A stretch of 64,000 nucleotides of DNA from Daejeonella sp. (GTDB lineage Bacteria; Bacteroidota; Bacteroidia; Sphingobacteriales; Sphingobacteriaceae), in assembly GCF_030695525.1 (NCBI RefSeq), contig NZ_JAUYSS010000012.1, forward strand, positions 62,001 to 126,000, written 5' to 3'. Position numbers and translations under genes: made by a program. Numbering within the stretch: position 1 is the first letter of the stretch; every line of letters begins with the position of its first letter. Positions 1-64,000 of this stretch are shown here, in pieces. The notes beneath the pieces are model-generated. The model saw nothing but the letters and a program-made list of their open reading frames with translations. It was not told the DNA's origin and made no database searches.

Positions 1-377
1 ATGTTTCGTTCAATGATACTCAGGGTGAATACCAGTTCAACAAACCATATTCAGAAAAGACCTCCGAAATTATTGATATCGAAGTTCGCAATCAGATTGA
101 CCGGGCTTATCAGCGGACCAAACAATTATTGACCGATAAACGTGAGGGCTTAGAGAAACTGGCTGAAAAATTACTCGAGAAAGAAATCCTGTTTCAATCG
201 GATCTTGAAGAAATTTTGGGTAAGCGTCCATTTGACAACCGCACTACTTATGATGAGTTCGTAAATGGTACCAAAACAGAAATTACTGTAGAAGAACAAC
301 CAAAAGAAAATCTGGAGCACGAAGGTGTGGTTGATCATAATATGGATCTTCCTGAAAACAGATCATCACAGGACTAA
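1..377 (+). CDS. ftsH: ATP-dependent zinc metalloprotease FtsH, C-terminal end (5' truncated)
   Basis: The frame is open from the window edge (first full codon at position 3) to a TAA at 375-377, giving the last 124 residues of a longer protein. The visible part matches the end of the FtsH M41 peptidase domain: the YSEKTSEIIDIEVR stretch, the helix around IDRAYQRTKQLL and the segment ending LGKRPFD are typical of FtsH C-termini. The final ~45 residues after RPFD are a polar, poorly conserved tail, as usual. FtsH is a membrane-anchored AAA+ hexamer that degrades misfolded membrane proteins and regulators such as LpxC, whose gene lies further right in this window. The AAA module, the HEXXH zinc site and the membrane segments lie outside the window. 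The next gene, a LUD protein, follows after 77 bp in the same direction, an order often seen in Bacteroidota. Confidence 0.93.
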   Translation, partial: VSFNDTQGEYQFNKPYSEKTSEIIDIEVRNQIDRAYQRTKQLLTDKREGLEKLAEKLLEKEILFQSDLEEILGKRPFDNRTTYDEFVNGTKTEITVEEQPKENLEHEGVVDHNMDLPENRSSQD

Positions 378-454
378 ATTATCAATTCATAAAATTCCTT
401 TTCCGAAAGAATGAACTTTAAGATTTCTTTCTTTCGGTTTAAAAAGCGTTGTTC

Positions 455-1090
455 ATGAACGAGACAACTTCTAAAGAAAAAATGCTTAAGAAGATCCGAA
501 GGGCTCTTCTCGAGAAGCGCGACAACCCGTATCCCAATTTAGAAGAAACGGCTCTTTATGAAGAGTACACCGGCCATCTGGATTCACTTTTTGCTGAACA
601 ATTAACTGCTGTTTCAGGAAATTTTGTGTTCTGCGAAGACGAAATTGAACTTATCGAAAATCTTTTACACCTCTCAGAAGCGAAAAACTGGCGAAAGATG
701 TATTGCTGGGAACCCAAATTACAAAAACTATTAAGTACCTACGAGTTTCCGTTCTATAGTACCGACACTGATTTTTTAAATGCCGATGTAGGGATCACAG
801 CATGTGAGTCACTTATTGCCCGCAACGGAAGCATCATGGTTTCTAACGGGAACGCTGCCGGAAGAAGATTAAGCATTTACCCGCATGTACATATTGTTAT
901 TGCCTATACCTCTCAACTGGTACTCGACCTGAAAGATGCTTTTAAACTTTTAAAGGCGAATTATCCGGAGAATCTGCCAAGTATGATATCCAATATTACC
1001 GGCCCCAGCCGAACAGCAGACATTGAGAAAACCCTTGTACTTGGAGCACATGGTCCAAAAGAACTTTATGTGTTTTTAATGGAAGGTTAA
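455..1090 (+). CDS. LUD domain (LutC/YkgG-like) protein
   Basis: A 211-residue protein of the LUD family, related to LutC/YkgG of the lactate utilisation complex. The core family signature is visible around residues 110-150: TACESLIARNGSIMVSNG, then GRRLSIYPHVHIVIA, and later GPSRTADIEKTLVLGAHGP near the C-terminus. I chose the ATG at 455; an in-frame TTG two codons upstream (449) is possible. No lutA or lutB homologue is adjacent, so a role in lactate oxidation is not supported by context. In many Bacteroidota a lone LUD gene follows ftsH, and its biochemical function there is unknown. Family assignment is firm, function is not. Confidence 0.85.
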   Translation: MNETTSKEKMLKKIRRALLEKRDNPYPNLEETALYEEYTGHLDSLFAEQLTAVSGNFVFCEDEIELIENLLHLSEAKNWRKMYCWEPKLQKLLSTYEFPFYSTDTDFLNADVGITACESLIARNGSIMVSNGNAAGRRLSIYPHVHIVIAYTSQLVLDLKDAFKLLKANYPENLPSMISNITGPSRTADIEKTLVLGAHGPKELYVFLMEG

Positions 1091-1127
1091 GCAGAGGGTA
1101 ATTTCATTTTCCTTTCAGAGATTGATT

Positions 1128-1505
1128 CTACCCAATATTGCTCGTTAATTGAGCAAATATTTCCTGAGATCCTGACTCGTCGATGTAAATCAGAATGCTT
1201 TTGGCAATAAATCCCGGACAAATGATATCCAAATGATATCTTCCTGCAGGAAGGGATTTGATGCAAACCTTTCCTGATTGATCAGAAACAGCCGTTAAAC
1301 TTGCCGAATCAATACTTATTAATGCCTTATTTAAAGGCTTACCACTATCTGAAGTAACATATAGGTTTAGATCGGATTGAAACCTGTTTGCTGCAACGTT
1401 TAGGTTCTTAAATGATACCAGAACAGAGTTGGAAGGTGTTGGTAGTTCCTGCTCTATCAAGATATCGGAATCGTGATGAATCTTTTGCATTTTTATTAAT
1501 TGCAT
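1128..1505 (-). CDS. Stand-alone carboxypeptidase-regulatory-like domain protein
   Basis: A 125-residue protein whose residues ~45-120 look like a carboxypeptidase-regulatory-like (CarboxypepD_reg) beta-sandwich: a VTSDSGKPLNKALISIDS strand pair, SDQSGKVCIKSLPAGRYHLDI and a closing strand. Such domains normally form the N-terminus of TonB-dependent receptors or secreted proteins. Here there is nothing else, and the first 40 residues (starting MQLIKMQKIHHDSDILIEQE) are charged and do not look like a signal peptide. It is therefore predicted to be cytoplasmic, or its start is wrong. It is convergent with the LUD gene (37-bp gap) and divergent from the broken radical SAM gene. The role is unknown; it might be a fragment of a larger ancestral protein. 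Confidence 0.6.
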   Translation of the reverse strand: MQLIKMQKIHHDSDILIEQELPTPSNSVLVSFKNLNVAANRFQSDLNLYVTSDSGKPLNKALISIDSASLTAVSDQSGKVCIKSLPAGRYHLDIICPGFIAKSILIYIDESGSQEIFAQLTSNIG

Positions 1506-1595
1506 TAATTAAAAACAACATTAAATTCCTCATAGGTTGTTCTAGATATATAAATATACGTATTCTATTCTATGTTACAATTCTGTTACATTTTT

Positions 1596-1651
1596 TTGAT
1601 CAAATCATTGATTATTGCGCTGAAAAAATTCCATTGATCAAATCATTGATT
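1596..1651. repeat. Tandem 18-bp direct repeat in a divergent intergenic region
   Basis: The 18-mer TTGATCAAATCATTGATT occurs twice, at 1596-1613 and 1634-1651, exactly 38 bp apart. Each copy contains the 8-bp palindrome TTGATCAA and also an inverted repeat ATCAA-N4-TTGAT. The pair lies between the start of the minus-strand domain protein (1505) and the start of the plus-strand radical SAM remnant (1687). The arrangement looks like two binding sites for a dimeric regulator on one face of the helix (38 bp is roughly 3.6 turns, so not exactly in phase). No regulator can be named. Confidence 0.55.
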
Positions 1652-1686
1652 TACTAATATTATTAGTGTTTTTGTATCTTCGATTC

Positions 1687-2164
1687 GTGACACATATTAA
1701 AAACAATGCATATTTTAAAGGGAGAGGAGCTCAGGTAAATACCCATAATAGGTTTTTAAAAACTAGCTATGTTACTGAACATGAAGAAGGTATAGACGAG
1801 TTTATGCTGGAAAACAGCGTCACACAATTATTTGAAGAGCATCCCAAAAATATCGTAAGCAATTCAAAAAGTCCGGACTTGCCTTTTTCACAATCTATGA
1901 ATCCATATCAGGGATGTGAACACGGCTGTCTCTATTGTTATGCACGGAATTCCCACGAATATTACGGATTTAGTGCCGGATTAGACTTTGAACGGAAAAT
2001 AATTGTCAAACGAAACGCTGCAGAATTATTGGAAACCTTTCTGAACAGGAAGGGATATGTACCCTCAACTATCTTTAAATAAATACATGAGTGGCAGAAG
2101 CATGAGACCCTATAATTTCGAGCATTTTAGTCCGGTTAATGGGAAACAGCTTAATTTATTTTAA
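1687..2164 (+). pseudogene. Radical SAM protein (PA0069/SplB-like family), internally deleted pseudogene
   Basis: The 5' part (to the TAA at 2080-2082) encodes a recognisable radical SAM N-terminus: KGRGAQVN near the start, then NPYQGCEHGCLYCYARNSHEYYGF with the CX3CX2C iron-sulfur motif. After residue ~131 the frame ends abruptly at ...YVPSTIFK, where the family normally continues with a SGNTDxYQP-type segment and about 200 more residues. Just downstream, in a different frame (2087-2164), 25 codons end in SPVNGKQLNLF followed by a stop, which resembles the C-terminal tail of the same family. The middle of the gene is therefore missing. The start could be GTG 1687 (MTHIKNNAYFKGRG) or GTG 1666. 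Intact members have ~350 residues; function as an enzyme is excluded here. Confidence 0.75.
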
Positions 2165-2239
2165 GCAAATTTTTATTTTAAAAAGAATACGTACCTTTAA
2201 TACAGTAAACCAATATAGTATTCAGTATAATTTCTTTTA

Positions 2240-3316
2240 ATGAGCACTAATATCAAGTCTGTTATCATTGGGACCGGTAGTTTCGTACCCTCCAACATCA
2301 TACCAAACAAAGACTTTTCAGAACATCGCTTTTTCGAAAAAAATGGAGAACCCATTTTACGGGATAATGAAGAAGTCATACAAAAGTTTCAGGACATCAC
2401 AGAAATTGAGGAGCGCCGCTATGCCAATAAAGATCATATGGCTTCCGATCTGGGATATTTTGCAGCTTCAAACGCAATCGAAAGCTCTGGAACAGATCCT
2501 GAAACTCTGGATTATATCATTGTCGCACATAATTTTGGAGACATTGCTCCCGGCAGCACAAGGGTTGATGTTTTGCCTACCCTGGCATCCAGAATTAAGC
2601 ATAGACTGGGGATAAAAAATCCGGATTGTGTAGCATATGACCTGCCTTTCGGTTGCCCGGGATGGCTGCAGGGAATGATACAGGCAGATTATTATATTCG
2701 GTCGGGAGATGCAAAACGGGTTCTGATCATTGGCACAGAAACTCTATCGAGAGTTACTGATCCGCACGATCGTGATAGTATGATTTATGCAGATGGTGCT
2801 GGAGCAACGATATTGGAAGGAAGAGAAGGTGTTGAAGAGGGTATTTTGGCGCATAAAACACAAACCCATACTTCTGATGAGGCTTATTATTTGTATTCCG
2901 ACAAATCCAGCAATCCCGACCTTATATCAGATGATCAGTTTATAAAAATGGATGGCAGGAAGATTTATGAATATGCCTTGAAAAATGTACCATTGGTAAT
3001 ACAACAAACCCTTGAAAAGTCTGGAACAGACATTAATGACATAAAGAAGGTTCTGGTTCATCAGGCAAATGGCAAAATGGATGAGGCTATTCTTAAAAGA
3101 CTCTTTAAACTTTATGGAATCAGGGAGGCTCCGATGGATGTTATGCCAATGACCATTTCAAAATTTGGGAACAGTTCGGTAGCTACGGTGCCTACGCTGC
3201 TGGATATGTTATTAAAAAACAAGCTTGAAGGTCATCAAGTCAAAAAAGGCGACCGCGTTGTTTTCGCTTCTGTAGGATCAGGAATGAATATTAACGCAAT
3301 GGTTTATAATTTTTAA
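2240..3316 (+). CDS. 3-oxoacyl-ACP synthase III family protein (FabH-like)
   Basis: A 358-residue thiolase-fold condensing enzyme. The catalytic triad of the FabH family is present: Cys139 in FGCPGWLQG, His274 in VHQANGKM and Asn311 in FGNSSVATVP. FabH-type enzymes condense an acyl-CoA with malonyl-ACP, starting fatty acid or secondary-lipid synthesis. The N-terminus has an insertion (residues ~28-60) compared with E. coli FabH, as in a Bacteroidota subgroup whose substrate is not settled. No other lipid-synthesis gene is adjacent: the upstream neighbour is a pseudogene and downstream is a terminator, so it is probably transcribed alone. A TACCTTTA box at 2192-2199, one mismatch from TAnnTTTG, may be its promoter. 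Housekeeping initiation or a specialised lipid pathway are both possible. Confidence 0.88.
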   Translation: MSTNIKSVIIGTGSFVPSNIIPNKDFSEHRFFEKNGEPILRDNEEVIQKFQDITEIEERRYANKDHMASDLGYFAASNAIESSGTDPETLDYIIVAHNFGDIAPGSTRVDVLPTLASRIKHRLGIKNPDCVAYDLPFGCPGWLQGMIQADYYIRSGDAKRVLIIGTETLSRVTDPHDRDSMIYADGAGATILEGREGVEEGILAHKTQTHTSDEAYYLYSDKSSNPDLISDDQFIKMDGRKIYEYALKNVPLVIQQTLEKSGTDINDIKKVLVHQANGKMDEAILKRLFKLYGIREAPMDVMPMTISKFGNSSVATVPTLLDMLLKNKLEGHQVKKGDRVVFASVGSGMNINAMVYNF

Positions 3317-3423
3317 TTATTCACGTTTTAAAATCCAGTTTTCGCTCTTTTCCAAAAAAAACCAGCTCTCTGAGTGCAGTAACAGGGCGAGCGATCAAAA
3401 GAAAAGATAAAAAATTAAGAATA

Positions 3424-3459
3424 AAAAAAGCGAGCAGTGGATACTGCTCGCTTTTTTTT
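3424..3459. terminator. Bidirectional intrinsic terminator
   Basis: A perfect 9-bp GC-rich stem, GCGAGCAGT / ACTGCTCGC, with loop GGAT, is flanked by an A run on the left and eight Ts on the right. It lies between the convergent FabH-like gene (stop 3316) and the zinc-ribbon gene (stop 3478) and can serve both. Confidence 0.9.
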
Positions 3460-3477
3460 ATTTTTTAAATTAAAATA

Positions 3478-4224
3478 TTAAGCTACCGGATTTTCTTCCA
3501 AAGCAAACCCTTCATCAACCAGGATACGTCCGCAATGCTCGCAAACAATAATACGCTTACGCTGACGGATATCCAATTGTCTCTGCGGCGGAATCTGATT
3601 AAAACATCCGGAGCATGAATCGCGCTGAATGGTTACAACTGCAAGACCATTCTTTGCATTGCTTCTTAAACGGTTATAAGCGATCAATAAACGCTCATCA
3701 ATATGTTTTTCAGCTTCCTGAGCCTTTAAAAGAATACTTGCTTCATCTTTTTCAGTTTCAGCAGTAATTGTATCTAATTCAGCTTTTTTAAGTTCAAGAT
3801 CTTTTTTACGCTCAGAGATATTAGCCAAAGCACTCTCATAAACTTCAGTTTTATTCTGAATCTCAAAAGAATATTCCTTGATCTTTTTCTCCGATACCTG
3901 AATCTCTAAGCCCTGAATCTCAATTTCCTTAGAGATTGCATCATATTCACGATTGTTTTTAACATCGTTAAGCTGAGTTTCGTATTTTTTGGTAGCGGCT
4001 AAAGCCTCCTTGATCAGATTCTTACGGGTTACGATTGAATCTTCCAATTCATCAAGATCAGCTTTAATTTTTTGTATACGGGTTTCCAAACCTGCAACCT
4101 CATCCTCAAGGTCAGCAACTTCCATCGGGAGTTCACCTCTTGTTTGACGGATCTTGTCGATCTGTGTATGCAAAGTCTGAAGTTCGAATAATGCTTTTAA
4201 TTTCTCTTCTACTGATTTTTCCAT
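3478..4224 (-). CDS. C4-type zinc ribbon coiled-coil protein (DUF164/CT398-like)
   Basis: A 248-residue protein with a long helical hairpin (residues ~5-180, heptad-rich, many Lys/Glu) followed by a zinc ribbon, CSGC at ~205 and CEHC at ~228. This is the architecture of the DUF164/zf-RING_7 family, which includes Chlamydia CT398 (CdsZ) and Helicobacter HP0958 (FlgZ). Those proteins act as adaptors for secretion or flagellar components, but a general role in non-flagellated Bacteroidota is unknown. Its ATG shares one base with the stop of the upstream Nif3 gene (TAATG on the minus strand), so the two are translationally coupled. Nif3 with a zinc-ribbon partner is a widely conserved gene pair, which suggests a common but undefined task. 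Confidence 0.88.
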   Translation of the reverse strand: MEKSVEEKLKALFELQTLHTQIDKIRQTRGELPMEVADLEDEVAGLETRIQKIKADLDELEDSIVTRKNLIKEALAATKKYETQLNDVKNNREYDAISKEIEIQGLEIQVSEKKIKEYSFEIQNKTEVYESALANISERKKDLELKKAELDTITAETEKDEASILLKAQEAEKHIDERLLIAYNRLRSNAKNGLAVVTIQRDSCSGCFNQIPPQRQLDIRQRKRIIVCEHCGRILVDEGFALEENPVA

Positions 4225-5321
4225 TAAATCAAATAATTTATGGGGTTTGTGTTCTGTACTGTTAAACGGAGTGCAAAGTTACTAAATTTTTCTGTAATTA
4301 ATTCCAACAATAATTCCTGCGTAAACTGCTCACTCTCAAAATGTCCAACATCTGCAATAATCAGTTTTCCTTCAGCATCAAAAAACTCATGGTATTTAAA
4401 GTCGCCGGTTATAAATATATCAGCTCCGGCGCTCAGTGCCTGAGGAAGAAGAAAACTTCCTGAACCACCACAAACAGCCACTCTGCGTATCTTTTTTGAC
4501 CTCAATGCGGTGTGCCTGATAACTTTGGCACCCAGTCTTTCTTTCACAAAATTTAAAAAATCCAATTCATCCGAGTCGCTCTCCAGATTACCTATCATAC
4601 CTGATCCCACCTGTGGATGGCTATTATTTATGGGATATAGATCATAGGCGGGCTCCTCATAAGGATGTGCTTCATAGATTGCAGCGAGAATTTTCTGTTC
4701 CAGATATACCGGATAAATAGTTTCAATCCTGATTTCCGATTCATGATGCTGCTTGCAAGGCTCTCCAACAAATGGATTGCTGCCTTCGCCACCTTTGAAA
4801 GTGCCCAGGCCGCTTGCATTATAACTGCATTCAGAATAATTGCCAATATTGCCGGCTCCTGCCCTGAACATAGCTGCTCTTAGCGCTTCTGCATGAGCTT
4901 CTGGACAAAATGTAACCAGCTTCCTGAAAGAAGCCTCCCTTGGCTTTAAAATGGCAGAATTCTTTATTCCTAGCTTATCACATATCTTCTTATTTACGCC
5001 AATGGATACATGATCCAGATTTGTATGGATTGCATACAAAGCAATATCATGCTTAATGGCTTTCATCACCACCCGTTCCACATAAGATTTACCATTAAAC
5101 TTCTTTAAACCCTTAAATACAATAGGATGATGTGAAATAATCAGGCTCAAACCTTGCTGAATCGCTTCATCAACAACAGATTCTGTACAATCTAAGGAAA
5201 TAAGGGCACCTGTTATTTCCTTATCCGGATGACCCACGATCAGGCCTGAATTATCATAATCTTCCTGGTAGGCAAGCGGAGCCAGTGATTCGAGAAAAGA
5301 TGTAATCTCTCTTAATTTCAT
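4224..5321 (-). CDS. Nif3-like dinuclear metal-centre protein
   Basis: A 365-residue Nif3/YqfO-type protein. Metal-binding motifs are visible: ISHHPIVFKGLK near residue 60, HTNLD near 100, and GDFKYHEFF...ADVGHFESEQF near the C-terminus. The central ~100 residues form the extra YqfO/CutA-like domain (ending in YEAHPYEEPAYDLYP) found in Gram-positive and Bacteroidota members but not in E. coli YbgI. The family forms hexameric toroids with two metal ions per subunit; a hydrolase role (GTP cyclohydrolase-like) has been proposed but is not settled. I take the ATG at 5321 (MKLREITSF) rather than the upstream in-frame start at 5378, because family homology begins there. A TATCTTTG promoter box on the minus strand (5325-5332) ends three bases before it. 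Confidence 0.92.
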   Translation of the reverse strand: MKLREITSFLESLAPLAYQEDYDNSGLIVGHPDKEITGALISLDCTESVVDEAIQQGLSLIISHHPIVFKGLKKFNGKSYVERVVMKAIKHDIALYAIHTNLDHVSIGVNKKICDKLGIKNSAILKPREASFRKLVTFCPEAHAEALRAAMFRAGAGNIGNYSECSYNASGLGTFKGGEGSNPFVGEPCKQHHESEIRIETIYPVYLEQKILAAIYEAHPYEEPAYDLYPINNSHPQVGSGMIGNLESDSDELDFLNFVKERLGAKVIRHTALRSKKIRRVAVCGGSGSFLLPQALSAGADIFITGDFKYHEFFDAEGKLIIADVGHFESEQFTQELLLELITEKFSNFALRLTVQNTNPINYLI

Positions 5322-5324
5322 AAA

Positions 5325-5332
5325 CAAAGATA
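5325..5332 (-). promoter_or_regulatory. TAnnTTTG -7 box of the Nif3 operon
   Basis: On the minus strand the sequence reads TATCTTTG, a perfect match to the Bacteroidota -7 element. It ends three bases before the chosen Nif3 ATG, which would put the transcription start at or inside the start codon. The -33 position, 19 bp upstream, reads TTTC instead of TTTG. Confidence 0.45.
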
Positions 5333-5449
5333 CCCATATGTTTTTAGTGAGGAAATTCGGAGCATAATGTATTGCCAAATCATTCCACGGCTTAGATCCC
5401 GGGCCAGGAAGCCTATAAGCTTTAACTATTACCTAAAAAATAGCAGTGT

Positions 5450-5830
5450 TTACAATGAGTTCTCAGTACCCTGGTTGCTCATTATTTTTACAAGCTGAGC
5501 ACTTTCATAAGCCGCTTTTCGATTAAACTCAAGAGTGATGGATTTATGATTAATAACATCTACTATGGTGCCAATAAAACATAAACCTACTGTTAGAAAA
5601 TAAAGAATACCCATTCCCATTTGACCCGTAATAAACCGCTGAATACCCGCAACGCCAAGAAAGCCAAGCAGGGTAAACAGAAGTATTTCCTGAGGGTCCT
5701 TTCGCCTTTCCGAGTAGAACATTGCAAAATTTTGAGTTTGGCCCGGGTTCATTCCTGCAACCACCTGTTTCAGGTATGAATACTCCTCAAGGCCCATGCC
5801 TTTAAGGTTAATAAGCGGATCATTTTCCAT
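5450..5830 (-). CDS. TM2 domain membrane protein
   Basis: A 126-residue protein with a TM2 domain (residues ~48-98): two membrane helices joined by a short turn, LLFTLLGFLGVAGIQRFITGQMGMGILYF in the first and VGLCFIGTIVDVI in the second. The first 47 residues are soluble and include PGQTQNFAMFYSERRKDP, a segment common in Bacteroidota TM2 proteins. The molecular role of TM2 proteins in bacteria is unknown. The gene overlaps the 3' end of the upstream DUF2752 gene by 11 bp, so the two are almost certainly expressed together; this pairing recurs in Bacteroidota. Confidence 0.85.
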   Translation of the reverse strand: MENDPLINLKGMGLEEYSYLKQVVAGMNPGQTQNFAMFYSERRKDPQEILLFTLLGFLGVAGIQRFITGQMGMGILYFLTVGLCFIGTIVDVINHKSITLEFNRKAAYESAQLVKIMSNQGTENSL

Positions 5831-6161
5831 AATTAATTAGGGTTTGTAATCTTAAATTTATCGGGAATATTTTCAATAATTGCAACATCCGGTAATTCAG
5901 AATCAGAAAAGCCGGTATTCCAAACCAATGATGTTCGATCGATAAGCGAAATTCTCCGTGTAATAAAAACCGGATTGAACGGCCTAATCCGCATCCAGGA
6001 CACCAACTGAAACCCAGGTTCTCCAAAGGGCATAAACTGGAATGCGCAGATCCGGCTGCCGTAAAAGCCAAAAATAAAATGGCAGCTGCCCAGGCCAATA
6101 ACTCCAATGGCAGTCTCATTAACAAGCTATAAAACTGGTTTTTATTCATTAATCTGCTCAA
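5820..6161 (-). CDS. DUF2752 membrane protein
   Basis: A 113-residue protein with the DUF2752 signature: CPLENLGFSWCPGCGLGRSI (residues ~43-62), where Cys, Pro and the CPGCG knot are the conserved core, followed by a second hydrophobic helix (HWFGIPAFLILNYRML). Two membrane segments are predicted, at ~17-38 and ~78-92. The function of the family is not known; the CxxC-like motif facing the membrane suggests metal or redox chemistry but that is inference. It is the first gene of a two-gene unit with the TM2 protein and is divergent from mfd (136 bp). Confidence 0.85.
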   Translation of the reverse strand: MSRLMNKNQFYSLLMRLPLELLAWAAAILFLAFTAAGSAHSSLCPLENLGFSWCPGCGLGRSIRFLLHGEFRLSIEHHWFGIPAFLILNYRMLQLLKIFPINLRLQTLINYGK

Positions 6162-6273
6162 TGATACCCTAAGAATTCTAATTTGGGTTAAATAAATATA
6201 GTTTAAATTCTGATTTCTACCTAGGAATTATACCCCTTTTACTGCCACAATCGATTTTTGCCGCACCAAAACG

Positions 6274-6281
6274 TATATTTG
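6274..6281 (+). promoter_or_regulatory. TAnnTTTG -7 box upstream of mfd
   Basis: TATATTTG matches the Bacteroidota sigma-A -7 element perfectly and lies 16 bp before the GTG start of mfd. A clear TTTG at -33 is not visible at the expected spacing. Confidence 0.45.
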
Positions 6282-6297
6282 CGATGAAAATCAGATT

Positions 6298-9200
6298 GTG
6301 AACATTCGGGATATTTTAAAGCAGTATAAATCGGACCCCCGGATTGCAATTCTGGCAGAAACCCTCAATAAAGGGGGAAAAGGGCGTGTTCATTTAAGAG
6401 GTTTGGTCGGATCAAGCGATTCAGTCATTGCGCTAGCTTTGCATTTTTTGTTACACCGGCACATGGTCTTTGTGCTTCCCGAACGCGAAGAAGCCGCCTA
6501 TTTTCTTAGTGATCTCGAGAATCTGCTCGAAAAGGAAGTTCTTTTTTTTCCATCCTCCTTCAGAAAATCATTTGAATTTACCCTGGTCGATAGCAATAAT
6601 GTTTTACAACGGGCAGAGGTATTAAACGAACTCAACCATTCGTCTGAATATGGAAAAATTATTGTAACCTATCCTGAAGCATTGGCTGAAAAGGTAATTG
6701 ATCGTTCTGCACTCGAAAAAAATACGCTCGAAATTGCTGTAGGAAATAAGCTAAGTATTGATTTCATCAATGAATTTCTAATTGAATATGATTTTGAGCG
6801 GGTAGACTTTGTTTATGAACCGGGACAATTTTCTATCCGGGGCGGAATTGTGGATATTTTCTCTTTCTCTCATGACCTTCCCTATCGGATTGAGTTCTTC
6901 GCTGATTATATTGAAAGTATCCGGACCTTTGAAATTGAAGATCAGCTATCCGTTCAACAGGTTAAAAGCATCACTGTGGTGCCGAATGTTCAATCGAAAT
7001 TCCTTACCGACCATAATATTTCCCTTCTTGAATATATTGATCAGGACAGCATTATCTGGTTTAAAGACGTGGAGTTTACCTTTGATGTAATAAAAGGCGG
7101 ATATAAAAAGGCAGTAGAATACTGGAAGGCACTTTCATCTGAGGATAAACAGCAAAACCCGCATTGGATCGACCCAAAATTTAATTTCACAGATGAAAAA
7201 ATGCTTGCTGATCAGCTACGGGATTTTGATATCCTGGAATTTGGTAAACAGTTCTATTACCGGGCTGATGAGACGATACATTTTGATATTAAACCCCAGC
7301 CATCCTTTAATAAGGATTTTAACCTGCTGATTCATAATTTTAAAGAAAACGAGAAATCAGGCCTCGAAAATCTAATATTTACAGATTCTACAAAACAGAT
7401 CGAACGTCTCTACAGCATTTTTGAGGATCTGAATGCAGGTGTAAAATTTAGTCCGGTTCACCTTTCTCTGAGAGAGGGATTTATAGACCACGCGCAAAAA
7501 CTGGTTTGCTATACCGATCATCAGATTTTTGACCGTTATTATAAATACAAGCTTAAAAAAGGCTATATCCGCAACCAGGCAATCACCCTTAAAGAATTGC
7601 GCGAGTTAAAGCCCGGAGATTTCATTACCCATATTGATCACGGGATCGGCAAATATGCTGGTCTTGAAAAAGTGGATGTAAATGGCCGGTCACAAGAAAT
7701 GATCCGATTGGTCTATGCGGACAATGACCTGCTTTATGTCAATATCAACTCCCTGAATCGCATTTCCAGGTACTCAGGTAAGGAAGGTACCGTACCGAAA
7801 ATGAATAAGCTCGGCACCGATACCTGGGAGAAGCTGAAAAAAACAACTAAAAAAAAAGTTAAAGATATTGCCCGTGACCTGATTAAGCTTTATGCAATCA
7901 GAAAGGCACAAACCGGAACTGCATTTTCACCCGACACCTATTTACAAACTGAGCTTGAGGCTTCATTTATTTATGAAGATACCCCTGATCAGGTAAAAGC
8001 CACGGCTGATGTTAAAAAAGACATGGAATCGGCACATCCAATGGACAGACTTGTTTGTGGGGATGTGGGTTTTGGTAAAACAGAAATAGCTATCCGTGCT
8101 GCATTTAAAGCGGTTACCGATAGCAAACAAGTGGCTATTTTGGTGCCAACTACCATTCTGGCATTGCAGCATTTTAAAACTTTCCAATCCCGCCTGGTTG
8201 ATTTTCCATGCACAATCGATTATATCAACCGGTTTAAATCAGCAAAACAGATTAAAGATTCCCTTCAAAACCTTGCTGACGGTAAGATTGATATCATCAT
8301 TGGTACCCACCGTATTGTAAGTAAGGATGTAAAATTTAAAGATCTGGGTCTGCTGATTATTGATGAAGAACAAAAGTTTGGGGTCAGTGTGAAGGAAAAG
8401 CTTAAGCAGTTCAGGGCAAATGTAGATACTCTAACACTAACTGCCACTCCTATTCCAAGAACCCTGCATTTTTCACTGATGGGCGCCCGGGATCTGAGTA
8501 TTATCAGCACCCCGCCACCAAACCGCCAGCCTGTACAAACAGAACTGCATGTATTCAATGAAAAACTGATCAAGGAAGCGGTGGAGTATGAAATAGACCG
8601 GGGCGGACAGGTATTCTTTATTCACAACCGTGTGCAGGATTTGATGCAGCTGGGGGGCTTGATCAATACCCTGGTTCCAAAAGCCAGAATTGGTATTGCC
8701 CATGGGCAGCTGGAAGGCGATGCACTTGAAGATGTGATGTTAAAATTCGTAGGGGGTGATTATGACGTTCTTGTTGCTACAACAATCATTGAGGCCGGTC
8801 TTGATATTGCAAACGCCAATACCATACTGATCAATCATGCACATATGTTCGGATTGAGTGACCTGCATCAGATGCGCGGACGTGTAGGCCGATCCAATAA
8901 AAATGCATTCTGTTATTTATTAAGTCCGCCGCTTTCCACCCTGACCAATGAAGCCCGAAAACGCCTCAGTGCGATCGAAGAATTCTCTGACCTCGGAAGC
9001 GGCTTTAATGTAGCAATGCGCGATCTGGATATCCGCGGAAGCGGAAACCTCCTGGGTGCCGAACAAAGTGGATTCATTGCAGAAATCGGATTTGAGATGT
9101 ACCATAAAATTCTGGATGAGGCTATTCAGGAATTAAAGGACGATGAGTTCAAAAATCTGTTCAGTGATGAAAAACCAAGACCATTCATTTCATTTACCCA

Positions 9201-9654
9201 TGTAGATACCGATCTGGAGGTGATGATCCCCGATGAATATGTGACCAATATCGCTGAACGATATAGTTTATATACCGAACTTTCAAACATAGAGAACGAA
9301 CTGGCGCTCGATGATTACCGGCAAAAACTTACTGATCGCTTTGGACCCGTTCCTCATCAGGTAAATGAGTTAATTAATACCTGGCGCCTGCAATATCTGG
9401 GAAAAATGATCGGTTTTGAAAAAATCACTTTTAAAAAAGGGGTACTTCGGGGGTATTTTATTGCGAACAAACAGTCACCCTACTTCGAAACGACACAGTT
9501 TGGACGTGTCCTCGAATTTTTACAGGCTCACCCCAGAATAAGTAACCTGAAAGAGGTTAAAAACACCCTAAGGCTGGCAATTGAACATGTTCAGACATTG
9601 GATATGGCAATAGAAATACTACAGGAGCTGGCAGGAGAACCTGCGGCAGTTTAA
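6298..9654 (+). CDS. mfd: Transcription-repair coupling factor Mfd
   Basis: An 1118-residue protein collinear with Mfd. From N to C: a UvrB-like damage-recognition region (~1-350) with the RIEFFADYIESIR motif; an RNA polymerase-interacting CarD-like domain beginning at LKPGDFITHIDHGIGKYAGL (~440-510); a RecG-like translocase with Walker A GDVGFGKTE (~588) and Walker B DEEQ (~689), then the second RecA lobe; and a C-terminal D7 domain (~968-1110). Mfd pushes stalled RNA polymerase off damaged DNA and recruits UvrA. The start is GTG at 6298; an ATG at 6284 is out of frame and stops at once. The last codons overlap the end of the convergent TonB gene by 4 bp. Length is normal for the family. Confidence 0.98.
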   Translation: MNIRDILKQYKSDPRIAILAETLNKGGKGRVHLRGLVGSSDSVIALALHFLLHRHMVFVLPEREEAAYFLSDLENLLEKEVLFFPSSFRKSFEFTLVDSNNVLQRAEVLNELNHSSEYGKIIVTYPEALAEKVIDRSALEKNTLEIAVGNKLSIDFINEFLIEYDFERVDFVYEPGQFSIRGGIVDIFSFSHDLPYRIEFFADYIESIRTFEIEDQLSVQQVKSITVVPNVQSKFLTDHNISLLEYIDQDSIIWFKDVEFTFDVIKGGYKKAVEYWKALSSEDKQQNPHWIDPKFNFTDEKMLADQLRDFDILEFGKQFYYRADETIHFDIKPQPSFNKDFNLLIHNFKENEKSGLENLIFTDSTKQIERLYSIFEDLNAGVKFSPVHLSLREGFIDHAQKLVCYTDHQIFDRYYKYKLKKGYIRNQAITLKELRELKPGDFITHIDHGIGKYAGLEKVDVNGRSQEMIRLVYADNDLLYVNINSLNRISRYSGKEGTVPKMNKLGTDTWEKLKKTTKKKVKDIARDLIKLYAIRKAQTGTAFSPDTYLQTELEASFIYEDTPDQVKATADVKKDMESAHPMDRLVCGDVGFGKTEIAIRAAFKAVTDSKQVAILVPTTILALQHFKTFQSRLVDFPCTIDYINRFKSAKQIKDSLQNLADGKIDIIIGTHRIVSKDVKFKDLGLLIIDEEQKFGVSVKEKLKQFRANVDTLTLTATPIPRTLHFSLMGARDLSIISTPPPNRQPVQTELHVFNEKLIKEAVEYEIDRGGQVFFIHNRVQDLMQLGGLINTLVPKARIGIAHGQLEGDALEDVMLKFVGGDYDVLVATTIIEAGLDIANANTILINHAHMFGLSDLHQMRGRVGRSNKNAFCYLLSPPLSTLTNEARKRLSAIEEFSDLGSGFNVAMRDLDIRGSGNLLGAEQSGFIAEIGFEMYHKILDEAIQELKDDEFKNLFSDEKPRPFISFTHVDTDLEVMIPDEYVTNIAERYSLYTELSNIENELALDDYRQKLTDRFGPVPHQVNELINTWRLQYLGKMIGFEKITFKKGVLRGYFIANKQSPYFETTQFGRVLEFLQAHPRISNLKEVKNTLRLAIEHVQTLDMAIEILQELAGEPAAV

Positions 9655-10727
9655 TTCCCAAGCTGAAAGGTTATTGGCAGAACATAAGATGTTCTTACGG
9701 GTTTTCCGTTAGCCATGCCTGGCCTCCATGCCGGTGAAGACCTTAGTACACGGATTGCTTCCTCATCACATCCTCCTCCTATACCTCTTACTACCTTAAA
9801 ATCACCAAGATTTCCGTTCTTGTCTACAACAAAGCCAATATAGACCTTTCCTTGAATTTTGTTTTGACGTGCCTCAACAGGATAACGTAACCGGGATCCA
9901 AGATACTTACCCAAAGCCAGCTGCCCTCCCTGAAACTCAGGCGCAAGCTCTACACTGGCAAGGTCATATAATTTTCCCTCATAACGCGCTTCCGGATTAG
10001 AACTTTCTATGGGTACCGGTAAAGGTTCTGTAACCATTTCCGGAACGGTTGATGCCTGACTATAGTCAACTTCACTGTAAATTATACTGTCGGGAACATA
10101 ATTAAGTGTTGTTACAACCAGATTTTTAATTTCAGCTTCCCTGAGCGACGTGATCTTTCCTTCCTCATTCACCCTTAATTCAAATTTTATATCTCCGGAC
10201 ACGTCAGCATTTCGGGAAGGCTGCCGATAACTAACTTTTGCCCAGTAAGTTGCAAGCAATTCATTGCTATTGCGATTGTATTCAAGGCTGGAAACAATCC
10301 AGGTAAGATTGTAGTTCTGAAGATCGGCCATTCGCTTAGCATGAACGTCTTTCAGACGCTTATAAGTAAGATTATGATAATTAAAATAGGTTCTGGTAAT
10401 GGATGAAAAATAGCTCGGAGGATCAAAATATCCCTTCCTTTGATCGTTATAAAATGCTTCAATAAACTTAATGAGCGATCTCCGGACCTCTTCATCACTC
10501 ATATTTGAATTCTCGACCAGAACATCAGAATTATTGTCATCTATAACAGACACAACTTCTTCTTTTTTATCTGAAAATAAAGAACTGACGTCATCTACAT
10601 AGAGCGTAAGATAACCCATAACAAGAATTAATGTCCCAAGCCCAATGGCCATGAATCTCAATGAGCGGTCTTTTATTACTTCATTCTCAGGCATGGCGTC
10701 ATGCTGTGTTATATTCTCTCTTTCCAA
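9651..10727 (-). CDS. Energy transducer TonB-family protein with a large periplasmic domain
   Basis: A 358-residue protein with one N-terminal membrane anchor (residues ~26-44) and a C-terminal TonB domain (~265-357; YPVEARQNKIQGKVYIGFVVDKNG, then AIRVLRSSPAWRPG and YVLPITFQL). Such proteins couple the proton-motive force to outer-membrane receptors. Unlike classical TonB, the linker is not a Pro/Lys-rich rod: residues ~75-215 form a folded domain (FIEAFYNDQRKGYFDPPSYFSSITRTYFNYHNLTY region) that I do not recognise, followed by a short Pro-rich stretch. No exbB/exbD is adjacent. It might serve a special receptor, or act outside TonB transport. The next gene upstream on this strand is on the far side of an 83-bp gap from cdsA. 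Confidence 0.82.
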   Translation of the reverse strand: MERENITQHDAMPENEVIKDRSLRFMAIGLGTLILVMGYLTLYVDDVSSLFSDKKEEVVSVIDDNNSDVLVENSNMSDEEVRRSLIKFIEAFYNDQRKGYFDPPSYFSSITRTYFNYHNLTYKRLKDVHAKRMADLQNYNLTWIVSSLEYNRNSNELLATYWAKVSYRQPSRNADVSGDIKFELRVNEEGKITSLREAEIKNLVVTTLNYVPDSIIYSEVDYSQASTVPEMVTEPLPVPIESSNPEARYEGKLYDLASVELAPEFQGGQLALGKYLGSRLRYPVEARQNKIQGKVYIGFVVDKNGNLGDFKVVRGIGGGCDEEAIRVLRSSPAWRPGMANGKPVRTSYVLPITFQLGN

Positions 10728-10810
10728 TTATTAGTATTTATACTTATAATAATAAAAATCGTTCCAATAATTTTATGTACCGCTGAACTGAGCAGGTATT
10801 ATAAACAGGA

Positions 10811-11617
10811 TCAGAAAATTTTTACCAAAGACAAATATACAAATACGAGAGGAGCAGCAAGAAGTAAACCATCAAACCGGTCGAGCAGACCACCGTGTCC
10901 GGGTAAAAAAGATCCGGAATCCTTTGTCGAAAGGCTTCTTTTCAACATTGACTCAGATAGATCACCCAAAGTGCCTGAACCAACAATGATTAATGAAACT
11001 ATAAGCCAGTGAATTAAGGATAGCTCCGTAAAATTTATACTGATTATATAACCCGAAAGCAAGCTGCACAATAAACCTCCTGCGAAGCCTTCCCAGCTCT
11101 TTTTGGGAGAATGCCTTTCAAACAATCTATTCTTACCCAGACTGATACCAAACAAATAGGCTCCGGTATCACTCGCCCAGAGCAAGATCAGAAAAGCAAA
11201 GGGTAAATGCCAGGAATACTCACCTTCCATAAAACCCAGTGCATAGAAAAAGCAAAAAGGAAGTGCTGCAAATACTACTCCGAATATGGTGTATGCAATA
11301 TTGTGAAAGGGATTCTTCAGATCACGGTAAAGCTCAGCAATTATAATTAATACAAAAAATGGAACACAAATGAGAAGAACCGTTAAAGGTGCATCATACA
11401 GAAAATACAAACTGAGTGGTGCATAAATACTGATTACAAGGATCCAACCCAATAAGCTCTGGGGTTTCAGACCATCAGCACGCACCAGTTTGTAAAACTC
11501 CTCGGTACTGAATAAACTAAGCAACAGGAAAAAGACAGTAAAAGCATAGGCCCCCAGAAGAAGTGAAGCAAGCATTACTGCAACAAAGAAAAATGCTGTT
11601 ATTGCTCTTGTTTTCAT
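10811..11617 (-). CDS. cdsA: Phosphatidate cytidylyltransferase CdsA
   Basis: A 268-residue polytopic membrane protein with about eight hydrophobic helices. The CdsA signature is near the C-terminus (~222-250): LSTKDSGSFLPGHGGLLDRFDGL, preceded by SPKKSWEGFAGG and GDLSESMLKR. The enzyme converts phosphatidic acid and CTP to CDP-diacylglycerol, the branch point of phospholipid synthesis, in the inner membrane. It is the third gene of the CPBP-DUF2007-cdsA unit and starts directly after the DUF2007 stop with no gap, so translation is probably coupled. No psd gene follows here, although in many relatives psd is adjacent. Confidence 0.95.
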   Translation of the reverse strand: MKTRAITAFFFVAVMLASLLLGAYAFTVFFLLLSLFSTEEFYKLVRADGLKPQSLLGWILVISIYAPLSLYFLYDAPLTVLLICVPFFVLIIIAELYRDLKNPFHNIAYTIFGVVFAALPFCFFYALGFMEGEYSWHLPFAFLILLWASDTGAYLFGISLGKNRLFERHSPKKSWEGFAGGLLCSLLSGYIISINFTELSLIHWLIVSLIIVGSGTLGDLSESMLKRSLSTKDSGSFLPGHGGLLDRFDGLLLAAPLVFVYLSLVKIF

Positions 11618-11821
11618 TTACAACTCATTTTTTACTATTATTTCAATCGCTTTCTGAAAATCATCTTCATGAATATAAACTTCAACCTCCCCAATACGGT
11701 AGGGAAAACCTTGCTTATTTATGATAATGGCCTCCATCTCCTGGTCAATCAAGACCTGCCTTACAAGTTCTGATTTAAAAAAATCAGCTGAAGTATATAT
11801 TTTAACCCATCCTGCTTCCAT
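11618..11821 (-). CDS. DUF2007 family small protein
   Basis: A 67-residue protein of the DUF2007 type (putative signal-transducing protein): a betaalphabeta fold with WVKIYTSADFFKSELVRQVL at the start, EMEAIIINKQG in the middle and GEVEVYIHEDDFQKAIEII at the end. I chose the ATG at 11821 (MEAGWVKIYTS); an upstream in-frame ATG at 11887 would overlap the CPBP gene by 86 bp and adds non-conserved residues. It overlaps the CPBP gene by 20 bp and abuts cdsA. The small ferredoxin-like/PII-like fold suggests ligand or partner binding, but no function is established. Conserved placement before cdsA hints at a link to membrane lipid synthesis. Confidence 0.85.
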   Translation of the reverse strand: MEAGWVKIYTSADFFKSELVRQVLIDQEMEAIIINKQGFPYRIGEVEVYIHEDDFQKAIEIIVKNEL

Positions 11822-12743
11822 CCAAACTTCCTCTATTAATTTCGTGTAATTTTCGGGTATACCTATAAAAGTATCGCATTGATACAATAAATAAAATGAA
11901 ACTGATGCTGATCAGCACAGGGCTTGAGGGTTCTGATTCAAACATTTTATCGATTGAAAGCCCCTGCTTCTGATACCAGTATGCAGTAATTACCGCAATC
12001 GCATTATTCAGAAAATGTCCTAAAATGGGAAGCCAGAGACTGCCACTCCAAACAAGCAGGTAACCGAAGAGTGCCCCCAGGAACATTCGTGGAAAAAATC
12101 CATAGAATTGAAAATGTATCGAACTAAAAATAATTGCGGTTAACCAGATCGCGACATGATAGTTTCCAAACCATCGTGCAAAAATTCCCTGAAACCCGGC
12201 TCTGAAGATCAGTTCCTCGCCAAAAGCAGGGATAAGGGCAAGCATGATTAAATTCACGAGAAGCTCAGGTACAGAATTCATTATAATGAGCTGTTTCGTC
12301 ATCTCCTCCATCTTCAATTCCTGCTGAAGCATCCATGCTTCAACTTCTTTAAGAAAATAAGGAAGCTTCATCCCTTTATTAAGCTGCATAATATATTCAA
12401 GTGCAGGACTTGAAGAAAACATGATTACAATGGTAATTAAAGCCAGATAGCCCGGAACAGGTATGATTTTAAGATACCCTAACCAATCCTTGTTCTGTAG
12501 TTTCGCATACACTAAGGCCGGTACAACAAACATCCCAATGGATGAAACAATCTGAACCAGCTTGATTAGATCCAGGTTTACAATCTCTCCTGAGGAAAGC
12601 TGTAGCATGGATTCCATGCCATAGATAGAAAAGCCTATCACAAAAGCAATGCTGGTAAAAATCACAGCGCCTGCAAAAATAAGCAGGAGTAAAAGGATCA
12701 ATGAGCTGAAAGGATTACGTTCTACTGACGCGGATTTGAACAT
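11802..12743 (-). CDS. CPBP family intramembrane metalloprotease
   Basis: A 313-residue membrane protein of the CAAX protease/bacteriocin-processing (CPBP, Abi) family. The three family motifs are present: EELIFRAGFQG (EExxxR, ~180), FSSIHFQFYGF with the catalytic-site His (~207), and GHFLNN (~245). About eight membrane helices are predicted. Members are intramembrane glutamate/metal proteases, in some bacteria acting on lipidated or regulatory peptides; the substrate here is unknown. It is the first gene of the CPBP-DUF2007-cdsA operon, reading away from dusB with only 63 bp between the start codons. Confidence 0.88.
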   Translation of the reverse strand: MFKSASVERNPFSSLILLLLLIFAGAVIFTSIAFVIGFSIYGMESMLQLSSGEIVNLDLIKLVQIVSSIGMFVVPALVYAKLQNKDWLGYLKIIPVPGYLALITIVIMFSSSPALEYIMQLNKGMKLPYFLKEVEAWMLQQELKMEEMTKQLIIMNSVPELLVNLIMLALIPAFGEELIFRAGFQGIFARWFGNYHVAIWLTAIIFSSIHFQFYGFFPRMFLGALFGYLLVWSGSLWLPILGHFLNNAIAVITAYWYQKQGLSIDKMFESEPSSPVLISISFILFIVSMRYFYRYTRKLHEINRGSLDGSRMG

Positions 12744-12767
12744 GCTTATATATTATTCGTAATTTTG
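12735..12767 (+). promoter_or_regulatory. Candidate promoter of dusB
   Basis: TTTG at 12735-12738 and TAATTTTG at 12760-12767 are separated by 21 bp, close to the Bacteroidota consensus TTTG-N19/21-TAnnTTTG. The -33 part lies inside the first codons of the divergent CPBP gene. The dusB ATG follows at 12807. Confidence 0.5.
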
Positions 12768-12806
12768 CATTTTAGTAAATAAAAATACAAGGTTGAAAGA
12801 TAGCTA

Positions 12807-13799
12807 ATGTCTGTTAAGATTGGAAATATAGATTTAGGGGAATTCCCGCTTTTACTGGCACCTATGGAAGATGTGAGTGATCCTCCATTCCGTTTCGTTT
12901 GTAAGCAAAATGGGGTAGACATGATGTACACTGAATTTATTTCATCAGAGGGTTTGATACGCGATGCAGCCAAAAGCAGGGCAAAACTCGACATTTTTGA
13001 ATATGAACGGCCAATTGGGATACAGATTTTTGGTAGTGAGATTGAGAGCATGGCTGAAGCAACCCGTATTGCAACACTGGCCAATCCGGATTTAATCGAT
13101 ATAAATTATGGCTGTCCGGTAAAAAATGTAGCTTGCCGGGGGGCCGGAGCGAGTTTATTGCAGGACATAGACCGGATGGTGGAAATGACAAAAGCTGTTG
13201 TCAATGCCACCCATCTTCCGGTAACTGTTAAAACACGACTTGGATGGGATGATAATACCAAAAATGTTTACGAGGTTGCTGAACGTCTTCAGGACATAGG
13301 TATTCAGGCACTGACCATTCATGGCCGCACCCGTGCCCAAATGTATAAAGGTGAAGCCGACTGGTCACTGATTCGGGAGATAAAAAGAAACCCTAGAATC
13401 AAAATACCGATATTTGGAAACGGAGATGTCAATTCCATTGAAAAAGCAGCAAGCTGGCGGATGGAATATGAAGTTGATGGAATTATGATTGGCAGGGCAG
13501 CAATTGGTTATCCCTGGATTTTCAGAGAAATTAAACACTTTTTTAAGACCGGAGAACTTTTACCTGAACCAACAATTTCTGAAAGAGTGGATGTTTGTAA
13601 AACACATCTTGATAAATCCATCTCCTGGAAAGGACCCCGGGTTGGTATTTTTGAAATGAGAAGGCATTATTCTAACTATTTTAAAGGTATCCCTGATTTT
13701 AAGGAATATCGAATGAAACTGGTCTCACTTGAAAATATAGACCATATTTATGGAGTTCTGAAGGAAATTAATGAACGATTTCAGACAGAATTGGCTTGA
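12807..13799 (+). CDS. dusB: tRNA-dihydrouridine synthase (DusB-type)
   Basis: A 330-residue FMN-binding TIM-barrel protein. Family landmarks: LAPMEDVSDPPFR at the start, INYGCPVKNVACRGAGASLL with the catalytic Cys near residue 109, VTVKTRLGWD, TIHGRTRAQMYKGEADW, and the phosphate-binding loop DGIMIGRAAIGYPWIF. Dus enzymes reduce uridines in the D-loop of tRNA using NADPH. DusB is the form usually found as the single Dus outside Proteobacteria, so I use that symbol, though the exact target position is not visible. apaG follows after 45 bp in the same direction. Confidence 0.94.
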   Translation: MSVKIGNIDLGEFPLLLAPMEDVSDPPFRFVCKQNGVDMMYTEFISSEGLIRDAAKSRAKLDIFEYERPIGIQIFGSEIESMAEATRIATLANPDLIDINYGCPVKNVACRGAGASLLQDIDRMVEMTKAVVNATHLPVTVKTRLGWDDNTKNVYEVAERLQDIGIQALTIHGRTRAQMYKGEADWSLIREIKRNPRIKIPIFGNGDVNSIEKAASWRMEYEVDGIMIGRAAIGYPWIFREIKHFFKTGELLPEPTISERVDVCKTHLDKSISWKGPRVGIFEMRRHYSNYFKGIPDFKEYRMKLVSLENIDHIYGVLKEINERFQTELA

Positions 13800-13844
13800 T
13801 TTTAGCGTTTATCTTTATATTGCCTATTATTAAAACTATTAATT

Positions 13845-14231
13845 ATGGTAACTAAAATTACTGATGGGGTCAAAATATCGGTAGAAACCATTTACCAACC
13901 CGAATATTCGAATCCTGCAAATGAACATTTTATGTTCGCATACCGGGTAAATATTGAAAATATGACCGAAAATAGTGTTCAGTTATTGAACCGTCACTGG
14001 CATATTTTTGATTCAAACGGCACCAAAAGAGAGGTGGAAGGAGAGGGTGTGGTTGGCTTGCAGCCAATAATCGAGCCGGGCGACAATCATGAATACGTAT
14101 CCGGTTGTAATTTAAAGACCGACATGGGCAGTATGAAAGGTTTTTATGAAATGAAAAGAATTGTTGACGGACGTAAATTCCGTGTCAATATTCCTGAATT
14201 TTACCTGATTGCACCCTATAAAATGAACTGA
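13845..14231 (+). CDS. apaG: ApaG protein
   Basis: A 128-residue protein matching ApaG over its full length: an immunoglobulin-like beta-sandwich with FAYRVNIENMTENSVQLLNRHWHIFDSNG, VEGEGVVGLQPIIEPGDNHEYVSGC and MKGFYEM. ApaG is linked to Co2+/Mg2+ homeostasis in Salmonella and fused to F-box proteins in eukaryotes, but its molecular activity is unknown. In Proteobacteria it sits with ksgA and apaH; neither is here. It follows dusB by 45 bp and is closed by a strong hairpin terminator. Confidence 0.93.
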   Translation: MVTKITDGVKISVETIYQPEYSNPANEHFMFAYRVNIENMTENSVQLLNRHWHIFDSNGTKREVEGEGVVGLQPIIEPGDNHEYVSGCNLKTDMGSMKGFYEMKRIVDGRKFRVNIPEFYLIAPYKMN

Positions 14232-14249
14232 AAAAAATCACATAATATA

Positions 14250-14287
14250 AAAAAACCCCTTTACGAAATCATAAAGGGGCTTTTTTA
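14250..14287. terminator. Intrinsic terminator between apaG and the YugP-like gene
   Basis: Stem CCCCTTTA / TAAAGGGG (14256-14263 and 14272-14279) with an 8-nt loop, flanked by an A run before and a T run after. The convergent genes apaG (stop 14231) and the protease gene (stop 14300) can both use it. Confidence 0.9.
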
Positions 14288-14299
14288 TTTGAAGAAATA

Positions 14300-14986
14300 C
14301 TATTCTCTTCTTCCCATTAACATGCTGGCATAATACACCAATGTTGCAAGGGAACCTAATGCAGCAACCACATAAGTCATAGCTGCCCACCATAAAGCAT
14401 CTTTAGCCTGATCATTCTCAAGGCTGGTTTGCATAATGCCACGATTACTTTGCAGCCAGGCCAAAGCCCTGTTGCTTGCATCAAACTCAACCGGAAGAGT
14501 AATGAAAGCAAATAAGGTAACTACGGCAAGAGCCACTACACCTATTGCAAGAACTGTAATATCACCTGAAAAAATAAGTAGCATCACGCCAATCATCAAT
14601 GCCCATTGAGTAATCTTTGATGCCACATTAACTGCAGGAACTACAGCGGACCTGAATTTTAGCCAATTGTATGCCTTTGCGTGCTGCACAGCATGACCAC
14701 ATTCGTGTGCTGCAACCGCTGCTGCAGCGACACTGCGGCCATGATATACTTCAGGACTCAGGTTTACAGTCCGGTCTGCCGGATTATAATGATCAGATAA
14801 CTGACCCTCTGCAGAAATAATTTGAACATTATATATTCCGTTGTCCTTTAACATCTTATCTGCAATATCTTTTCCACTCATTGCAGAACCTAGAGGCATT
14901 TCGGAGTACTGTTTAAATTTGCTTTTAAAACGCCATTGGACAGCAAAACTAACCACCGCAATGACAATCATTAAAATTAATCCCAT
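14300..14986 (-). CDS. YugP-like zinc metallopeptidase (membrane)
   Basis: A 228-residue membrane protein of the neutral zinc metallopeptidase family 2 (Bacillus YugP). The zinc site HECGHAVQH is at residues ~93-101. A first membrane helix covers residues 2-17, with three further helices from ~118 onward. The segment SGKDIADKMLKDNGIYNVQI, just before the zinc site, is typical of the family. Substrates are not known. It stands alone, divergent from the FAD oxidoreductase gene. Confidence 0.9.
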   Translation of the reverse strand: MGLILMIVIAVVSFAVQWRFKSKFKQYSEMPLGSAMSGKDIADKMLKDNGIYNVQIISAEGQLSDHYNPADRTVNLSPEVYHGRSVAAAAVAAHECGHAVQHAKAYNWLKFRSAVVPAVNVASKITQWALMIGVMLLIFSGDITVLAIGVVALAVVTLFAFITLPVEFDASNRALAWLQSNRGIMQTSLENDQAKDALWWAAMTYVVAALGSLATLVYYASMLMGRRE

Positions 14987-15062
14987 AGTTTGTATTTTAT
15001 GTAAACATATTCAATAACCATTCCGAATAAAAATAATCACAAATAATTTACCTTTAGATTAT

Positions 15063-16199
15063 ATGTCCAATTTATTTTCTTACTGGGAACAAAAATCATT
15101 CTTATCAGGTTTTGATGTGATCATTATTGGTAGCGGAATAGTTGGTTTGAACGCTGCATTGCATCTAAAATCAGGGCGGCCTTCATTAAAAATTGGTGTT
15201 CTGGAATCAGGTTTTTTGCCGGCCGGTGCAAGCACAAAAAACGCCGGTTTTGCATGCTTTGGAAGCATTTCTGAGCTTATAAATGAGATGGAATCCCGGT
15301 CTGAGTCTGAGCTTCTTGAAATGATCAGTATGCGCTGGAGGGGTCTGAAAAAACTTAGAAATAATCTTGGAGATTCTGCCATTTGTTTTGAACAAAATGG
15401 GGGTTATGAAGTATTCAAAGAAAGCGAAGCTAATCAGGCCAATCTCTGTATTGAAAAGATATCCTGGTTTAATACCTTCTTAAAACCTGTCATTGGGAAA
15501 CATGACATTTATGCAGATTTTGGTGATAAAATTGCAGGTTTTGGAATGAGAGGTATAAGAAACATCATAAAAAACAAATATGAAGGACAAATAGATACAG
15601 GCAAAATGATGAAGGCATTGCTTTCAAAGGTCCAGAGCCTTGGAGTAACTGTCTTTAATAATTGTCCCGTTCAGAATATTGAAGAAAGTTCCGGTAATAA
15701 GATTATCCATAGTAGTCAGGGCAGTTTTAACTCAAAATCTGTCATTCTGGCGACCAATGCCTTCATCAAAAATCTGATTCCAGAGCTTGATGTTATTCCG
15801 GGAAGGGGGCAGGTACTTATTACAGAGCCCATTAAAGATTTGAAAATAAAAGGCACCTTTCATTACAATAAGGGCTATACCTATTTCAGAAATATCGATG
15901 ATAGGATACTATTGGGCGGAGGAAGGGACCTGGATTTCATTGGAGAAGAAACCACAGAACCCGGTGTTACTGTGATCATTCAGAATGAGCTGGAAAAACT
16001 ATTGTATGAGACCCTTCTTCCCGGACAAAAACCAAAAATTGAATACCGTTGGAGTGGGGTAATGGGTTTTGGTAAGGAACTAAAACCTATAGTAAAAGAA
16101 GTTTCACCCGGACTGTATTGCGCCGTACGCTGCAATGGTATGGGCCTGGCAATGGGAAGTCTTTTGGGTGAGCAGGTCGCAGATCTTATTCAAATTTGA
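15063..16199 (+). CDS. FAD-dependent oxidoreductase (DAO/glycine oxidase-like)
   Basis: A 378-residue protein of the DAO fold. The dinucleotide-binding motif GSGIVGLNAALHL is at residues ~23-35, followed by GVLESGFLPAGASTKNAGFACFG, where the STKNAGFA segment is the usual flavin contact. The C-terminus has RWSGVMGFGKELKPIV and GLYCAVRCNGMGLAMGSLLGEQVADLI, closing the FAD site. Family members oxidise amino acids or other small amines; the substrate cannot be told. A TACCTTTA box just upstream (one mismatch from TAnnTTTG) may be the promoter. rmuC follows after 36 bp but has its own promoter box. Confidence 0.85.
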   Translation: MSNLFSYWEQKSFLSGFDVIIIGSGIVGLNAALHLKSGRPSLKIGVLESGFLPAGASTKNAGFACFGSISELINEMESRSESELLEMISMRWRGLKKLRNNLGDSAICFEQNGGYEVFKESEANQANLCIEKISWFNTFLKPVIGKHDIYADFGDKIAGFGMRGIRNIIKNKYEGQIDTGKMMKALLSKVQSLGVTVFNNCPVQNIEESSGNKIIHSSQGSFNSKSVILATNAFIKNLIPELDVIPGRGQVLITEPIKDLKIKGTFHYNKGYTYFRNIDDRILLGGGRDLDFIGEETTEPGVTVIIQNELEKLLYETLLPGQKPKIEYRWSGVMGFGKELKPIVKEVSPGLYCAVRCNGMGLAMGSLLGEQVADLIQI

Positions 16200-16214
16200 C
16201 AGGGCTCTCTTTCG

Positions 16215-16222
16215 TACCTTTG
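16215..16222 (+). promoter_or_regulatory. TAnnTTTG -7 box upstream of rmuC
   Basis: TACCTTTG, a perfect -7 element, lies 13 bp before the rmuC ATG. A TTTG is present 16 bp further upstream (16195-16198), a short spacing. Confidence 0.4.
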
Positions 16223-16235
16223 ATAAATTATAAAA

Positions 16236-17573
16236 ATGGAAATCTACATTCTGCCGGCAGCGGCCATAATTGTTGTTGTTATATTTATTCTCTTTCGTGC
16301 AAGACCAAAATCCGATTGGGCCGGTATGGAGGAAATCGACCGACTCAAAACCGAGAATGAACAATTAAAAATCAGTCTGGCTAAAGCAGAAGAGCGGGCT
16401 GAAAATCTGAGAACTGAGCAGGAAAATTTAAAAAAAGAGTTGAATGCAGAGCGCGAAAAACTTTCTGAAGCCCTGCGCTCAATGGAAAGTTCACGCGCTT
16501 ATTTGAAGGCTCAACAGGAAAAAATAGAAGAGCAAAAGTCGGAGATTAAAAACAATCAGGAAAAATTCAACAAGGATTTTGAACTAATTGCTTCCCGTAT
16601 CCTGGAAGAAAAAAGTGTTAAATTCACTGAGCATAGCCGCGCCAATCTTGATCTCATCATCAAACCTCTACGTGAGAATCTCAAAACCTTTGAAGATAAG
16701 GTTGAGAAGGTTTATAAGGCCGAATCAGATGAGCGTAATATCCTTCGTGGACATATCAATCAACTCATCGAGCAATCTAACCTGATGAATCAGGAAACGA
16801 AAAATCTTACCAAAGCCCTTAAAGGAGACAGCAAAAAGCAGGGAAACTGGGGTGAGCTAATTCTGGAAAGGGTTCTAGAGCGTTCGGGGCTTTTAAAAAA
16901 TCAGGAATATCGTATACAGGCAACACATCAATCATCAGATGGTAACCGCTTCCAGCCCGATGTGGTGATCGATCTGCCTGATGATAAACACCTGATTATC
17001 GATGCAAAGGTTTCCCTTACTGCTTATGAGCGCTTGGTAAATTGTGAAATGGATGAAGAACGCAATTTGTTCACCAAACAGCATATTAGTTCAATTCGGA
17101 CTCATATATTTGAGCTTTCCTCCAAAAATTACAGCGAATTGTATAAGATTAATTCTCCTGATTTTGTGATGCTATTCATTCCAATTGAATCCAGTTTTAG
17201 TATCGCTGTACAGAATGATGCAGAACTGTTTAATTTTGCCTGGGATAAACATGTGGTCATCGTCAGTCCATCTACTCTTCTTGCTACATTACGCACCATT
17301 GCCAGCATGTGGAAACAGGAGCGGCAAAACCGAAATGTTATGGAAATAGCCCGCCTGAGCGGTGAAATGTACGATAAGTTCATTGGGTTTATGGCTGATA
17401 TGGAAGGTATCGGCAAAAACATCAAACAAAGTCAGGATGCTTATGACAAAGCCATCAATAAATTATCCAGCGGTAGGGGAAACCTGAGTACTACGGCAGA
17501 GAAGATTAAAAAACTGGGTGCCAGAACCGGCAAGCAGCTAGATCAGAAATTCATTAGCGAAGACGACGATTAA
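16236..17573 (+). CDS. rmuC: DNA recombination protein RmuC
   Basis: A 445-residue protein with an N-terminal membrane anchor (residues ~2-20), a long coiled coil (~28-125) and the RmuC nuclease-like domain (~130-420). The domain motifs GNWGELILERVLERSGL, QPDVVIDLPDDKHLIIDAKVSLTAYERL and FIPIESSF are visible; the D...DAK arrangement resembles a PD-(D/E)xK nuclease core. RmuC limits inversion at short repeats in E. coli. Length and order of domains are normal. It is convergent with the small secreted protein at 17581, with only 7 bp between the stops. Confidence 0.95.
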   Translation: MEIYILPAAAIIVVVIFILFRARPKSDWAGMEEIDRLKTENEQLKISLAKAEERAENLRTEQENLKKELNAEREKLSEALRSMESSRAYLKAQQEKIEEQKSEIKNNQEKFNKDFELIASRILEEKSVKFTEHSRANLDLIIKPLRENLKTFEDKVEKVYKAESDERNILRGHINQLIEQSNLMNQETKNLTKALKGDSKKQGNWGELILERVLERSGLLKNQEYRIQATHQSSDGNRFQPDVVIDLPDDKHLIIDAKVSLTAYERLVNCEMDEERNLFTKQHISSIRTHIFELSSKNYSELYKINSPDFVMLFIPIESSFSIAVQNDAELFNFAWDKHVVIVSPSTLLATLRTIASMWKQERQNRNVMEIARLSGEMYDKFIGFMADMEGIGKNIKQSQDAYDKAINKLSSGRGNLSTTAEKIKKLGARTGKQLDQKFISEDDD

Positions 17574-17580
17574 TTGTTTT

Positions 17581-17919
17581 TTATGTTTCGGGTAAGAGCT
17601 TAAAATAGGTGGCCACAAATCGGTTATTAACAATACTTCCCTTTATCCCGGCTTTTCTGATTTTTTCGCAAAAACCGTCCTTCGCATGAGCATCCCCATG
17701 GTCATCAATTTTAGTACCATCCACAAAATAGGATTTTCCATTAATGCGCACAGCTAGATCACATCCTTTTCCTGCCATCTTAAACTGACATTGTCCGCAG
17801 GAGGCTTCCGCGATTTGAACAACCTTTTCTTTGGTAGTGTTGTTTCGGGATATGTTTTTTTGTGCATTCACCGAACCGAATACGAAGCAGGCTAACAGAA
17901 GAAGCAATTTTATTTTCAT
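17581..17919 (-). CDS. Small secreted Cys-rich protein (DUF6370-like)
   Basis: A 112-residue protein with a clear signal peptide (residues 1-19, cut before QKN). The mature part carries EASCGQCQFKMAGKGCDLAVRINGKSYFVDGTKIDDHGDAHAKDGFC, with cysteines in CGQC, GKGC and GFC and an HGDAH motif. I believe this is the Bacteroidota family DUF6370, from memory and not from a search. The Cys/His/Asp pattern suggests a metal- or disulfide-stabilised periplasmic protein; no function is known. It sits in a 400-bp region between rmuC and thiL and is probably an independent unit, 54 bp downstream of the thiL stop. Confidence 0.75.
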   Translation of the reverse strand: MKIKLLLLLACFVFGSVNAQKNISRNNTTKEKVVQIAEASCGQCQFKMAGKGCDLAVRINGKSYFVDGTKIDDHGDAHAKDGFCEKIRKAGIKGSIVNNRFVATYFKLLPET

Positions 17920-17973
17920 TTCTTTAAAGCAGTTATTCTATATATTAAGTTTCCAGGCCTTCTATTTGGCAAA

Positions 17974-19023
17974 TCAGGTTTGCTCTCCCTTTAAAGAATT
18001 CCAGCCCTGTGCTTTGATCGGATGGACCTTTTCTGATTTTGAAATGAGGTTACAACCTGCAGAAGCTTCAGTCATATGGCCAATAATTGAAATATCAGGA
18101 TTATTCCTGATCTTTTCAAAATCCGATTGTTTGATGGTAAATAGCAACTCATAATCTTCCCCTCCATTTAAGGCACAAACAGTTGGATCTATTCCAAAAT
18201 CACGGGCTGTATCATAGGTCATTGGGTCAATCGGAATCTTTTCTTCATATAAATTACAACCCTTATCCGATTGCTTGCAGATGTGCAGGATCTCAGAAGC
18301 AAGGCCATCCGAAATATCAATCATGGCTGTTGGTTTGATCTTCATCAGTTTCAAAGCCTCCACAATATCTTTACGGGCTTCAGGCTTTAGCTGCCGTTCA
18401 ACAATATAATCCTTTCCTTCCAGATCGGGTTGTATATTGGGATTCTCAAGAAAAATACCCTTTTCCCGTTCTAATAATTGCAGGCCGATATAAGCACCAC
18501 CCAGATCCCCCGAAACACATAAAAGATCGCCTTCATTTGCACCGCTTCTATAGCAAATATCCTTTTCGTCCGCATAACCAATACTGGTTACACTAATCAC
18601 AAGGCCCTGCTTTGAGGAAGTGGTGTCGCCTCCTGCAAGATCAACCCCAAATTTTTCACAGGCAATACTGATTCCCTGATACAATTCTTCGACAGCTTCA
18701 AGTGGAAATTTACTCGATAAACCGATAGAAACCGTTACCTGGGTTGCGTTTCCATTCATCGCATAGATATCGCTTAGGTTGACCTGGATTGCCTTATATC
18801 CTAAATGCTTTAAAGGAGTATAGGATAGATCGAAGTGGATTCCCTCGAGTAAAAGATCTGTAGATATCAGGGTTTTCTTCCCTTCAAAACTAAGTACGGC
18901 AGCATCATCCCCGATAGCCTTTATTGTACTTTTGTTTTTTATCTCAAAATTCTTTGTCAAATGATCAATCAGGCCAAATTCACCCAATTGTTCAATCTCT
19001 GTACGTCCTTTATTTTCAAACAT
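17974..19023 (-). CDS. thiL: Thiamine-monophosphate kinase ThiL
   Basis: A 349-residue protein matching ThiL: AIGDDAAVLSF (metal/ATP site, ~42-52), LLEGIHFDLSYTPLKHLGYKAIQVNLSD, DLAGGDTTSSKQGLVIS (~130) and MIDISDGLASEILHICKQS (~238), followed by GGEDYELLFTI. ThiL phosphorylates thiamine monophosphate to the active diphosphate. No other thiamine gene is nearby. It lies 56 bp downstream of the L,D-transpeptidase-like gene on the same strand and may be the last gene of the nadA operon. Confidence 0.96.
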   Translation of the reverse strand: MFENKGRTEIEQLGEFGLIDHLTKNFEIKNKSTIKAIGDDAAVLSFEGKKTLISTDLLLEGIHFDLSYTPLKHLGYKAIQVNLSDIYAMNGNATQVTVSIGLSSKFPLEAVEELYQGISIACEKFGVDLAGGDTTSSKQGLVISVTSIGYADEKDICYRSGANEGDLLCVSGDLGGAYIGLQLLEREKGIFLENPNIQPDLEGKDYIVERQLKPEARKDIVEALKLMKIKPTAMIDISDGLASEILHICKQSDKGCNLYEEKIPIDPMTYDTARDFGIDPTVCALNGGEDYELLFTIKQSDFEKIRNNPDISIIGHMTEASAGCNLISKSEKVHPIKAQGWNSLKGEQT

Positions 19024-19079
19024 ATTTCGCTTTTAAAAATACAAAGGTGCTAATTTTTTAAGGAAGCGTAGTTTTGGGA

Positions 19080-19805
19080 TTATGGTAATTTATACATGCC
19101 CTTTAATTTGCTGTACTCAGATTGTGGCATCTGAACCAGCACAGGGTTCTTTTTATTATCCAGAAAATCAATCAATTTTAAAATATCAGACTCTTTCATG
19201 GCGGTACAACCAGCCGTTGGCTTATTGCTGCCACTCCATATATGCATAAAAATACAAGAGCCCATATTGGGGATAGCGGGCTTCACATTATAATCAACAA
19301 AAATTCCGTATTTATAAACATCGCTTTTCATACGCATGGTTTCTGCCGAGTTCCAGTCCTTTTTAACCGTATCTGACTTAACTATTTGATTATAATATAC
19401 TGATTTTGAATCGTCTACACAAAAAGTTTTGTTGTCAACTTTCAAGGAATTCATTTCAGAACGAATATCCTCATAGCCAAACAAACCGCTAAGCTGAAAA
19501 ATACCGGCAGGTGAGTTTCCATCACCCTCCCTTTTTAATTTTCCTTTGTTCAGTTCTGCTTTGTGTAATCCTTTTCCCCAGGCCATGCCACTTCTGCCTG
19601 TAACAATTGGGATTTCTTTAAAAACAGGCACCCAGCAATTTCCCTTATATTCATAAACAGACATTTTACCATTAATCTTATTCCAGGAGTCTGTGGTTAC
19701 CACAATTAGCTGACTGGTATTAAATTTGACATTCAGATCTATAGGCTGCTGGTTAAAAGAATATAAAATGAAAAGGTATAATGAAATAATAAAATTCATG
19801 GCCAT
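19080..19805 (-). CDS. L,D-transpeptidase-like (YkuD-fold) exported protein
   Basis: A 241-residue protein with an N-terminal hydrophobic signal (residues ~3-17). The catalytic signature is IFMHIWSGSNKPTAGCTAM (~183-202), with the His and the nucleophilic Cys in TAGCT, and AGIFQLSGLFGYE earlier in the fold. YkuD-fold enzymes form 3-3 peptidoglycan cross-links or attach proteins to the cell wall; some hydrolyse them. The sequence before the catalytic core (TAVVTTDSW-like strands) is the family's conserved beta-sheet. It begins exactly one base before the stop of the symporter gene ends, so the two are coupled. Target linkage is unknown. Confidence 0.82.
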   Translation of the reverse strand: MAMNFIISLYLFILYSFNQQPIDLNVKFNTSQLIVVTTDSWNKINGKMSVYEYKGNCWVPVFKEIPIVTGRSGMAWGKGLHKAELNKGKLKREGDGNSPAGIFQLSGLFGYEDIRSEMNSLKVDNKTFCVDDSKSVYYNQIVKSDTVKKDWNSAETMRMKSDVYKYGIFVDYNVKPAIPNMGSCIFMHIWSGSNKPTAGCTAMKESDILKLIDFLDNKKNPVLVQMPQSEYSKLKGMYKLP

Positions 19806-21041
19806 TTAAATAGCGGTTTTAAGCCAGTTTTTGCCTTCAGTAAACCTGGTTACCAGCATAGCCGAAACGGTATCACCAGTGGCATTTAAAACAGTAGCCA
19901 TAGGGTCAACAAGTGTACCAATAATCATCACTACCGGCAACATTTCTACAGGAAAGCCATAAACAGTCATAACCAGAATTTCTCCTATATAACCACCATT
20001 TGGAATTCCGCCTTCTACTATACTGACAATGATAGTTATACCCAGTGCCATCAAAATAGTGCCAGGATCCATCAAATCCTTACCCATAATAGCAAATACA
20101 GCTGCAATTTTTATAATAGAAGAAACACTTGACCCATCTTTATGAAGCGGAGCTCCTAGAGGAATAACCAGGTTATAAATATGCTCTGGTATTTTCATGG
20201 CTCTGGCAGCTGCCAGATTAGCCGGAATTGTTGCTACACTACTGCAGGTACTTACAGCTGTAAATGTAGGAACGATATTGTTTTTCCAAAATATTTTAAC
20301 TCCCGGAATTCCTCCGGCGATGAATGCATAAAGTGTAAAGAATACTATAAAATAAAAGGTGCAAAAACCATAATAAATAGCCATTGAATGACCGTAAGTT
20401 CCAAAGAGCTGCGGACCAAAAACCCCTACCTGATATGCAAAATAAGCCCCTAATCCAATAGGGGCAAGTTTCATAATCATAATAAGGAATTGCTTCATCA
20501 CCTCATCTCCGGCAATCAGAAACTTCCTGAAAGGATCTGCCACTTCCCCAGATTTTAACGTTGCAAAACCAATAAAAAGGGAAAAAATAATGAAAGCAAG
20601 CATACTTTTTCGCGATAATAATTCCGAAAATTCATTGACTGTCAACAAACTGGTTGCCTGCTCCCCAAAACTTGCCGTATGTACCTCTTCAATTACATTT
20701 GCTGCTGTGTCAATATTCTGTGGAAGAGGAAATATCCATACTGTAAAAATTGTAAGAATAGCCGAAATAAGCACTGTCACTAAAAAGACAATGATCATAA
20801 CCAGCATAACCTTACCCATTTTTTTTGTACGGTCAATATTGGCAATTGAAGATGCTATTGCGAAAAAAATAAGGGGTATTACAGCGGTAAAAAGGAGATT
20901 CAGAAAAATATCTCCTATGGGTTTAATAACTTCAACCTTCTTGCCTAAAAATAGACCTAAAAAGGTTCCAATAGTTATTCCAAGAAGTAACCTTATAATA
21001 CTGGCATAATTCTTTAAAAAACCGGATGAACCTTCATTCAT
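19806..21041 (-). CDS. Dicarboxylate/amino acid:cation symporter (DAACS/GltP family)
   Basis: A 411-residue transporter of the DAACS (SLC1-like) family with about eight membrane helices. The serine-rich re-entrant loop STCSSVATIPANL (~270), the NATGDTVSAMLVTR motif (~388) at the substrate site, and the PLGAPLHKDGSS segment are all visible. Family members import glutamate, aspartate or C4-dicarboxylates with Na+ or H+. It lies one base after the nadA stop and directly before the L,D-transpeptidase gene. Because NadB/NadA use L-aspartate, an aspartate-uptake role is an attractive inference. Confidence 0.92.
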   Translation of the reverse strand: MNEGSSGFLKNYASIIRLLLGITIGTFLGLFLGKKVEVIKPIGDIFLNLLFTAVIPLIFFAIASSIANIDRTKKMGKVMLVMIIVFLVTVLISAILTIFTVWIFPLPQNIDTAANVIEEVHTASFGEQATSLLTVNEFSELLSRKSMLAFIIFSLFIGFATLKSGEVADPFRKFLIAGDEVMKQFLIMIMKLAPIGLGAYFAYQVGVFGPQLFGTYGHSMAIYYGFCTFYFIVFFTLYAFIAGGIPGVKIFWKNNIVPTFTAVSTCSSVATIPANLAAARAMKIPEHIYNLVIPLGAPLHKDGSSVSSIIKIAAVFAIMGKDLMDPGTILMALGITIIVSIVEGGIPNGGYIGEILVMTVYGFPVEMLPVVMIIGTLVDPMATVLNATGDTVSAMLVTRFTEGKNWLKTAI

Positions 21042-21042
21042 T

Positions 21043-22035
21043 TTATAAACCTAGTTTGGCAGATATTTCTAACATTCGTTCAATAGGTAATTGAGCCCTT
21101 TTAATTATATCCGCAGGAACAGTAACTTCTGGCATACCATTCTTTATGCATAGATATAGTTTCTCGAGAGTATTTCTCTTCATGTGCGGACAATCATTGC
21201 ATGCACATGAATTATCCGGTGGAGCCGGAATAAATACTTTATCCGGACTAGCTTTTTCCATTTGATGGATAATACCACTTTCAGTTGCCACAATAAATTC
21301 CTTCGCCGGATTATTTATGGTGTATTTCAATAATCCGGTAGTAGATCCAATGTAATCGGCCATTTTTAAGATAGCCTCTTCACATTCAGGATGCGCAATG
21401 AATTTAGCTTCCGGATGTCTGTTTTTTAATTTTAATATCCTTTGCTGTGAAAAAATTTCGTGAACCATGCAGGCCCCATTCCATAAAACCAAATCCCTAC
21501 CAGTCTTCTTTGCTACCCAGGCACCTAAATTTTTGTCCGGACCAAAAATTATTTTCTGATCTTTTGGTAAGCTTTCTACAATCTGTACTGCATTTGTTGA
21601 AGTACAAACAATATCACTCATTGCTTTTAACTCAGCAGTACAATTAACATAGGTTATTACCAAATGATCAGGGTATTTTTCCTTAAACTTTGCAAATAAT
21701 TTTGGCGGACAACTATCTGATAATGAACAACCTGCTTTTAAATCAGGCAATAATACTTTTTTTGAAGGAGATAAAATTTTTGCGGTTTCTGCCATAAAAT
21801 GAACCCCGGCAAATACAATTACATCAGCATCCGTTTTAGCTGCCTGTTGTGATAAACCCAGACTATCTCCAATAAAATCTGCAATATCCTGTATATCAGG
21901 CTCCTGATAATAATGTGCTAAAATGACCGCATTTTTTTCTTTTTTTAATCTATTTATTTCAGCAAAAAGATCAAGAGTCGGATCTATTGGCTCATCAATA
22001 AATCCTCTAATATTTAATTCTTCTAAGGTATTCAT
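21043..22035 (-). CDS. nadA: Quinolinate synthase NadA
   Basis: A 330-residue NadA of the three-domain type. The three cluster cysteines can be placed: [12 protein letters not shown] (~105), WNGACMVHE (~192) and CNDCPHM (~283). [20 protein letters not shown] is the conserved N-terminal substrate segment. The enzyme condenses iminoaspartate (from NadB) with dihydroxyacetone phosphate to quinolinate using a [4Fe-4S] cluster. It is the first gene of the minus-strand unit nadA-symporter-L,D-transpeptidase, and is divergent from nadB. Confidence 0.97.
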
Positions 22036-22444
22036 TTATCAACTATTCAATAATTATAATTTATATTATATATAATAATCTTATTGTTTATTATGGTGTT
22101 GGTACTGTTAATAATAAACATAATATTTTGTCTTTTTTATTGTTTTTAATTTATTATAAACAAATTATCAACAATATTTAAATTCTAAATCTTTGATTAT
22201 TAATACTTTCAATAATCCAAGTATTTTTTTTAATTCTTATTTGTGTAGTTTTTTATATTGATAAAAAGTGGAATACTCTGTATATTTTGCTTAAAACTTT
22301 TTCAAAAATAAGCTAAATTCGGCTTAACAGAAGTATTTATAAGTCAGTTTGTAATATTATCAACCAGTATTAATTCTTAATTAACATCTTTGATGATATT
22401 GTTAACATATTTATTCATAATCAATTTTATATAATTTTTCTTGC
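22036..22444. promoter_or_regulatory. AT-rich divergent nadA/nadB intergenic region with inverted repeat
   Basis: This 409-bp gene-free stretch is strongly AT-rich. It has a perfect 9-bp inverted repeat GTTTATTAT (22086-22094) / ATAATAAAC (22111-22119) with a 16-bp spacer, near the nadA side. The 8-mer TTATCAAC occurs three times in the same orientation (22036, 22165, 22357). Both divergent nad genes must have their promoters here, but I see no perfect TTTG-N19-TAnnTTTG. The repeat may be an operator for a NAD-responsive regulator; no such regulator gene is in the window. No small ORF in it is convincing. Confidence 0.5.
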
Positions 22445-24034
22445 ATGAAAAATGTTGATTTTTTAGTAATTGGATCCGGGATTGCAGGATTAAGTTTTGC
22501 TTTAAAAGCTGCCAAATATGGTAAGGTTCTGATAGTTACAAAGGCTAATGAGGATGAATCTAATACTAAATATGCACAAGGAGGGGTTGCTGTTGTTGTT
22601 GATAAAGTGGAAGATTCATTTGAAAAGCATATTGAAGACACATTAATTGCCGGCGACGGACTTTGTGATCAGAACATTGTTGAGATTGTTGTTAAAGAGG
22701 GACCAGCCCGAATTGAAGAGATTATTAAATACGGTACCCATTTTGATAAGACTAACAAAGGAATATTCGACCTGGCTAAGGAAGGTGGTCATTCCGAAAG
22801 CAGAGTACTTCATTATAAGGATATTACCGGTTTTGAAATTGAAAGAGCTTTACTTTCTCAAATACATAGTGATCCTAATATTGAAATTTTAACTCATTTT
22901 TTTGCCGTTGAATTAATAACTCAGCATCATATAGGGGCTTTTGTTGACAGGAAATCAGCAAATATTGAATGTTATGGGATATATGCCCTTGACACTGCAA
23001 CGAATAAAGTAGAAAAGTTTTTATCCAGGGTTACATTAATGGCATCTGGTGGTGCCGGGCATATTTATTCGACAACTACAAATCCTGTTATAGCCACTGG
23101 TGATGGAATTGCGATGGCTTATCGTGCAAAAGCAAAAGTAAGGAATATGGAATTTATTCAATTTCATCCAACCGCATTGTATAATCCAGGAGAGTATCCC
23201 TCATTTTTAATATCTGAAGCTGTTAGAGGTTTTGGTGGTGTGCTCAAAACCAGAGATGGGGAAGAGTTTATGCAGAATTATGATGAGCGTGGTTCTCTGG
23301 CTCCTCGTGATATAGTGGCAAGGGCCATTGACGCTGAAATGAAGAAATCAGGTGATGATTTTGTTTATTTGGATATCAGGCACCGTGATAAAGCTGATAT
23401 TCTTTCACATTTCCCCAATATTTACGCGAAATGTTTAAGCATTGGTTTGGACATGACACGTGACCTGATTCCTGTTACTCCCGCGGCTCACTATATGTGT
23501 GGTGGTATTCTGGTTGATGAAGATGGAAAATCCTCTATTCATCGACTATATGCTTGTGGGGAGTGCACTTCAACTGGTTTGCATGGAGCGAATAGACTGG
23601 CTTCTAATTCCTTGCTTGAGGCTCCTGTATTTGCTCACAGGATTTTTGAAGATGCTATTAAAGTCTTTAGTAAATATGAAATTCCTGATAATATACCTGA
23701 ATGGGATGAAACTGACACTAAACTTTCAAATGAGGACATTCTGGTAACTCATAATCTTCGTGAAACACAAAAAGTTATGAGTGATTATGTTGGTATTGTA
23801 AGATCAGATTTCAGACTGGAGAGAGCAATGCGACGTTTAGGCCTGCTGTATGAAGAAACGGAAAGCTTTTACAAGAAGACCACATTGTCTGTTAAATTAT
23901 GTGAGCTTCGAAATGTAATTCAAAATGCTTACATCGTTATAAAATCCGCCACATTACGTAAAGAGAGCAGGGGTCTTCATTATACAACTGATTACAAGCC
24001 TCATGCACTTGATCCGCACGATACAGTTTTTTAA
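22445..24034 (+). CDS. nadB: L-aspartate oxidase NadB
   Basis: A 529-residue FAD protein of the succinate dehydrogenase/fumarate reductase flavoprotein family. The N-terminal GSGIAGLSFALKAA is the FAD site; SESRVLHYKDITGFEIERAL, RNMEFIQFHPTAL, and LYACGECTSTGLHGANRLASNSLLEAPVFAHR are family motifs. Residues ~430-500 form the C-terminal helical domain. NadB oxidises L-aspartate to iminoaspartate for NadA. The gene has the visibly AT-rich, T-ending codons also seen in the following gene. A gamma carbonic anhydrase gene follows after 12 bp and is probably co-transcribed. Confidence 0.97.
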   Translation: MKNVDFLVIGSGIAGLSFALKAAKYGKVLIVTKANEDESNTKYAQGGVAVVVDKVEDSFEKHIEDTLIAGDGLCDQNIVEIVVKEGPARIEEIIKYGTHFDKTNKGIFDLAKEGGHSESRVLHYKDITGFEIERALLSQIHSDPNIEILTHFFAVELITQHHIGAFVDRKSANIECYGIYALDTATNKVEKFLSRVTLMASGGAGHIYSTTTNPVIATGDGIAMAYRAKAKVRNMEFIQFHPTALYNPGEYPSFLISEAVRGFGGVLKTRDGEEFMQNYDERGSLAPRDIVARAIDAEMKKSGDDFVYLDIRHRDKADILSHFPNIYAKCLSIGLDMTRDLIPVTPAAHYMCGGILVDEDGKSSIHRLYACGECTSTGLHGANRLASNSLLEAPVFAHRIFEDAIKVFSKYEIPDNIPEWDETDTKLSNEDILVTHNLRETQKVMSDYVGIVRSDFRLERAMRRLGLLYEETESFYKKTTLSVKLCELRNVIQNAYIVIKSATLRKESRGLHYTTDYKPHALDPHDTVF

Positions 24035-24046
24035 AATGTTTTATTT

Positions 24047-24568
24047 ATGGCACTTATTTTATCGGTTAAGAATGTTTTTCCTGAAATTGGGACTAATTGT
24101 TTTCTAGCTGAGAACAGCACAATAGTTGGTGATGTTGTTATCGGTAATAATTGTTCTGTTTGGTTTAATGCAGTTATCAGGGGTGACGTAAATTACATCA
24201 GGATTGGTGATAATACTAATATTCAGGATGGAGCCATTATACACTGTACCTATCAGAAGGCGGCTACAGAAATTGGTAACGATGTATCAATTGGTCATAA
24301 TGCACTTGTTCATGGTTGTACCCTTTATGATCACGTTCTCATTGGAATGGGTGCCATTGTGATGGATCATGTTATTGTGAATGAGTATTGTATTATTGCG
24401 GCAGGTGCTATTGTTCTTGAGAATACCGTTTGCGAAGCTGGGCATTTATATGCTGGTATTCCCGCCAGAAAGATTAAACCATTAACAGAACAACAAATTG
24501 ACATGTTGAATAAGCTTCCAGAAAACTATAAATTATATTCAACCTGGTTCATTCCGGATCCGGAATAA
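24047..24568 (+). CDS. Gamma carbonic anhydrase family protein (YrdA/PaaY-like)
   Basis: A 173-residue left-handed beta-helix protein with the hexapeptide pattern throughout. The metal-ligand histidines of the family are recognisable in IIHCTYQ (~65), IGHNALVHGC (~82-90) and after it. The N-terminal RGDVNYIRIGDNTNIQDGA is the typical YrdA/CaiE/PaaY signature. Many members have weak or no carbonic anhydrase activity; some are thioesterases. It probably forms a trimer with metal at the subunit interface. Its 3' end overlaps the convergent lipoprotein gene by 20 bp. Confidence 0.9.
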   Translation: MALILSVKNVFPEIGTNCFLAENSTIVGDVVIGNNCSVWFNAVIRGDVNYIRIGDNTNIQDGAIIHCTYQKAATEIGNDVSIGHNALVHGCTLYDHVLIGMGAIVMDHVIVNEYCIIAAGAIVLENTVCEAGHLYAGIPARKIKPLTEQQIDMLNKLPENYKLYSTWFIPDPE

Positions 24569-26180
24569 TTATATTTTCTTCCAAATCCCAGTTGGGTCTT
24601 AGAGATATTGTTTTGTTAAAGTTCCATGTTTTTTCAGGTTGTTTTCCTTCCTTAACATTACCTGTGTCCCATTCTCCATTGGCATTATCATCATATATAA
24701 CACGGATTAAATACTTCCCTGTGGGGTATCTTATATAGTTAAGGAGGGTATTTTTTTTAATCGAATTTTGCTTTAGAATATCTTTCCGTTCATTCAACCA
24801 TTGTATAAGGTAGGTTCTTGCTGTGTCAGGCACACTGATATTGATTGATATACTTCCATAGTTGTCGTCAATATCCAATTCAAAATTTTTGGTATAAACC
24901 TTTGATTTAGTCTCAAGAACATCAGTAAATGCATTCTCTGCAAGTTTTAAACTATATTGTTTTTTGGTCTTCCAAGGATATTTTAACCTGTATGTTCTTA
25001 GAGAGCTTGTATCCCTTTCAAATTGATAATTTTTTGTTGGTATTGAATCTTCGAGGAGTGTAATTAGTTCTTGTTGATAGGATTTAATTGGGGACGATAA
25101 TTTTATTATTAATTCTGAACCAGGTCTTATTTTGTTTCCTGATAGATTGTCAGTTGCAATAAGTGATTTCACATAAGTATCTCTTTTATTCCTTCTAAGT
25201 GTTACAGTGTCAAGTGCTTTCCCCGCTGAATTGACAACTACATCGACTGAATCAAAACTTAGCTCTGGTAACCATACTGTTGCGGAATCCCTTGTTAAGC
25301 TGAATTCAACCGTTTTATTTTGATTGATGCTTGCTGGTTCAATGATGCTTATTGACGCATCAATTACAGGTCTGTTAAAAGTTAAACTTATTCTTCCATC
25401 AGCTTCAATTCGACGCTCTTTAACCATGAAAACTGTAGGATATTCCTTGAATACCTCTAAAATAATTCCACTTGTATCTTTGCTTAGTTTAAGTGGATTC
25501 GACAGGAAACCAATTTCTTCATTTTGTGCATTGTATATTCTATCTCCACCCTGTTCAAGTAATGCATAGATTTTATAAGTATCTTCTTTGAGGTTCGATA
25601 TTTTGAAAACACCTGCCGTATCAGTGATATTGAAGATGCTGGCCTTCTTTTTACCGAAAAGTGAATCCTGGCTTAAAGGAAGGATGAATACTACAACGTC
25701 TTTTAATTTTTCTTTTGTCAGTGAATTGATCACTCTTCCTGAAATAGATAAGGAATCTATTTCATTTCCTGTGGAGAAAACGTATGAGTAATTTTTTAGG
25801 ATATTACTCTCGTTTACATCTGCAATAGCTTTACCGAAATTTATTGAATAAGTTGTGTTTTCTTCAAGTTCCTGTTTAAATTCGATTACAAGATTTTCTT
25901 TTTTTACTCTATAACCAGGTGAAATGTCCAGTGCCGGGGAAATGCTTATTTCTGTATATTCATTACTTAGCTTTATAAATTCATTAAATTCTATTTCAAC
26001 TTTTTTAGCGTTAAAGTTTTTTGTAAAGTTTTTTGGAACTTCAGTAATAATTTCTGGTGGTATAGTATCTTTTGGACCGCCAGTTGGTGATTGCATACTT
26101 GCACAACCTGTTACGAAAATTGTCAACCAAAAGAGTGCGAATGAGGTATATAAAAATAGCCTCTTTTTATTTTTTGCCAT
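24549..26180 (-). CDS. Large lipoprotein with bacterial Ig-like domain
   Basis: A 543-residue protein with a lipoprotein signal (hydrophobic stretch ending in FVTGCASM, cysteine at ~26). Right after it comes SPTGGPKDTIPPEIITEVPKNFTKNFNAKKVEIEFNEFI, the start of a Big_5/SbsA-type Ig-like domain (~30-140). A carboxypeptidase-regulatory-like sandwich (~150-235) and further beta-rich segments follow. The family is widespread in Bacteroidota, usually as one copy, and is probably on the outer membrane. No function is known. It is convergent with the carbonic anhydrase gene and lies upstream of no obvious operon partner. Confidence 0.85.
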   Translation of the reverse strand: MAKNKKRLFLYTSFALFWLTIFVTGCASMQSPTGGPKDTIPPEIITEVPKNFTKNFNAKKVEIEFNEFIKLSNEYTEISISPALDISPGYRVKKENLVIEFKQELEENTTYSINFGKAIADVNESNILKNYSYVFSTGNEIDSLSISGRVINSLTKEKLKDVVVFILPLSQDSLFGKKKASIFNITDTAGVFKISNLKEDTYKIYALLEQGGDRIYNAQNEEIGFLSNPLKLSKDTSGIILEVFKEYPTVFMVKERRIEADGRISLTFNRPVIDASISIIEPASINQNKTVEFSLTRDSATVWLPELSFDSVDVVVNSAGKALDTVTLRRNKRDTYVKSLIATDNLSGNKIRPGSELIIKLSSPIKSYQQELITLLEDSIPTKNYQFERDTSSLRTYRLKYPWKTKKQYSLKLAENAFTDVLETKSKVYTKNFELDIDDNYGSISINISVPDTARTYLIQWLNERKDILKQNSIKKNTLLNYIRYPTGKYLIRVIYDDNANGEWDTGNVKEGKQPEKTWNFNKTISLRPNWDLEENIIIPDPE

Positions 26181-26314
26181 TTATAAGCCTTATGGGCGAT
26201 TTTTTTTATTTTTGGACCAATATTATTAACTAAACCAAAAAAGTGGTTTAATTCTTATTATTTAAAGCCAGTTTATTATCATGTCTAATGTACTGATAGT
26301 CAGATACTTATATT

Positions 26315-28177
26315 TTATCTGGCCATATGAACCATTAAAACTGATATATCTGATGGTGAAACCCCAGAAATTCTGGATGCTTGTCCCAAAGTCCTCGGTT
26401 TTATTTTCATCAATTTTTCCCTTGCCTCTTTTGATAATGATACAAGGTCACGATAATTGAATTCAGGGTTAATTGTATGATCTTCCATCCGTTTCATTTT
26501 ATCAACTATCTCGAGTTCCTTTTCAAAATAGCTTTCGTATTTCACTTTTATTTCTGCTTGTTCGACAGTCTCTCTATCGTACTTTTCTATTAAATCATTG
26601 AACGCCGGATCTGCTTTTTTAATATCTTGAAACCCAATCTGAGGCCTTGTTATAAGTTGGAACATTTTTACGTTTTGGGTTATTCCCGGTGTACCTTTTT
26701 CTTCAAGGATCGTATTTACGGCATCGGGTCCAATTGAAGTTGTTTTTAAATAGCTGACTAAATGATCGGCATTTTCTATTTTCTTATTTACCTTATTTAG
26801 TCTTTCATCAGATATTAAACCTAACTGATGTCCTATAGGGCTCAATCGGATATCTGCATTGTCTTGTCTTAATAATAATCTATGTTCTGCTCGTGATGTA
26901 AACATCCGATAGGGTTCTTCAGTCCCTTTTGTTACCAGATCATCTATTAAAACCCCAATATAGGATTCAGCCCGTTTTAAAATTAGTTCAGCTTTCTTGT
27001 TTATTTTGAGGTGTGCGTTGATTCCAGCCATAAAACCTTGGCATGCGGCTTCCTCATATCCCGTTGTACCATTGATTTGTCCCGCAAAATATAAATTACT
27101 GATTAGCTTTGTCTCAAGGCTAAGACCCAGCTGGGTTGGAGGGAAGAAATCATATTCTATGGCATAACCGGGTCTGAACATTTTTACTTTTTCGAACCCG
27201 GGTATTTTTGTTAGTGCCCTGTATTGAACGTCTTCTGGTAGTGATGTTGAAAATCCATTGACATAGATCTCTACAGTATTCCATCCTTCTGGTTCAACAA
27301 AAATCTGGTGCCTGTCACGTTCTGCAAAACGATTAATTTTGTCTTCTATTGATGGACAATAACGGGGTCCCAGTCCTTTAATTCGTCCTGTAAACATTGG
27401 AGATTTTTCAAAACCTTCCTTCAGAGTCTCATGTACCTCCGAATTTGTATAGGTTATCCAGCAGCATTTTTGTTTTGTAGGTAAAACTACGTTTGTGTAG
27501 GAGAACCTCCCCTTGCCTGGGTCACCCCATTGTTCTTCCATCCTGGAGTAATCCAGTGACCTTCCATCTACACGTGGTGGTGTTCCCGTTTTCATTCTAC
27601 CCGCTTCAAATCCTAGCTCCACCAATTGTTCGGTTATACCTGTTGAGGATTTTTCACCTGTTCTGCCCCCTCCAAATTTCTTTTCACCAACATGAATTAT
27701 TCCATTAAGGAAGGTGCCATTTGTTAATACCACCGCCTCTGCTCTAATTTTTAATCCTAATGAAGTTCTTACCCCACATACCTTGTTATTTTCTATTAAT
27801 AAGGAAGTTGCTGTATCCTGCCAGAAATCTACATTTGGCGTTCGTTCTAGTGCTAATCTCCACTCTTCAGCAAATCTTTTTCTATCATTCTGTGCTCTGG
27901 GGCTCCACATGGCAGGTCCTTTAGAACTGTTCAACATGCGGAATTGTAATGTTGTTTTATCTGTTATTATTCCGGAATACCCACCCATTGCATCTATTTC
28001 ACGAACAATTTGGCCTTTTGCCACACCACCCATTGCCGGATTACAGCTCATTTGGGCAATCGTTTCCATGTTCATGGTTATTAATAAAACTTTAGAACCC
28101 AGGTTAGCGGCCGCAGCTGCTGCCTCGCATCCGGCATGTCCGGCGCCTACCACTATTATATCGTATTTATCAAACAT
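26315..28177 (-). CDS. mnmG: tRNA uridine-5-carboxymethylaminomethyl synthesis enzyme MnmG (GidA)
   Basis: A 620-residue FAD protein matching Mnm[18 protein letters not shown] is the FAD motif at the N-terminus; [30 protein letters not shown], and [15 protein letters not shown] are the family signatures; the C-terminal helical domain includes [29 protein letters not shown]. With MnmE it modifies the wobble uridine of several tRNAs. In many bacteria the gene (gidA) lies near the replication origin, which fits the parS sites just upstream of its start. It stands alone on the minus strand. Confidence 0.98.
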
Positions 28178-28185
28178 TTTTATGA

Positions 28186-28201
28186 TGTTCCACGTGGAAC
28201 A
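28186..28201. other. parS centromere site 1 (ParB-binding palindrome)
   Basis: TGTTCCACGTGGAACA is a perfect 16-bp palindrome and the form of the parS site expected in Bacteroidota (consensus elsewhere TGTTTCACGTGAAACA). It lies 8 bp upstream of the mnmG start codon. ParB loads here as a CTP-dependent clamp, and parS sites cluster near the chromosome origin. Read as codons it gives the MFHVEQ start of spurious ORFs. Confidence 0.85.
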
Positions 28202-28225
28202 ATTGTTTTGTAAAAATAATCATTA

Positions 28226-28477
28226 CTATTTAATAATTGTTCCACGTGGAACATGCTTAAAAAGAGAGATGAGAGCTGCTGTTCCCCAAACGGCATTAAG
28301 AAAAACAAAAGGATAGAATTGTATCAGAAAGGAAGAATACCCACATAGGGCTGACCCTAATAAATTCATGGCGCTATACCACTTGCTTTCCGTCGGCATC
28401 AATTTCCTTAAATTGAGATAAAATGCAATGAGCAACAAGCTAACTCCTGCCGATGCCAATAGATCTGATATGCTCAT
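28226..28477 (-). CDS. Small membrane protein, CBU_0592-like
   Basis: An 83-residue protein with three predicted membrane helices (residues ~6-24, ~33-55 and ~57-72), with the motif ALCGYSSFLIQFYPFVFLNAVWGTAALISL typical of the CBU_0592 family. Function unknown. I chose the ATG at 28477 (MSISDLLAS), 8 bp after the ABC-F stop; an upstream start at 28507 would overlap that gene. The C-terminal tail KHVPRGTIIK is encoded by a parS site, so its sequence is dictated by centromere function, not protein function. Confidence 0.75.
   Translation of the reverse strand: MSISDLLASAGVSLLLIAFYLNLRKLMPTESKWYSAMNLLGSALCGYSSFLIQFYPFVFLNAVWGTAALISLFKHVPRGTIIK
28238..28253. other. parS centromere site 2
   Basis: A second identical TGTTCCACGTGGAACA, 52 bp from the first. 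Including flanks, site 1 followed by ATT and site 2 preceded by AAT are exact reverse complements (19 bp), so the sites face each other. This copy lies inside the last codons of the small membrane protein gene (28226-28477), where it encodes HVPRGT. Confidence 0.85.
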
Positions 28478-28485
28478 ATTAAATA

Positions 28486-30339
28486 TTATTCCGACAACTC
28501 TAGCCAACGAAAGGTTTGCTCATCGATTTTGTCTTTAAGATCCTTTATTTTGGTAGCCATGTCAATTAATTTATGGTGATCTGTTATTCCTGAATTTAAT
28601 TCTAATGTGAGGACTTCTATTTGTTCCTCATGTTTTTTAATACATAATTCAAGTTCAGAACGTTCTTTCTCTTCCTTAAAACTTAGTTTTCTTTTTGTCG
28701 AATCAGTACTCTTGGATATTATTGCAGTATTGGTTTCAGGCTTTGCCGGCTTTTTAGGCTCTTCTTGTTCCAGCCTGTAATCCGTATAATTACCTGAGTA
28801 GATATGTACATTCCCATCTCCTTCAAAAATAAAGAGCTGGTCGGTTAGACGATCAATTAGATAGCGGTCGTGTGAAACTAACATTAGAATTCCTGGGAAA
28901 TTAAGCAGAAAGTCTTCTAAAACATTTAGTGTATCAATATCCAGATCGTTAGTGGGCTCATCCAGTATAAGGTAATTAGGGTTCTTCATCAAAACCCGCA
29001 TAAGCTGAAGTCGTTTCTTTTCGCCCCCGCTTAATTTGCTGACCATTCCATACTGTTTCGCCGGTGGGAACAGAAAATGGGTTAAAACCTGGCTTGCAGT
29101 CAGGGTCTTTCCATCAGCCATGGTGATATACTCTGCCACATTTTTGACTACATCTATCACCCGCTCATCATCCTTAAACTCAAGCCCCCCCTGTCTGTAA
29201 TATCCATAAACGGTTGTTTCACCCACAATAACTTTACCACTATCCGGCTTTATGTCTCCTGTAATAATATTAAGAAGTGTAGATTTTCCTGTTCCATTCT
29301 TTCCGGCTACTCCAATTCTATCGCCTTTTTTGAATGTATAGCTGAAATCATTAATTATCGGTTTGCCGTTAAACGACTTAGCCACATGCTCCAGTTCCAA
29401 AATCTTATTTCCCTGTCTCGAAACGTTGACACTTAACTCAAGCGATGATTTTACATTCCTGCCTTTGGTTTTTTCTTCAAGATCATAAAAAGAGTCGATC
29501 CTGGATTTTGATTTAGTTGTTCTTGCCTTTGGCTGTCTACGCATCCATTCCAGTTCTTTTTTCAGCAGATTGGTGTTTTTGCTGAATGTAGCATCTTCTG
29601 CTGCATTTTGTTCTGCTTTCTTTTCCAGATAATAACTGTAATTCCCGTTAAAGTTTTGAATTTTACCCCGGTCGAGTTCGATAATTCGGGTTGAAACGTT
29701 ATCCAGAAAGTATCTGTCGTGTGTAACCAGCAAAATTGTTTTCTGTCCACTGCTCATATAGCTTTCGAGCCATTCAATCGTTTCAATATCCAGATGGTTA
29801 GTAGGTTCATCTAAAATATAAACATCAGGATCGTCGATGAGTAGCTTGGCAAGTGCCAGACGCTTTCTCTGTCCGCCCGAAAGAGTAACAATTTTCTGCT
29901 CGAGATGTTGTATTCCCATCCTTCCAAGGATTGTTTTTATCTCATATTCATATTCCCAGGCATTTGCATTACTTAAGTCATCCATTAGTCTGTTCAGGAG
30001 CTTTTCATCATGAACTTCCTGATTTACAGCCTCTTCGTACTTCCGTATCAGTTGCTGACGTTCATTTCCAATGGAGTAAATGAAGTCACTGATTGTTTCC
30101 TGATTGCTAAATTGAGGATCCTGTTCGAGGTAGCCCACCCTCAGATCCCGTTCGGTTACAACTTTGCCAAGACTTGGTTGTAAAATACCCGAAAGAATTC
30201 TGAGCAATGTTGATTTTCCGGTTCCGTTGATTCCAACCAATGCTACCCGGTCGCCCTTGTTAAGACCGAGATAGAGATCCTTAAATAACCAGTTATCGTT
30301 AAATGAATGCCCTAATTGTTCTGTAGATAAAATGCTCAC
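28486..30339 (-). CDS. ABC-F family ATPase (Uup/EttA-like)
   Basis: A 617-residue protein with two ABC cassettes and no membrane segment. Walker A motifs GINGTGKST (~37) and GKNGTGKST (~345), signatures LSGGQRKR (~155) and LSGGEKKR (~437), and DEPTNHLD / DEPTNDLD Walker B loops are all present. The linker WMRRQPKARTTKSKSRIDSF and a C-terminal coiled coil (~555-610) are typical of Uup. ABC-F proteins bind the ribosome and resolve translation problems; some confer antibiotic resistance. No drug-resistance arm is evident. The start overlaps the stop of the upstream gene by 4 bp. Confidence 0.95.
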   Translation of the reverse strand: MSILSTEQLGHSFNDNWLFKDLYLGLNKGDRVALVGINGTGKSTLLRILSGILQPSLGKVVTERDLRVGYLEQDPQFSNQETISDFIYSIGNERQQLIRKYEEAVNQEVHDEKLLNRLMDDLSNANAWEYEYEIKTILGRMGIQHLEQKIVTLSGGQRKRLALAKLLIDDPDVYILDEPTNHLDIETIEWLESYMSSGQKTILLVTHDRYFLDNVSTRIIELDRGKIQNFNGNYSYYLEKKAEQNAAEDATFSKNTNLLKKELEWMRRQPKARTTKSKSRIDSFYDLEEKTKGRNVKSSLELSVNVSRQGNKILELEHVAKSFNGKPIINDFSYTFKKGDRIGVAGKNGTGKSTLLNIITGDIKPDSGKVIVGETTVYGYYRQGGLEFKDDERVIDVVKNVAEYITMADGKTLTASQVLTHFLFPPAKQYGMVSKLSGGEKKRLQLMRVLMKNPNYLILDEPTNDLDIDTLNVLEDFLLNFPGILMLVSHDRYLIDRLTDQLFIFEGDGNVHIYSGNYTDYRLEQEEPKKPAKPETNTAIISKSTDSTKRKLSFKEEKERSELELCIKKHEEQIEVLTLELNSGITDHHKLIDMATKIKDLKDKIDEQTFRWLELSE

Positions 30340-30992
30340 GCTAATTTTTGTATTTTAATGGAAGGATAGATAAAAGTTCCTTTAAGATCTTTTAACGATT
30401 GATTAAGCATAACCCGGGCAACTGTTTCTGCCTCGATGCTGCGATATTTTTTAAATGGACCTATTAGAAGCGGATTAATTAGCTTAAAAACAGAGATTGC
30501 AAACTTCTCGCCCAAACGCGACTCTTTCCGATTTCCGGTTAATAAGGAAGGCTGGTAGATATGTAAAGATGAGATGGATAAATTCTTTAGTTCATTTTCC
30601 AGTTCCCCCTTAAGTTTCAGGTAAGCGTTAGATGCTAAAGCATTTGCACCCAATGATGATACCAAATGAAATTGTGAAACTCCGTTTCTGGTGCCAATTT
30701 CTGCCAGTTTTAGTGGATATTCAAGATCAATTTTTCTATATAAATCAGAATCAGGCGTCGCAGCCTTGGTAGTACCCAGACAGCTAAAAATTACATCCCC
30801 TTTGATGTCAGAAGAATAGTGCTCCAGTTCATCAAAATTAACAATCAATTCCTGAACTTTATGTGCAGAAATATGAAGTGGCTTTCTAAGCAACAATAAA
30901 ATCCGCGATATTTCAACGGACTCGATTAGCTGTGTGAGTAAGTGACTGCCAATAAGTCCGCTTGCTCCAACTAAAATGACTTGATGTGGCAT
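30336..30992 (-). CDS. NAD(P)-binding Rossmann-fold protein (atypical SDR)
   Basis: A 218-residue protein with the Gly-rich motif GASGLIGSHLLTQL at residues 8-21. It resembles the short atypical SDRs related to human HTATIP2/TIP30 and YbjT-like proteins: VIFSCLGTTKAATPDSDLYRKIDLEYPLKLAEIG and FHLVSSLGANALASNAYLKLKGELE, in which Ser and Tyr/Lys positions of an SDR are visible. The physiological substrate is unknown. It is translationally coupled to the ABC-F gene (4-bp overlap). A TACCTTTG promoter box (minus strand, 31013-31020) precedes it. Confidence 0.82.
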   Translation of the reverse strand: MPHQVILVGASGLIGSHLLTQLIESVEISRILLLLRKPLHISAHKVQELIVNFDELEHYSSDIKGDVIFSCLGTTKAATPDSDLYRKIDLEYPLKLAEIGTRNGVSQFHLVSSLGANALASNAYLKLKGELENELKNLSISSLHIYQPSLLTGNRKESRLGEKFAISVFKLINPLLIGPFKKYRSIEAETVARVMLNQSLKDLKGTFIYPSIKIQKLA

Positions 30993-31012
30993 TAATTTGT
31001 CTTATTAATCTG

Positions 31013-31020
31013 CAAAGGTA
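31013..31020 (-). promoter_or_regulatory. TAnnTTTG -7 box upstream of the NAD(P)-binding gene
   Basis: On the minus strand TACCTTTG lies 20 bp before the ATG at 30992. No TTTG at -33 spacing is apparent. Confidence 0.4.
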
Positions 31021-31080
31021 CACATTAGAAAGTTTGGAATTAATATTGTATGTTTAAACATGTAATTAAAAGTAAAGCAT

Positions 31081-31791
31081 ATGAAAAACACTATTCATCT
31101 CGCAGCTGATCGTGGAATTCAAGATCACGGCTGGTTAAAAGCAGCTCATTCCTTTAGTTTTGGCCAATATCATGATCCATCAAAGGTTCATTTTGGCTTA
31201 TTAAGAGTATTGAACGACGATATTATTGCCCCGGGTATGGGATTTGGCACTCACGGTCATGACAATATGGAAATTGTGACCATTCCTTTAAAGGGGGTAC
31301 TGGCCCATAAGGATAGTTTGGGATCTGAGGGTAATATAAGTTATGGAGAAGTTCAGGTTATGTCTGCTGGAAGTGGAATCCGTCATTCAGAGTATAACGA
31401 TTCTTCTAACGAAGAGGTAAATTTACTTCAGATATGGGTTTTTCCAAAGGAACGCAATATTCAGCCGCGATATGATCAGATGGTGTATGATCTTGAGAAA
31501 GTAAATAATTCATTTCTTACAATTGTGTCCCCGAATGAAGGTGAGAATGTATTGTGGATTAATCAGGACGCATTTTTCAGTCTGGGAACATTTGATGGCG
31601 GTAAAAAGGTAAGTTACACAATTCAGCATCCCGGAAACGGTGCGTATGTCTTTATAATTGACGGTAAGACAGAACTGGAAGGTACAGTTTTAAAAACTCG
31701 GGATGCTATGGGTATTTACGACACCGAAAATTTAGAGTTCAAATTCAGTGAAGATTCCAGGGTATTGATTATAGAAGTTCCAATGCAATAA
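31081..31791 (+). CDS. Pirin family protein
   Basis: A 236-residue bicupin protein of the pirin/YhhW family. The N-terminal motifs FGQYHDPSKVHFGLLRVLNDDIIAPGMGFGTHGHDNMEIVTIPL and MSAGSGIRHSEYNDSSNEEV carry the three His and one Glu that bind the metal (H at ~57-59, E63, H~101). YhhW has quercetin dioxygenase activity in vitro; the natural role is unclear. The gene is on the plus strand in the middle of minus-strand genes and ends 2 bp before the ybeY stop, so it may be an insertion between ybeY and the mnmG/ABC-F region. Confidence 0.9.
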   Translation: MKNTIHLAADRGIQDHGWLKAAHSFSFGQYHDPSKVHFGLLRVLNDDIIAPGMGFGTHGHDNMEIVTIPLKGVLAHKDSLGSEGNISYGEVQVMSAGSGIRHSEYNDSSNEEVNLLQIWVFPKERNIQPRYDQMVYDLEKVNNSFLTIVSPNEGENVLWINQDAFFSLGTFDGGKKVSYTIQHPGNGAYVFIIDGKTELEGTVLKTRDAMGIYDTENLEFKFSEDSRVLIIEVPMQ

Positions 31792-31793
31792 TT

Positions 31794-32225
31794 TTAAAAG
31801 GCTCTGTGTGACAGATAAAAATCTTCCTTTTCTGTCATTAGGGCTTTTGCAGACTTTCCTTTATCCGGATACCCAAGCAAGTGGAGTGTACCATGAATCA
31901 TCACTCGGTGTAACTCATCTATTACATTTAAATCCAGTTCTTTGGCGTTTTCCCTTATTCTATCCAGGCTGATAAAAATATCTCCGACAATCTCGCCTAT
32001 ATTTTCGCTGTTGTCGAAAGTAATGATATCAGTATACGTATCGTGATTTAGATATTGCTGGTTGATAGTTAACAAATAGGGATCACTGCAAAAAATATAA
32101 TTTAAAAGTCGGAGCCGCTTTTTTTCGGCAAAAATTGTATTCCTAATCCAGGTTCTGACAAGCCCTTTTTGTTTTAATGTAAAAGAAATGTCTTCAGTAA
32201 AGAAATTAATAGGTATTTGGCCCAT
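31794..32225 (-). CDS. ybeY: Endoribonuclease YbeY (rRNA maturation factor)
   Basis: A 143-residue protein with the YbeY fold. The metal motif reads HGTLHLLGYPDKGKS: the first two His are conserved, while the third position, His in E. coli (HGxLHLxGYDH), is Asp. This is the usual Bacteroidota variant, where Asp is likely to be the third ligand. ILTIN...YLNHDTYTDIITFDNS is the conserved core strand. YbeY acts in 16S rRNA 3'-end processing and ribosome quality control. Its start codon shares a base with the stop of the HATPase gene, so the three-gene operon DUF4175-HATPase-ybeY is coupled. Confidence 0.93.
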   Translation of the reverse strand: MGQIPINFFTEDISFTLKQKGLVRTWIRNTIFAEKKRLRLLNYIFCSDPYLLTINQQYLNHDTYTDIITFDNSENIGEIVGDIFISLDRIRENAKELDLNVIDELHRVMIHGTLHLLGYPDKGKSAKALMTEKEDFYLSHRAF

Positions 32226-32656
32226 TAAATTTTAAAATGGAGTTCCAGCTCGTTTCCTTTTGAATTAAAAATACACTGATCAGCAAGCTTTTTGATTATA
32301 AAAACCCCCCTTCCGCTTAGTTTTTCGATATTATCGGGAGCAGTAGGATCGGGTATATTATTAAAATCAAAACCCTCACCTTCATCAGAAATTGTGAAAA
32401 TAAGACGCTTTTCTTCGATTACTTCCAGGTTGATGTATACCTTTTTATCCAAATTTTCACGGTTTCCATGAACAATTGCATTGATTACAGCCTCACTGAG
32501 ACAGGTCAGGACGTTAGCATAAAGCTCATCACTAAAACTATATTTTGTACTCAGCTCATCAATGAAATTCTCCACGATGGTTATACTATCAATTCTGGAA
32601 GGTAACTGCAGTGTATACAATGATGTATTATCTGAAAATTCTGTCTGCTTACTCAT
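32225..32656 (-). CDS. RsbW-like HATPase (anti-sigma factor-type ATP-binding protein)
   Basis: A 143-residue stand-alone GHKL ATPase domain. The N box is EAVINAIVHGNRENLDKKV (~57-75), the G1 box SDEGEGFDF (~93) and the G2 region GRGVFIIKKL (~118). It resembles anti-sigma factor kinases such as RsbW/SpoIIAB, but no sigma factor or STAS antagonist gene is nearby. In Bacteroidota it is regularly found between DUF4175 and ybeY. Its ATG overlaps the DUF4175 stop by 4 bp. Confidence 0.88.
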   Translation of the reverse strand: MSKQTEFSDNTSLYTLQLPSRIDSITIVENFIDELSTKYSFSDELYANVLTCLSEAVINAIVHGNRENLDKKVYINLEVIEEKRLIFTISDEGEGFDFNNIPDPTAPDNIEKLSGRGVFIIKKLADQCIFNSKGNELELHFKI

Positions 32657-35600
32657 TTATCCCCCGAATTTAAATATTTAAAATAGTCCCCTACTTTTAT
32701 TTTATAAAATGAATTTAATGAAGGGGTCACGGTTTTTAACAAATCAACCTCTTTTTGCTTGATTTTTTGGAACTCCTGCAAGATTAAAGAATTAGAAGGT
32801 GGAGGTGTAATTCCCTCTTTGCTTTCTCTTTTCTGATCCTGTTCGCGCTCCCGATCTGCTTTTTCTGCGTCAAGCAACTTACTAAGAATTTCCTGTTGCC
32901 TGTTTATCGTTTCCTGTTGTATTTTTTTGTTTACGAGATCCGTTTCTGTTTGTTCCATCTCTTTCATTAATTTATCAAGATTTCCCAATGTTCCTTTCCC
33001 ATCCTTGTTTTCCATTTTATTGATCTCTTGCATGGCCTGTCTTATCATCTGCTGTTCCCGAGCCATTTTTGCCAGCTGTTCGCTCATTTCCCGACTGCTT
33101 TTACCCTGTTGTCCGCTTTTCTGCTGCCTTTGCTTTTGCATATCTTCCCTTGCTTTTTGCATGTTCTTATTCAATTGTTCCTGCATTTTACTGAGCTGGG
33201 AAAGATTTTGCTTTTGTTTACCCTTTCCTCCGGGTTTGCCATTCTGCTGCGCTTGTTGTAATTGCTCCAGGGCTTCGCTTAACATTAAAGCCAGATTATT
33301 TATAGAGGTCATAGCAAATTGCTGGTTTCGGTTGGCTTCGGCTGTGCGACGCTCCCCAAGACTTTCTATAGCTTTTCCAACATTAAAATTTATTGCCTGA
33401 ATTTCCTTATTCACGACGGATTGAATTTGAGGAACCTTTTTACTCAGTGAATACAGGCTATCTTCGATCATTTTGAGATTGACCTGAATGTCTTTCTGCT
33501 TTTGGCTCTGAATGATATAGTTTGGATCGCTGGAATTGATTTGCCTGACCGTTTGCATCGTTTTTTCCTGATCAAAGGAGCTGGTTAGGAGGTTATCAAG
33601 GATTTCCCGGAGGCTTTTTGCATTAACTTCATTTTCTTTTTCTTCTGATTCCTGTTGCATGCTCTGTAAATCTTTCGTCAGTTTTTTTATTTCTGCTGCA
33701 GCCTTCTTTTGGCTTTCTGCAGCCTTTTTCTGATCTTTTTTCTCCAGATTGTCAGAACTTTTTTGCTGCTCCTTATCTATTTCCTCCTGGGTCTTTTCCT
33801 GATTTTCGAAATCATTTTTTTGTTCCAGCTCCTCGTTTTTTTGCTCCAGTTCACTGAGTTCATCTTTCAGTTCTTTAAAATCATCCTGAAGTTGCTTTTG
33901 TTCATCTTTCAGTTCTTCAAGATCAGTCTTATTATCCAGAGTTTTCTCACTCAGCTCTTCTTGATCCTTTGCCAGTTCATTTAATTTTTCTATGGTCTTG
34001 CTAAGCTTTTGATCAAATTCTAGCTGTTTATAAAGTTCCAAAATACGATCAAGTTCTTTTTGCAGTGATTTATTATCCATCTGCATTTTAGATAGCTCCT
34101 CCTGGGTTAGGTTTTTATTGTTTTTTTCAAGAAGCTTTTCGATATTTTTCAAAATTTCGCGTGTCTTTTCATCCAGAACATTATTGAAAAGTTCCTCAAT
34201 TTGTTTTTGTTTTTCAAGAATCTGTTCATTTTCCTCCTGCTGTTCTGCCAAATTTTGTTTGTTATCCTTTTGGATCTCTTTAACTAATTCATCAATCTCC
34301 TTTTGTTTCTGAAGAAGATTTTCGATTTGCTTTCTTTCTTCAAAAGACAAACTTTTTTTATTCAAAAGTTCCTGATTCAATTTTTTAGTTTCTTTCTCCA
34401 ACTGTGCAGATTTTTTAATTGCCTGCTCCATCTTATTCTTAATCTGCTCGGTATTGGCTTCCAATTTTTTCTTTAGCTCTGCTTCAGAGGGCAATTTCAG
34501 AGTTTTAATTGTTGATTTAACTGACTTTGGACCATTTACCCCATCATTATCAAATAGTTCAAAATAATATTCAATCTGCTCTCCTGGTTTTGCTGCAACC
34601 TCATTTGCATCCCATATATAGAAGAAATTACTCTGCAGTGCATTTCTATCTAGCTTGACAGATCTGATTTCGGTTTTTTCATCCTTTTCAACTTTTTCTG
34701 AAAGCACCCTGTAATTAAAATTCAGTTTTGAAATACCATAATCATCACTGGCTTGCCCTACAAAATAAAGTACCCTTGAATTAACCGAATCCTGGCGCTC
34801 GTTAACATCAATTAGAGGAAGAAGATCGGGTATTACCCTTAAATCATACGAAACAAATTCTGATGCCGGTACTTGTGAATTAAGGGGCCTTATGCTGTAA
34901 GTCAGGTTTTTGATAGCCTTATAACTGAAATTAAACAGGTTTTCTTTAGATTCTTTTATCAAAAAGCTTTTTTTGTCCAAAACCATATCAATCTGATCAG
35001 AATTTTGGGCCCTGAATTTCCACGTAATCCGTGACCCTTCCGGAACAGTCAGGTCTCCGGTATTTTCGAGCTTTTCATTTCTCTTATTGATATAAGCAGG
35101 ATATTCTATCATTACATCAAAGTTCAGAAGGGTAGGCCGGGCCTTTACTACAAGTTCATAATCTACTGAGCGGAACTCACCGGCCTTTAGAATTATTTTT
35201 TTGTTTTTCTGCAGATTTCTGAAAGTATATTTATAACGGATGATATTTTCTTTATCGAGTTTAAAGGTATTAAGGCCATCTTCAAGGTAAATTTCTGAGG
35301 GGATTTCAGTGCCTGTAAGTTTAACCATCAATGTAAAATCGCTACCCTGAACTACAGAGAGTTGCTCATTAAGTATTTCAAATCTAAACGGTGCTTTTTT
35401 TACAAAGTGCTTATTATGATTAATCAAACGCTCTGTGCTCTCGCTCAGAATAGAGGGTGCTGAAAAAAATACAAAAACGAAGATTGCTAAAGGCGCCAGA
35501 ACGTATTTCAGGTATTTTCGGTTTTCATTAATATGAATGGCCGAAGTAAATGGAACGGGTTTGAGTTCGGCGATCTTTTGATTGATACTGGCATCAATAA

Positions 35601-35991
35601 GGCTGCGCTGTTCCGGGTTAAGTTCAGAAAGCTTTTTTAACTGTAAGGTATTTAACAATTTCTCTTTTACAGGCGTGAAGTGCTTTCCAATTATAGCTGA
35701 GGCCTGTTCGTGGCTGATTGTATTTCCAAGCCTGAAATAAGCTAATAGCGGAAGAATAATATAGGTACCAAGAACAAATGTATTGCCCGTTATGAATGTA
35801 TAAAAAAGAATACTTCTTACTAAAGGATCAAAATGCCCCCAATACTCTGCAAATATGAAAACTAAGTACGCAGCAAGGAAGGAAGCAACCAAAAAGATGG
35901 AGCCTCTAACGACCTTATTCAGGTAATACTTTCGTATAAAACCATCAATTTTATTGATAAGGTAGGCATAATTATCTTCAGACCTGTTCAT
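32653..35991 (-). CDS. DUF4175 family membrane protein with long coiled coil
   Basis: An 1112-residue protein. Two membrane helices lie near residues 28-48 and 58-80, a third near ~165, followed by a beta-rich extracytoplasmic part (~190-500) and then one of the longest coiled coils in the window (~510-1060), almost entirely Lys/Glu/Gln/Asn-rich. The C-terminal ~50 residues are more hydrophobic. The family occurs in Bacteroidota and some Proteobacteria; the function is unknown. Length and architecture suggest a structural envelope component. It is the first gene of the DUF4175-HATPase-ybeY operon. Confidence 0.85.
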   Translation of the reverse strand: MNRSEDNYAYLINKIDGFIRKYYLNKVVRGSIFLVASFLAAYLVFIFAEYWGHFDPLVRSILFYTFITGNTFVLGTYIILPLLAYFRLGNTISHEQASAIIGKHFTPVKEKLLNTLQLKKLSELNPEQRSLIDASINQKIAELKPVPFTSAIHINENRKYLKYVLAPLAIFVFVFFSAPSILSESTERLINHNKHFVKKAPFRFEILNEQLSVVQGSDFTLMVKLTGTEIPSEIYLEDGLNTFKLDKENIIRYKYTFRNLQKNKKIILKAGEFRSVDYELVVKARPTLLNFDVMIEYPAYINKRNEKLENTGDLTVPEGSRITWKFRAQNSDQIDMVLDKKSFLIKESKENLFNFSYKAIKNLTYSIRPLNSQVPASEFVSYDLRVIPDLLPLIDVNERQDSVNSRVLYFVGQASDDYGISKLNFNYRVLSEKVEKDEKTEIRSVKLDRNALQSNFFYIWDANEVAAKPGEQIEYYFELFDNDGVNGPKSVKSTIKTLKLPSEAELKKKLEANTEQIKNKMEQAIKKSAQLEKETKKLNQELLNKKSLSFEERKQIENLLQKQKEIDELVKEIQKDNKQNLAEQQEENEQILEKQKQIEELFNNVLDEKTREILKNIEKLLEKNNKNLTQEELSKMQMDNKSLQKELDRILELYKQLEFDQKLSKTIEKLNELAKDQEELSEKTLDNKTDLEELKDEQKQLQDDFKELKDELSELEQKNEELEQKNDFENQEKTQEEIDKEQQKSSDNLEKKDQKKAAESQKKAAAEIKKLTKDLQSMQQESEEKENEVNAKSLREILDNLLTSSFDQEKTMQTVRQINSSDPNYIIQSQKQKDIQVNLKMIEDSLYSLSKKVPQIQSVVNKEIQAINFNVGKAIESLGERRTAEANRNQQFAMTSINNLALMLSEALEQLQQAQQNGKPGGKGKQKQNLSQLSKMQEQLNKNMQKAREDMQKQRQQKSGQQGKSSREMSEQLAKMAREQQMIRQAMQEINKMENKDGKGTLGNLDKLMKEMEQTETDLVNKKIQQETINRQQEILSKLLDAEKADREREQDQKRESKEGITPPPSNSLILQEFQKIKQKEVDLLKTVTPSLNSFYKIKVGDYFKYLNSGDK

Positions 35992-36099
35992 CGTAATATT
36001 TCACCTTGATAGTTTGTATGAATTTAACGAATATTTCCTAACAATTGGTGTAATTCCCCGGGCTTTGTACATAATTTAAAACAAATGCATAGTTATTGA

Positions 36100-36960
36100 T
36101 TACCTTTTCAATAAAAGTACCACATTTGCAACTTTTCGCTGGCCTTCATGATCCCACTTTCTATTGTCACTTGGGAAATTTACAACACCATTTTCCCCAT
36201 AATTATTTAGCCATAAGGTTGTGGAACCGCCACCGTCTAAATTAATCGCATCACGGGCATTTAACCATCGCATCAGTTTTGTTAATTCGAAAAGGTTCAT
36301 TCCTGCAGAATTTTCATTTCTGCCATCTACTGAAATCAACAGAACCCGATTATTTTTTGTGATGGCTACAACTGTTCTGGGATGCCTGGTTTTATTGAAG
36401 GAATTAGCGGTATCCAATTTTTCAACAATCTGGTTCAAAATGAGAAGCGGACCACTTACCATAATATCCTCAGCTTCAATTGATTGTTCCCAATTTTGTT
36501 GCCCATTCCATTTTAAAATGCTCAATTTTCCTTTATTGAACACCAGGGCAGATTCCTGATGTCCTGCTCTGTTGCCGATCCTTCCGAGACGGTTTTCATT
36601 GATTACCTGACCATCTGCGCGGATATAATCTACAGATCCGCCATTTGCAATATCAAAGAAAGTTCCGTTTAATGCTGCCAGAGCATTATTTTGTTTACCA
36701 AAATCACTTGTCTTTAACAGTATTTTGGGATCATAACCCAGATCAAAAAAGAGGCCTCTCTTTTGTTTAATCTCCACTATACTTACATTCTGATTAGAAT
36801 TAAAGAGTGATTTATTAAACCAGAAAGTCTTTAAATGAACTCCTGATGCTAATTTCTCTTTTTTCCAATCGGCTTTTAACACGGCCAGAGAATCAAATTG
36901 AGCAAATATTCTACCAGTGATGAAAAACACCAGTAATGCTGTTATTGGAAAGACTTTCAT
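36100..36960 (-). CDS. Phosphodiester glycosidase family exported protein (NAGPA-like)
   Basis: A 286-residue protein with a signal peptide (residues 1-20, cut after RIFA). The body matches the phosphodiester glycosidase/NAGPA fold: NALAALNGTFFDIANGG (~90), ALVFNKGKLSILKWN, SGPLLILNQ, TRHPRTVVAITKNNRVLLISVDGRNENSAGMNLFELTKLMRWLNARDAINLDGGGSTTLW (~195-252). The DGR and NLDGGGSTTLW motifs are the best-conserved in the family. Some members remove sugars linked through phosphodiesters to wall polymers. The target here is unknown. It stands alone. Confidence 0.87.
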   Translation of the reverse strand: MKVFPITALLVFFITGRIFAQFDSLAVLKADWKKEKLASGVHLKTFWFNKSLFNSNQNVSIVEIKQKRGLFFDLGYDPKILLKTSDFGKQNNALAALNGTFFDIANGGSVDYIRADGQVINENRLGRIGNRAGHQESALVFNKGKLSILKWNGQQNWEQSIEAEDIMVSGPLLILNQIVEKLDTANSFNKTRHPRTVVAITKNNRVLLISVDGRNENSAGMNLFELTKLMRWLNARDAINLDGGGSTTLWLNNYGENGVVNFPSDNRKWDHEGQRKVANVVLLLKR

Positions 36961-37000
36961 GGGAATAAAATATTGCTCTTAATTTATTAAAAATCAATAA

Positions 37001-37041
37001 ATATAAAAGCTCTGGTCAATTAAATGCCAGAGCTTTTATAT
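37001..37041 (-). terminator. Hairpin terminator of the zinc metalloprotease gene
   Basis: A perfect 15-bp inverted repeat, ATATAAAAGCTCTGG at 37001-37015 and its complement at 37027-37041, with an 11-nt loop, lies 13 bp after the stop of the protease gene. On the minus strand it is followed by a T-rich stretch. Confidence 0.8.
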
Positions 37042-37053
37042 TCACAGTGATTG

Positions 37054-39561
37054 TTATTTTTTAGGATCTAAAGCCTCAGCGATACGAACCAGAACATCAT
37101 CTAGATGTGCTCTTAATACCGGGTTGGAGTACTTTGGCAAAGCTGATTTAACTTGCACTGACAACAATTTAAGTTCATGTCTGGCCATTGGACGGATATC
37201 TGATTGAGACACATCGATCTGTGGTCCGGCTAATGCTGCAAATTGCGGCGGTACCGGAACTTCATTTTCATTCAAAAGGTATGACATCCTCTCGATATAA
37301 GCACGTTGCAAGTTTCGGCGATAGGTATCTAAATTAGCTCCGGTTTTTAATTCTGACCAAATGCCATTACGCAGATCCGCAAGTAATTCATTCATATGGT
37401 ATGCATTAATCCCATTTTTCACAGAATTATCAATCACCCTATTCAGGCGTCCAAAATCAAGAATTCCGTTCAGGATACCCATCTGCGTTCTCCTTAAACG
37501 ATCAACAATTCCCGCATTGTCAAATTTGTTCAATACATTCTTATCAAGCATCCAGTGTGGTGTAACAAAGGCATGTTCGTTGATGAAATTAACAGCTTCC
37601 TTTTGTTTTGATTTAGGCACATGTGTGTATACCGGTCCTTTTTGTTCATAAGTTTTATCATCTTTATAGATGCCACCAATATTTGATCGTACATGGCCCA
37701 TATAACGATTCCATTGGATTAGAACTTCCCCATAAAGCTCTTTGAGGTTATCGTATGGTTTACCTTCCTCATAAGTCCATTTTTCAATATTCGGTACAAT
37801 ACGTTTCAGATTGGCAATTCCATATTTGGAAGCTTTCATAGCATCATCACCCAGATCTTCGGATTGCGCACGTGGGTCGATCGGATTTCCAGTTTGCTGA
37901 CCGTAGAAATATACCGGATTTCCAGCCCGCTCTATGGTCCATTTATTTAATGTTTTTGCTTCTTCTTCCGGGGTTTGGTTATCAAACCAGGTATAACCCC
38001 ATTTAATAGTCCATTTATCGTAGTCTCCTATTCCGGGATATAACACAACCCCTTCATCTCCGGGCTGGGCAATATAATTAAAGCGGGCATAATCCATGAT
38101 TGATGGCGCGGTTCCACCCTTTCTTTTGGTAAAGGACGGAGAACGAAGGGAATCAACGGGATATGCCACGCTTGATCCGAAGTTATGGGGGAGTCCGAGA
38201 GTGTGTCCAACTTCATGGGAGGATACAAAGCGGATGAGCTGTCCCATAACCTCATCCTTGAATTTGGGACTCCTGGCCTCAGGATTGATGGCCGCAGTTT
38301 GAACAAAGAACCAGTTCCGAACCAGGTTCATGACGTTATGATACCAGCCTATATCCGATTCCATGATCTCTCCTGAACGAGGATCAGAAATATGCGGACC
38401 ATAGGCATTTGCGATATTCGATGCAAAATAACGGATCACTGAATAGCGTGCATCTTCAGGTGACCAGTCAGGATCATTTAAAGGAGCTTCCAATGCCGTG
38501 ATCGCATTCTTAAATCCGGCCTCTTCAAATGCTGCATTCCAGTCTTTTACTCCCTCAATCAGATAAGGTCTCCATTTAGCAGGTGTTGCCGGATCGATAT
38601 AATAAACAATTTGTTTTTTAGGTTCTACTAATTCACCACGTTTGTAGGCAGCCGGATCTTTTGGTTCCAGCTTCCAGCGATGAATATAGCGTGTAACCTG
38701 TGCTTTTTGCTCGTCCAGCCCGTAATCTGTCTGGCTTTGGCCAAAAAATCCGACCCTGTCATCTGAAAAACGAGGTTTATAAGGCACCTTGGGTAATAAA
38801 AGCATTGAATTGTGAATCTCAACGGTCATTGAACCGATTGATTTATCTCCCGGAGGATCTGTTGCCCGGTAAGTTTTTAGTGAACGAACCTCAATATTAA
38901 TTGGGAAAGATTTGATCGTATCTATAAAGGTACGGGTTTCATCCATGGTAGTTATTTTATATTGAGTTCGTATCGACTGAGGCAAACCAAGGGATTGAAC
39001 ATCCTTTGCATATAGATCAGTTACATCAATCACTACTGAATTGGAATCTTTGTTAATAGCCTTAATTTCAAATGAAGATAAAACAGCATCCAGGTTCGAA
39101 TTCTTAACAGCCTCAAACATTTCTGTTTTTTTATCTGCGATATTACGGTAAGAAGGAATCCGGATCATTACCTGTTTATCCCTTCTTTGCCATTTCCAAA
39201 TCTGTTCGTTAAGTTCCTCACCGCCATATGTTCCATCTATTGTAGGGGTTTTTGCATAGCGGGTAACAACAAGCATTTCACGGTTGAATAAGGAGTCCGG
39301 AATCTCATAAAAATATTTTCCATCCAGACGGTGTACTTTAAATAATCCATTGTCTGTTTTTGCTTTAACTGTAATGACCTCTTTATAGGGTTTTATTCCG
39401 GTCTTTGGAGGTGTTGCGGCTGCTGGTGCTGCTGGCTTAGCAGGTTCAGTAGCAGGTACAGCAGGTTTGTTTCGATCCTGTGACTGAACATTATCCAGAC
39501 CTGAAATAAAGATCAGAGCCGATAATGCGGCAAACTGCCAATTGCGAAAGTTTATTGTCAT
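37054..39561 (-). CDS. Exported zinc-dependent metalloprotease (DUF5117/DUF5118 type)
   Basis: An 835-residue exported protein with a signal peptide (1-27) and an Ala/Pro-rich linker (~31-55). A DUF5118-like segment and a DUF5117-like domain precede the protease core with HEVGHTLGLPHNFGSS (~449-464), the extended zinc motif HEXXHXXGXXH of metzincins, followed by a Met-turn-like SIMDYARFNY (~490). A long C-terminal domain completes it. Family members are periplasmic or secreted and usually several per Bacteroidota genome; substrates are unknown. It is transcribed alone, closed by the hairpin at 37001-37041. Confidence 0.92.
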   Translation of the reverse strand: MTINFRNWQFAALSALIFISGLDNVQSQDRNKPAVPATEPAKPAAPAAATPPKTGIKPYKEVITVKAKTDNGLFKVHRLDGKYFYEIPDSLFNREMLVVTRYAKTPTIDGTYGGEELNEQIWKWQRRDKQVMIRIPSYRNIADKKTEMFEAVKNSNLDAVLSSFEIKAINKDSNSVVIDVTDLYAKDVQSLGLPQSIRTQYKITTMDETRTFIDTIKSFPINIEVRSLKTYRATDPPGDKSIGSMTVEIHNSMLLLPKVPYKPRFSDDRVGFFGQSQTDYGLDEQKAQVTRYIHRWKLEPKDPAAYKRGELVEPKKQIVYYIDPATPAKWRPYLIEGVKDWNAAFEEAGFKNAITALEAPLNDPDWSPEDARYSVIRYFASNIANAYGPHISDPRSGEIMESDIGWYHNVMNLVRNWFFVQTAAINPEARSPKFKDEVMGQLIRFVSSHEVGHTLGLPHNFGSSVAYPVDSLRSPSFTKRKGGTAPSIMDYARFNYIAQPGDEGVVLYPGIGDYDKWTIKWGYTWFDNQTPEEEAKTLNKWTIERAGNPVYFYGQQTGNPIDPRAQSEDLGDDAMKASKYGIANLKRIVPNIEKWTYEEGKPYDNLKELYGEVLIQWNRYMGHVRSNIGGIYKDDKTYEQKGPVYTHVPKSKQKEAVNFINEHAFVTPHWMLDKNVLNKFDNAGIVDRLRRTQMGILNGILDFGRLNRVIDNSVKNGINAYHMNELLADLRNGIWSELKTGANLDTYRRNLQRAYIERMSYLLNENEVPVPPQFAALAGPQIDVSQSDIRPMARHELKLLSVQVKSALPKYSNPVLRAHLDDVLVRIAEALDPKK

Positions 39562-39745
39562 AAAAATTTTATAATGGTTAGGTTATAAGGAATTTACAAA
39601 TCTATTGATTGAAGTGAATATGTATAATTTTTTTATACATTTTAATAACAAATTTAATGAGCATGGTTTTTTTGTAATCAAAAACAGTATGGCTCCAAAC
39701 AATAAATTAATCTAAACAAATGATCAGTCGTTTTGATCAAATAAT

Positions 39746-40972
39746 TTAAATTCTTTTAATAAGGGTTAATATCAGCCTCTCCTTAATTTTAGTTTCATTT
39801 GATAAAATGTCAATTACAAAACTACGTCCGTTTCGCGATCTGAACATAGCATCTATTTCAGATAATGACATTTCAGAAACCGCTCTAAAATTAATAGCCA
39901 GAATTTCATCGCCTCTCATAAGTCCTGCTTGCTCTGCCGCAGAGGAGGGCTCAACCCTGGTAATAATAAGGCGCTTATAATTTTCACCTGCAGAACCAAT
40001 TTCCATTCCGGCCATATCATGCTCAAAAGCTTCCTTGAATGTTGGAAGTGGTTTAATGTACATGGCAGCTCTGTTGTAATCAAAAACAATATTAAATCTG
40101 TTTATGATTGTGATGCCCATATTTCCGTTTCTGTTTATGGAAAAGATCCTGGAAGCAGCATCCTCATGATCCGGGAATGCGGCAATAACATTATTAAGAG
40201 TATATTTTCCTAATTGGAGTGATGCTATTCTTCCAATATAACCATCAATAGGCCCGGTTAAACCTACCCCAAGGTTACCACGTATTCGTTCATCCGGCAA
40301 TTCAAATGGAACTCCATCTATTGTTTCCAGAGAAATAGCATGACCCGCACCCGTATCAATAACGAGTTTTACAGGGAGTTTTTTGCCTGATTTCAGTTGG
40401 ATATTAGTAGTAATGTATGGCTTTCGCTCCTCTATGCTGAGCGGAATACGACTACCCCTTTTTGGGATATAAGTCTTTTGGGGTTGAAAGACAGTGATAG
40501 TACTGCTTGAAAAATTCAGTCTGACGACAAAACTATGGAAAAACTCATAACCAATCAGTCCATGTATCGGAATTCCGACATAATTTGATAATTCGAAAAT
40601 ATCCTTTTTAAGAATAGCTGCGGAAATATTTGTTGCAAATGTGTTTCCTATGCGAATGTCAATTGATGGGGCAATCAGTGCGCTTAATTTTTCTCCTTCT
40701 CCAAAGCCTGTTATATAAATACTTCTAAGATTTTGAAAAGATACTGAATCAACCAATTTGGGATCAGATATCAGAACTAAACCTACCCCTGTATCCAAAA
40801 TGAAGTTGAAGGGTCCCTTTCCGTTAATATGAAGCTGGATAACCATTTGATTTTTTATCATCTTGAACGGCAGAATTTCTCTTTTTCTCTTTCCGCTTAA
40901 TTCGAATTTTTGGGCATATGAATCCCGGGAAACAAGAATAAGAATGGCTAGTATATAGATGATCCTGATCAA
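39746..40972 (-). CDS. Exported aspartyl protease (retropepsin-like) with PDZ domain
   Basis: A 408-residue protein with a signal peptide (1-20). Two pepsin-type active-site motifs are present in one chain: FILDTGVGLVLIS (~59) and LVIDTGAGHAISL (~205), so the protein can form a pseudo-dimeric protease. A PDZ domain follows at ~322-395 (IITRVEPSSAAEQAGLMRGDEILAINFRAVSEMSL). Secreted or periplasmic aspartyl proteases with PDZ domains are common in Bacteroidota; the substrate is unknown. The DTG motifs and PDZ are unambiguous. It lies alone, divergent from the PBP4 gene across 197 bp. Confidence 0.87.
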   Translation of the reverse strand: MIRIIYILAILILVSRDSYAQKFELSGKRKREILPFKMIKNQMVIQLHINGKGPFNFILDTGVGLVLISDPKLVDSVSFQNLRSIYITGFGEGEKLSALIAPSIDIRIGNTFATNISAAILKKDIFELSNYVGIPIHGLIGYEFFHSFVVRLNFSSSTITVFQPQKTYIPKRGSRIPLSIEERKPYITTNIQLKSGKKLPVKLVIDTGAGHAISLETIDGVPFELPDERIRGNLGVGLTGPIDGYIGRIASLQLGKYTLNNVIAAFPDHEDAASRIFSINRNGNMGITIINRFNIVFDYNRAAMYIKPLPTFKEAFEHDMAGMEIGSAGENYKRLIITRVEPSSAAEQAGLMRGDEILAINFRAVSEMSLSEIDAMFRSRNGRSFVIDILSNETKIKERLILTLIKRI

Positions 40973-41169
40973 TGAAAAATCCTTTCTTTGAAATCAAATT
41001 GTTTTTGAGACTCAAGAGTCTATAACAAGTTACGTCATAAAATAATATCAAAGGTTCTATTTTTAAAGATCTTATATCGAATTACTGCTTAGCTTTCCAT
41101 TATTCTTTTATATTTTTAAAAACTTAACCCATTCTATCTCCGGTTCCAATCCTGATTTTAATTATACCA

Positions 41170-42486
41170 ATGAAAACAAAGCATTTAGTATTCATTCTTC
41201 TGTCTGTATTTAGCATAGAATCTGCTTTTTCCAAATCGATACCATCCCGAAAAATTATTAAGATGCTAAAGAGTTCGGCGATTCTAAATGATCATTTTAC
41301 TGGCTTTGCACTATATGACCTTACTAAGAGGAAAATGATTTCCGGGCAGCATGATGATAAATATTTTACCCCAGCCTCAAACACTAAATTATTTACTTTT
41401 TATGCCGGCCTGAAGCTTTTAAAAGATTCTATAGCCGGATTACAATATGTTGAACGCGGGGATTCATTAATTTTCTGGGGCACAGCTGATCCTGTATTTC
41501 TGGACCCTCAATTTAAAGAGCAGCGGGTTTTGCAAAATCTAAATTCTGCCAGAAAGCAGATATACCGGGCAAAAGGCATATTTTCTGGTGATTTCTACGG
41601 TACGGGCTGGACTTATGATGATTATAACGAGTACTATCAGCCTGAGATGTCTGATTTTCCAATCTATGGCAATGTTGTTCGTTTTAGCAGAAATCCAATT
41701 GGATTGCAAACTTATCCCGTATTCAATATAGGAGGAAAACTGATATTACAGACAGACCGCTTGGGAAATCCGGAAAGGTTCCGTATTAAACGAGAGATTT
41801 TTAGCAATATATTTCATCAGCCCAGTTCAAGTGCTCCAACAGGATTTAATCAATTGGTTCCATTCAAAGTGTCGGATGACTTAATTGCAGATTTGCTAAA
41901 ACAAAGTATTGCGAACTTTTCAGGAAATATTAACTACCCCAAACCTGCGCAAACAAAAGTTTGGTACAGTATAGCTGCAGACACACTTTATAAAAAAATG
42001 TTATCAGCAAGTGATAATTTTATCGCTGAACAGATTCTACTTAATATTGCTGCTAGCAGGGGAATGGAAATGAATACTGCTGTAGTGATCGATTATGTAA
42101 AAAAGAACTTTCTTACTGATCTTCCGGATAAGGCTGTTTGGGTCGATGGGTCTGGATTATCGCGACAAAATTTATTTACCCCTCGGAGTATGGTAAGACT
42201 ATGTGAAAAAATTTATGATGAGGTCGGGGATCAGGATCGACTTTTTGACCTTTTAGCGCAGGGAGGAAAAACAGGAACCTTGAAAAATCTTTTCAAAGCA
42301 GATGAGCCTTTTATTTTTGCAAAAACAGGTAGCCTCTCTAACAATCATAATTTGAGCGGATATCTGATCACAGCATCTGGTAAAAAGCTGATTTTTTCAT
42401 TCATGAATAATAATTTTACAAGGCCGACGGCAGAAGTACGTTCTGAGATGGAAAAGCTGATCACCCAGATCTATAAAAATTATTGA
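41170..42486 (+). CDS. dacB: D-alanyl-D-alanine carboxypeptidase/endopeptidase (PBP4/DacB family)
   Basis: A 438-residue exported protein with signal peptide (1-21). The penicillin-binding motifs are SxxK in PASNTKLFTF (~73-76), SDN in LSASDNFIAEQ (~281), and KTG in GGKTGTL (~370). VWVDGSGLSRQNLFTPRSMVRL is the typical S13 family stretch. The family trims D-Ala from pentapeptides and cleaves cross-links in the periplasm. The gene is somewhat shorter than E. coli DacB (477) and lacks part of the large insert domain. It is followed by a phosphatase gene in the same direction. Confidence 0.92.
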   Translation: MKTKHLVFILLSVFSIESAFSKSIPSRKIIKMLKSSAILNDHFTGFALYDLTKRKMISGQHDDKYFTPASNTKLFTFYAGLKLLKDSIAGLQYVERGDSLIFWGTADPVFLDPQFKEQRVLQNLNSARKQIYRAKGIFSGDFYGTGWTYDDYNEYYQPEMSDFPIYGNVVRFSRNPIGLQTYPVFNIGGKLILQTDRLGNPERFRIKREIFSNIFHQPSSSAPTGFNQLVPFKVSDDLIADLLKQSIANFSGNINYPKPAQTKVWYSIAADTLYKKMLSASDNFIAEQILLNIAASRGMEMNTAVVIDYVKKNFLTDLPDKAVWVDGSGLSRQNLFTPRSMVRLCEKIYDEVGDQDRLFDLLAQGGKTGTLKNLFKADEPFIFAKTGSLSNNHNLSGYLITASGKKLIFSFMNNNFTRPTAEVRSEMEKLITQIYKNY

Positions 42487-42557
42487 TCTGTTTTAATAGA
42501 TTTAGCCGTTAATTCAGATTTCAATGCATATTAATATGCCAAAACAGAATCAAAATT

Positions 42558-43100
42558 ATGAAAAAATTCAAGATCGGGCTTATTGTATTTCTGGCAATAG
42601 TTGCTGCAGGATGCAGCACTGATGCACCGGGTATTACTACTATTTTTATTGTCAGACATGCCGAAAAGGATGTTTCCGACCCTAAGAATGAGGATCCTGA
42701 ACTTAGTGTGGAAGGCAGGGAAAGAGCTGAGGCATTAGCCGGCAAATTGAATGAAATTAAACTTGATGCAGCTTTTGCCACCAAATACAAAAGAACAACT
42801 CAGACAGCTTACTATGCTGCAAAAAACAGCAATATTCAGATTCAGACTTATGATGGACATGATTTTACTGGTATTGCTGAGCTTGTAAAATCAAAACATA
42901 GTGGGCAAAGAGTTTTAATAGTGGGGCATTCCAATACTGTACTTGAATTGCTTGAGTCTTTTGGTGCCTCCCGGCCACTTACTGCACTGACCGATGAAGA
43001 TTATGATTTTTTCTTTGAGCTAAAAATAGATCCTCATGGAAAAGCTAAACTAATATCACAGCAATACGGAAAAGCACATCATAGCAGCACAATAAAATAG
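42558..43100 (+). CDS. Histidine phosphatase family lipoprotein
   Basis: A 180-residue protein of the phosphoglycerate-mutase-like (SixA/GpmB) fold. The N-terminus is a lipoprotein signal (FLAIVAAGCSTD, Cys at 19). The catalytic RHAEKD motif (~33) and the second histidine in VGHSNTV (~120) are present, with the core ELSVEGRERAEALAGKL between. It is predicted to act in the periplasm, anchored to a membrane. Substrate unknown. It lies between dacB and an aminotransferase-like gene, with short gaps, so co-transcription is plausible. Confidence 0.87.
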   Translation: MKKFKIGLIVFLAIVAAGCSTDAPGITTIFIVRHAEKDVSDPKNEDPELSVEGRERAEALAGKLNEIKLDAAFATKYKRTTQTAYYAAKNSNIQIQTYDGHDFTGIAELVKSKHSGQRVLIVGHSNTVLELLESFGASRPLTALTDEDYDFFFELKIDPHGKAKLISQQYGKAHHSSTIK

Positions 43101-43129
43101 GTATACCCACTAAAAATATAGAAAGCAGA

Positions 43130-44140
43130 ATGAAGAAAGGAACGGGACTAAACCTATTTTTTGGCGGCACAGCATATTTGGGTATGCCCCATAATGAGGC
43201 CTTCAAAAAACTTGTTTTTGAAGGTATTGAGATTTATGGAATAAACTACGGAGCATCCAGAAACAATAATATTACGCTGGATATTTTTTCTATTGCCGAA
43301 AATGAAGCGGCCAGCAGGTTCGGAGCCGAAGATTCCATTTTTTTGTCGAGTGGATATCTGGCTGCCCAATTACTTGTTCAGCAATATTATGAAACTCATC
43401 TGTTAATTTATGCTCCCGATACTCATCCGGCACTTTGGATTGGAAAACCTGCAGCACCACGGATAAAATTTGAGGAATGGGCAGAGAATACGGTCAAACA
43501 GATCAATGAATCAGATCAGCCGGTAATGCTTATCAGCAACTCGCTGAATAACCTAATTCCCGAAATCTATAATTTCGATTGGTTAAATTGTATTGACCCC
43601 CTTAAAAAAATTGTACTGCTGATAGATGATTCGCATGGAATTGGAATTACTGGTAATCAGGGAGAAGGTATTTACAGCAGCCTGCCTCAATTACCGAATA
43701 TTGAAACCTTTGTGATTGCGTCGATGGCAAAGGCACTGGGTTTTGATGCAGGCATGATTCTGGGAAATACTGAAGGTATTATGAACCTGAGAAATTCACC
43801 TGTTTATGTGGGCAGTTCACCTCCATCACCCGGGATGCTTTATGCTTTTGTTCATGCAGAGTCTATTTATAAACATGAGCTTAATAATTTGCACAGAAAT
43901 TTAAGGCTATTTACGGATCTGCTGGAATCTACAAAAAAGCTTTTTTTTATCAATGATTTTCCGGTTTTTCTATTGTTAGATGATGAAATTGCTATAAATC
44001 TGTTAAAAAACGGTATCAATATTTCATCCTTTCCTTATCCTGATCCAAATGCTAAAGCAATTCACAGGATTGTGATTACTAGTATACATGAGATAGAGGA
44101 ACTTGAAATTCTGGCAAAGGCGATAGACAGGAATTATTGA
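43130..44140 (+). CDS. PLP-dependent aminotransferase-like protein (AONS/KBL family)
   Basis: A 336-residue protein resembling the alpha-oxoamine synthase branch (8-amino-7-oxononanoate synthase, KBL) of fold type I PLP enzymes. GASRNNNITLDIFSIAENEAASRFGAEDSIFLSSGYLAAQLL (~41-85), LLIDDSHGIGITGNQGEG (~163-180) and the Schiff-base Lys201 in IASMAKALGFDAGM are visible. It lacks part of the C-terminal domain and is shorter than BioF (~385). The substrate is unknown; no biotin genes are near. It follows the phosphatase gene by 29 bp. Confidence 0.8.
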   Translation: MKKGTGLNLFFGGTAYLGMPHNEAFKKLVFEGIEIYGINYGASRNNNITLDIFSIAENEAASRFGAEDSIFLSSGYLAAQLLVQQYYETHLLIYAPDTHPALWIGKPAAPRIKFEEWAENTVKQINESDQPVMLISNSLNNLIPEIYNFDWLNCIDPLKKIVLLIDDSHGIGITGNQGEGIYSSLPQLPNIETFVIASMAKALGFDAGMILGNTEGIMNLRNSPVYVGSSPPSPGMLYAFVHAESIYKHELNNLHRNLRLFTDLLESTKKLFFINDFPVFLLLDDEIAINLLKNGINISSFPYPDPNAKAIHRIVITSIHEIEELEILAKAIDRNY

Positions 44141-44180
44141 TCTCAATAGATTATTTCAATTAGGTATTGGCTTTGGGGTT

Positions 44181-44858
44181 TTACAAATCTTCAAATGGAA
44201 TATCCATCAATTCATAGCTTTTCCAGCCAATAAAATCAAAATGCCACCATTCATTTTTAAGCACTCTGAATCCCTGCTTTTCCATTGCGCTTCGAAGTAA
44301 TTCACGGTTCTTAATGACATTCGAAGGAAGGTCAGTATAATCGGATGCAGCTTCTGGAGCGAAGCTGTCGTAGGGAGTGGGCATTTCCAGTTCCTTTCCG
44401 GTTTTCAAATCGATTAGGGTGAGATCAATTGCACAACCTCTGTTATGTCGTGATCCATCCTTTGGATTCGCAACAAAACTCTTATCGCTGGCAATTGCAA
44501 AAAACTTAACCGTTACACTGTAGGGGCGGTATCCATCAAATATTTTTAGTCCGAGTCCCGATTTTTTGAGCTCATTTTGAACATTTTTAAGGGCTTCGAC
44601 CACTGGAAGTCTGGCAAATGCCCTTGCCTGTTTGTATACTGCCTGTTTGGTAAAATTATTTTTTCCGGCGTACCGGATATCCAGTATAATGTCTGGTATC
44701 CGTTTTTTGATTTCAATTAACTGTTTGTTTTTATCCTGCTCAACTGATTTATTATATGCAGTACGCTCATTGATGACCAGTAAACCGTAGGGGTTAATAA
44801 GCTGGGCATAAGTTGGGGCAAATCCAGAGAGCAGGATAAATAATAGCAGTTTTTTCAT
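44181..44858 (-). CDS. D-Ala-D-Ala dipeptidase (VanX/DdpX, M15D family), exported
   Basis: A 225-residue protein with signal peptide (1-18) and the M15D zinc motifs: SRHNRGCAIDLTLID (His and Asp, ~135-148) and NEWWHFDFIGW (Glu and His, ~202). FDGYRPYSVTVKFF is the conserved Arg segment at the active site. VanX-like enzymes hydrolyse D-Ala-D-Ala. Vancomycin resistance is not implied, as vanH and vanA are absent; nutrient recovery from wall peptides is more likely. Its start codon overlaps the stop of the alanine dehydrogenase gene by one base, so the two are coupled. Confidence 0.88.
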   Translation of the reverse strand: MKKLLLFILLSGFAPTYAQLINPYGLLVINERTAYNKSVEQDKNKQLIEIKKRIPDIILDIRYAGKNNFTKQAVYKQARAFARLPVVEALKNVQNELKKSGLGLKIFDGYRPYSVTVKFFAIASDKSFVANPKDGSRHNRGCAIDLTLIDLKTGKELEMPTPYDSFAPEAASDYTDLPSNVIKNRELLRSAMEKQGFRVLKNEWWHFDFIGWKSYELMDIPFEDL

Positions 44859-46072
44859 CAGCGGTTTGAAATAACCAGCAGATCCAAATCTTTCATGGGG
44901 ATATTAAAGCGGTCTGACAGATCTTTATTGGTAAGCTTACCCTGATAAAGATAGATTGCATTCCGTATACCGGGTCTTTCCCAAATCAGGTTCATTATTC
45001 CTCCCATTTCCCCTATATCCAGTATGATTGGTGTGAAAATATTAGTCAAAGCATAGGTTGCAGTACGTGATACCCTGGATGCTATGTTTGGAACACAGTA
45101 ATGTATCACATCGTATTTTCTGAAAGTTGGCACAGTATGATTAGTCACACTTGATGTTTCAAAACAGCCCCCCTGATCAATACTGACATCAATTATCACG
45201 GAGTTAGGCTTCATTTTACTGACGGTTTCCTCCGATACAATGCATGGGCTTCTACCGTGATTTGCACGAATGGCTCCGATAGCAACGTCGCAACTGCAAA
45301 TTGCCTTTTCTAATACTACAGGCTGGATGACTGATGTAAAAACCCGGCTTCCAATATTGTTTTGCAAACGGCGTAACCTAAAAATGGAGCTGTCAAATAC
45401 CTTCACCTCGGCACCAAGAGCAATAGCGGTCCGGGCAGCATATTCCCCAACTGTTCCGGCGCCTAAAATAACAATTTCAGTTGGTGGCACACCTGTTATT
45501 CCGCCAAGCATCAAGCCTTTACCCTCAAACACGTTGCTCAGGTATTCTGCTGCTATAAGTACTGAAGTAGCACCCACAATTTCACTCATTGCCCTGACCA
45601 CACTAAGTACATTTCCTTCATCTCGAAGGTATTCAAATGAGAGTGCTGTAATATTCTTTTTCATCAGAGACTTGAGGAAATCGGCCTTCATGGTCGACAT
45701 CTGAAGGGCAGAGAACAGAACCTGTCCCATCTTCATCATTTCGACTTCATCCTCTGTAGGGGGTGCTATTTTGATGATCAGATCGGCTTTATAAATTTCC
45801 TTTTTATCATATACAATCTGAGCACCCTGTTCACTATAATGATTATCCTTAAAGTTGGCAGCAAGTCCGGCACCGGCCTCAATCACAACTTCATGTCCAT
45901 GCTGAACCAATAAGCCAACGGATAAAGGAGTTAAAGCGATTCTGTTTTCTTGGAAAGAGGTCTCTTTCGGGATCCCAATGTAAAGGTTGTTTTTCTTGGT
46001 TTTAAGCTCCAACATCGCCTCCTGAGGTTGCATCATGGCTTGTTTTGCAATGTCAGATAATTCACTCATCAT
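44858..46072 (-). CDS. ald: Alanine dehydrogenase
   Basis: A 404-residue protein of the alanine dehydrogenase/PntA family. The N-terminal catalytic part carries IGIPKETSFQENRIALTP and the substrate-site EAGAGLAANF; the NAD site is VILGAGTVGEYAARTAIALGAEVKVFDSS (~203-231), and SIDQGGCFETSSVTNHTVP the typical loop. It has an N-terminal extension of ~28 residues relative to Bacillus Ald, common in Bacteroidota. It deaminates L-alanine to pyruvate and ammonia. Neighbour context with a dipeptidase and, further upstream, tsaE and porX. The symbol is by family, as no assay is implied. Confidence 0.9.
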   Translation of the reverse strand: MMSELSDIAKQAMMQPQEAMLELKTKKNNLYIGIPKETSFQENRIALTPLSVGLLVQHGHEVVIEAGAGLAANFKDNHYSEQGAQIVYDKKEIYKADLIIKIAPPTEDEVEMMKMGQVLFSALQMSTMKADFLKSLMKKNITALSFEYLRDEGNVLSVVRAMSEIVGATSVLIAAEYLSNVFEGKGLMLGGITGVPPTEIVILGAGTVGEYAARTAIALGAEVKVFDSSIFRLRRLQNNIGSRVFTSVIQPVVLEKAICSCDVAIGAIRANHGRSPCIVSEETVSKMKPNSVIIDVSIDQGGCFETSSVTNHTVPTFRKYDVIHYCVPNIASRVSRTATYALTNIFTPIILDIGEMGGIMNLIWERPGIRNAIYLYQGKLTNKDLSDRFNIPMKDLDLLVISNR

Positions 46073-46144
46073 GTGGGTTCTAATAGGGCATTTGAAGGTA
46101 CGAAATTTTTAAAACAGGAAGGGCTTTATTTAGAATAATTCAGT

Positions 46145-46561
46145 TTAAACCCTGTTCGCTTCAATATTGCGTAGTCCGTTTTCGCCTTCAGATATTGTTA
46201 TTTTGATGTAATGATGGGGCCAAAGGTCGGCTATATTTTGCGGCCATTCGATAAAACAGTATTCTCCTGAAGCCAGATATTCTTCAAATCCGATGTCAAA
46301 AGCTTCATTCTGCGATTTGATACGGAAGAAATCAAAATGATAAATTTTCCCCCGGGGGTATGCATATTCATTTACAATAGAATAGGTAGGGCTGCTTGCC
46401 ATTTCTATCATTCCAAGGGCATAACATAATGATTTGATCAGGGTTGTTTTGCCCGCACCCATATCGCCTTCGAATAGAAAGACTTTTTCTTTTTCTGCAA
46501 ATTTTAATAGTTCAGATGCTACTTCATGCAGTTCCCTTTCACTATTAACCCGGATATTCAT
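46145..46561 (-). CDS. tsaE: tRNA threonylcarbamoyladenosine biosynthesis ATPase TsaE
   Basis: A 138-residue protein with the TsaE P-loop FEGDMGAGKTTLIKSLC (~32-48), then SPTYSIVNEY and YHFDFFRI, and FIEWPQNIADL. TsaE works with TsaB and TsaD to attach threonylcarbamoyl to A37 of tRNAs. Length is normal. It lies between porX and ald on the same strand, an order shared across Bacteroidota, so it is probably transcribed with porX. Confidence 0.95.
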   Translation of the reverse strand: MNIRVNSERELHEVASELLKFAEKEKVFLFEGDMGAGKTTLIKSLCYALGMIEMASSPTYSIVNEYAYPRGKIYHFDFFRIKSQNEAFDIGFEEYLASGEYCFIEWPQNIADLWPHHYIKITISEGENGLRNIEANRV

Positions 46562-46597
46562 TAGATCGCATTAAATTTAAAAATGTGTCAGACTGGT

Positions 46598-48151
46598 TTA
46601 TTTCGGACTGTATGTAACGTATGGTACAATCATTTCTTCCATGGAAATGCCCCCATGCTGGAACGTTTCGTTAAAATAGTTAACAAAATGATTGTAATTA
46701 TTCGGGTAAACAAAAAAACTATCCTCTTTAGCAAATATGAAGCTCGAACTCATATGCAGTTTTGGAAGCATTGCATCATGCGGATTTTTGACATGAAACA
46801 CATCTTTGGAATTGAAATCCAGATTTTTACCCTGTTTATACCTTAAATTTGAGTTGGTATTCCGGTCGCCAATCACTTTACTCGGATGTTTTACCCGGAT
46901 TGTTCCGTGATCAGTAGTAATAATCAGTTTTATTTTTTTCTGGGAGAGCTTTTTTAACGCATCCAGGAGAGGCGAGTGCTCAAACCATGAGAGGGTTAAA
47001 GAGCGGTATGCTGCTTCGTCATTTGCAAGTTCCCTTATCATCGCCATATCGGTACGTGCATGAGAAAGCATATCAACAAAATTATAGACAATAACATTCA
47101 AGTCATTCCCCATTAAATTATGCATGTTTTCACTGATGTTTTTTCCTTGTTCAAAGGTGAGAATCTTATTATATGAGTATTTGCATTCCTTACGCATGAC
47201 TCGCTGGATCTGATCAGCAAGAAATTTTTCTTCGAATAGGTTTTTGCCACCTTCATCTTCATCATTCTGCCACATTTTTGGAAAGTGTCGCTCCATTTCA
47301 ATCGGCATGTATCCAGAAAAAATTGCATTCCTGGCATATTGAGTGGCTGTGGGTAAAATACAATAGTAACTATCTTCTTCATCGATGCGATAATAATCCA
47401 TCAATAAAGAATTGATCATTTTCCACTGATCGTATCTCAAATTATCGATGAGTATGAAGAAAGTCGGTATTTTAGGTTCCAACGAAGGAAAAACTTTTTT
47501 AACAAAAAGTTGATTCGAAGTAATTGGCCCATCCTCCGGATTTTTAAGCCATTTCAAATAGTTCTTTTCAATAAATTTTGAAAACTGAACATTGGCTTCT
47601 GACTTTTGCACAGTCAGAATCTCATGCATGCCTTCATCTTCAAGTTTCTCGAGAGAAAGTTCCCAGTAAACTAATTTTTTATAAACATCCACCCATTCTG
47701 AAAAACTCAGGTTTTCGTTTAGGGTCATCCCAAGAGTTCTAAAATCCTGACGATAGGCCATAGATGTTTTCTCACTAATCAGGCGTTTATTGTCAATCAG
47801 TTTTTTTATGGTAAGCAGGATTTGTTTAGGATTTACCGGCTTGATGAGATAATCATCTATTTTAAATCCAATTGCATCTTCCATCATGTATTCCTCTTCG
47901 TTTTTAGTGATGAGTACGATCGGAATATCGGGATCAATGGTTTTAATTCTGGCGAGAGTCTCAAGCCCGGTCAGACCCGGCATATTTTCATCGAGGAAGA
48001 CCAGATCGAAATTTTCATTTTTGAAACAATCCAGTGCATCATTACCATTGGTTACAGTTTTAATCCTGTAACCTTTTTCATTGAGAAATAGTATGTGCGG
48101 TTTTAACAGGTCGATCTCATCGTCGGCCCATAATATGTTTGTTTCCTGCAT
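46598..48151 (-). CDS. porX: PorX-type response regulator with PglZ (alkaline phosphatase-like) domain
   Basis: A 517-residue protein. A receiver domain occupies residues ~4-120: DD at 10-11, phospho-acceptor Asp54 in LVFLDENMPG, and the KP near 102. A helical linker follows and then a PglZ/alkaline phosphatase-superfamily domain (~215-510) with TFFILIDNLRYDQWK, ATQYARNAIFSGYMP and LIITTDHGT. PorX is the response regulator that, with the kinase PorY and sigma factor SigP, controls type IX secretion in Porphyromonas and relatives; the PglZ domain is a zinc phosphodiesterase acting on cyclic or linear oligonucleotides. No T9SS structural gene is adjacent. It is the first gene of a unit with tsaE, and divergent from the HD gene. 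Confidence 0.92.
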   Translation of the reverse strand: MQETNILWADDEIDLLKPHILFLNEKGYRIKTVTNGNDALDCFKNENFDLVFLDENMPGLTGLETLARIKTIDPDIPIVLITKNEEEYMMEDAIGFKIDDYLIKPVNPKQILLTIKKLIDNKRLISEKTSMAYRQDFRTLGMTLNENLSFSEWVDVYKKLVYWELSLEKLEDEGMHEILTVQKSEANVQFSKFIEKNYLKWLKNPEDGPITSNQLFVKKVFPSLEPKIPTFFILIDNLRYDQWKMINSLLMDYYRIDEEDSYYCILPTATQYARNAIFSGYMPIEMERHFPKMWQNDEDEGGKNLFEEKFLADQIQRVMRKECKYSYNKILTFEQGKNISENMHNLMGNDLNVIVYNFVDMLSHARTDMAMIRELANDEAAYRSLTLSWFEHSPLLDALKKLSQKKIKLIITTDHGTIRVKHPSKVIGDRNTNSNLRYKQGKNLDFNSKDVFHVKNPHDAMLPKLHMSSSFIFAKEDSFFVYPNNYNHFVNYFNETFQHGGISMEEMIVPYVTYSPK

Positions 48152-48247
48152 TTCAATGTAAAATTAATAATTAATAGTTTATTGAACTTATTAATACGTT
48201 CAATTGTCATTTAAAATAACAATTTTTGTGCCGTAAGATTCTCGATC

Positions 48248-49483
48248 TTGAACAAGAAGAAAATAATTAATGATCCGGTATATGGATTCATCACCATTCC
48301 ATCAGAATTGGTGTATGATTTGATTCAGCACCCTTATGTTCAGCGTCTACGCTATATTAAACAATTGGGAATGACCCATTTGGTTTACCCCGGTGCTCTT
48401 CATACACGCTTTCATCATGCCCTAGGTGCAATGCATCTGATGAGTTTAGCGGTTGAAACAATAAAAAGTAAAGGTCAGGCGATTTCTTATGAAGAAGAAG
48501 AAGCGGTGATGATTGCCATTTTACTTCACGATATTGGCCATGGCCCCTATTCTCATGCCCTGGAGCACACCATTGTAGACGGAGTATCTCATGAGCATAT
48601 TACAGCACTGCTGATGAATAATTTGAATCGGGAGTTTGATGGAAAACTTAGCATGGCTCTTGAAATATTCAACAACCGTTATTCCAAAACTTTTTTACAC
48701 CAACTGGTTTCCGGGCAGCTTGATATCGACCGTCTGGATTATCTGAACAGGGATAGTTTCTTTACCGGAGTTTCGGAAGGAGTAATTAGCTTCGACAGAA
48801 TCATTAAAATGCTGGATGTCTATGATGATCAGTTAGTTGTTGAAGAAAAGGGTATTTATTCTATTGAGAAATTTTTGATTGCCCGCAGACTGATGTACTG
48901 GCAGGTATATCTACATAAAACAGTCATTGCTGCAGAGCAAATGCTGGTGAAGATACTGGAAAGGGCAAAAGAACTATCCTTTGAGGGAAGGAATTTGTTT
49001 GCAAGTCCCTGTTTTTCCTATTTTTTGAAGAATTCTGTAAGCCGGGAAGAATTTAGAAATGATCCCCGAAATTTAGAAAGATTTACCAAACTGGATGATA
49101 ATGATATATTTACATCGATAAAGGTTTGGGCTGATGATGAAGACCTCATCCTTTCTACACTTTGTAAGCATCTGATTAGCCGAAATCTTTATAAGGTGGA
49201 GATTAGTAATGAACCACCACCCGTTGAATGGATAAATGACTTGGCTGAGAGGGTAACGGTTGAATTCGAGGTTTCTGACGATGACACCTCTTATTTCGTA
49301 TTTACTGATACAATAAGGAATAATGCCTATAGTGTTGGCGACGGAAGTATTAACATTTTGATGAAAAATGGGTCTATACTGGATATTACCAAAGCATCAG
49401 ACAATTCTAATCTGGAGGCCCTGGCAAAAACAGTACAGAAGTATATTCTTTGTTATGTTAAGGAAATTAGAGATATCGAATAA
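48248..49483 (+). CDS. HD domain phosphohydrolase (dGTPase-like)
   Basis: A 411-residue HD-superfamily protein with YPGALHTRFHHALGAMHL (~54-71) and the catalytic HD in AILLHDIGHGPYSHALEH (~96-113), and SGQLDIDRLDYLNRDSFFTGV downstream, as in SAMHD1/dGTPase-like and YwfO-like proteins. It probably hydrolyses dNTPs or other nucleotides; the exact substrate is unknown. The start is TTG at 48248: no in-frame ATG or GTG lies between the preceding in-frame stop and the conserved KIINDPVYGFI. It is followed by lpxD after 54 bp, a neighbour pair common in Bacteroidota. Confidence 0.88.
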   Translation: MNKKKIINDPVYGFITIPSELVYDLIQHPYVQRLRYIKQLGMTHLVYPGALHTRFHHALGAMHLMSLAVETIKSKGQAISYEEEEAVMIAILLHDIGHGPYSHALEHTIVDGVSHEHITALLMNNLNREFDGKLSMALEIFNNRYSKTFLHQLVSGQLDIDRLDYLNRDSFFTGVSEGVISFDRIIKMLDVYDDQLVVEEKGIYSIEKFLIARRLMYWQVYLHKTVIAAEQMLVKILERAKELSFEGRNLFASPCFSYFLKNSVSREEFRNDPRNLERFTKLDDNDIFTSIKVWADDEDLILSTLCKHLISRNLYKVEISNEPPPVEWINDLAERVTVEFEVSDDDTSYFVFTDTIRNNAYSVGDGSINILMKNGSILDITKASDNSNLEALAKTVQKYILCYVKEIRDIE

Positions 49484-49502
49484 TTTGCGAATAAGTTCAA
49501 AA

Positions 49503-49533
49503 TTTGTTCGTTAACATATAAGCTATAAATTTG
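49503..49533 (+). promoter_or_regulatory. Consensus Bacteroidota promoter of lpxD
   Basis: TTTG at 49503-49506 and TAAATTTG at 49526-49533 are separated by exactly 19 bp. The box ends four bases before the lpxD ATG (49538), so the transcript may start at the start codon (leaderless). Confidence 0.6.
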
Positions 49534-49537
49534 CCCG

Positions 49538-50575
49538 ATGCAATTAACTGCTCATCAGATTGGAATTTTACTTCAAGGAACTGTAGAAGGTAATCCTGAG
49601 GTGACAGTAAATCAGCTTGCGAAAATAGAAGAAGCAAAGCAAGGGTCCCTGTCTTTTCTTGCAAACTCTAAATATGAGCAATTTGTTTATGGCTCTAAAG
49701 CATCCATCATTATTGTAAACGAGGAGTTTGAACCTACCCAGCCTATTAATGCAACATTAATCAGGGTAAAAAATGCATACAGCGCATTTTCAGTTTTACT
49801 GGAGAAATATGATGAACTATTAAAATCAACTAAAACAGGAATCGAAGAACCCAGTTTTATTCATCCAAGTGCTGAAATAGGCAAAGATGTTTACATTGCC
49901 GCACTTGCATATATTGGACCGAATGTTAAAATTGGAGATGGCAGTAAGATCTATCCGAATACTTACCTGGCTGACAATGTAATTGTTGGTAAGAATGTAA
50001 CTTTGTATGCCGGTGTAAAAGTGTATTTTAATTGCATCATTGGGGATAATTCCATTATCCACTCAGGTGCTATAATTGGGAGTGACGGATTTGGCTTTGC
50101 TAATGGAGGCGAGGGTATGTACCGAAAAGTAAGCCAGATCGGTAACGTTATAATTGAAGAAAACGTAGAAATAGGATCAAATACAACGATTGACCGGGCA
50201 ACTATGGGATCAACGGTTATCCGGAAAGGGGTAAAACTTGATAATTTGATTCAGATTGCACATAATGTAGAGATTGGTGCAAATACGGTGATTGCAGCAC
50301 AAACCGGAATCTCTGGAAGTACCAAAATTGGTGAAAACTGCGTTATTGGCGGACAGGTGGGAATGGTGGGACATATAAGCATTGCCAATGGTAGTAATAT
50401 CGGCGCAAAATCAGCGGTTAATAATTCAATAAAGGAGGAGAATATGAGCTGGAACGGATTCCCGATGATGGGTTACCGGGACTCATTGAAATCGCAGGTC
50501 ATTGTAAAACGATTACCTGAGCTGGAAAAGCGAATTCAAGATCTTGAAAAAATTATAAAAGACAGTTTAAAGTAA
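49538..50575 (+). CDS. lpxD: UDP-3-O-acylglucosamine N-acyltransferase LpxD
   Basis: A 345-residue protein of the LpxD family. An N-terminal uridine-binding domain (~1-100; QLAKIEEAKQGSLSFLANSKYEQFVYGSKASIIIV) is followed by a left-handed beta-helix with repeated hexapeptides and the catalytic His in LIQIAHNVEIGANTVIAAQTGISGS (~245). A C-terminal coiled helix binds ACP. It adds the second 3-hydroxyacyl chain in lipid A synthesis. It heads the lpxD-lpxC/fabZ-lpxA cluster. Confidence 0.97.
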   Translation: MQLTAHQIGILLQGTVEGNPEVTVNQLAKIEEAKQGSLSFLANSKYEQFVYGSKASIIIVNEEFEPTQPINATLIRVKNAYSAFSVLLEKYDELLKSTKTGIEEPSFIHPSAEIGKDVYIAALAYIGPNVKIGDGSKIYPNTYLADNVIVGKNVTLYAGVKVYFNCIIGDNSIIHSGAIIGSDGFGFANGGEGMYRKVSQIGNVIIEENVEIGSNTTIDRATMGSTVIRKGVKLDNLIQIAHNVEIGANTVIAAQTGISGSTKIGENCVIGGQVGMVGHISIANGSNIGAKSAVNNSIKEENMSWNGFPMMGYRDSLKSQVIVKRLPELEKRIQDLEKIIKDSLK

Positions 50576-50605
50576 TCAGTATCCGGACTGAAGAAGATTA
50601 ATACG

Positions 50606-52018
50606 ATGAATGTAAAGCAAAGAACTATTAAATCAGAAGTTTCTGTGACAGGAGTCGGTTTACATACCGGCAAGGTAGCAAGGATGACATTTAAGCCCGC
50701 TCCCGAAAATCATGGATATAAATTTAAGCGGATTGACCTTCCGGAAACGCCAATCATCGATGCCGATGTGGACAATGTGACCGATACTTCAAGGGGAACC
50801 ACCCTGACCCAGAATGGAGCCAGCGTGAATACGGTTGAACACGTTTTAGCTAGTCTGGTAGGTACAGAGGTAGATAATGTACTGATGGAGCTGGACGGCC
50901 CTGAGATTCCTATTATGGATGGAAGTTCAATACAATTCGTAGATGCACTGGAAAGTGTGGGATTTGTGAATCAGGAGGCAGACCGCGAGTATTACAGCAT
51001 CCCGCATAATATTCATTATTCTGAACCCGACCGTAAAGTTGAGATGGTTGCGATGCCTCTTGATGATTATCGCTTTACCTGTATGATTGATTATAACTCA
51101 CCGGTATTGGGTAGTCAGCATGCAGCAATAACAACACTTTCAGAATTTAAAAAAGAAATAGCATCCTGTCGCACATTTTGTTTCCTCCATGAACTTGAAA
51201 TGTTATTGAAACATGATCTGATTAAGGGTGGTGATTTGAATAATGCGATTGTGGTTGTTGATAAGCAGGTTAGTAAGGATGAGTTAAAGAACCTTGCCAA
51301 ACTTTTTAACCGTGACGATATTGATGTGGCTAGAGAAGGAATTCTGAATAATATTGAATTACGTTATCAGAATGAACCGGCCCGTCACAAACTTTTGGAT
51401 ATGATTGGTGATCTGGCATTGGTTGGTGTCCCGCTGAAGGGACATATCATGGCGGCAAGACCCGGACATGCCGCCAATATTGCATTTGCCAAGAAGATTA
51501 AATCCCAGATCAAAAAGGACAGATCAAAAAAGAATGTACAGGTATATGATCCGAGCGTTCCTCCATTGTATGATGTGGTTCAGATCATGAACATTTTGCC
51601 ACACAGACAGCCCTTTCTTTTTATTGACAAAATTCTCGAGCTTTCAAAAACACATGTGGTTGGAGTAAAAAATGTTACCATGAATGAAGAATTCTTCAAA
51701 GGGCATTTTCCGGGTGCACCGGTGCTTCCGGGCGTGATTCAGATTGAAGCAATGGCTCAAACAGGGGGGATTTTAGTATTGAGTACTGTGCCCGATCCGC
51801 GTAATTACCTCACCTATTTCCTAAAGATTGATCGGGTCAGATTTCGTGCTCAGGTATTACCCGGAGATACTATTGTATTCCGCTGCGATTTAATGGAACC
51901 AATCAGAAGAGGTATTTGTCAAATGAAAGGTGTTGGAATGGTAGGTGAAAAGATTGTGGTAGAGGCAGAAATGATGGCACAAATAATCAGAGTTAAAGAA
52001 AGCGAAGCAAGCGTATGA
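50606..52018 (+). CDS. lpxC/fabZ: Bifunctional LpxC-FabZ: UDP-3-O-acyl-GlcNAc deacetylase / 3-hydroxyacyl-ACP dehydratase
   Basis: A 470-residue fusion. The LpxC part (~1-300) has GVGLHTGKVARMTFKPA, NTVEHVLASL with the zinc His, HKLLDMIGDLALVG with the second His and Asp, and GHIMAARPGHAAN. The FabZ part (~322-465) has ILPHRQPFLFIDKILEL and the catalytic GHFPGAPVLPGVIQIEAMAQ. The fusion is a hallmark of Bacteroidota. LpxC commits to lipid A synthesis; FabZ dehydrates 3-hydroxyacyl-ACP, so both compete for the same pool. It overlaps lpxA by 4 bp (ATGA). Confidence 0.98.
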   Translation: MNVKQRTIKSEVSVTGVGLHTGKVARMTFKPAPENHGYKFKRIDLPETPIIDADVDNVTDTSRGTTLTQNGASVNTVEHVLASLVGTEVDNVLMELDGPEIPIMDGSSIQFVDALESVGFVNQEADREYYSIPHNIHYSEPDRKVEMVAMPLDDYRFTCMIDYNSPVLGSQHAAITTLSEFKKEIASCRTFCFLHELEMLLKHDLIKGGDLNNAIVVVDKQVSKDELKNLAKLFNRDDIDVAREGILNNIELRYQNEPARHKLLDMIGDLALVGVPLKGHIMAARPGHAANIAFAKKIKSQIKKDRSKKNVQVYDPSVPPLYDVVQIMNILPHRQPFLFIDKILELSKTHVVGVKNVTMNEEFFKGHFPGAPVLPGVIQIEAMAQTGGILVLSTVPDPRNYLTYFLKIDRVRFRAQVLPGDTIVFRCDLMEPIRRGICQMKGVGMVGEKIVVEAEMMAQIIRVKESEASV

Positions 52019-52800
52019 TTCAGCCCCTAGCATACATCCATCCACAGGCCAAAATTGCCGAAACCGTTGTTATAGAACCCTTTGTTACCATCTACAAGGA
52101 TGTAGTTATAGGTGAAGGTACCTGGATCGGATCAAATGTTACCATCATGGATGGTGCCCGAATCGGGAAGAACTGCCGTATATTTCCGGGAGCTGTTGTT
52201 TCGGCACCGCCTCAGGATATGAAATATAAAGGGGAAGCTTCAACAGTAACAATTGGAGATAATACGATAATCAGGGAATGTGTAACACTGAACAGGGGTA
52301 CCGCACTCGACAGGAATACAACCACCATCGGGTCAAACTGTTTGTTGATGGCTTATGTCCACATTGCCCACGACTGTGTTATAGGAAACAATGTTATCAT
52401 CGCAAATTCTGTGCAACTGGCTGGACATATTGAAGTGCAGGATTATGCTTTTATAGGCGGAGCCTCAGCCGTTCACCAGTTTGTTTCGATAGGCGCACAT
52501 TCGATTATATCCGGAGGCTCGCTTGTGCGTAAAGATGTACCTCCCTATACTAAGGCCGGACGTGAGCCACTTGCCTATGTTGGAATTAACTCGGTCGGTT
52601 TACGTCGCAGAGGTTTTACTTCCGAACAAATTAATGAGATCCAGGACATTTACAGAACCATATTCCTCAAAAAATTTAATATTTCTAGAGCTCTGGATAT
52701 TATAGAAACCGAACGCGAAGCTACTGAGATCAGGGATGAGATCGTAGATTTTATCCGAAACTCTAACCGCGGTGTTATGAAGGGTTTTGGTAATTCTTAG
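52015..52800 (+). CDS. lpxA: UDP-N-acetylglucosamine acyltransferase LpxA
   Basis: A 261-residue left-handed beta-helix acyltransferase. IHPQAKIAETVVIEPFVTIY at the N-terminus, RECVTLNRGT, AYVHIAHDCVIGNN with the catalytic His (~120), VHQFVSIGAHSIISGGS and GVNSVGLRRRGFTSEQINEIQDIYRTIF (C-terminal helices) match LpxA. It starts inside the lpxC/fabZ stop, so it is coupled. It catalyses the first, reversible step of lipid A synthesis. Confidence 0.97.
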   Translation: MIQPLAYIHPQAKIAETVVIEPFVTIYKDVVIGEGTWIGSNVTIMDGARIGKNCRIFPGAVVSAPPQDMKYKGEASTVTIGDNTIIRECVTLNRGTALDRNTTTIGSNCLLMAYVHIAHDCVIGNNVIIANSVQLAGHIEVQDYAFIGGASAVHQFVSIGAHSIISGGSLVRKDVPPYTKAGREPLAYVGINSVGLRRRGFTSEQINEIQDIYRTIFLKKFNISRALDIIETEREATEIRDEIVDFIRNSNRGVMKGFGNS

Positions 52801-52830
52801 ACCTTGAGATTCCCGGGAATTTGCTAAATA

Positions 52831-53448
52831 ATGAAAATAAACCTTGAACACATTGGCCGCCGGTTTAATCGCGAATGGATCTTCAGGGATGTAAATTATG
52901 TTTTTGAAAGCGGCAGTTCCTATGCCATTCTGGGTGCCAATGGTGCCGGAAAATCTACAATCTTACAAGTTATTTCAGGAAGTCTGAGCAGTTCAGAGGG
53001 AACAATCTTATATACAAAGGATGATGTTTTGCTGAATCATGAGAAAATTTTTGAACATATATCAATGGCTGCACCCTATCTTGAGCTCATAGAGGAATTT
53101 ACCTTAGGAGAACTCATTGATTTTCATTTCCAGTTTAAGAAATACCGATCTGGCCTTAACCGTGCGCTATTAATCGAACTTCTGGGTCTCAAACATTCGG
53201 AGCATAAAGCGATAAAGCATTTTTCTTCAGGAATGAAACAGCGTGTAAAACTCGCGCTGGCTTTTTGTTCTGATACTGAAATGATTCTCCTGGATGAGCC
53301 AGCCTCAAATCTGGACCAACAAGGTTTGGAATGGTATCTTTCCCTGATTGAAACTTACTCTTCTGATCGTATTCTCATCATTTGTTCTAATCAATTGCAG
53401 GAGTATAGTTTTTGTAAGACTCAACTGAATGTAGCAGATTACAAATAA
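52831..53448 (+). CDS. ABC transporter ATP-binding protein
   Basis: A 205-residue single ABC domain. Walker A GANGAGKST (~37), a Q-loop region, signature FSSGMKQRVKLALAF (~131) and Walker B ILLDEPASNLD (~152) are present. No permease gene is beside it, and the domain is short, so the partner is elsewhere or it serves a different purpose. It is 30 bp after lpxA and probably in the same transcript; a conserved position after lpxA in Bacteroidota suggests an envelope role, but this is inference. Confidence 0.85.
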   Translation: MKINLEHIGRRFNREWIFRDVNYVFESGSSYAILGANGAGKSTILQVISGSLSSSEGTILYTKDDVLLNHEKIFEHISMAAPYLELIEEFTLGELIDFHFQFKKYRSGLNRALLIELLGLKHSEHKAIKHFSSGMKQRVKLALAFCSDTEMILLDEPASNLDQQGLEWYLSLIETYSSDRILIICSNQLQEYSFCKTQLNVADYK

Positions 53449-53475
53449 AATACCCGCATTACCCTCTAGGCAAAT

Positions 53476-53507
53476 ATTGGAAAATTAATAAAATGCCGCT
53501 ATCTTTG
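53476..53507 (+). promoter_or_regulatory. Candidate promoter of efp
   Basis: ATTG at 53476-53479 and a perfect TATCTTTG at 53500-53507 are 20 bp apart. The efp ATG follows 23 bp later. Confidence 0.5.
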
Positions 53508-53530
53508 CGGCTCGAAATCAGTAAAATTAT

Positions 53531-54091
53531 ATGGCAAAGGCTTCAGAAATTAAATCCGGGAATATATTACGTTATAATGGCGAATTGGTAACTGTGGATG
53601 AAATCATTCACCGTACGCCAGGTAAAGGCGGGGCTTTCTACATCGGAAAGTTAAGGAATATCAAATCGGGTAAAATTGTTGAAGCCAGAATGGGAACAGA
53701 TGAGCAGGTAGAAATTTGCCGGGTTGAAACCAGTGATTATCAGTACCTCTATGAAGAGGGAGATTATTTTGTAGTAATGGACAATACTACTTTCGAGCAA
53801 TTCAGTATTGAAAAAACCTTATTTGGAAACGCTGCCAAATTCCTGAAAGAAGGAATGAATGTGATTGTTTCTTTCGAAAGCGAAGAGCCAATAATGGCAC
53901 AAGCACCTACCAGTGTTGAGCTTGAAATTACTTATACTGAGCCTGCTGTAAAAGGAGATACCTCTACAAATGCCTTAAAAAGTGCTACTGTTGAAACCGG
54001 AATCGAGATTCGAGTTCCTCTTTTTGTTAATCAGGGAGATAAGGTAAGAGTAGATACGCGTACAGGAGAGTACATCGAAAGAGTTAAATAG
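53531..54091 (+). CDS. efp: Elongation factor P
   Basis: A 186-residue EF-P. The loop HRTPGKGGAFYIGKLRN in domain I carries Lys32 at the position modified in other bacteria; the modifying enzymes are not in the window. Domain II and III follow normally, ending VDTRTGEYIERVK. EF-P relieves ribosome stalling at proline runs. It has its own promoter and a terminator after it, so it is likely expressed both alone and by read-through. Confidence 0.98.
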   Translation: MAKASEIKSGNILRYNGELVTVDEIIHRTPGKGGAFYIGKLRNIKSGKIVEARMGTDEQVEICRVETSDYQYLYEEGDYFVVMDNTTFEQFSIEKTLFGNAAKFLKEGMNVIVSFESEEPIMAQAPTSVELEITYTEPAVKGDTSTNALKSATVETGIEIRVPLFVNQGDKVRVDTRTGEYIERVK

Positions 54092-54108
54092 ATTTTAGAT
54101 ATTTTTGG

Positions 54109-54142
54109 AAAGGTCTTTTCTTTATGGAAGGACTTTTTTTTT
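54109..54142 (+). terminator. Intrinsic terminator of efp
   Basis: AAAGGTCTTTTC (54109-54120) pairs with GGAAGGACTTTT (54126-54137) through a 12-bp stem including three G-U pairs, with loop TTTAT and a following T run to 54142. Confidence 0.75.
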
Positions 54143-54180
54143 GAGCCAAGTTTCGCCGGAATTGTTTTTACATTCGTATT

Positions 54181-54753
54181 GTGGATAAAGCAACATTGCG
54201 GAAATTATATCTGGAAAAGCGTCAGAACCTTTCGCGTTCAGAATACTGGATGCTGACTGATGGACTTATGGAGCAGGTTAAGCTCTTTAACTGGTTGGAT
54301 TACCGTATGGTTCATGTTTTTCTGCCTATTAGTAAGAGGAACGAGGTTGATACTTTCTCTATTTTGAATTATTTTAAAGAGAACATCCCCGATTTAAATA
54401 TTGTCATACCCAGAACCGATTTTTTAAACCTACTGATGGAAAACGTGCTTTATGACCATGAATACACCATTTTAGGCAGAAACAAATTTGATATCCCAGA
54501 ACCAATCCATGGAAAGATTATTCCAGCCCATCAGATCGATCTGGTATTTATTCCTCTTCTGGCATTCGATAAACTAGGCAACCGTGCGGGATATGGAAAA
54601 GGTTTTTATGACCGTTTTCTCATGACCTGCAGACCCGATGTAAAGAAAATCGGTTTATCTTACTTCAACCCTGTTGATGAGATTTATGATCTGAATGAGT
54701 TTGATATTAAAATGAACGCCTGTATTTGTCCGGATAAGATTTGGGAGTTTTAA
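54181..54753 (+). CDS. 5-formyltetrahydrofolate cyclo-ligase
   Basis: A 190-residue protein of the 5-FTHF cyclo-ligase family with KATLRKLYLEKRQNLSRSEY at the start and the characteristic LVFIPLLAFDKLGNRAGYGKGFYDRFL (~121-147) near the C-terminus. It returns 5-formyl-THF to 5,10-methenyl-THF. The start is GTG at 54181; an imperfect TACATTCG box ends four bases before it. It stands alone before a 246-bp non-coding stretch. Confidence 0.93.
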   Translation: MDKATLRKLYLEKRQNLSRSEYWMLTDGLMEQVKLFNWLDYRMVHVFLPISKRNEVDTFSILNYFKENIPDLNIVIPRTDFLNLLMENVLYDHEYTILGRNKFDIPEPIHGKIIPAHQIDLVFIPLLAFDKLGNRAGYGKGFYDRFLMTCRPDVKKIGLSYFNPVDEIYDLNEFDIKMNACICPDKIWEF

Positions 54754-54869
54754 TTCGATAAATGCCTGATTTTGATATTATTACATTTAATGGTAGGGTT
54801 TATTATGCTTCTTTGAGGGTATTGAGGGTTCTTTCTTTGGAAATGTGCTGATGTGGAGCTTTTTAAAGC

Positions 54870-54936
54870 AAACCCCGCTTTTCGCTTATACTCCACAGGC
54901 CTTAATCACAGGCCGGTATCCGCTTCAATCGGGTTT
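54870..54936. repeat. Structured intergenic element, possibly interspersed repeat
   Basis: Within the 246-bp gene-free gap (54754-54999), arms AAACCCCG (54870-54877) and CGGGTTT (54930-54936) form an imperfect stem, and between them AGGCC is repeated (CACAGGCCTTAATCACAGGCC). The text, including GTATCCGCTTCAATCGGG, looks like a degraded dispersed repeat that I recall from other Bacteroidota genomes, but a search is needed to confirm. The rest of the gap shows nothing else. Confidence 0.4.
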
Positions 54937-54999
54937 ATGTACATCAGACAGAATTCTTAAACTTTGATTCACATCCCATTATATTACTCTTGTTAAACA

Positions 55000-55767
55000 T
55001 TATATATCCAACTCCAAAAGCACCGGACAATGGTCAGAATGTCTGGCTTCAGGAAGAATGGCTGCCCGTTTCAGTTTATCCCTTAATTTTTCAGAAACCA
55101 GATTATAATCGATTCGCCAGCCCAGATTTTTAGCCCTGGCATTTGCTCTGAAACTCCACCAGGTATAGTTATGTGGTTCTTCGTTGAAGTGTCTGAATGA
55201 GTCAATATAGCCTGAATTGATAAAATCTTCCATCCATTCGCGCTCTGCCGGCAAAAAACCCGAAGAATTTGCATTGGATTTTGGATTATGGATATCAATT
55301 GGTCTATGGCAAATATTATAATCACCAGATATCACCAGATTTGGGATTTCAAGTTTAATCTTATCGGAATAATCCCTGAAATCTTCCAGAAAACGGTATT
55401 TGAAATCCTGGCGTTCTTCACTGCTCGAGCCAGATGGAAAATAGGTGCTCATTATAGAAATGCCTTCAAAATCTGCACGTAGAATACGGCCTTCACGATC
55501 GTAATCGTCCATGCCTGAGCTGTATTCTACGTGTTTCGGACTAATTTTAGTAAAAATAGCTGTGCCGCTATACCCTTTTTTTTCTGCCGGGTTCCAGTAA
55601 TGTTCATAGCCCATTTGCTCAAGCAGTAGTAAGTCTGTGAGCTGATCGGGGGTGGCTTTAATTTCCTGTAAACAAACCACATCCGGATTTGCGGCCTTTA
55701 ACCATTCCAGCCAGTTCTTGCTTAATGCTGAACGAATCCCATTGACATTATAAGTGATAATCTTCAT
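55000..55767 (-). CDS. xth: Exodeoxyribonuclease III
   Basis: A 255-residue protein of the EEP fold with NVNGIRSALSKNWLEWL, VVCLQEIKATPDQL (catalytic Glu, ~36), the SGDYNICHRPIDIHNPKSN loop, and WRIDYNLVSEKLRD plus ARHSDHCPVLLEL (catalytic Asp-His near the C-terminus). It is an AP endonuclease and 3'-exonuclease in base-excision repair. It follows the cyclophilin gene by 5 bp on the minus strand, in an operon of three. Confidence 0.95.
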   Translation of the reverse strand: MKIITYNVNGIRSALSKNWLEWLKAANPDVVCLQEIKATPDQLTDLLLLEQMGYEHYWNPAEKKGYSGTAIFTKISPKHVEYSSGMDDYDREGRILRADFEGISIMSTYFPSGSSSEERQDFKYRFLEDFRDYSDKIKLEIPNLVISGDYNICHRPIDIHNPKSNANSSGFLPAEREWMEDFINSGYIDSFRHFNEEPHNYTWWSFRANARAKNLGWRIDYNLVSEKLRDKLKRAAILPEARHSDHCPVLLELDI

Positions 55768-55772
55768 AGAAA

Positions 55773-56474
55773 TTAAAGTGTATTGTGTCTTAAATTCTGT
55801 TTCCTATCGATTTTTCTGGCCTCTCTTTTTTTTAGGACACTTACCATCATCGAAATATCTTCAACAGGGCGATCGGATGTACCAGTTTTAACCTCAGCGA
55901 TTGCATCGACCATTTCGATCCCGCTGACTACCTCACCGTAAACGGTGTAGTTCTGGTCAAGATGCGGCGTTCCTCCGAGTTCTTTATAAACCCTGCGCTG
56001 TGATTCGGGAATGATACGGCCATTCATTCTTTTTAGTTGCAAATCGTCAAGTGTAGCATCAGTCCATTTTTTACCCTGAACAATATAAAACTGGCTTGCA
56101 CTGGATTCTTTTTGCGGATTATTATCGCGGGCCGCAGCCAGGACACCTTTTTTATGGAAAAGACTGTCTCTAAACTCCGCATCAATGCGGTATTTTAAAT
56201 CACCTTCACCCAATACCTGACCCGGTTTAGCTGTTTTTGAATCCGGGTCACCACCCTGAATCATAAATTCTTTGATTACCCGATGGAAAAGGGTACTGTT
56301 GTAAAAACCCTCTTTGCTCAGTTTCAGAAAATTATCCCGGTGCTTAGGAGTTTGGTTGTATAACATGATGATGCATTCGCCTTTACTGGTTTTGATCTTT
56401 ACAAAATCATGTTTGGGTTTAGCGAAAACTGAGCTCACGCAAAATATCAGTAAGAAAACAGATAGTTTTTTCAT
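55773..56474 (-). CDS. Exported peptidylprolyl isomerase (cyclophilin type)
   Basis: A 233-residue protein with a signal peptide (1-18). The cyclophilin core includes TPKHRDNFLKLSKEGFYNSTLFHRVIKEFMIQGGDP (~44-78; Arg-containing catalytic segment), SASQFYIVQGKKW and YTVYGEVVSGIEMVDAIA. It contains an insertion between the QFYIVQG and YTVYGE parts (~135-175) with DLQLKRMNGRIIP, seen in Bacteroidota homologues. The enzyme speeds proline isomerisation during periplasmic folding. It is the middle gene of a three-gene unit. Confidence 0.92.
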   Translation of the reverse strand: MKKLSVFLLIFCVSSVFAKPKHDFVKIKTSKGECIIMLYNQTPKHRDNFLKLSKEGFYNSTLFHRVIKEFMIQGGDPDSKTAKPGQVLGEGDLKYRIDAEFRDSLFHKKGVLAAARDNNPQKESSASQFYIVQGKKWTDATLDDLQLKRMNGRIIPESQRRVYKELGGTPHLDQNYTVYGEVVSGIEMVDAIAEVKTGTSDRPVEDISMMVSVLKKREARKIDRKQNLRHNTL

Positions 56475-56484
56475 TTTTCAGGGA

Positions 56485-56823
56485 TTATATACTATCAAAA
56501 TAGGTGATGATCAATGATCGCATAATCATTTCCTGTTCCAGAAGGGTATAGGCAGGGATGGGTTTAATTAGTTTCCAATGGGGCCAACCATCCTGATCGA
56601 GGCCTTCGAGTTCATAAAAACCCAGTTCACTGAATAAACGGCAGTTGGCAATATGCATTAATTCTTCTTTCTGACGTTTACTGAATTTTGCCGGACCTTT
56701 GCCTAGTTCCTGAACACCAATCAGAAACAACATAACCTTCATATCAGGAAGATCGGTATCAAAATCTTTCGCTATCTGCTCTTGTAGTACTTTCCATTTG
56801 GCGTTTATTTCTGCTGGGGTCAT
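56485..56823 (-). CDS. Conserved protein of unknown function
   Basis: A 112-residue protein, mostly helical, with MKVMLFLIGVQELGKGPAKFSKRQKEELMHIANCRLFSELGFYELEGLDQDGWPHWKLIKPIP as the most conserved-looking part. I do not recognise a named family; it looks like a Bacteroidota-restricted hypothetical. I use the second ATG (56823, MTPAEINAKW), as the first adds only two residues. It precedes the cyclophilin gene by 10 bp, so the operon is this gene, cyclophilin, then exonuclease III. Its upstream region holds the hairpin cluster at 56888-57001. Confidence 0.7.
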   Translation of the reverse strand: MTPAEINAKWKVLQEQIAKDFDTDLPDMKVMLFLIGVQELGKGPAKFSKRQKEELMHIANCRLFSELGFYELEGLDQDGWPHWKLIKPIPAYTLLEQEMIMRSLIITYFDSI

Positions 56824-56887
56824 GTACAAAAGTCTGCAAAAAAATGGAATTTCTGAATGAGAAATTATCTGATTATGGGATTACCCT

Positions 56888-57001
56888 GTGGTCGGTGTTT
56901 TCACCGACCACGTGATCTGACTATGCTGCTTCCTATGGTCGGTGTTATCACCGATCACGTGTTGTGTTTGCTTATGGTACGGTGATAACACCGACCATAG
57001 G
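56888..57001. repeat. Cluster of three palindromic repeats
   Basis: Unit 1 (56888-56911) is a perfect 10-bp hairpin GTGGTCGGTG-TTTT-CACCGACCAC. Unit 2 (56937-56956) has the same stem with one mismatch and loop TTAT. Unit 3 (56977-56997) is the same motif inverted. Units 2 and 3 also form a perfect 22-bp inverted repeat (56932-56953 with 56980-57001) around a 26-nt loop. Two of the units are followed by CACGTG. The cluster lies between two divergent genes and resembles REP-like or terminator-type dispersed palindromes. Confidence 0.8.
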
Positions 57002-57037
57002 GAAAATCCTCCCACTCTGAAATTTCACCTCAAATAC

Positions 57038-57045
57038 TATATTTG
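57038..57045 (+). promoter_or_regulatory. TAnnTTTG -7 box of the oxidoreductase gene
   Basis: TATATTTG is a perfect -7 element ending three bases before the ATG at 57049, so a leaderless transcript is predicted. No TTTG lies at the normal -33 spacing. Confidence 0.45.
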
Positions 57046-57048
57046 TTC

Positions 57049-58077
57049 ATGCAAAAACCAATCGTTACTGCTTTACTGTCTTACGGAATGTCGGGAAAGC
57101 TATTTCACGGACCATTTGTTCATGTTCACCCGGGCTTCCATTTCAAAGGTGTGCTGGAGCACAATACTAAAAAGGTAAATGCCGATTATCCGGGTGTTAA
57201 AAGTTATGATTCCCTTGATGAGGTATTGAATGATCCAGAAATTGAACTGCTTATTGTCAATACCCCAAGTAATACCCACGTAGATTATTCCAGAAGAGCA
57301 TTGATGGCTGGAAAGGATATTTTGGTTGAAAAGCCATTCGCTCCGACGCAAGCTGAGGCAAAAGAAATTTTTGATCTGGGTAGAAAACTGAACCGAAAGG
57401 TGATGGTTTATCAGAACCGAAGATTTTCGAGTGATTTTGAGGTTACCCGTGATACCATAAACAGTGGAAAACTCGGACAGATCATTGAGGTGCATCTGCG
57501 TTATGATCGCTACAGGGCTGAAATCGGCCCTAAAGTTTTTAAAGAAACTCCAATTCCTGCAGCAGGCATTGTATATGATCTGGCTGCACATTTGCTTGAT
57601 CAGGCAATTTGTATACTCGGCGAGCCTCTTTCATACCGTAAAGTAACCGGTGTTTACCGTAAGAATTCATTGGTGGATGATTACGGACATATCCACTTAA
57701 CTTATCCGAACCAACTGAATGTATTTATAACCACAAGTCTCCTCGTTGCCGACCCCCAGCCGGGTATTATCATTCATGGTACTAAAGGTTCATTTGTAAA
57801 GGCATTCTGCGACAAGCAGGAAGATCAACTCATTGCAGGAATGAAGCCCGGTGAGCCAGGATTTGGGAAGGAGGATGCCGGTAAAGAAGGTCGTCTGACT
57901 TTGATAAGCGAACAGGGTGAAAAAACCATTGAATTGGTTCCTTCAGCTGTTGGAAATTATATGGATCTCTTCGAAGCAGTAGTTCAGACTATTAGAAACA
58001 ATGCTGAATTTCCGGTTAAAGAATCGGAGGTGATGATACAGATCGGAATACTGGAAAGTGAACCGGATAAAGTTTAG
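57049..58077 (+). CDS. Gfo/Idh/MocA family oxidoreductase
   Basis: A 342-residue protein with an N-terminal Rossmann domain (~1-118) and a C-terminal Gfo/Idh/MocA domain. The EKPFAPTQAEAKEIFDLG motif (~94-112) is the family's conserved Lys-Pro site; VTALLSYGMSGKLFHGPFVHVHPGFHFKGVLEH opens the dinucleotide fold. Unlike classical members the first loop is GMSGKLFH in place of GxGxxG, as in the YvaA/YdgJ subgroup. The substrate is probably a sugar or inositol derivative. I take ATG 57049 over the TTG at 57043. Confidence 0.9.
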   Translation: MQKPIVTALLSYGMSGKLFHGPFVHVHPGFHFKGVLEHNTKKVNADYPGVKSYDSLDEVLNDPEIELLIVNTPSNTHVDYSRRALMAGKDILVEKPFAPTQAEAKEIFDLGRKLNRKVMVYQNRRFSSDFEVTRDTINSGKLGQIIEVHLRYDRYRAEIGPKVFKETPIPAAGIVYDLAAHLLDQAICILGEPLSYRKVTGVYRKNSLVDDYGHIHLTYPNQLNVFITTSLLVADPQPGIIIHGTKGSFVKAFCDKQEDQLIAGMKPGEPGFGKEDAGKEGRLTLISEQGEKTIELVPSAVGNYMDLFEAVVQTIRNNAEFPVKESEVMIQIGILESEPDKV

Positions 58078-58095
58078 GAGGATTGCTTAGGCCTA

Positions 58096-58788
58096 TTATA
58101 GTCCGCTTAGTTTTTCATATACAGATTTGATAAAGTAGATAATAAATATAATCCCTATCCACCAATTACTTTTCGATTTACTGTCGATATTTTGATTCTG
58201 TTGATTTTTGAATACAGAATAACTCCAGCCTATAACAACAATAGCCGCACAGGCAGCAATAATTATTTTGTCATTGGAAATCAATACCGTAACAAAAGAA
58301 CCTAAAAACAAAATAATTACCAGGTCTTCAAATTGAATGCCTGTCTTTTTTGAAATTGGTTTTATCCCAGACAGTACATTTTCAAACCTTTCGTATTCTT
58401 CTAATTGGGATGGAACCTCCAGAGTAGTTGCCGGTGAATTTCCTTTTATGCTGAAACTCCCATCTCGATTTTTAATAATTCTGCTGATATCTGCGGTTTT
58501 TATAATAATATCAGGTGTGTCATACTGCTCTCGTTTAATCGTTTGACTATCAATGGTTAGAACATAGCTGTCATAAAGTAACATTTGCCGTTCTACAGCT
58601 TTATAATATCCCCAAATTATCGCGCCAACCATAGTTGTAGTTGCTAAAAGGAGTACATAAATGTTAGGATCTTTAAAGTATTTGTAGGAAAGAAAACCCA
58701 ATATAATCAATGAACCAAGGATTACTTTTTTAAGAATGGATATTCTAACTTCTTTAATACAGTCTTTTCTAATTTCGAACTGGTACAT
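58096..58788 (-). CDS. Membrane protein of unknown function
   Basis: A 230-residue protein with hydrophobic helices at ~22-40, ~46-64, ~152-170, ~173-190 and ~210-225. A central soluble part (~75-145) of short beta strands, with LYDSYVLTIDSQTIKREQYDTPDIIIKTADISRIIKNRDGSFSIKG, resembles PH-like (bPH) domains of small membrane proteins. I do not recognise a named family. It lies between the oxidoreductase (convergent, 18-bp gap) and gntP genes and its start is 62 bp downstream of the permease stop, so it may be read from the permease transcript. Confidence 0.6.
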   Translation of the reverse strand: MYQFEIRKDCIKEVRISILKKVILGSLIILGFLSYKYFKDPNIYVLLLATTTMVGAIIWGYYKAVERQMLLYDSYVLTIDSQTIKREQYDTPDIIIKTADISRIIKNRDGSFSIKGNSPATTLEVPSQLEEYERFENVLSGIKPISKKTGIQFEDLVIILFLGSFVTVLISNDKIIIAACAAIVVIGWSYSVFKNQQNQNIDSKSKSNWWIGIIFIIYFIKSVYEKLSGL

Positions 58789-58850
58789 GGTTATCAGTGG
58801 TTTTTTTTAATATGAATCAAGCTTAATCGGGATTGATAATTTGCCTTGAA

Positions 58851-60203
58851 TTAAACAATAAAAGTTGCGATATAAACAAATATTGCCGTAGAAACTCCTA
58901 CCACTAGTGTTCCCAGGGTATAGGTACGATAACCCGTTTTCACATCAATTCCTGAAAATTGAGTGGTGATCCAGAACCCGCTGTCGTTGGCATGCGATAC
59001 TACCATTGCTCCGGCTCCTATTGCAGCAACAATGAGTGCTTTTTCAATTTCAGAATCGAAACCCATACCGGGCAACATTGGGGCAACGATGGATGCGGTA
59101 GTGATGAGCGCCACGGTAGAAGAACCTTGTGCGGTTTTGATTGCAGCACAAAGTAAAAAGGGAAGCCATATCCCGAGGTTTGCACCAGATAAGCCATTTG
59201 CCATGGTAGTTGCAATTCCACTGTTTTGAAGGATTGCCCCAAAAATGCCGCCGGCACCAGAAATAATGATGATTGTGGAAGCATCGCTGATAGCTTTTCC
59301 TACCCAACCGGTAGTAGAAAGTATTTCTTTATCCAGCTTTTTTGGGATTAAAAAAACAAAAAGCATCCCGATTAGTAAAGCAATTACAGGTGAACCTATA
59401 AATCCAATTGTTTTAAACCACCAGGTCGCCTTCTCGCCCCCAGTTACAGTAAATTCCATAATAGATTTGCTTATAATCAGAATAATTGGGGTAACTATTG
59501 GCAAAAATGATTTGATTGCAGAAGGTGCATTTTTTATTTTCTCATTAATGGTCTCTTCAGATAATTCAGGATTAGGATCGATATAGGTTCTTGATGCATA
59601 ATACTTTGAATAAAGAATAGCCACAATCAGTGAAAACATCCCGATAATCAGTCCGACGAGCATTACTAGTCCCACATCAGCACCAATAATCCCTGCTGCT
59701 GCAATCGGTCCGGGTGTGGGAGGAATCAATACATGGGATATCATTAAACCCAGAATAAGAGCCACCGCAGTTCCAACAATCGAAAGGCCTGCTTTCTTAG
59801 TCAAACTTTTATTCAATGGGTTAAGAATGATGAAGCCACTATCGGCAAAAACCGGAATGGAAACGAAAAATCCGACAATACCCATGGCTTCATGTACCCT
59901 TTTTTTACCAATGATATTGATTACAATTTCTGCCAATTTATAGGCACCGCCCGAGTATTCTAAAAATGTTCCGATAATGACGCCGAGTGCGATAACGATT
60001 CCTATTTTACCCAGAGTGTTTCCAAACCCATCATTAATAGATTTAATAATGGTGTCCAGATCCATTCCTGAGACAAGTCCAAAGAACAAAGCGACAAATA
60101 ATAAGGCTAAAAATGGATGTAAGTGCCACTTGGTGGTCAACAATATTAGTAATATAACACTGACTACAAGTAGTATGAATGATATCATAAATGAATTTAC
60201 CAT
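58851..60203 (-). CDS. Gluconate/H+ symporter family permease (GntP)
   Basis: A 450-residue permease with about 12 membrane helices, matching the GntP family: FVSIPVFADSGFIILNPLNKSLTKKAG, ISHVLIPPTPGPIAAAGIIGADVG, and GSSTVALITTASIVAPMLPGMG, ANDSGFWITTQFSG near the end. Family members take up gluconate, idonate or related aldonates, and some carry other substrates. No gluconate kinase gene is adjacent. It is divergent from the small Cys/His protein. Confidence 0.92.
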   Translation of the reverse strand: MVNSFMISFILLVVSVILLILLTTKWHLHPFLALLFVALFFGLVSGMDLDTIIKSINDGFGNTLGKIGIVIALGVIIGTFLEYSGGAYKLAEIVINIIGKKRVHEAMGIVGFFVSIPVFADSGFIILNPLNKSLTKKAGLSIVGTAVALILGLMISHVLIPPTPGPIAAAGIIGADVGLVMLVGLIIGMFSLIVAILYSKYYASRTYIDPNPELSEETINEKIKNAPSAIKSFLPIVTPIILIISKSIMEFTVTGGEKATWWFKTIGFIGSPVIALLIGMLFVFLIPKKLDKEILSTTGWVGKAISDASTIIIISGAGGIFGAILQNSGIATTMANGLSGANLGIWLPFLLCAAIKTAQGSSTVALITTASIVAPMLPGMGFDSEIEKALIVAAIGAGAMVVSHANDSGFWITTQFSGIDVKTGYRTYTLGTLVVGVSTAIFVYIATFIV

Positions 60204-60246
60204 TTAAATCGAAAAGCTGAATTATATTTTGGCTGAAAGCCCGGAT

Positions 60247-60277
60247 TTTGAAATAACTTCTTTTTTTCGTAAATTTG
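60247..60277 (+). promoter_or_regulatory. Consensus promoter of the small Cys/His protein and TonB receptor
   Basis: TTTG at 60247-60250 and TAAATTTG at 60270-60277 are exactly 19 bp apart. The start codon of the small gene follows 14 bp later at 60292. The TonB receptor gene may share this transcript. Confidence 0.6.
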
Positions 60278-60291
60278 AATTGAAGACTGTA

Positions 60292-60636
60292 ATGACTGCA
60301 TTTAAAAAGACATTTGGATTAAGCTTTTCAGTACTATTATTACTGAGTTTTTCCAATGTACTTCTTCCATTGGATTTCTTCCATAACCACGGCCCGATCC
60401 CGGTTTCTAAAGGATCAGAACAGCTTAATTCCAGCAGTACTCAAAAAGTAAATATTCAGAATAAAGCCGATTATTGCTGGGTTTGTGCCGTTCATATTGA
60501 TAAAACCTTCACCAAGACTTCCTTTAATGAAAAGATCAGATTATCTCCTATGATGTCTGTTTTTCTGAATAATGAAGTTTCCTCCTATTTTGTTGAACAA
60601 CTCCTTTCTACTTTAAGAGGTCCTCCTGCGGAATAA
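60292..60636 (+). CDS. Small membrane-anchored Cys/His protein (DUF2946-like)
   Basis: A 114-residue protein. An N-terminal hydrophobic segment (residues ~7-27) serves as signal or anchor. It is followed by DFFHNHGP, a linker, then YCWVCAVHIDK (CxxC with His) and ends in LLSTLRGPPAE. The layout (His-containing start, CxxC centre, RGPP end) resembles the DUF2946 family, found beside copper and other metal genes; this is a resemblance by eye only. I took ATG 60292 over the upstream in-frame start at 60229, since the promoter box falls between them. It precedes the TonB receptor gene by 83 bp. Confidence 0.6.
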   Translation: MTAFKKTFGLSFSVLLLLSFSNVLLPLDFFHNHGPIPVSKGSEQLNSSSTQKVNIQNKADYCWVCAVHIDKTFTKTSFNEKIRLSPMMSVFLNNEVSSYFVEQLLSTLRGPPAE

Positions 60637-60719
60637 TTTTCTCTCCTTTTTTAATTGTATTGCAGCGTTTTTAGGCTTGCAGTTTTATACCATCTATTTA
60701 ATATTCTAATTCCCTAGAA

Positions 60720-63029
60720 ATGAAATCTGTTATTTTATATATTTTATTGTTATTCACTTTTTCAAATTCTTACGCAAATCTAGCCTCAATCGAAGGACGG
60801 GTAATTGATGGGCAATCTAAAGAAACCCTTCCCGGAGCACTCGTTACAATTCCGGATCTTAAGATCTCTGTAGTAACAGATGCTTCGGGTCAGTTCAAAT
60901 TCAATAATATACCCGAAAGGGGACGCTTTCTTGTTGAAGTTCGTTACATCGGTTATAGCACTCTTATTGAGACCATAGATTTTTCGCTTAAGGCCAATCT
61001 TGAATTTGTGTTGTTCCCTAGCGTGATCGAGGCGAAAGAGGTAGTAATTACCGGAACAGCTTTCAGTACCGACAACCGGAAAAACAGCACAGCAGTATCT
61101 GCGGTTACGAAAGATCAGCTGATTAACCGACCATCCGGTAACCTGATCGATGCGATCGCGAAAGTCCCCGGAGTTTCACAGGTCACCACAGGAGGAGGTA
61201 TTTCTAAACCGGTGATCCGGGGTTTGAGTTATAACCGTGTTGTTACACTGGTTGATGGAGCAAAGCAGGAAGGGCAGCAATGGGGAGATGAGCATGGAAT
61301 GGAAGTAGATCAGTACAGTGCTGAGCGTGTTGAAGTATTGCGTGGGGCAGCCAGTTTGTTATACGGTTCGGATGCACTTGGCGGGGTAATTAATGTCCTG
61401 GAGCCCTTACCTTCTCCTGAAGGACAGGTAAGAGGTGAATTATTGACTAGCTACCAAAGCAACAACGGACTCAGTGGAAGTTCAGCAATGCTGCAAGGCA
61501 ATAGTAATGGATTTGTCTGGCGTGCCAGGACTTCCTTAAAAAGTGCCTATAGTTATAATGCCCCCGATGGAAGAATTGCCAATACAGGTTTTAATGAAAC
61601 AAATTTCAGTGGTCAGCTCGGTTTCAATAAGAAATGGGGTTATGCACATTTAAATTTATCCAGTTTCCAAAACAATATTGGCTTGCCTGACTTTTCGAGG
61701 AATTCAGATGGCATGTTCGAAGATGAGAATGGTTCAGTTTTAACTGATAAACAATTAAAGGACCGCACTTTGTTTCTTCCTTTTCAGGATATAAGACATT
61801 ATAAGGTTGCGATGAACAGTCATGTTTTGCTCGGAAACGGGAGGTTACGTACCATTTTGGCATATCAGAATAACCAGAGAAGGGAACTTGAAGATAACCG
61901 GATAAACCCATCCCTCTTTTTTGACCTCAAAACCTACAGCTCTGATTTTAAATATTATTTTAACGAGGACAATGGATGGGAGCCGGTAATTGGATTGTCT
62001 GCTTCAGCACAGAATAATGAAAACAGAGCAGAAGAATTACTTATCCCTGATTATAGATCCGGAGAATTGGGTCTTTTTGCCTTTGCCAAGAAATCATGGG
62101 AAAGCAGCACATTTAATTTGGGTGCCCGATTTGATTATCGTAAGATCACAGGTGATCGAATGGAGGAAGATGGTAATCCTAAATTCAATAATTTCACTAA
62201 TAGTTTTTCCAACGTTAGCGGGGCTTTAGGTTTTACGAAAGAGTTCAATGAGTATTTTAATTTTAAAGCTAACCTTGGATCAGCATTTCGCTCACCAAAT
62301 ATAGCTGAACTGAGTTCAGATGGGGTTCATGAAGGAACTTTCAGGTATGAGGTTGGAAACAATGATCTTAGTCCGGAGAATAGTTATTATGGTGACTTCG
62401 CTTTTGAATTTAATAATAATGTGATCAGTGCAAGTTTAGGAGCTTTCAACAATCATATTGATAATTATATCTACAACAGGCAAATTGGAAACGAAACCAT
62501 AGTGGTTGATACTGAAACCCTTCCGGTTTATCGCTTTGTTCAGGATAATGCAAATTTATCAGGAATTGAAGCCAGTCTTACCCTTCATCCGGCCGAGCTG
62601 ATCCATTTTGAAAACAGCTTCTCATATACCCGCGGAGTGAACAGGGCAACCGATAAGGCGCTTCCATTTATTCCTGCAGCAGTCTTAAGGAATGAGATCA
62701 GACTGGAGCCTGATTTTAAGGGTGGTTTGAAAAGTTCATACTTTTCAATTGCTTTTGATAACGTTTTTAAACAAAGCAGAGTGGATAATTTTGAAACACC
62801 AACAGGTGCATATTCATTGGTTAATCTTGCGATGGGAACAACATTCATGCTTAATAAACAACCATTGAGAATAAATGTTTCAGCAAATAATTTATTCAAT
62901 AAAGCCTATTACGATCATTTGAGCAGGTTCAAACCCGGCCGTTTGGATGAATCCGACCTGAGTGCCGGTTATTATAATCAGGGACGTAATATATCTATTG
63001 GACTTTACCTGCCTTTTGTGTTTAAATAG
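60720..63029 (+). CDS. TonB-dependent outer-membrane receptor (possible metal uptake)
   Basis: A 769-residue protein with signal peptide (1-19), a carboxypeptidase-regulatory-like domain (~23-103, IEGRVIDGQSKETLPGALVTI), plug domain (~115-225; RPSGNLIDAIAKVPGVSQVTTGGGISKPVIRGLSYNRVVTLVDGAKQEGQQWGDEHGMEVDQYSAERVEVLRG) and a 22-strand barrel ending in aromatic YLPFVFK. There is no SusD gene beside it, so it is not a glycan SUS pair. The EGQQWGDEHG segment recalls ZnuD-like and other metal-linked receptors, and the preceding small Cys/His protein strengthens a metal hypothesis, but iron-siderophore uptake is equally possible. Confidence 0.9.
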   Translation: MKSVILYILLLFTFSNSYANLASIEGRVIDGQSKETLPGALVTIPDLKISVVTDASGQFKFNNIPERGRFLVEVRYIGYSTLIETIDFSLKANLEFVLFPSVIEAKEVVITGTAFSTDNRKNSTAVSAVTKDQLINRPSGNLIDAIAKVPGVSQVTTGGGISKPVIRGLSYNRVVTLVDGAKQEGQQWGDEHGMEVDQYSAERVEVLRGAASLLYGSDALGGVINVLEPLPSPEGQVRGELLTSYQSNNGLSGSSAMLQGNSNGFVWRARTSLKSAYSYNAPDGRIANTGFNETNFSGQLGFNKKWGYAHLNLSSFQNNIGLPDFSRNSDGMFEDENGSVLTDKQLKDRTLFLPFQDIRHYKVAMNSHVLLGNGRLRTILAYQNNQRRELEDNRINPSLFFDLKTYSSDFKYYFNEDNGWEPVIGLSASAQNNENRAEELLIPDYRSGELGLFAFAKKSWESSTFNLGARFDYRKITGDRMEEDGNPKFNNFTNSFSNVSGALGFTKEFNEYFNFKANLGSAFRSPNIAELSSDGVHEGTFRYEVGNNDLSPENSYYGDFAFEFNNNVISASLGAFNNHIDNYIYNRQIGNETIVVDTETLPVYRFVQDNANLSGIEASLTLHPAELIHFENSFSYTRGVNRATDKALPFIPAAVLRNEIRLEPDFKGGLKSSYFSIAFDNVFKQSRVDNFETPTGAYSLVNLAMGTTFMLNKQPLRINVSANNLFNKAYYDHLSRFKPGRLDESDLSAGYYNQGRNISIGLYLPFVFK

Positions 63030-63114
63030 ATAAAAAGTTCATTTTCAGTATTTTTGGGTTGGAATCCTGAAGTTATTTTTCCATATTTATCCAAGGTAAT
63101 TAAAGATAAAAAAC

Positions 63115-64000
63115 ATGAACAAGTTAAAGTTTTTACTTCTGGCCATATTTCTCTCGGGGGCTATCAGCACTCAGGGACAGACTGGCAAGACATTGGGCAC
63201 CAGAAATGAATTTAATAGCTATTCAGGTGCTACCAACAATCAAAACTACATGTATGCAAGTGATGCGGTTTTTTCCGAACGGCTTAATAATTCCGAGCCG
63301 GCAATAAGAAATAATATTCCTGAGTTACTACGCAAACCACTTAATAACGAAATAAAAATAGAACGTTACAAGACCATTACGATGCGTGATGGAGTAAAAT
63401 TATATGCTGATGTTTACCTGCCGGCTGCACCTGGCAAATACCCAACCATTGTTATTCGTACCTGCTATGGTGTGCAGCGAGATGGTGGCCATCAGGATAA
63501 GATCCGGTTTGCTCAGGAAGGTTATGCTGTAGTTTTTGCCGATATCAGGGGTCGTTATGAAAGTGAGGGCAACTGGGATCCTTTCCGTGATGAATCTAAA
63601 GATGGCTATGATGTGATCGAGTGGGCAGCAGCTCAGCCTTTCTCTAATGGTAAGGTTGCTACGCAGGGTGGAAGTTACCTGGGCCATAACCAATGGGCGG
63701 CAATGAGTGCAACTCCTCCGCATCTGGTAGCAGCATTTCCAGGGGTAGCCTCAACCAATATCTATGCTAACTGGTTAACTATGGGCGGAGCTTTCCGTTT
63801 AAGTTTTAACTATGGCTGGGGTGTTGTTCGTATGCCTAACCGGATTATGTTACCCCAATACTGGCATACTGAAGCCTATACTCCTGAGGAATTGAAATAT
63901 GAAAATATTTTATGGCATTTGCCATTAAAGGATGGTGACTTGAAAAGTGCCGGTTATGCGGTTAAGCATTATCGCGACTGGATAAATCATGAGAGTTATG
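63115..64000 (+). CDS. CocE/NonD family hydrolase, exported (3' truncated at window edge)
   Basis: The open frame starts at ATG 63115 and runs off the window after 295 codons. Residues 1-20 are a signal peptide (cut near SGAISTQG). From residue ~80 comes the X-Pro dipeptidyl-peptidase (S15) type alpha/beta-hydrolase: TMRDGVKLYADVYLP, YAVVFADIRGRYESEGNWDPF, DGYDVIEWAAAQPFSNGKVATQGGSYLGHNQWAA, where Ser187 in GGSYLG is the nucleophile. CocE/NonD hydrolases cleave esters or amides such as acyl-amino acids and beta-lactam side chains. It lies 85 bp after the TonB receptor; the Asp and His of the triad lie beyond the window. Confidence 0.88.
   Translation, partial: MNKLKFLLLAIFLSGAISTQGQTGKTLGTRNEFNSYSGATNNQNYMYASDAVFSERLNNSEPAIRNNIPELLRKPLNNEIKIERYKTITMRDGVKLYADVYLPAAPGKYPTIVIRTCYGVQRDGGHQDKIRFAQEGYAVVFADIRGRYESEGNWDPFRDESKDGYDVIEWAAAQPFSNGKVATQGGSYLGHNQWAAMSATPPHLVAAFPGVASTNIYANWLTMGGAFRLSFNYGWGVVRMPNRIMLPQYWHTEAYTPEELKYENILWHLPLKDGDLKSAGYAVKHYRDWINHESY

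Follow-up and report, generated by a model that had tools for sequence, protein, structure and literature searches.

Just upstream of mnmG, the window (the whole stretch of 64,000 nucleotides analysed here, corresponding to positions 62001-126000 of contig C66) carries the same perfect 16-bp palindrome, TGTTCCACGTGGAACA, in two closely spaced copies. The pair might be the centromere-like parS site of the chromosome, a regulatory element of the adjacent gene, or a repeat that arose by chance or by transposition, and the question is which of these it is and what it can tell us about the position of the replication origin. An earlier note on this DNA had favoured parS, and had placed the window close to oriC on account of the presence of mnmG.

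Sequence, copy number and cognate ParB

Both palindromes are found where the earlier note had put them, and both are perfect (Table 1). The 16-mer of site 1 lies 8 bp upstream of the mnmG start codon, with the end of its core 9 nt from the ATG. The spacing of 52 bp that had been given for the two copies is correct from start to start, but the actual gap between them is 36 bp. Likewise, the three flanking bases that were said to be reverse-complementary are so on the inner side (ATT), but on the outer side the symmetry covers one base only (A), and the reverse-complement match of the two sites including flanks is 20 bp long. This flank symmetry looks like chance, as it is not conserved when the same-genus loci are aligned.

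Searches of the window with up to three mismatches returned only the twin sites. The same search of dinucleotide-shuffled sequence gave a mean of 0.21 copies, and two copies were reached in 1 of 100 shuffles. The half-site GTTCCAC is found seven times in the window, four of these within the twin palindromes, compared to a shuffle average of 4.64. At the level of the draft genome (4,207,311 bases in 73 contigs, 98.24% complete), a search for TGTTCCACGTGGAACA permitting one mismatch again gave the twin sites only, and 0 for a control pattern; the scattered copies round the genome for which the earlier note had suggested looking are therefore not seen. Relaxing the genome-wide search to the core GTTYCACGTGRAAC, again with one mismatch permitted, gave the same 2 places, a count that is uninformative by itself because the reversed control also gave 2.

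Table 1. Positions of the twin palindromes, their neighbouring genes and the candidate origin in the window.
Feature	Position	Strand	Evidence or remark
nadA (quinolinate synthase), left border of candidate oriC	21043..22035	-	Pfam NadA, E=7.9e-127; synteny kept
Candidate oriC, divergent nadA-nadB intergenic region, 409 bp	22036..22444		17% GC; four TTRTNHACA boxes
Presumed nadB (L-aspartate oxidase), right border of candidate oriC	22445..24034	+	Pfam FAD_binding_2, Succ_DH_flav_C; synteny kept
mnmG (gidA), tRNA-modifying enzyme	26315..28177	-	Pfam GIDA, E=5.6e-162; adjoins sites in 28/29 relatives' loci
Site 1, mnmG-proximal, TGTTCCACGTGGAACA	28186..28201		Perfect 16-bp palindrome; genome-wide copies, 2
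Site 2, distal, TGTTCCACGTGGAACA, in last codons of 93-aa ORF	28238..28253		Perfect palindrome
93-aa ORF, 3' end holds site 2	28226..28507	-	No Pfam match at E <= 0.001
ATPase, presumably of ABC-F type, other flank of twin sites	28486..30339	-	Two ABC_tran stretches; beside sites in 24/29 relatives' loci

The small 93-aa ORF that overlaps site 2 gave tblastn matches in 9 of 15 same-genus relatives' loci. We also see that its last codons are formed by the palindrome itself, and that several of the same-genus matches reach the same end.

The earlier note had matched the palindrome to the ParB-binding parS consensus, and this agrees with published sites: the same 16 bp appear, letter for letter, as parS of Pseudomonas putida (Table 1, PMC7022226) and as parS2/parS3 of Pseudomonas aeruginosa (PMC4368675). 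A single ParB match (E=4.2e-54, exceeding the cut-off of the family) was found in the genome, on contig C27, where in locus L003 the gene lies directly behind that of a ParA-type ATPase and encodes HTH_ParB, ParB_N and ParB_C domains. By sequence, the closest solved relatives of this protein are ParB, Spo0J and Noc chains. According to PMC7383237, residues R173 and G201 (Caulobacter numbering) separate ParB from its paralogue Noc, and the position of A184 is variable among ParBs. The aligned protein has R167 and G195 at the positions equivalent to R173 and G201, like ParB and unlike Noc, and R and G occupy both specificity positions in all 15 family ParBs examined, our own among them; the residue of our protein aligned with A184 is K, which is also found in Noc. 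Taking together the exact sequence match, the cognate ParA-ParB pair, the ParB residues and the conservation in family and phylum described below, the twin palindromes are very probably parS.

Conservation in the family and in other phyla

Conservation was assessed in a set of 201 genomes, comprising our own and 200 others from the same family. The 16-mer was matched with at most one mismatch in 147 of these, and the core GTTYCACGTGRAAC was found in 188; with rows counted by eye, two copies of the core are present in 156 genomes, one in 13, three or more in 19 and none in 13. The closeness of the two copies to each other was read only from those family genomes with listed copy places. In 28 of 29 relatives' loci (L021-L049) a site lies immediately 5' of mnmG; in the remaining one, L021, the match has one mismatch and no mnmG is present, and the core pair of that genome lies about 5 kb off. 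The core of site 1 does not vary among the 16 same-genus rows, our own included, and site 2 in relatives reads GTTCCACGTGGAAC, GTTCCACGTGAAAC, GTTTCACGTGGAAC or GTTTCACGTGAAAC. Among those of the 29 loci that have two sites within 260 bp upstream of mnmG, the spacing ranges from 24 to 110 bp, and it is 52-55 bp in 10 of the 16 same-genus rows. Helical phasing of the spacing was considered and dropped, as no regular phase was apparent by eye. One relative (L043, G092:C16) has three parS cores upstream of mnmG, set in exact 55-bp steps.

Among the 13 family genomes without the core, a match to mnmG is absent in six and found in seven. In five of these drafts (L302 and L305-L308) the contig breaks off inside mnmG, at codons 4, 133, 162, 399 and 540, and the 5' side of the gene is missing, which appears to be why they lack the core: the place of parS is not assembled with the gene. 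In G010 and G033 the 5' side of mnmG is complete and the core is absent, with three one-mismatch variants 5' of mnmG in each. We looked for joint loss of parS and ParB and saw none, ParB still being present in 12 of the 13 core-less family genomes; co-loss is not claimable from this set, as it holds no clear true absence of the core. In two loci of genus g11, from genomes of about 2 Mb (L303 and L304), the three variants of parS found 5' of mnmG each have one mismatch, which breaks the palindrome, and the R and G specificity residues are kept in three ParBs of this genus.

Named genomes were also scanned for pairs of cores separated by 11-41 bp, which gave at least 118 stretches; 30 of those listed are Bacteroidota by title. 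Using five proteins of our own genome as queries, which may miss distant homologues, mnmG was found in 26 of the 30 Bacteroidota stretches among the matches listed, with the nearest site at most 67 bp away or inside mnmG; in the four others, the sites lie 60-1578 bp from an end of the stretch. With the same queries, neither parA nor parB was found beside the sites in any of these 30 listed stretches. Five of the 26 (L155, L169, L186, L193 and L223; again among the matches listed), namely three Rikenellaceae, a Paludibacter and a Bacteroidia MAG, carry the pair at the 3' end of mnmG. For the 88 non-Bacteroidota stretches among the matches listed, the same queries found parA or parB in 47, mnmG in 26, dnaA in 14, and none of the five proteins in 21. 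One record deserves comment: L180, from Pedobacter sp. BS3 (NZ_VTRT01000001.1), a genus that NCBI taxonomy places within Sphingobacteriaceae, holds mnmG and the twin parS on a piece titled as an unlocalized plasmid. This title seems to be a mislabelling of a piece of chromosome.

Position of the origin and a candidate oriC

Raw GC skew within the window was too noisy for placing the origin. As our genome is in 73 contigs, its own skew test is limited to the 175-kb contig C66. The switch is best placed there at 100.5 kb (bootstrap 82-115 kb), 10 kb from parS at 90.2 kb, and when gene positions were shuffled 300 times, on a coarser grid, no shuffle fitted equally well. The sharpest result came from the relative G039, with a main contig of 3,468,875 bases. 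Its cumulative GC-skew minimum, taken over sixty 20-kb samples, falls in the sample 638001-658000, and its parS, at 648,774, lies inside that sample. A changepoint was also fitted to the skew at third codon positions, corrected for the strand of each gene, the terminus being set to 2.3 Mb. The best changepoint is at 658-659 kb, with 654-656 kb nearly equal, and the bootstrap range (2-kb grid, 500 to 850 kb) is 650-658 kb, leaving parS about 1 kb outside. For G007, a single contig of 4,322,684 bases, we used forty samples of 20 kb and a further 40 kb at parS. Its raw skew is weak, with almost no slope between about 0.86 and 1.6 Mb, and the best changepoint of 968-972 kb, close to parS at 962 kb, has a wide bootstrap range of 0.93-1.64 Mb.

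A skew minimum far from the locus was looked for in our own contig, in G039 and in G007, and was not found. The earlier placing of the window near oriC thus agrees with the strand-corrected skew and, judged by skew only, an origin-proximal position of the twin parS is supported.

A candidate for oriC itself was found in the window, 5.7 kb from parS, between nadA and the divergent gene that we take to be nadB. The block of parS, mnmG, two genes and nadA/nadB is syntenic in 10 of 10 relatives, with 5.4-6.5 kb between parS and the nadA-nadB region, and in G025 the two nad genes are inverted. A scan with the DnaA-box consensus TTATNCACA gave no cluster in our own contig and no box in our own nadA-nadB region; four of the 10 relatives (G039, G025, G066 and G076) do have TTATNCACA within the corresponding region. 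The aligned nadA-nadB regions contain recurrent TTATNNACA-like boxes. When TTRTNHACA was counted per 420 bp, our own region was the highest place in the 175-kb contig, with 4 boxes versus 3 at the next place. The expected number is 0.52 (P 0.002 by Markov sampling), with a P value that is optimistic because the pattern was picked after viewing the alignment. Over 11 genomes the region has 0-4 boxes, with P below 0.05 in five. The matching stretch of G007, whose right border was set differently there than in the alignment, has zero; the densest place in G025 is elsewhere, and in G042 another place ties with the nadA-nadB region. Compared to the skew fits, the matching region of G039 (about 654.7-655.2 kb) is inside the bootstrap range, our own (84.0-84.4 kb of C66) is inside the range and off the best point, and that of G007 (956 kb) is inside a wide range, with a fit no better than at parS. 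We refer to positions 22036-22444 as a candidate oriC only. Elsewhere on the same contig, outside the window, a 250-aa open frame contains a weak DnaA-family match (L005, C66:22471-22806; E=1.2e-5, below the cut-off), perhaps from a DnaA-like ATPase of a mobile element.

Alternative readings, meaning and comparison with known systems

Replication origins are often beside dnaA, so the sites could be genuine parS with the origin elsewhere, for example at dnaA, and in our own genome the matter could be tested on one contig only. In G039, however, dnaA (290 kb) and parB (1,034 kb) are 359 and 385 kb from parS, and an origin at either fits far worse (residuals 4125 and 4030) than the best point (3284). 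In G007, where dnaA is about 1.0 Mb from parS, the residual at dnaA is 1845, versus 1670 at parS and 1632 at the best point, and parB as origin also fits worse than parS. On our own contig C37, with dnaA at 58.5-59.9 kb, the cumulative skew climbs to 62.6 kb and then stays level, with no minimum near dnaA. We consider an origin away from parS highly improbable.

A role in mnmG expression, as an operator or as a 5'-leader RNA hairpin with a 20-bp stem upstream of the ATG, is another reading. The end of the proximal core is 7-12 nt from the ATG in 22 of 29 loci, that core does not vary in any of the same-genus rows, the pair is 5' of mnmG in all 28 family loci with mnmG, and the leader RNA folds better than 200 of 200 shuffles (z = -5.16). 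Yet two copies of any palindrome will pair with one another in this way, and the complementarity of their flanks is not conserved. The 5' placement also breaks down outside the family, in the Bacteroidota stretches among the matches listed that have the pair 3' of mnmG, and in other phyla the same core is often found beside parA-parB, even in listed stretches without mnmG. A regulatory element is thus very unlikely as the explanation of the palindromes, although they may have a secondary influence on mnmG expression within the family. For chance, or for part of a mobile repeat, our searches found no support; the position is kept over many genera and the genome has only two copies, such that the probability of this reading is close to nil. 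Overall, that the two palindromes are the parS sites of the chromosome, lying by its origin, is the best explanation of the data as a whole, and on the basis of these sequence comparisons we give it a probability of about 0.95.

ParB is known to act as a CTP-dependent clamp. On the parS reading, a dimer of the ParB encoded beside parA on C27 would bind to each palindrome, load as such a clamp and spread into the adjoining DNA, marking the origin region; ParA, probably together with SMC, could then pull sister origins apart after the start of replication. This binding, spreading and segregation at the twin sites we infer from other bacteria; what we observe directly is the sequence, uniqueness and conservation of the sites, where they lie with respect to the skew switch, and that the genome encodes a ParB of parS type. 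The most likely origin would be the AT-rich nadA-nadB intergenic region, some 6 kb from parS. Across the family, the sites would have stayed with mnmG and the origin, with parB and dnaA hundreds of kb off in the relatives where the distance was measured. We consider it an even bet that these elements form the core origin module of the family, one that has held together across many genera, arranged as twin parS, mnmG, about 6 kb of sequence and nadA/nadB, with the true oriC there and with dnaA and parA-parB moved away by hundreds of kb. If this is true, the sites for segregation and initiation stayed put while the genes for the proteins that act on them wandered.

Twin parS sites by mnmG are an ordinary and well-conserved arrangement, with the small twist that parA, parB and dnaA are elsewhere, and the finding leaves the picture of the nature and working of parS unchanged. 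This analysis adds the family-wide description and the oriC candidate. The twin sites are a useful origin landmark for this family, in which dnaA seems to be a misleading guide, the 409-bp candidate is a concrete object for testing, and a 4-Mb chromosome would here be served by just two parS sites. A literature search by title and abstract found no paper describing the twin-parS-mnmG locus; the survey of parS distribution by Livny in 2007 may already include such sites.

Among known systems, the NBS sites of Noc are also palindromes and are bound by a ParB paralogue, but Noc has Q and R at the specificity positions (PMC7383237) where our ParB has R and G. The chromosomal parS of P. putida and P. 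aeruginosa has the identical 16 bp, and in P. aeruginosa four parS sites are clustered near oriC, resembling the origin-proximal twin sites seen here, within a listed total of 9 or 10 sites, compared to the 2 found in our genome. The Pseudomonas ParABS system also differs from the Bacteroidota stretches among the matches listed, none of which has parA-parB beside the sites. A study of 12 gut strains (PMC10197239) worked with the consensus TGTTTCACGTGAAACA, allowing two mismatches, and the parts of it covered mention neither this family nor the mnmG/nadA-nadB neighbourhood. The study reports that the origin in gut bacteria is not systematically coincident with dnaA, with which the separation of origin and dnaA seen here agrees, and that in these bacteria, Bacteroides caecimuris included, a parS cluster and the skew together mark the origin, as they do here.
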